Source: a virus. From it: a stretch of DNA of 20,957 nt. A program made the translations under genes and the position numbers. Where the stretch lies: IMG/VR virus record IMGVR_UViG_3300047457_000778, positions 1 to 20,957 of that record. One strand, 5' to 3'. Below the pieces are notes generated by a model. It made no database searches. It worked only from the letters and a program-made list of their open reading frames with translations, and had not been told where the DNA came from. Positions 1 to 20,957 of this stretch are shown here, in pieces. How positions within the stretch are numbered: the stretch's first letter is position 1; every line of letters starts with the position of its first letter.

Positions 1-2330
<2,330 letters not shown>

Positions 2331-2337
2331 GGTTTTT

Positions 2338-3324
2338 ATGGCTTACAAAGTAAACAACTTGAATTCCAATGGAAGCATAGAACAGACCGTATCTACAAGC
2401 GGCACAACTGGTTCTCTTCAGTTCAACGATGGAAGTGGTGGGCTGAGTGGAGCATCTCATGTCGGCATAACTGGTGGAAATCTTTGCCTGAAGACAACGA
2501 CAAATCCTGGAAACGCACCAGCAAACAATATGATATTGTGGGCGCAGGATATCGGTGACAGAAAAATGCCGTGCATGAGCGATGACTCGGGCAACTCAAA
2601 CAATCTTCAGTTGTGTGTTGGTAGAACAAAGATAGGACAATGGAGTTTCGTTGGAAACGCGACCACTGCCGCTCTTGCAAATGGGATGGCCGCGCCTTCT
2701 ACTGCGGGAACCGCTACATCTAGAAATGTCGCAACGACAAGTGAACTGGCTTCAATGAGAAGGAATGCATGGGTTTCGGCTACCACGGCAGATGCAGTGG
2801 CAAGCATAAGGACAGCCACATTGCAGTTCTGGAGAGGAAATGCTGAAGGTCTTGGTGGATTCATGTTTGTGATGAGATTTGGTCCATCCGATGCGGCAAA
2901 CTTGGGTACTGGACCATACATGTTCTGTGGACTCAGGGATCAGACAACGGCTCCAACCAGCGTAAACCCAACCACATTGACCAACATAATCGGAGTGGCG
3001 CAACTGGCTGGATCGACAAACATGCATGTCATACACAATGATGCTTCTGGTAGTGCTACCACGATAGATCTTGGAGTTGACTTTCCACTAAGTCTGAACA
3101 CAGAGGCTTACGAAGCAACCTTTGCAGCACCTCCCAACGGATCATCCGTGGGATATCAAATAAAGAGATTGGGAACAACTTACGAAGCCAATGGAACAAT
3201 ATCAAGCGATCTTCCAGCAAACACCACACTGATGGCTATTCAGATGTGGAGATCGAACAATGCCAAGACTGGAAGTGCGGTTGGCCTTGATGTCTCTTCG
3301 GTCTATATTGAAACTGTGGTGTGA
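2338..3324 (+). CDS. Virion structural / receptor-binding protein
   Basis: Probable tail-fibre or capsid-fibre protein of 328 residues. The N-terminus (1-45) is Ser/Gly/Thr-rich with SGTTGSLQFNDGSGGLSG, typical of phage fibre connectors. From about residue 125 it matches, from memory, a domain seen at the C-terminus of many phage structural proteins: SRNVATTSELASMRR, then FWRGNAEGLGGFMFVMRFG, then an APTSVNPTTLTNIIGVAQ-like stretch, and finally MAIQMWRSNNAK and DVSSVYIET. No enzyme motif is visible. The ATG has a GAGG five bases upstream that overlaps the stop of the preceding fibre gene, so translation is probably coupled. The next gene starts six bases after its stop. The structural role is confident; the exact virion location is not. 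Confidence 0.75.
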   Translation: MAYKVNNLNSNGSIEQTVSTSGTTGSLQFNDGSGGLSGASHVGITGGNLCLKTTTNPGNAPANNMILWAQDIGDRKMPCMSDDSGNSNNLQLCVGRTKIGQWSFVGNATTAALANGMAAPSTAGTATSRNVATTSELASMRRNAWVSATTADAVASIRTATLQFWRGNAEGLGGFMFVMRFGPSDAANLGTGPYMFCGLRDQTTAPTSVNPTTLTNIIGVAQLAGSTNMHVIHNDASGSATTIDLGVDFPLSLNTEAYEATFAAPPNGSSVGYQIKRLGTTYEANGTISSDLPANTTLMAIQMWRSNNAKTGSAVGLDVSSVYIETVV

Positions 3325-3330
3325 GGACTC

Positions 3331-3765
3331 ATGTATTACATAATATTTAAAAACAACAAACCAATAAACTCATACAAGGGCATACCATATTCTCTGCTAG
3401 GACTATCTGATACCGATACTCCAACAGCACAAGAACTTGCTGAACTTGATTGTTATGAAATGGTGGATGCGGCAATACCAGACCACGATCCTTATCTGTT
3501 TGCACCTATCGAAAATTGGACTGTTCAAGGAACAAAGTGCATAAGGTCTTGGACTTTCATTGATCAAGATCAAGAGAGCAGTTGGAAATACTTAAGAACA
3601 ATAAGAAATGACAAGATTGCGGAGTGTGATTGGACTCAACTTTCAGATTCTCCACTTTCTGCACAGCAAAAATCGGATTGGGCATCTTATAGACAACAGT
3701 TGAGGGATATTCCCCAAACTTATGAAAAAGCACAAGATGTTGTCTGGCCACAGCCGCCTCAATAA
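3331..3765 (+). CDS. Phage tail assembly chaperone-like protein
   Basis: A small 144-residue protein whose C-terminal part (about 84-144) has the pattern I know from the Phage_tail_APC family: WKYLRTIRNDKIAECDWTQL, then SDSPLS, then WASYRQQLRDIP, ending VVWPQPPQ. Members are thought to be chaperones for tail or fibre assembly and commonly lie just downstream of fibre genes, as here. The N-terminal part (1-80) is a short beta-rich region without a recognised motif. A GAGGA ribosome site overlaps the stop of the previous gene (TGAGGACTC before ATG), which suggests coupled expression. It is the last gene of the first fibre operon. Family call from memory of the motif, not a search. Confidence 0.72.
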   Translation: MYYIIFKNNKPINSYKGIPYSLLGLSDTDTPTAQELAELDCYEMVDAAIPDHDPYLFAPIENWTVQGTKCIRSWTFIDQDQESSWKYLRTIRNDKIAECDWTQLSDSPLSAQQKSDWASYRQQLRDIPQTYEKAQDVVWPQPPQ

Positions 3766-3794
3766 ACAATCAGTAGAACATTCTTTTCATTCGC

Positions 3795-3822
3795 TTGAAT
3801 CCATCGTGATTCGGTGTACGAT
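3795..3822 (+). promoter_or_regulatory. Possible early sigma70-type promoter for the reductase
   Basis: TTGAAT at 3795-3800 and TACGAT at 3817-3822 are separated by 16 bp, upstream of the ribonucleotide reductase. The match is partial. The 112-bp gap after the tail chaperone gene shows no intrinsic terminator and no B12-box-like sequence. Confidence 0.3.
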
Positions 3823-3837
3823 ATACATCGCCCAACG

Positions 3838-3844
3838 CTAAATA
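3838..3844 (+). promoter_or_regulatory. CTAAATA box, T4-like late promoter candidate
   Basis: CTAAATA is a known variant of the T4-type late promoter box in cyanophages. It lies 33 bp before the reductase ATG, with the CAGGAG ribosome site about 17 bp downstream, leaving room for a short leader. A heptamer can occur by chance, so support comes mainly from position and from similar boxes elsewhere in the window. Confidence 0.4.
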
Positions 3845-3877
3845 GACGGCACAACAAAAACAGGAGTACAGTTTCAC

Positions 3878-5797
3878 ATGAGTCTACCAACCCCATATCA
3901 GCAGTTCATCCACCTCTCACGCTATTCAAGATGGCTAGAAAAGGAGGGTAGACGAGAGACTTGGGAAGAGACCGTTGAGCGTTACTTCAAGTTCTTTGAC
4001 GAACATCTTTCTGAAAACCACAAGTTGCAACTTGATTCCAAGATTCGTCGGGAACTGAAGGATGCCGTTCTAAACCTTGAGATCATGCCTTCCATGCGTT
4101 CGCTTATGACCGCAGGAGAAGCCCTCAAGCGGGACAATACGGCTGGCTACAACTGCTCCTATGTGGCAGTCAATCGCGTTCGTGCATTCGATGAGATCCT
4201 CTACATACTGATGTGTGGTACGGGTGTAGGCTTCTCAGTGGAAAGACAATATGTTGAAAAACTTCCTACAATCGCTGAAGTTTTCACTGACTCGGACACT
4301 ACGATCATCGTACAGGATTCTAAGGCGGGTTGGGCGAAGGCTTTTAGGGAACTCATCTCACTTCTTATTGGAGGTCAAGTTCCAAAATGGGATATCTCAA
4401 AGATTCGTCCTGCGGGAGCAAGACTTAAGACTTTTGGAGGTAGGGCAAGCGGACCCAAGCCATTGGAGGATCTGTTTAGATTCACAACCGATACCTTTAG
4501 ACGAGCGGCGGGAAGAAAACTTACTTCCATCGAATGCCACGATATCGTCTGTAAGGTTGCGGAGATTGTCGTCGTCGGAGGAGTACGACGCTCTGCTCTC
4601 ATCTCGCTTTCGAATCTGACAGATGAAAGAATGAGAGATGCAAAGACTGGTGCATGGTGGAACGACAATCCACAACGAGCACTTGCAAACAATTCCGTTG
4701 CATACAAGGAGAAGCCAGAGATTGGAACTTTCCTTGAGGAGTGGGTTTCCCTATACAAGAGCAAGAGTGGTGAGCGAGGAATCTTCAACCGTCAGGCAGC
4801 ACAGAAGACCGTTGCAAAGTTGGGTGATCGTCGTGATCCAAACTACGAATTCGGAACCAACCCATGCAGCGAGATCATTCTTCGTGACTGCGAGTTCTGC
4901 AATCTCACCGAGGTTGTTGTCAGGGCAGAGGACACACCAGAGACATTGATAAGGAAGGTCAAACTTGCCTCCATCCTTGGTACTTGGCAAGCATCGCTGA
5001 CTCACTTCCCATATCTCTCTTCGACATGGAAGAAGAACTGCGAGGAAGAGGCACTGCTCGGTGTTTCACTCACGGGTATTCTTGATAATCACTTCCTTCG
5101 TTCAAGTGGTACGAATGTTGAACTCCTGTTGCAGACCATGAAGGAAGAGGCCATCAAGACCAACAAGGAGTGGGCAAGCACACTTGGAATCAATCCCGCT
5201 GCTGCCATTACCTGTGTCAAGCCATCGGGAACCGTGTCTCAGTTGACGGATTCGGCATCGGGCATTCACCCAAGGCACAATGAGTATTACATAAGGACAG
5301 TTCGCGCAGATCGCAAGGATCCCCTCTGTCAGATGATGATTGACATGGGATTCCCATCAGAACCTTGCGTCATGAAGCCCGACCACACCATGGTCTTCTC
5401 ATTCCCGATGAAGGCAGAGGGTTCAATCACCCGCAATGACCTTTCGGCAATAGAACACCTTGAGTTGTGGTTGAAGTATCAGCGTCACTGGTGTGAACAC
5501 AAGCCTTCAATCACCATCACGGTTCGTGAGCATGAGTGGATGGAGGTAGGAGCATTCGTCTACAAGTATTTTGACGAGATCAGCGGCATCTCCTTCTTGC
5601 CCCACTCAGACCACTCGTATCGACAGGCTCCATATCAGGACTGCACCAAGGAGCAATATCAGGAGTTGTTGAGCAAGATGCCACAGAATGTGGATTGGTC
5701 TATGTTGAAGAACTATGAGAAGGTTGATACAACTGCAAGTTCACAGACATTTGCCTGTTCTGGCGATAAGTGCGAAGTGGTTGACCTAACTACATAA
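3878..5797 (+). CDS. nrdJ: Adenosylcobalamin-dependent ribonucleoside-triphosphate reductase (class II)
   Basis: Reduces ribonucleotides to deoxyribonucleotides with a B12 radical, supplying dNTPs for phage replication in the host cytoplasm. At 639 residues it is about 100 shorter than the Lactobacillus leichmannii enzyme (739). Visible landmarks: AGYNCSY with C93 (first redox cysteine), CGTGVGFS at 113-120, GGVRRSALISLSN at 234-246, and NPCSE at 328-332 with catalytic C330 and E332. C341, eleven residues after C330, is the second redox cysteine; the spacing equals C408/C419 of L. leichmannii. KPSGTVSQL is at 448-456, and the C-terminal shuttle pair is C627-x4-C632. All key residues are present, so it should be active. 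The ATG follows an AGGAG 11 bases upstream. It stands alone between two virion gene groups, as a probable auxiliary metabolic gene. Confidence 0.95.
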   Translation: MSLPTPYQQFIHLSRYSRWLEKEGRRETWEETVERYFKFFDEHLSENHKLQLDSKIRRELKDAVLNLEIMPSMRSLMTAGEALKRDNTAGYNCSYVAVNRVRAFDEILYILMCGTGVGFSVERQYVEKLPTIAEVFTDSDTTIIVQDSKAGWAKAFRELISLLIGGQVPKWDISKIRPAGARLKTFGGRASGPKPLEDLFRFTTDTFRRAAGRKLTSIECHDIVCKVAEIVVVGGVRRSALISLSNLTDERMRDAKTGAWWNDNPQRALANNSVAYKEKPEIGTFLEEWVSLYKSKSGERGIFNRQAAQKTVAKLGDRRDPNYEFGTNPCSEIILRDCEFCNLTEVVVRAEDTPETLIRKVKLASILGTWQASLTHFPYLSSTWKKNCEEEALLGVSLTGILDNHFLRSSGTNVELLLQTMKEEAIKTNKEWASTLGINPAAAITCVKPSGTVSQLTDSASGIHPRHNEYYIRTVRADRKDPLCQMMIDMGFPSEPCVMKPDHTMVFSFPMKAEGSITRNDLSAIEHLELWLKYQRHWCEHKPSITITVREHEWMEVGAFVYKYFDEISGISFLPHSDHSYRQAPYQDCTKEQYQELLSKMPQNVDWSMLKNYEKVDTTASSQTFACSGDKCEVVDLTT

Positions 5798-5830
5798 TAC
5801 AACCCCCCTTGAGATCGCATCTCTTGGCCG

Positions 5831-5861
5831 ACAACCTCCAGAAATGGGGGTTGTTTCTTTT
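5831..5861 (+). terminator. Intrinsic terminator after the reductase gene
   Basis: ACAACCTCC (5831-5839) pairs with GGGGGTTGT (5846-5854), 9 bp with one G-T pair, around the loop AGAAAT, followed by TTCTTTT. A second copy of the left arm (ACAACCCCC, 5799-5807) lies just after the stop codon and could pair perfectly with the same right arm, enclosing a small GAGAT/ATCTC hairpin (5811-5823). Confidence 0.85.
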
Positions 5862-5888
5862 GAAAAACATTCATAATATAGATAATGG
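5860..5888 (+). promoter_or_regulatory. Possible promoter of the 5923 gene
   Basis: TTGAAA (5860-5865), a 17-bp spacer, then TAATGG (5883-5888). A nearby TATACAT at 5890 is an alternative -10. The -35 overlaps the T-run of the preceding terminator. No TAAATA-type late box is present here. Confidence 0.3.
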
Positions 5889-5922
5889 GTATACATTGTA
5901 AAACCCCTTAAGGAGAAACCAC

Positions 5923-7767
5923 ATGGGAATTTATAGATGGATTGGATCAGGAAACACTGGATCCACATCAGCAAACATTTTTAACTGGAATCAACCGGGA
6001 AACTGGGAAGTTGCGACTTATATTGGTCCTGGAGCATCTGCTGGTTGGCAGTTTAGAGGAACTACCGCATGTCCTGGTATAAATGATGAAGCACTTTTTG
6101 GTAATCTACCAAACGGCGGATACATCACTATAAATCCAAATATTTCTATGACTAAAGTGCGGTCTCCTTGTTTATTTGGTGGGTTTGTAGGAAATGCTGG
6201 TGGAGGAACATGGACTAATGCTTCTTCGGGTCAAGTTAGTGGAACAACTTATACATCTTCATTACTACGATTTACAGTAAATTACACAAATAACTATGCA
6301 TATATTACATCTCCAACAACCACCTCAGAAGGCTATACTGCATATGCTGGATCATACAATGATTGTGCATATGAATTTGTAGGTGCTTTACCTCTTGGTG
6401 GCGGAATATCTGGAAACGCTCAGTGCTTTGAAAACTTGAAGTGGCTTCAGACAAATTATCCAAATATGGGAGTTGCAGCAGATTTGACTGGTGGAAGTTA
6501 TTACTTCACTATTCCAGCCTCATATGCCAGTACATGGGATAATCTGAATATAAAGACATCAGTTGTCAATATAACCAGTCAGGGAAATAGTGGTTCATCA
6601 CCAATTAACCTTAACTTTGTAACAGCGTATTCTCCTCTAAGCGGTGTTTGTGGTTCTGGATTTACAGGAATAAATTCCCCCGTTGTTCTGTCGAGTATGG
6701 ATATTACTACTTCATCGAACCTATATTTAAGTGGTGGAGCATTTAAATCAATTGGAATTTATCCAGCAATAAAGAGAAGTCCGTCTGATCCATACGGAAG
6801 ATTCCCCGATATAACCATAGACAACATGTTTGTGGAAACCTTGACGGTACCAGAAGTATGCGATGTTACAATTGGAAGTGCAGTGAGATTTATCAACCTC
6901 AATACAACTCCCATTGTTCTTCCATATTGGTCAGACGGAGGTAACAATAACATTTACAATACCTACAACAAGGGCGGAAATAATCCTCGCATCATCAGAG
7001 TGTATGGATCTGGATCTGTAACACAAGTGAACGCTGTGCTGTATCCGGGAAATTCTGCAAATACATCTTCTCTAAAGTCAACCATACGTTTCGGTTCCTA
7101 CAATTCTCTAAATTACCAAGGTGTTCCAGGAGGAGTAACTCTAAGCAACGCCTCTTTGGTAAATTCATATCAGTGGTCTGTGAATAGTGCTGCTCTTCAA
7201 AATTACTTTGGTGGTGGCCCTGGCTATTTCTATAGAACACAACTTGTCCCAAATGAGTTCGATTCAGCACAATACTGGGGTCAGGAATTTGGAACTCTGA
7301 AAATGATGTTGGGAACTCCGGGAGTTACAAACGACGTAGAAATCGTAGATGTCCAATCTGCTGGTCTATGTACAAAGATAGTTCACATACTAGGACCAAT
7401 CAACATTAACGAACTAAATGTTGGTAAAGGTTCTTATGTCAAATTTGATTATCATACTGGAATTGCCAACATAGGTCTCGTTAACCTTCACCCAATGTCT
7501 ACTTTGAACTTGCAGAATCCATATAATGATGCATCGGTGATAAACTTTGGAATTAGAACCACAAGTGGAGTTTGTGGTGGAATTCAACTTGATCCAAACT
7601 TCGCGAACACGGTTGGAAATAATTCAAGCAAAGGTACGATTTGTCTTGAGGCTGGTGAGAGGTTGTTTAATGTCAATACCCTCAAGGCTGGCGCAATTCA
7701 AGTACCAGGCGTGGGTGAAACAACGTATTTTGATATTGCTGCTCCAGCAGTGGCTCGTAAGGGTTAA
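5923..7767 (+). CDS. Large putative virion structural / adhesin protein
   Basis: A 614-residue protein rich in Gly, Asn, Ser and Thr, with no charged enzyme motif and alternating beta-strand-like segments, as in phage fibres and baseplate decorations. The N-terminus (MGIYRWIGSG, then FNWNQPGNW at about 20-28) recalls phage and bacterial surface proteins that open with an N/W-rich strand motif. I cannot name a family for the rest. A strong AAGGAG site lies nine bases before the ATG. The gene is a single transcription unit bracketed by two nearly matching intrinsic terminators (5831-5861, 7795-7824), so it could be expressed or exchanged on its own. Structural role inferred from composition and from the neighbouring fibre genes; function otherwise unknown. 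Confidence 0.6.
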   Translation: MGIYRWIGSGNTGSTSANIFNWNQPGNWEVATYIGPGASAGWQFRGTTACPGINDEALFGNLPNGGYITINPNISMTKVRSPCLFGGFVGNAGGGTWTNASSGQVSGTTYTSSLLRFTVNYTNNYAYITSPTTTSEGYTAYAGSYNDCAYEFVGALPLGGGISGNAQCFENLKWLQTNYPNMGVAADLTGGSYYFTIPASYASTWDNLNIKTSVVNITSQGNSGSSPINLNFVTAYSPLSGVCGSGFTGINSPVVLSSMDITTSSNLYLSGGAFKSIGIYPAIKRSPSDPYGRFPDITIDNMFVETLTVPEVCDVTIGSAVRFINLNTTPIVLPYWSDGGNNNIYNTYNKGGNNPRIIRVYGSGSVTQVNAVLYPGNSANTSSLKSTIRFGSYNSLNYQGVPGGVTLSNASLVNSYQWSVNSAALQNYFGGGPGYFYRTQLVPNEFDSAQYWGQEFGTLKMMLGTPGVTNDVEIVDVQSAGLCTKIVHILGPININELNVGKGSYVKFDYHTGIANIGLVNLHPMSTLNLQNPYNDASVINFGIRTTSGVCGGIQLDPNFANTVGNNSSKGTICLEAGERLFNVNTLKAGAIQVPGVGETTYFDIAAPAVARKG

Positions 7768-7794
7768 TATAAAAGTTAATCAGTATGAAAAGAG

Positions 7795-7824
7795 CAACCC
7801 CCATTTCTGGGGGTTGTTTCTTTT
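7795..7824 (+). terminator. Intrinsic terminator after the 5923 gene
   Basis: CAACCCCC (7795-7802) pairs perfectly with GGGGGTTG (7809-7816) around the loop ATTTCT, followed by TTTCTTTT. The last 17 bases (7808-7824) are identical to those of the terminator ending at 5861, but the loop is the reverse complement of that one. Confidence 0.9.
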
Positions 7825-7827
7825 CGC

Positions 7828-7834
7828 CTAAATA
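7828..7834 (+). promoter_or_regulatory. CTAAATA box, T4-like late promoter candidate
   Basis: CTAAATA directly follows the terminator and precedes the strong AAAGGAGG site (7840-7847) of the 7854 gene. A late-promoter start about six bases after the box would fall at the ribosome site, giving an extremely short leader. Confidence 0.5.
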
Positions 7835-7853
7835 TGTCTAAAGGAGGCTATCA

Positions 7854-9422
7854 ATGCCAGAGATTAAACCAATAGCGAGATGGGCAAGAGTTCCTAATGA
7901 GGTGTTGAGTGGGGTGCAACAGATTGGTTTGGTTGCATTTCATAAGGATGGTATCAAGGAAGTTCAATACAAGGTCGATGATGGAAAGAATGTAGCCAAC
8001 CATGTCATCACGGAGTCTAGAGTTAATCACAGGACTAAGATTGAGGAATACTCATTTGACTTCGACTTTGACTCATTGGCGGATGGACAATCCATTACTG
8101 TATCCGCAAAGGTCATTGCAAATGATGGATCTGAACTAGATTTCACAAAGGCATATTCAAGCAAGGAAGCATATTACACAAACCTTGCGTCGTATGCTGG
8201 CCCACTTACCATAGCAGAAACGGGAATACACTGCATCACTCTTGAAAAGCCATGCACAGGAAAGACATACAAGGTAGCAATAAATGGTAGCGACTCTAAT
8301 GATGGTATAAATGCACCATTCAGAACCTACGAGAAGGCATATCTTCTTGCAGTTCCTGGCGATACCATTGAGTTTGGTGATGGTGAGTTTGAACTTGTTC
8401 GTTCAAGACTGAAGAAGACAGTAAAAGGAAAGAGCAAGTGGATTACTGTGCGTGGCAGCGGAAACACCGTATTCACCACACCAGGATATCAATCATACTC
8501 TTCAAAACTTCCAACCCGATGGGTAAACATCACACTTGATCTGGGAAGGATCGGTTACATCGCGGGTGAGGACAACTGGTGGGACAACTGTAAGTTCCTA
8601 AATCCATCAAATGAGGCTTGGTATGCAGATGGAATGGCAAAGCAAGGCGCACCAGATCCAAGCATTCCAATTTGCACAAGTGGAAAGGATTCTGCTGTTT
8701 TCCGAAGTATTGGTGCTGAACACTTCTTCACCGATTGCCATCTTAGCAATCATTCATATGGATTCAATGGAACGCCAATGGCAAGAAACTGCACCCTGAA
8801 GAATCTATGGGGAGACGCTTTTGCAATGGCAAATGGCGTATTCAACTGCTCCATCGACAACTTTGCTGGATACCTTACTCCAAAGCACTCGGACATCTAT
8901 CAGATGTGGGAGGTGAAGGAGAATGTTATAATGTATGGAGTTCATGCCACCAACATCAAGTCTGTTCAAGGAATCTTCTGCCGACCTGTATTGGCTGGCA
9001 GTGCGTGGTCTACAGTTGAGAATAGACCAGAGTTCAACTCAGATGTAGATACACAATGCTACATTGGAAATAGTGCCTTCGTGAACAATACAATCATTCA
9101 TGAACCAAAGGCTTCTCCAGCGAGAAGTATAAGCAACTTTGGTGGTCCTCCGTTCTCTCAGTTGAACAACAAGGTCTTCCACGTTCTAATAATCAACCAC
9201 AAACTTCCATATCAGAAGTTCATGTTTGGTGGGAACACAGAAGAAGGTTGGGAGCAGAGAGACATGGATCATGTCATTCTGAAGGACTGCGATCTTCATT
9301 GGTCAACCATTGAGGCAATGAAGTTGACTCACAAGAAGGCCAAATGGAAACCAATCGACGGTGGCTACGAGTACGATGGTGTGAAGGCATACGGATGCTA
9401 CAACAGCGTTCCAAAGTCATGA
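7854..9422 (+). CDS. Parallel beta-helix (pectate-lyase-like) tail spike or fibre protein
   Basis: A 522-residue protein in two parts. Residues 6-110 look like an Ig-like beta domain beginning PIARWARVPN, then LVAFHKDGIKEVQYKVD. From about 139, YKVAINGSDSNDG and APFRTYEKAYL followed by VPGDTIEFGDGEF form the N-terminal cap typical of right-handed beta-helix proteins (DUF1565/pectate-lyase-like). The rest (180-480) has repeated short strands with Asn/Cys turns, e.g. FTDCHLSNHS and ARNCTLKNL. Phage spikes of this fold bind or cut host surface polysaccharide; no catalytic residues can be assigned. It shares this domain order with the 1257-residue protein on the opposite strand, so the two appear paralogous. 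It has a strong AAAGGAGG site and a bidirectional terminator behind it. Confidence 0.75.
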   Translation: MPEIKPIARWARVPNEVLSGVQQIGLVAFHKDGIKEVQYKVDDGKNVANHVITESRVNHRTKIEEYSFDFDFDSLADGQSITVSAKVIANDGSELDFTKAYSSKEAYYTNLASYAGPLTIAETGIHCITLEKPCTGKTYKVAINGSDSNDGINAPFRTYEKAYLLAVPGDTIEFGDGEFELVRSRLKKTVKGKSKWITVRGSGNTVFTTPGYQSYSSKLPTRWVNITLDLGRIGYIAGEDNWWDNCKFLNPSNEAWYADGMAKQGAPDPSIPICTSGKDSAVFRSIGAEHFFTDCHLSNHSYGFNGTPMARNCTLKNLWGDAFAMANGVFNCSIDNFAGYLTPKHSDIYQMWEVKENVIMYGVHATNIKSVQGIFCRPVLAGSAWSTVENRPEFNSDVDTQCYIGNSAFVNNTIIHEPKASPARSISNFGGPPFSQLNNKVFHVLIINHKLPYQKFMFGGNTEEGWEQRDMDHVILKDCDLHWSTIEAMKLTHKKAKWKPIDGGYEYDGVKAYGCYNSVPKS

Positions 9423-9452
9423 TATAAGTGGGCTTTTGACACCCACATGTGC

Positions 9453-9482
9453 AAACCCCCCGACCTTCTCACGGGGGGTTTT
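9453..9482. terminator. Bidirectional intrinsic terminator between convergent fibre genes
   Basis: AAACCCCCCG (9453-9462) pairs with CGGGGGGTTT (9472-9481) around a 9-base loop. T-runs flank it on both strands (TTTTGCTTT on plus, TTTGC on minus), so it can stop both the plus operon and the minus operon. A smaller hairpin, GTGGG/CCCAC (9428-9446), precedes it. Confidence 0.88.
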
Positions 9483-9485
9483 GCT

Positions 9486-9686
9486 TTACGATGGTTGCCT
9501 GTACTTTATGTGGAGTATTGGCAAATGACTTACGATTCCCCCATCGAAGTTCCTAGAAAATTTAAAGAAGTGTCTACCTGGTGAATGACTGACCGAAAAT
9601 GGTTGTGATAAAGTTGTAAAAGAATTACTCGGTGAGTGTGTCAGTACGGTTGGTGGATTAAAAGCCTGCATAATGAAATCCTTATA
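9486..9686 (-). pseudogene. In-frame 3' continuation of the small fibre-like gene, beyond a TGA
   Basis: Immediately after the TGA of the 143-residue gene (9687-9689) the same minus-strand frame stays open for 66 codons and ends with TAA at 9486-9488. Its last 15 residues (VSHLPILHIKYRQPS) are identical to the end of the giant fibre upstream. The stretch contains an ATG (9671) but no ribosome site. Read through the TGA, the product would be about 210 residues. The likeliest explanations are a nonsense mutation in a once longer gene or a recombination scar; regulated readthrough is possible but unsupported by context (TGA followed by T). Confidence 0.45.
9487..9534 (-). repeat. 48-bp direct repeat, copy A
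   Basis: Identical over all 48 bases to 10130-10177, same orientation, 643 bp apart. On the minus strand it encodes VSHLPILHIKYRQPS and the first two bases of a stop codon (TAA here). It abuts the convergent terminator. Confidence 0.97.
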
Positions 9687-10118
9687 TCAATCCCATTCTC
9701 TTTGTCGTGTAATCGTTAGATTTAGTTTTGCATCAAGTATCTGTGCATTGGTTGGTAGGCTTTGAAGATTGAACGCCATTGCTATTCTTGTTGGTGATCT
9801 TGATTTTGTTTGTTGAGTTATTGGGCCTGGTAGGTTGTCTGGTCTATCATGTCCATCATCCCAGGGGTTTAGTAGTGCTATTGCCATTTCTGGTAATGTT
9901 TCAAAAGATGGATTTGTAGTAGTTATTCTCAACTCTATTGGTATGGTGTGAGGAGAACTAGTTTCTTCCCATCTATTTTTTTGTCCTAATACAGGTGGCT
10001 CATGGAGAAACATGGTGTCAAACTCGGGGATCACTATAACTTCGCCGTCAACGAAGTTTTGAGTTTGAGTTGTTCTTCTTCTCTGAAGTTCTCTCTTATT
10101 AATGAAGTCGCTACGCAT
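9687..10118 (-). CDS. Small fibre-associated protein, DNRLRE-like C-terminus, apparently truncated
   Basis: A 143-residue protein whose start is well supported: AGGAG, overlapping the TAG stop of the giant fibre, lies seven bases before the ATG. The N-terminus (1-70) has no recognised motif. The end, IAMAFNLQSLPTNAQILDAKLNLTI (about 110-135; here written in two parts, IAMAFNLQSLP and TNAQILDAKLNLTI), resembles the first strands of DNRLRE/carbohydrate-binding-type beta domains (LxFDLSSLPxxAxIxxAxLxL). The stop comes right after that strand, where such domains normally continue for another 100 or so residues, and the same frame then stays open for 66 codons. It is the third gene of the minus late operon. 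It may help the upstream fibre bind sugars; that is inference. Confidence 0.6.
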   Translation of the reverse strand: MRSDFINKRELQRRRTTQTQNFVDGEVIVIPEFDTMFLHEPPVLGQKNRWEETSSPHTIPIELRITTTNPSFETLPEMAIALLNPWDDGHDRPDNLPGPITQQTKSRSPTRIAMAFNLQSLPTNAQILDAKLNLTITRQREWD

Positions 10119-10128
10119 GACTTATCTC

Positions 10129-13100
10129 CTACGATGGTTGCCTGTACTTTATGTGGAGTATTGGCAAATGACTTACGTTCTCCACGGTTATTTCAGTTGA
10201 TCCAGATTGTTCCTGAGCAGTTATGGTTCTGCTGAGTTCAAGGTATTGGAACTCTGGTAAACCACTAAGGGCAGTATTTGATGCGGTATCTCCGTCGATA
10301 CCATCGAACATATTCTTGACTTGATATATTCCATTGTTGTTCGGAGATCCACTTATCCTGATGTAAGATCCCGCCGTGATTCCTATGTTGTTCGTACCAC
10401 CAAACAATCGAACATCACTCGCAACCTTATATGCAAGTAGATTCTTTGAACCAGATCCTACGGGATTTATGAATCTCAAGTTGATGGTTGGTTCTGGCTG
10501 TCCTTGTTCTCCTGGAAGTGGTGCGGCTGGTGCTGGAATTCTGTAATCGTTTACAGAAGATAAGAACTGAAATGTTTGATTGAATGCTGCTACCGCTCCA
10601 TTATGCTGGTATGTTGTTGATACTACTCTTCCACTGAACATGGAAACTGGGAATTTATTTTTAAAACGTATTTGGTTTCCATTTGCCTCTGAACCAAGAT
10701 ACTCCATGGTAATGTTTTTACATGTTATGATTGATGGTAGCGTAGTTGAACTTGCAGGATCTATTCTCTCGGCAGAAGTGGATTCATTTGCCGTGGTATT
10801 TGAATTGAAAGTACATGTGCAACCTATTGCTGCCGTTTGAATCTTTGCCAATTTAGATGCATCAATAGGAGTAACCATGTCCATTATAGAAGTTCCATTG
10901 AGAACATTCGATAATGATAATCCATCTATCTCTGCCCTATTGAACTGTACAAATGTATGATGTGGCGACTTCCTAAATGAGAACTGATTGCTTGTTATGG
11001 ATTGAGTTACTTGAGATTCCCTGCTGTTGAAGGCAATGTATGCGAACTTCTTGTAGAAGTCTGTATAATGATTACCTTCTTCATCAATATCGAAATCAGG
11101 TAAAGGTAATCCGTCTTCACCAAATTGTTGTGGTTCTGCCGCTATGTACTTGAACTCTGCCATAGATGTTCCAGGAACACTCTTTCCGTGGAGTATCAAT
11201 GACATGGTTAGACCATTGTTTTTTCTAGCCTTGTTTAGATAAATGGTCGATATATTTGTGATGTCTAGAGAGTTTCTAGTCCCATTTGATGAACTCAAGA
11301 TAAAATCTGCCACTCCTCCAGTCACATAGACACCACCTTGATTACCTACACCAAAGGTATTTCCAATGATTTCGGTGTTTACACTTGAACCTATCTCTGG
11401 ACTACTATTGGGGTCCGTTACCTCTTCTATCCTTTCTAGGTAGTTTGGTATCTGTATCAAATCAGACGATGGGTATATTCCATCTGGTCCATGAGTTGTT
11501 CCAGCAGAGTTGTCTAGATGATCTTTTCTACTCCAAGACATTTCCTTGGTAATGTCCGTGGTGCTAAGTCTTACTGTAATAGGATGGTTTAAGATTGGTG
11601 TTGGTGGGGTTCCAGTCTCACCTTGTTCTGGTCCGGGCGTAGTTTCTTCCTCGACTTCTCTAAAATCGTAGATTATAACACTACCAGGAACATCAGTTCT
11701 AAATCTTGGGGAAATCCAATATGTTTGTCCACCTTCAGAAAGCCATTTTTCAAATCCATGTGTTTCTGTTATTGGTGTATTCTGACTTGTAGTGGGGAAT
11801 AATCTAGCCTGTGGATTTTGTTTGTTTTCTGCATTGCTGTAACTTCTTTGGATGAGTGATGGTCGCATTGCCATAGACGATTCTTTTGCATTTATTTCCT
11901 GTGTAGTACTTTCCACTCCGTCGTATCTAAATGAACCGCCTATCTCCCCATCTTTACCAAACACACAATCTTTTACTATGATATTTCCGTGTTGTCCTCT
12001 TGAAACAATGAATATCGCAGCAGCAACACCAGAAGATGCCACAAAACTACAATCATCGAATACTACGTCTCGCATTACACAGGCGTTGGTTGATCCGCTT
12101 ACTGGTAATTCATCATAAATAGACCACATAGTTTCATAGATTGGAATTGGGTTGTCTACAAATTGCTGTCCGATAGAGTTTAAAATAGTTTTGCCTGGAT
12201 CTAAAAATTGGCCTATTGTGTTTGTTATTCCTGGCACAGAACCACCCGATATGAATGGACCTTGAGACCAGTAATCACTTGCCTTTATGTTTTTGAAAAT
12301 GGAATTTCTTGATCTATTTCCTTGTCCAGGAAATATCTGAAGTGCATCTGCATGTCCTCTGTCAGTTACCCTTTCCCCGCTGAATCCTAAACCATAGAAA
12401 TCTCTATCCAAATTAAACGCTATATTTATTGGGTGTCCGACTGAATCTTTTGCAGTCATATTTACTATACAACCAACATCCCTTATTCCATCTTCAGTCC
12501 ATTTTTCGACATGAACATTGTTGAACAAGTAAAACGATGTATTTTTTGAAATGTTTCCAATGTAAGTCAATGTGCATCCGACCATACACCCAGCACCAAA
12601 ATCTACACCCGCAAATAAGGTTTGTGTGTGTCTTGATTCGAAATTTTGTCCCTCAAAAAACTTGTCTGTCTCATCATCATCATTAGCCCAATTTGGGTTG
12701 AAAGTCCAACCACTATGTCGATAAAGCCATTCGGATCTTCTAAAACGATAATCTTGTGTTGATTCTCCTGGAACTTTCGCCTGTGAAAAATTAAGTTCGG
12801 GGGGTATGATGTTTCCATAAACATCTAAAACTGGATCTACCCTGACATAGGAATCACTTACTTTTTCCCAATCAAACAACCTCTGAAAATTTGCAGTCAT
12901 AAAACAGTTTTCTATAAGCAAATGTTTTGCAGTTATGCCTGTTACCTGGTATGTTTTTCCATTCGCCGTATTTACAAAAGTTTTACTAAGAGGTGCTGTT
13001 AGTTTAAATATTCTTTGATCATCTGACTCTAAGTTTTCTTGTTGACTAATATTTAAGTTTAAAAATCTATATTTATTCAGTGCAAGACCACCACTATTTC

Positions 13101-13902
13101 CTTTTTTGAGGATGTTTACATTGCTGTTCTGAAATGGTGTTATGGTGACATATCTTTTTAAATTGTTTAGTTTGTTTGCTGTTGTTTGAAATGTTGATAT
13201 TCCATTGGTTCCTAGTTCGTAGTCAACCGTGTTTCCACTTCCATCATCCATTAAATACAATATTGTTCCATCAACTTGCTTACCCGTGCCGCCAGCAGCG
13301 ACAAGAGCAGATTCCATTGTTCTTTTTGGAAAATCTGGAGATGTTCCTGGATTTAAGTCATCTCCATTTATGATGTTGATGTAAAATTCTTTTCTCGGAA
13401 GAGTTTTGTTGAAATTGGTGGCAAAAAAGAATGAGAAGTGTCCAAACTTTAGATTTCTAACTGCTCTTGTCACCAGAACGTTTCCATCCATAACCTCACC
13501 TTGAAGAACTTGAGGCCAACCAGATACTGGAAATATTTTTGCACGAAGTTCATTCATTTCTCTATCTGGAGAGTTTGGAGGGATGGTGAAGTTGTAACAA
13601 GTAACACCAGCACTTTCATTATATTCCATCTCGGTGACTATTTGAATGTCCCCCTTGTTCATCTGAAACTCAACTCTGTCTATGCCAGATATGTGATAGG
13701 CAAGCAAAGGTATCTTAGTAGGAACATCATAGTCTTTGAATAAAGGTGCTACCCATCTTGCTATGGTGTGATTGTGGTATGCTATGTGGTTTGGATCACC
13801 GACTTGTGATAGTGTATTATCAAAGTTGGCATCATAGTCTGGCCAGTTTATTATTTCATCTCCTGTAAAAATTCCAGGAGGATTAGATGGTATTGCGCTC
13901 AT
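10129..13902 (-). CDS. Giant beta-helix tail fibre / spike protein (1257 aa)
   Basis: A very long probable tail spike. Residues about 46-155 form an Ig-like domain beginning TIARWVAPLFKDYDVP then LLAYHISGIDRVEFQM, matching the start of the 7854 protein. From 172, EFYINIINGDDLNPGTSPDF then KRTMESALVAAGG form a beta-helix cap, followed by hundreds of residues of short strands with Asn and Cys turns (e.g. HLLIENCFM, FDDCSFV), typical of a right-handed parallel beta-helix. A Pro/Glu/Gly linker (about 745-760) and a further beta-rich region of about 480 residues follow. No catalytic motif is assigned. The last 15 residues lie in the 48-bp repeat. A GAGGA lies seven bases before the ATG, 37 bases after the previous stop, so it is the second gene of the minus operon. 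Confidence 0.75.
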   Translation of the reverse strand: MSAIPSNPPGIFTGDEIINWPDYDANFDNTLSQVGDPNHIAYHNHTIARWVAPLFKDYDVPTKIPLLAYHISGIDRVEFQMNKGDIQIVTEMEYNESAGVTCYNFTIPPNSPDREMNELRAKIFPVSGWPQVLQGEVMDGNVLVTRAVRNLKFGHFSFFFATNFNKTLPRKEFYINIINGDDLNPGTSPDFPKRTMESALVAAGGTGKQVDGTILYLMDDGSGNTVDYELGTNGISTFQTTANKLNNLKRYVTITPFQNSNVNILKKGNSGGLALNKYRFLNLNISQQENLESDDQRIFKLTAPLSKTFVNTANGKTYQVTGITAKHLLIENCFMTANFQRLFDWEKVSDSYVRVDPVLDVYGNIIPPELNFSQAKVPGESTQDYRFRRSEWLYRHSGWTFNPNWANDDDETDKFFEGQNFESRHTQTLFAGVDFGAGCMVGCTLTYIGNISKNTSFYLFNNVHVEKWTEDGIRDVGCIVNMTAKDSVGHPINIAFNLDRDFYGLGFSGERVTDRGHADALQIFPGQGNRSRNSIFKNIKASDYWSQGPFISGGSVPGITNTIGQFLDPGKTILNSIGQQFVDNPIPIYETMWSIYDELPVSGSTNACVMRDVVFDDCSFVASSGVAAAIFIVSRGQHGNIIVKDCVFGKDGEIGGSFRYDGVESTTQEINAKESSMAMRPSLIQRSYSNAENKQNPQARLFPTTSQNTPITETHGFEKWLSEGGQTYWISPRFRTDVPGSVIIYDFREVEEETTPGPEQGETGTPPTPILNHPITVRLSTTDITKEMSWSRKDHLDNSAGTTHGPDGIYPSSDLIQIPNYLERIEEVTDPNSSPEIGSSVNTEIIGNTFGVGNQGGVYVTGGVADFILSSSNGTRNSLDITNISTIYLNKARKNNGLTMSLILHGKSVPGTSMAEFKYIAAEPQQFGEDGLPLPDFDIDEEGNHYTDFYKKFAYIAFNSRESQVTQSITSNQFSFRKSPHHTFVQFNRAEIDGLSLSNVLNGTSIMDMVTPIDASKLAKIQTAAIGCTCTFNSNTTANESTSAERIDPASSTTLPSIITCKNITMEYLGSEANGNQIRFKNKFPVSMFSGRVVSTTYQHNGAVAAFNQTFQFLSSVNDYRIPAPAAPLPGEQGQPEPTINLRFINPVGSGSKNLLAYKVASDVRLFGGTNNIGITAGSYIRISGSPNNNGIYQVKNMFDGIDGDTASNTALSGLPEFQYLELSRTITAQEQSGSTEITVENVSHLPILHIKYRQPS
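10130..10177 (-). repeat. 48-bp direct repeat, copy B
   Basis: Identical to 9487-9534. It encodes the last 15 residues of the 1257-residue fibre plus the start of its TAG stop. Flanking bases diverge at once on both sides, so the repeat is sharply bounded. Confidence 0.97.
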
Positions 13903-13939
13903 GATTGTATCCTCAGAAAATTCATTTCACCGCTCAGAC

Positions 13940-15529
13940 TCAAGTTCCGATGTACGACAAGGTGCATCCCGTATTGGCTGCAACAAAGATATTGCTTGTA
14001 TTGTTCGTTTCTATGAACAACTGATCTCCCGCATCAAGTGGGAATCCTACCGTTGCAACCTGATTGTTGAAGCCAACCCTGATTATTCCCTGATTGCCAG
14101 AGGCACTCTTGAGATGTACACCGCTCTGAAGTGCTTGATTTCCCAATGCCACGGCAGAGGTGACGTTTATACTTCCATATGTTCCGCCAGTTGGCTGTGC
14201 AATATTCTGAACATCAACTTTCAACATCTTTATACCATTGGTCGTTGATGTCAGAGAGGACGATGCCGCAGAACCAAATGCAGTGCTCAAAGTTGAAACA
14301 CTGGTAGAAAGACTGCTCATGCTGGTAGCAAGGGATGATGCGCTTCCCTCGACCACCTTTAGTTGGCTGTTACCGTCAAAACTAAATGCTGGTTGGTTTG
14401 AAACTGATACGCTTCCAGTGACTGCAACACTATCCGTGCTTGATGACAAACCTCTTATGTCAAGATCACTTGCGGTAACTGTTATTGGAATGAATCCAGT
14501 TCCAGTGTATCCGTGAACTTGTAGGACTTGGGATGCTTGTGTTGCATTTGAAGCGCAGACACCAGCAATTGTGATGGTTGATCCTATGTTCAGAGTAAGA
14601 CCAAGACCTCCTACATCTGCCGTGACTGAAATGGATCCCGCGGCTAGATACACTGCCAATGCGCCAGTGCTGTCAACAAGCAGGGGTAACTTGGTGTCAT
14701 AGTTGTTTATGTTCGTGAGACCATGTAGGAAGGTGTTTACAGGCCATGCACCAGATAGACCCACGACACGGACTGTATCTTCAAGAGTACCATCTGGTTC
14801 TGATATCAGCATAGACAAAAGACTGGCAGCACTAGATTGCTTTTCTGCTCCCCTTGTGGCTTTCAAAGATCTTATTTGAAAGCCACCATCCAGGGTGACA
14901 TTAGTATGGTAAGGACCACTACTTCCATCGTTTACTGAAACTTCATTAGTTACTGAAACGGAATCTCTAGTACCAGATAGTCCGCGAATGTCAAACGAAG
15001 TTCCTGTGACAGCAATAGGCCATCCGCCAGAGTAACCAACAACTCTGACTATATCAATGCTTCCACCCGTCAGAGATGGATCTCCCGCTGTCACGGATCC
15101 AGCACTGAGGTTTCTGATATCTAGATCGGTAGCAGTCACACCCACAGGCCATCCACCAGAGTATCCAATCACTCTCACTATATCTACCGTCGATGTGGAG
15201 GGACTTCCAGCGGTTACTGATCCCGCTGTTAGGTTCCTGATGTCCAGATCGGTTGCAGTCACGCCAACGGGTTGAGTGACCGATACGGTTCCAGCGACAG
15301 TAACCGTGCTTCCAATGCTTGATACCGAAACCGTTGGATTGTTCAGCACATTCACTGGAAGTGGAGAAGATGATGTAACTCTATTGGCACTTCCCGTTAC
15401 TCCAGGCGTTCCATATGCCAACTTGACTACTTGGAAGTGATTCCCCTCGGTTGCCACATAGTCCGTGGCTACTATTGCCTCTCCAGAAAATCCCTGAACT
15501 GCTATATTGTTGTCGGTATCAAAAGCCAT
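13940..15529 (-). CDS. Repeat-containing virion structural protein (529 aa)
   Basis: A Ser/Thr/Val/Gly-rich, almost Cys-free protein of a type common in T4-like phages of aquatic bacteria and annotated as structural. The N-terminal 60 residues (MAFDTDNNIAVQGFSGEA..., HFQVVKLAYG, SSPLPVNV) are followed by tandem modules of about 42 residues: 87-127 and 128-170 both contain PVGVTATDLDIRNL and a VRVxGYSGGW end. Degenerate copies start near 171 (PIAVTGTSFDIRGL) and again later (PITVTASDLDIRGL). The C-terminus (LDAGDQLFIETNN, ANTGCTLSYIGT) looks like a capping beta domain. It is first in the minus late operon, with an AAAAGGA site eight bases upstream and a perfect TATAAATA box. Precise virion role unknown (fibre, decoration or baseplate). 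Confidence 0.75.
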   Translation of the reverse strand: MAFDTDNNIAVQGFSGEAIVATDYVATEGNHFQVVKLAYGTPGVTGSANRVTSSSPLPVNVLNNPTVSVSSIGSTVTVAGTVSVTQPVGVTATDLDIRNLTAGSVTAGSPSTSTVDIVRVIGYSGGWPVGVTATDLDIRNLSAGSVTAGDPSLTGGSIDIVRVVGYSGGWPIAVTGTSFDIRGLSGTRDSVSVTNEVSVNDGSSGPYHTNVTLDGGFQIRSLKATRGAEKQSSAASLLSMLISEPDGTLEDTVRVVGLSGAWPVNTFLHGLTNINNYDTKLPLLVDSTGALAVYLAAGSISVTADVGGLGLTLNIGSTITIAGVCASNATQASQVLQVHGYTGTGFIPITVTASDLDIRGLSSSTDSVAVTGSVSVSNQPAFSFDGNSQLKVVEGSASSLATSMSSLSTSVSTLSTAFGSAASSSLTSTTNGIKMLKVDVQNIAQPTGGTYGSINVTSAVALGNQALQSGVHLKSASGNQGIIRVGFNNQVATVGFPLDAGDQLFIETNNTSNIFVAANTGCTLSYIGT

Positions 15530-15561
15530 TTTTGGTTCCTTTTTGATTCTATTGTACTTCT

Positions 15562-15569
15562 TATTTATA
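15562..15569 (-). promoter_or_regulatory. T4-type late promoter TATAAATA
   Basis: A perfect TATAAATA on the minus strand, the consensus late box of T4, ends 33 bases before the ATG of the 529-residue structural gene. A start about six bases after the box leaves a leader that retains the AAAAGGA ribosome site. It should drive the whole minus operon down to 9486. Confidence 0.8.
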
Positions 15570-15573
15570 CTAC

Positions 15574-15600
15574 TTGACTAGACCATACATAGTGTACAAT
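15574..15600 (+). promoter_or_regulatory. Possible early promoter for gp33
   Basis: TTGACT (15574-15579) and TACAAT (15595-15600) are 15 bp apart, slightly short for sigma70. The predicted transcription start, about 15607, is one base before the gp33 ATG, which would make the message leaderless and fits the lack of a ribosome site there. Confidence 0.4.
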
Positions 15601-15607
15601 CTTCATC

Positions 15608-15823
15608 ATGATAGACCCCACACAGATATCCAACCTCATTGAACGCATGGTCGCCGCAAGGAAAATATCCTATATGGATGCCGTTCTTGAGGTCTGCGAG
15701 GAGCATTCAGTCGATGCTTCCATGGTCGCAAGGCATCTGTCAAAACCAATCATTGAAAACATCCAAAGGGAGGCAATGGAGGTCAATCTCCTGCCAAAAG
15801 GAAAATCTTTACCCTTTGCTTGA
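15608..15823 (+). CDS. 33: Late promoter transcription accessory protein (gp33-like)
   Basis: In T4, gp33 bridges host RNA polymerase (beta flap) and the DNA-bound sliding clamp to activate late promoters. This 71-residue protein matches the short gp33 form I know from cyanophages: ISYMDAVLEVCEEHSVD (about 20-36), a helical middle, then IQREAMEVNLLPKGKSLPF at the end. The C-terminal hydrophobic/basic tail could be the clamp-binding segment, by analogy with T4. It lies directly upstream of gp32, a linkage usual in this phage group. The ATG is the first start in the frame after an in-frame TAG, and no ribosome site precedes it. Its TGA overlaps the TTGACA of the gp32 promoter. Identification from pattern and synteny. 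Confidence 0.75.
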   Translation: MIDPTQISNLIERMVAARKISYMDAVLEVCEEHSVDASMVARHLSKPIIENIQREAMEVNLLPKGKSLPFA

Positions 15824-15847
15824 CATATGCCAAACACATAGTAAACT
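15820..15847 (+). promoter_or_regulatory. Probable sigma70-type promoter for gp32
   Basis: A perfect TTGACA (15820-15825) overlaps the gp33 stop codon. After a 16-bp spacer comes TAAACT (15842-15847), four of six matches to TATAAT. A start near 15854 would give a leader of about 40 bases with the AAAGGAG site. Confidence 0.5.
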
Positions 15848-15894
15848 CAGTATACAGTCAGACTCAGTACACACCGTTCAAAGGAGAACACACG

Positions 15895-16827
15895 ATGTCA
15901 GATTTCGCAAGTTTCAAGAAGAGTTCAAAGTCAAACCTTGGCAAGATCGCCAAGGAACTTGAGAAGGTCACGAAGGGTGGGGGAGAGAACTCCTACAAGG
16001 ATGACCGAATGTGGCAGCCAGAGGTGGATAAGACAGGCAATGGATATGCGGTGATCCGCTTCCTACCCGCTCCACCGAACGAGGATCTTCCATGGGTTCG
16101 CATCTTCACCCACGGCTTCCAAGCCAAGGGTGGTTGGTACATTGAGAACTGCCCAACAACGATTGGTCAGAAGTGTCCTGTCTGCGAAGCCAACAACGAA
16201 CTTTGGAACAGCGGCAATGACGATGACAAGAATATTGCCCGTGACCGCAAGCGCAAGTTGTCCTATATCAGCAACATCCTTGTAGTAGATGATCCCGTCA
16301 ATCCTTCCAACAACGGCAAGGTCTTCCTCTACCGCTACGGCAAGAAGATCTTCGACAAGATCAACGACAAGATGAATCCTCAGTTCAACGATGAGGATCC
16401 CGTCAATCCATTCGATTTCTGGCAGGGTGCAAACTTCAAGTTGAAGATCCGTCAGGTCGAGGGCTACAGAAACTATGACAAGTCTGAGTTCTCGGCATCC
16501 TCCCCGTTGCTTGATGGAAACGACAAGGAACTTGAGGCATTGTGGCGCAAGGAGTACTCGCTACAGGATTTCGTAAAGCCAGATCAGTTCAAGCCCCACG
16601 GAGAACTCAAGACCAAGTTCCAATCCGTAATCAATGGTTCCAACTCGGCAAAGGCAGAGGATATGGATCTCAACGAGGAGGAAGAGGACAATACTCAGAA
16701 GAAGTTCACTCCGAAGTTCCCCGCCAAGGAAGCGAAGAATCCTGGTCGTGAGGTGAAGTCAAAGGTGGAAGAGGATGGCGATGATGATGCGCTGGACTAC
16801 TTCAAGAGACTTGCCGACGAATCTTGA
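15895..16827 (+). CDS. 32: Single-stranded DNA binding protein (gp32-like)
   Basis: Coats single-stranded DNA during phage replication, recombination and repair, and contacts the other replisome proteins. The protein is 310 residues, close to T4 gp32 (301). The start is set by AAAGGAG eight bases before the ATG; the frame is open 75 bases further upstream but has no ribosome site there. Visible parts: an N-terminal basic stretch (FKKSSKSNL, 7-15) that would serve cooperative binding; an OB-fold core with GYAVIRFLP (50-58); zinc ligands H73, C86, C94 and C97, matching the H-C-C-C set of T4 gp32 (12- and 2-residue gaps conserved, the middle gap 7 instead of 9); aromatic-rich IRQVEGYRNYDKS; and an acidic C-terminal tail (LNEEEED, VEEDGDDDALDYF) for partner binding. 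Confidence 0.93.
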   Translation: MSDFASFKKSSKSNLGKIAKELEKVTKGGGENSYKDDRMWQPEVDKTGNGYAVIRFLPAPPNEDLPWVRIFTHGFQAKGGWYIENCPTTIGQKCPVCEANNELWNSGNDDDKNIARDRKRKLSYISNILVVDDPVNPSNNGKVFLYRYGKKIFDKINDKMNPQFNDEDPVNPFDFWQGANFKLKIRQVEGYRNYDKSEFSASSPLLDGNDKELEALWRKEYSLQDFVKPDQFKPHGELKTKFQSVINGSNSAKAEDMDLNEEEEDNTQKKFTPKFPAKEAKNPGREVKSKVEEDGDDDALDYFKRLADES

Positions 16828-16950
16828 TTTATACATATTGGTGTTCGCCCCTGGTCTTCTCACTGAGTCGGTCATGGGAGCAGTGCAAGCGTCTCATTAC
16901 GCTATTCACTGCGCGTCGGGATGATATCCTTACGAGGAACTTCGCTACCG

Positions 16951-16986
16951 GATCGTGAGAGTAAAAACTCTCACGATCTTTTTTTT
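16951..16986 (+). terminator. Strong intrinsic terminator downstream of gp32
   Basis: GATCGTGAGAGT (16951-16962) pairs perfectly with ACTCTCACGATC (16967-16978) around AAAA, followed by eight Ts. The stop codon and last residues of the opposite-strand GIY-YIG gene lie inside the right arm. Confidence 0.93.
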
Positions 16987-17456
16987 GCTTCGCGCCAAGC
17001 CTTCTTCTGAGCATTGATTCTGTCTTTATTTGCTTTGCGCCAATCCCTCTGCCTAGCATTTATTATGTCTTTATTTTCTTGAAAATAAGCCTTATTTGCC
17101 TTTCTCCAAGCCCTCTTCCGAGCCTTTTCCCTATCATTACGCTCCTTCTTACTTAGACCCTTTGACCACCCTTCCCCACCTATGGTCACATTATATCCAC
17201 CTAGACTCTTATATGTCCTGTAGAGCCAGATGTAGTGATGCTCCATGTAGTTTAGCGTGTGTAGTTCGTCTTCGGACTCGTACAGCATCTCTATAGTGAA
17301 CGAATCAATACCATGCTTCTTAATCGCGTGGTGCAATGGGAACTTTGGATTGTTGGAAATGCAGATATGTTCTTGCCAGCGTTTATCTAGGGTTCTACTG
17401 GTATATCCCACATAGACTGGCTTGGAGTCTCTACGAACGAGATAGATATGGTGCAT
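16971..17456 (-). CDS. GIY-YIG homing endonuclease
   Basis: A free-standing site-specific nuclease that probably promotes its own spread by cutting related genomes lacking it. Start chosen at MHHIYLV because AAAGGA lies six bases before it; the frame extends 32 codons further upstream without such a site. Of 161 residues, 4-17 hold the GIY-YIG signature as IYLV...YVG, followed by R26 and H30 (RWQEH), the metal-binding glutamate in LNYMEHHYI (E72), and GGYNVTIGGEGW (86-97). The C-terminus (108-161) has three basic repeats (RKRAWRKANK, ARQRDWRKANK, AQKKAWREAKK), a DNA-binding arrangement usual in these enzymes. It is inserted opposite to its neighbours, just downstream of gene 32, where T4 carries its own GIY-YIG gene, segG. 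Confidence 0.88.
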   Translation of the reverse strand: MHHIYLVRRDSKPVYVGYTSRTLDKRWQEHICISNNPKFPLHHAIKKHGIDSFTIEMLYESEDELHTLNYMEHHYIWLYRTYKSLGGYNVTIGGEGWSKGLSKKERNDREKARKRAWRKANKAYFQENKDIINARQRDWRKANKDRINAQKKAWREAKKRS

Positions 17457-17484
17457 GGATTGTCCTTTTCTAATCTGTGCCATG

Positions 17485-17515
17485 CCCCTGGGTGGTCCAA
17501 CACCGCAGGGGTTTT
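17485..17515 (+). terminator. Probable intrinsic terminator upstream of the 17598 gene
   Basis: CCCCTG (17485-17490) pairs with CAGGGG (17506-17511), with an inner GGTG/CACC stem and one bulged G, followed by TTTTC on the plus strand. It lies in the 5' leader of the GIY-YIG gene on the minus strand, where no T-run follows. It may be a backup or ancestral terminator of the gp32 unit. Confidence 0.6.
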
Positions 17516-17597
17516 CTATATCTATTGATTGTATATCTTTGAAACAACTCAAGAGGCAGTTTTATTTCCAAAGATATCTTCCCATAAATAGGATTGA

Positions 17598-17807
17598 ATG
17601 AAGAAGACAAAGAAACAGTTTCTAGACTCGCTCAAAGCCATCCTCAATGGAGATGATGCGCTCAAGAAAGAGCGTACAAAGATGCTGATAGACAATGGAT
17701 TCTTCGCACTTTCAGAAAAGGATAAGGAATCTTTGTTCATGGAACCAAAGCCCAAATCCACCAAAAGAAAGAAATCAAATGCAGAAGCGGAAGAAAAAAC
17801 TATCTGA
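17598..17807 (+). CDS. Small lysine-rich protein of unknown function
   Basis: A 69-residue protein, not recognised. It starts MKKTKKQFLDSLKAIL, has a helical middle (KERTKMLIDNGFFALSEKDK) and a basic/acidic tail (STKRKKSNAEAEEKTI). No cysteine pairs or membrane segment. AGGA lies just upstream of the ATG but overlaps a CATAAATA string (17583-17590), so the promoter is uncertain. It is first in a four-base-style overlapping run with the next two genes, ending in the PD-(D/E)XK exonuclease, which suggests a DNA-metabolism role at most by association. Confidence 0.65.
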   Translation: MKKTKKQFLDSLKAILNGDDALKKERTKMLIDNGFFALSEKDKESLFMEPKPKSTKRKKSNAEAEEKTI

Positions 17808-18084
17808 ACGAAATGAGTCCGACTACTCGTTCATGCGTAGATGCGCCGATAGAATGAATCTACCGTGGCAAGCGATTGTTTCTAATCAGAACTATGTTGA
17901 CTTGCTCAGAGAAGCAAAGTATAATAGATTGTCAGTAAATGAGACTGTCTCATACTTCAAGGAAGTTCTTGCAGAGAAGAAGGATGTAGAGAAGAAGACG
18001 AGGGTGAAGACACCTGGTCAGAAGATGGACATTTCAAAGCGCAGCAAGGATTTTCCAACACCACCGTGCGATATGGATAAATGA
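17779..18084 (+). CDS. Small basic protein of unknown function
   Basis: A 101-residue protein, not recognised. The start at 17779 (MQKRKKKLSERNES) overlaps the previous gene by 29 bases; the frame is open further upstream but those codons lie inside the previous gene and lack a ribosome site. Only a weak AAAGAAA precedes the chosen ATG. The middle (SFMRRCADRMNLPWQAIV, then YVDLLREAKYNRLSVNETV) is predicted helical, and the end is basic (KTPGQKMDISKRSKDF). Its TGA overlaps the ATG of the exonuclease gene (ATGA), so the two are probably translationally coupled. Confidence 0.65.
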   Translation: MQKRKKKLSERNESDYSFMRRCADRMNLPWQAIVSNQNYVDLLREAKYNRLSVNETVSYFKEVLAEKKDVEKKTRVKTPGQKMDISKRSKDFPTPPCDMDK

Positions 18085-18776
18085 CATTGAAGAAGTACAA
18101 CTATACACCATGGAACTTTAATCTTCCCGCATTGCAGACAGTTGAAGGAGAGGAAGGAAGAACCTACCTAACCCCGTCTGGCAAGCGACTCCCATCAGTT
18201 ACAACCGTTACGGGCTTTGAAGGCCGTGAGGGTATTGAGATATGGAGAAGGAAGAATCCGCGAGAAGCACAGAGAACCTGTGATCGTGGAAACAAACTGC
18301 ACTCCATGATGGAGAGTTATCTCAAGAACGAAGAAGTCGAACTCACTGAAAATATTGAGATTGATTCTTTGTTCAGCATCATGTCGCACCATGTATCTAA
18401 CTTCATCGACAATGTGTATGCACTTGAGACACAGATATGGAGCGAGAAAATCGGTCTTGCTGGTCGAATGGATTGCCTTTGTGATTACGATGGCAAACTC
18501 TCAATCGTGGACTTCAAGGGATCTACAAAGGAGAAGACTCCCAGTTCGATCAAGAACTACTTCCAACAGGCCACCGCTTATGCATTGATGGTGCAGGAAG
18601 TCACTGGTAAGCCCGTGGAACAGATTGTGATCGTTGTTGCCACCGAGACGGGAATACTACAGGAGTTCAGAAAGAAACCCATCGACTATGTTGATGGGCT
18701 TCTAAAGGCTATCAAGTTGTACAATCAGTGGCAGACCTTACAAATACCTACCTTAAATCTCACAGAAGACCAGTAA
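18081..18776 (+). CDS. PD-(D/E)XK exonuclease (Cas4/RecB/MGME1-like fold)
   Basis: A 231-residue nuclease likely acting on DNA ends during replication or recombination. Motifs in order: LPSVTTVTG (37-45), which opens this phage exonuclease group; RGNKLHSMMESYL (69-81) with H74; an acidic E116/W120 segment; GLAGRMDCLCDYDGKL with D131; IVDFKGS (142-148) giving the D144-x-K146 pair of the (D/E)XK motif; and YFQQATAYALM (160-170), the Q-x-x-x-Y helix of RecB-family nucleases. All metal-binding residues appear present. Cas4-type iron-sulphur cysteines are not seen, so it is closer to the MGME1-like phage exonucleases. It overlaps the preceding gene by four bases and the convergent 74-residue gene by 17. 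Confidence 0.85.
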   Translation: MTLKKYNYTPWNFNLPALQTVEGEEGRTYLTPSGKRLPSVTTVTGFEGREGIEIWRRKNPREAQRTCDRGNKLHSMMESYLKNEEVELTENIEIDSLFSIMSHHVSNFIDNVYALETQIWSEKIGLAGRMDCLCDYDGKLSIVDFKGSTKEKTPSSIKNYFQQATAYALMVQEVTGKPVEQIVIVVATETGILQEFRKKPIDYVDGLLKAIKLYNQWQTLQIPTLNLTEDQ

Positions 18777-18984
18777 GAGGCTGAGTGGAACTTTTTACCT
18801 CGCGGACCTTAAGTGGCACCACTTCTCCTGCGGCTAGTGATATTCCACAGGTGACTCCAGGTGCATTTCTCCATGGTACTACTACTGCTGTCGCTGTGGT
18901 TGCTGTGGCATTCAATAATGCCATGCAACCAGCGGATGTTCCTGATGTTGGAATCGTAAAGCCTTCTGTATAAGTTTGAGACAT
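18760..18984 (-). CDS. Small minus-strand protein, possibly structural, unknown function
   Basis: A 74-residue protein that looks real: a perfect AGGAGG lies five bases before the ATG and a CTAAATA box lies just upstream of that. It is rich in Ala, Thr, Val and Gly (MALLNATATTATAVVVPW, GVTCGISLAAGEVVPLKV), suggesting a compact beta domain, and it has two cysteines. I do not recognise the family. Alone on the minus strand within a plus-strand replication cluster, and with a late-type box, it is more likely a virion or lysis-phase protein than a replication factor. Its stop overlaps the end of the exonuclease gene by 17 bases. Confidence 0.7.
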   Translation of the reverse strand: MSQTYTEGFTIPTSGTSAGCMALLNATATTATAVVVPWRNAPGVTCGISLAAGEVVPLKVREVKSSTQPLTGLL

Positions 18985-19000
18985 AATAACCTCCTATTTC

Positions 19001-19007
19001 TATTTAG
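19001..19007 (-). promoter_or_regulatory. CTAAATA box, T4-like late promoter candidate
   Basis: CTAAATA on the minus strand precedes the AGGAGG (18995-18990) of the 74-residue gene by five bases. Box-to-ribosome-site geometry is the same as at the 7854 gene. Confidence 0.5.
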
Positions 19008-19083
19008 TATCCGATAGATTTAGGAAATGTTGTAGGGGATACATACATAGATGTATAGGGTTTCTATTACAAAGGAGAAACAA

Positions 19084-19197
19084 ATGGCAGATTTTCTAGG
19101 TACGGCTTGGTGGAGTGTTCTTATGTTCGTTGCTGGTGCGCTCATTGGTGCGCCACTCTGGAAGTGGGTTTCGACCAAACTTCCTTGGAACAAGTGA
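19084..19197 (+). CDS. 37-residue membrane miniprotein
   Basis: A very short but convincing gene: AAAGGAG lies six bases before the ATG, and the product is MADFLGTAWWSVLMFVAG followed by ALIGAPLWKWVSTKLPWNK. Residues about 5-25 form one hydrophobic membrane-spanning segment with a small-residue AGALIGAP end, followed by a basic, Trp-rich tail, so the N-terminus is probably outside and the tail in the cytoplasm. Function unknown; tiny phage membrane proteins often act in lysis timing, superinfection exclusion or host envelope modification, but nothing here decides. An intrinsic terminator follows (19227-19253). Confidence 0.75.
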   Translation: MADFLGTAWWSVLMFVAGALIGAPLWKWVSTKLPWNK

Positions 19198-19226
19198 ACA
19201 ACTGACCACAAGCAAGGATCAGGAAC

Positions 19227-19253
19227 ACGGCGGCATGAAAGTGTCGCCGTTTT
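19227..19253 (+). terminator. Intrinsic terminator after the membrane miniprotein
   Basis: ACGGCGGC (19227-19234) pairs with GTCGCCGT (19243-19250), 8 bp with one G-T pair, loop ATGAAAGT, followed by TTTCTATT. The T-run is short, so termination may be partial. Confidence 0.7.
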
Positions 19254-19290
19254 CTATTATACATAAAATAGCAAATCCTCGGAGAATCAA

Positions 19291-19806
19291 ATGAATCCAT
19301 TCACGCGCAGAGACTCGTTGGCAGACACAGCAGCACACACGCTCAACAAAATTCAAAATCAGACTCTTGTTGAGGCACTTCTTGAGTCAACATACAACAC
19401 GAACCACAGGTCGGCAATAGATGACCGAGCCTTGTTCTATGTCGAAAAGCCAGAGAACATGCAGACCATCAATGCATTCATCAAGAGGTTCCTATCGGGA
19501 CAGCACCTTGATCCAAACGACAGGCTAAATCGCCTGTTCCTTCAGTTGCAGACAATCGGACTTCATGTAGATGATGGAGATCAGAACTTCATGTTGAGTG
19601 GTGGAGATGGAACCTATAATGTCTATCAGTATGGCAAGCGAGAAAGCGATCACCCCATAACTGGCAGTCCATACATTGATGACGAGATATTCCTTCGTTC
19701 CCGTATGCACGGAAAGATCAAGATCAAGACATCATTGGTTCCTGGTGGACTCTACATGATTGATGCAGAACTTTACATGACACCCAGTAAGGGTCAGCAC
19801 GACTGA
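19291..19806 (+). CDS. Phage protein of unknown function (171 aa)
   Basis: Not recognised. The start has CGGAG seven bases upstream. The N-terminal half is helical and charged (DSLADTAAHTLNKIQNQTL, then MQTINAFIKRFLSGQHLD). The C-terminal half looks beta-rich (DGTYNVYQYG, KIKIKTSLVPGGLYMIDAEL), which hints at a two-domain cytoplasmic protein. No Cys pairs, membrane segments or nucleotide motif. It opens a run of four tightly packed genes: its TGA lies seven bases before the next ATG. Neighbours suggest a DNA- or RNA-metabolism context only by association. Confidence 0.7.
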   Translation: MNPFTRRDSLADTAAHTLNKIQNQTLVEALLESTYNTNHRSAIDDRALFYVEKPENMQTINAFIKRFLSGQHLDPNDRLNRLFLQLQTIGLHVDDGDQNFMLSGGDGTYNVYQYGKRESDHPITGSPYIDDEIFLRSRMHGKIKIKTSLVPGGLYMIDAELYMTPSKGQHD

Positions 19807-19813
19807 TATTTTC

Positions 19814-20185
19814 ATGAGTCCTCTTAGTGAAGAAGGCTTTCTGGTCTTCGCCCTTCAACATTATGAAAATCCACAATGTGGTTCCCTTGAGGAGTTCTAC
19901 GAAGACCTTGATAGGATCAAGTATCTCAAGAGGCTCATGAACAGGACTGATGGTGATGTCGAGCAGAGAAACAGGCTCGTACTGAACCATCTGATAATAC
20001 TGACAAATGTATTCGGAGTCGAGATAGGAAATCGAATACTATTCTACAGAATGGAGCAGAAATATCACCCGATGTTGAAGACATTTCTGTATTTTCTAAA
20101 TGTTCTTTATCATGAGATACCAGAGGCAGATATAGCAGCGATAGACATGGATGAACAACTATTGGAGAAACTGAGGAAGATATGA
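19814..20185 (+). CDS. DUF7207-like conserved T4-type phage protein
   Basis: A 123-residue helical protein matching, from memory, a protein widely conserved in T4-like phages (DUF7207): LSEEGFLVFALQHYENPQC (4-22), EEFYEDLDRIKYLKRL (26-42), RLVLNHLIILTNVFGVE (about 54-70), and LKTFLYFLNVL (87-98). The function of the family is not known to me. Its conserved place among replication and late-regulation genes suggests a core role. No ribosome site precedes the ATG, which sits seven bases after the upstream stop, so re-initiation is likely. Its TGA overlaps the next ATG. Confidence 0.75.
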   Translation: MSPLSEEGFLVFALQHYENPQCGSLEEFYEDLDRIKYLKRLMNRTDGDVEQRNRLVLNHLIILTNVFGVEIGNRILFYRMEQKYHPMLKTFLYFLNVLYHEIPEADIAAIDMDEQLLEKLRKI

Positions 20186-20943
20186 AGACATATGGCAAGT
20201 TCATTCAAGAAGGGCTTTCAGTGGAGGCTAATTCCTTGCTTGAAGAAGCACTTCGTGATTCTGACAAGATGGATATACTTGAGATGTTCCTTGAGGAAGA
20301 GGTTGCGAACACAGCGTCTGCTCCAGGCATTGCCATGGTTTCCAACGGAGAACCTGTATCTCCAAAGTACAAGGTGAGAGAGTTTGGCAAGGGAATCTGG
20401 CGCAGGAAGAAGAAGAAAGCGGATGACTTGATGGAGATGGCCCTGCCGAAAAAGAAGAAGGCCACCACGGGACACCTTGAGCATGTGGCAGACTACATCT
20501 TCCACGGAGATCCTTCCGTGGCCCTCAAGCACATGGACGCGATGCACAATAGGTTCAAGGGAAAGACGACGAAGGGCCATGAGGCATCCCTGAAGATCGA
20601 CGGGGGAATGAGCGTGGTCGCAGGTCGCCACCACGATGGAACCCACTTCGTCCGCACCAAGCATGGCAGCGAGGATGTGACCTTCACAAGCGAGGCAGAC
20701 ATCCACAAGACGGGCAAGGAACACTATGTCAAGCATCTCGTTCCTCTCCTTCGCCATGTCAGCACGATGAAGATCAAGCCAGGTCATGCCTTTCAGGCAG
20801 ATCTCGTCCATCATGAGGCAGAGGGCGGAAATTCCGAGACTGCCAAGCCAAACACGATCACATACAAGGTAAAGAAGGGCAAGAGACTAACGATTGCCGC
20901 CCACTCGCAGTATATGCTTCCAAAGCCAGGTGAGAACCCATGA
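20182..20943 (+). CDS. DUF6267-like protein with a ligase-type KxDG motif
   Basis: A 253-residue protein. The start MKTYGKFIQEG overlaps the previous stop (ATGA). Residues 75-93 are two Lys/Arg clusters (RRKKKK, KKKK). The core (about 98-240) resembles a phage family (DUF6267) related to nucleotidyltransferases: GHLEHVADYIFHGD (97-110), then SLKIDGG (136-142) with K138-x-D-G, the sequence in which ATP-dependent ligases carry the nucleotide-linked lysine, then HFVRTKHG, FQADLV, and a PNTITYKV strand near 223-230. Family members known to me continue further after this strand, but here the frame stops soon (KPGENP). It may therefore be a shortened member, a split gene continued by the next frame (ATG at 20940), or a frameshift. 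Enzyme activity is not shown. Confidence 0.65.
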   Translation: MKTYGKFIQEGLSVEANSLLEEALRDSDKMDILEMFLEEEVANTASAPGIAMVSNGEPVSPKYKVREFGKGIWRRKKKKADDLMEMALPKKKKATTGHLEHVADYIFHGDPSVALKHMDAMHNRFKGKTTKGHEASLKIDGGMSVVAGRHHDGTHFVRTKHGSEDVTFTSEADIHKTGKEHYVKHLVPLLRHVSTMKIKPGHAFQADLVHHEAEGGNSETAKPNTITYKVKKGKRLTIAAHSQYMLPKPGENP

Positions 20944-20957
20944 AGAAGTTGACAAGC
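20940..20957 (+). CDS. Start of next gene, truncated by window edge
   Basis: An ATG overlaps the TGA of the preceding gene (ATGA), and the frame reads MKKLTS to the window end. Such overlaps are used repeatedly in this cluster (18081, 20182), so this is probably a true start, or the second part of the interrupted DUF6267-like gene. Confidence 0.45.

Follow-up and report, generated by a model that had tools for sequence, protein, structure and literature searches.

Tailspikes of the Ackermannviridae share N-terminal assembly domains and vary at their C-termini, and other tailspikes and fibres have constant C-terminal intramolecular chaperone domains (Peptidase_S74 / ICA type) behind different fibre bodies. 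The tail-fibre genes of T4-like phages are mosaic and recombine more than their other genes (PMC2993671), and Schizotequatroviruses have recombination hotspots at the receptor-binding-protein loci (PMC12028318). A single phage of the Ackermannviridae encodes several receptor-binding proteins, which are tailspikes (PMC11414711).

The locus described here lies in the window, the whole stretch of 20,957 bases that was analysed, which is an uncultured virus record. Like those of T4-like phages and Schizotequatroviruses (PMC2993671, PMC12028318), its family of fibre genes is mosaic with extra recombination, but its paralogues are arranged in tandem within a single genome, and their variable N-terminal part is followed by a constant C-terminal module, named Cdom. 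One phage encodes several receptor-binding proteins, as in the Ackermannviridae (PMC11414711), whereas the constant module is C-terminal, unlike that of the Ackermannviridae tailspikes. A constant C-terminal domain behind differing fibre bodies is also found with the Peptidase_S74 / ICA chaperones (cf. PMC8326128). In contrast, none of 15 Cdom sequences matches S74 or another fibre family Pfam model at E 0.1, and Cdom also occurs as a separate protein. The C-terminal displacement of rhs genes (PMC2935791) similarly comprises gene-end exchange and leftover fragments beside the active gene, but the C-terminal tip of rhs varies and the tip here is constant.

The phage belongs to the T4-like group by its single-stranded DNA-binding protein, gp32 (Pfam, 173 bits), and the best matches of this protein are the gp32 of T4-like cyanophages and pelagiphages, at 53-56%. 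A GIY-YIG-type homing endonuclease gene (16971-17552; PHROG 314, E 1.4e-17) adjoins gp32, and L033 has a gene of similar appearance next to its gp32. A collagen-like repeat (42-540; Pfam Collagen, 67 bits) is present in the first gene of the window. In the relative L028, a class II ribonucleotide reductase at about 3323-4381 has an apparent intein, noticed by eye (...GVLVHNS before the reductase resumes). Small phage proteins ending in APSPGAIALLGMAGLVGRRRR are present in L026 (11588-12250) and also in L028, L063, and L078, with no NCBIfam or Pfam match. This ending resembles sorting signals of the PEP-CTERM type and points to a possible planctomycete host.

A repeat search of the contig shows a direct repeat of 48 bases with 100% identity and a spacing of 643 (Table 1). 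With up to 3 mismatches allowed, the 48-mer occurs at these two sites alone in the record. On the minus strand both copies encode VSHLPILHIKYRQPS followed by a stop, which is TAA at copy 1 and TAG at copy 2, and the flanking sequences differ immediately. An earlier note on this DNA had reported the position, reading frame, spacing, and divergent flanks of the repeat, and all of these were correct on recheck. It had also placed the tail in the giant fibre and a neighbouring frame, which holds; the carrier, however, is a separate 61-aa open reading frame (ORF), and the small gene described as fibre-like has no tail. By arithmetic, an exact pair of 48-mers is expected by chance about 1e-20 times in 21 kb. 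The 15 tail residues could be written in about 1.4e8 synonymous ways, and the identity of the DNA in spite of this indicates shared ancestry or copying and not convergence.

Table 1. Position and strand of the features at the fibre locus of the window.
Feature	Position	Strand	Remark
Two-hairpin RNA element, conserved, 62 bases	9426..9487	+	Adjoins copy 1; probably 3' end and terminator of plus-strand genes
61-aa ORF	9486..9671	-	Probable fibre-B gene with an internal deletion; its fibre-B N-terminus continues in frame into the shared tail
Repeat copy 1	9487..9534	-	Final 15 codons of the 61-aa ORF, then conserved hairpin element as after the last fibre of relatives
Junction of remnant body and tail	9534..9535	-	Putative deletion (or mis-assembly) point
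First 31 codons of the remnant	9579..9671	-	55% identical (17/31) to the N-terminus of fibre B2 in L022 (G005)
Small conserved gene, MRSDFINK..., 143 aa	9687..10118	-	In relatives directly upstream of the first fibre
Fibre A, 1257 aa	10129..13902	-	N-terminal half resembles the L029/L008 fibre; C-terminal module is Cdom
Repeat copy 2	10130..10177	-	Final 15 codons of the large fibre gene (fibre A) and first stop bases
Cdom, constant C-terminal module, 486 aa	10132..11589	-	Ends in the tail; 32-68% identity to aligned relatives
Conserved upstream gene, 529 aa	13940..15529	-	Probably structural; in relatives directly precedes the small gene

Judged from sequence, the fibre genes of this group consist of a variable N-terminal part and the constant Cdom, and the final dozen residues of the latter, NVSHLPILHIKY, hardly vary. 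In about 13 related uncultured phages, this module of ~450-490 residues ends in the conserved VSHLPILHIKY, and the tail has this position in every relative whose contig covers the Cdom end. Nearer relatives have Cdom fused behind a long variable part, and several distant ones have it as a separate protein of 451-476 residues. Fibre A scores 870 bits against a Cdom profile that includes its own sequence, over a homologous module ending in NVSHLPILHIKY, and the 14 relatives aligned with the Cdom of the window have the same tail. The earlier note had treated absence of the 15 residues from all relatives as evidence against its proposals, and the tail is present in relatives.

The relatives were obtained from IMG/VR with two queries. 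The small gene gave nine loci and a profile of the fibre C-terminus gave sixteen, and the set comprises about 13 distinct phages, some of them represented by two contigs. Whole fibre A as a query found no relative in IMG/VR because its patterns are too specific. Searches of Pfam and PHROG gave no family for fibre A. Cdom is likewise without a sequence match in Pfam, PHROG, or PDB, comparison of its fold gave nothing significant, and a search of 84,980 genomes of bacteria and archaea revealed no relative of it. Cultured phages, searched at the nucleotide and protein level with the repeat region, fibre A, Cdom, and the small gene as queries, gave nothing useful. The structure model of Cdom has a mean pLDDT of 70. 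The tail may be a docking or assembly tag, as the earlier note proposed; its final eight residues have a pLDDT under 50 in the model.

One relative, the contig G005 (54.8 kb), has three consecutive fibre genes, and each of their products (1323, 1571, and 1728 aa) ends in Cdom and the tail. The Cdom DNA of the three fibres is 80-85% identical overall, and the identity is patchy. Runs of shared variants are longer than expected by chance (permutation p 0.0014, 0.0002, and 0.0004). In two of the three Cdom pairs, stretches of at least 60 and at least 80 bp are exactly the same, and the tails are 91-100% identical. The patchy identity and the long runs of shared variants are therefore a signature of exchange between the fibre copies of G005. 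The near-identity of fibre 3' ends within a genome is attributed to such exchange between shared 3' modules.

Both ends of the 61-aa ORF in the window are homologous to parts of these fibre genes. Its 3' end is the shared tail and runs into the hairpin element that most relatives have after their last fibre. Its N-terminus has the fibre-B signature MQxFxPP...NxFTTLxQP and aligns to three fibre-B genes in total, with E 1.8e-7 against fibre B2 among the loci compared; none of 20,000 shuffles scored as well. The window has a single Cdom, and in place of an intact second fibre gene with its own Cdom only 61 codons are left.

The repeat is probably the remains of two paralogous tandem fibre genes with a common 3' end, one of which has been gutted. 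The locus seems to record the tandem duplication and decay of a gene, and not a new tag or a gene cassette. A phage of this group may carry a single fibre gene with Cdom or a tandem row, with fibre genes gained through tandem duplication or transfer and 3' modules that would exchange sequence between the copies. The last fibre gene, of type B, would have lost everything between codon 46 and the final 15 codons, presumably in the phage itself. The remaining frame would then start like a fibre B and end in the tail that fibre A also has, its 61-aa product would be without function, and the window would contain a complete fibre beside the remains of another. The 48-bp identity would have arisen by the same process of duplication and exchange. 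Several observations count against this account. The tandem array is seen in one relative only, G005, and the order fibre A, small gene, remnant is found in no relative. No source of the remnant residues 32-46 (GRHFFKFSRNFDGGI) was found in any frame of the loci of relatives. The searches found no close relative with a complete fibre B here, and the lost segment is therefore not directly visible; the fibre-B N-termini as queries in a further scan gave no new phage.

The contig is a fragment of 21 kb from a metagenome, so the join of remnant and tail may also be an assembly error. The real phage would then have a complete fibre B, and the assembler would have skipped from its 5' part to its 3' end through near-identical 3' sequence of tandem fibres. 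This is unlikely, although the exact stretches of 60-80 bp shared by the fibre paralogues of G005 are a type of repeat that confuses short-read assembly. L025 and L026, two contigs of one phage, differ by two mismatches and three gaps over 21.4 kb, which reflect assembly error or natural variation; each gap is a short deletion, and one of the three disrupts the frame of fibre B. The data set therefore does contain discrepancies of this kind. Against a mis-assembly, the join requires sequence that leads from the remnant into the tail, the frame continues through it, and the element downstream is complete.

A role for the 61-aa protein as a functional mini-fibre, for example a cap, a plug, or an assembly competitor that docks by its tail, is very improbable. 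In its favour are an intact frame with a conserved element of the fibre family at either end, an AAGGA that resembles a ribosome-binding site 7 nt ahead of the ATG, and a tail that hardly varies among relatives. However, no other contig has such an ORF, the middle part of the protein is without any match, and an in-frame join is expected by chance in one of three cases.

The tail DNA agrees with a history of duplication and exchange. Over the 11 codons compared, identity is 91-100% within a genome and on average 73% between phages (range 55-100%). L028 and L029, which are closely related, account for the value of 100%, and the window's tail DNA has no more than 85% identity to that of other phages. 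The tail DNA is thus alike within genomes and divergent between phages, and duplication or conversion, rather than selection on the DNA, explains the 48-bp identity. The tail peptide is conserved by selection on the protein. Of the origins that the earlier note had listed for the repeat, recent duplication or gene conversion agrees with these values and with the significant exchange test in the three-fibre array, and DNA-level selection on the 48-mer does not. A functional DNA element (a recombination site or part of a promoter or terminator) kept identical by such selection is scarcely credible: the two copies are identical at wobble positions too, but related phages conserve the peptide and not its DNA, the exact 36-base core of the repeat is absent from the IMG/VR contigs searched, and the RNA fold of the repeat is unremarkable (z -0.36 and -1.05). 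An RNA-structure role of the repeat was rejected on the same fold scores.

The earlier note had further proposed that the 643-bp unit is a gain/loss cassette for fibre accessory genes. This idea is not borne out, as no relative has the unit between tail copies. Wherever the contig of a relative covers the flank, the small gene immediately precedes the first fibre, and for this reason it is not an optional cassette; recombination between the repeats would delete a gene present in all of these relatives. The window differs in that fibre A separates the 529-aa upstream gene from the small gene. What varies between tail copies is whole fibre genes, of which there are two in G005, none in the others, and a gutted one in the window. 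The small protein scores 18.2 bits against the DNRLRE family (NCBIfam NF033679; E 0.002, residues 105-137 only), below the cut-off of 34 for membership, and its structure model is unusable (pLDDT 42).

A broader role of Cdom is possible but doubtful. It may be a homology handle by which whole receptor-binding fibres are gained, swapped, and lost in a tandem row behind the conserved small gene, and the window may represent a phage just after loss of a fibre by deletion. The variable N-terminus and constant C-terminus would reverse the usual order.

The RNA element beside copy 1 comprises two hairpins and is probably the best separate lead in the window. A covariance-model search found it in 14 of 17 contigs, many of which were selected for carrying it, and it was always single, including in contigs of 102-168 kb. 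It is present in about 16 distinct uncultured phages with differing gene neighbourhoods, some of them without a known Cdom. Changes on both sides of a base pair are seen in 11 of its 19 pairs, a number reached by none of 500 shuffles. Rfam contains nothing that resembles it, and a tighter form of its pattern is absent from the 84,980 bacterial and archaeal genomes. On the plus strand a T-rich stretch follows the second hairpin, so the element probably forms the 3' end of the genes that stop at this place and contains their terminator. It is also found a short distance ahead of a plus-strand gene in some phages. Its TGTG loop could pair with the CACA spacer to form a putative pseudoknot. Genes that end in a dockerin-like repeat adjoin the element in L037 (7136-7918; Pfam Dockerin_1, E 5.9e-9) and also in L028, L063, L076, and L078. 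Two similar terminator-like hairpins (CAACCCCCATTTCTGGGGGTTGTTTCTTTT) are found elsewhere in the window, at 5832-5861 and 7795-7824, on either side of a plus-strand gene, and L010 and L038 have sequence similar to them after the last fibre.

The event of duplication, exchange, and decay is ordinary, and the fibre architecture is new to the libraries searched: a variable N-terminal part, a constant C-terminal module, and an invariant tip are combined in no family that they contain. A puzzling perfect repeat now has a plain history of tandem fibre duplication, exchange between copies, and loss of one. Should such arrays turn out to be frequent, they would reveal how this group of uncultured phages maintains several host-recognition genes simultaneously.
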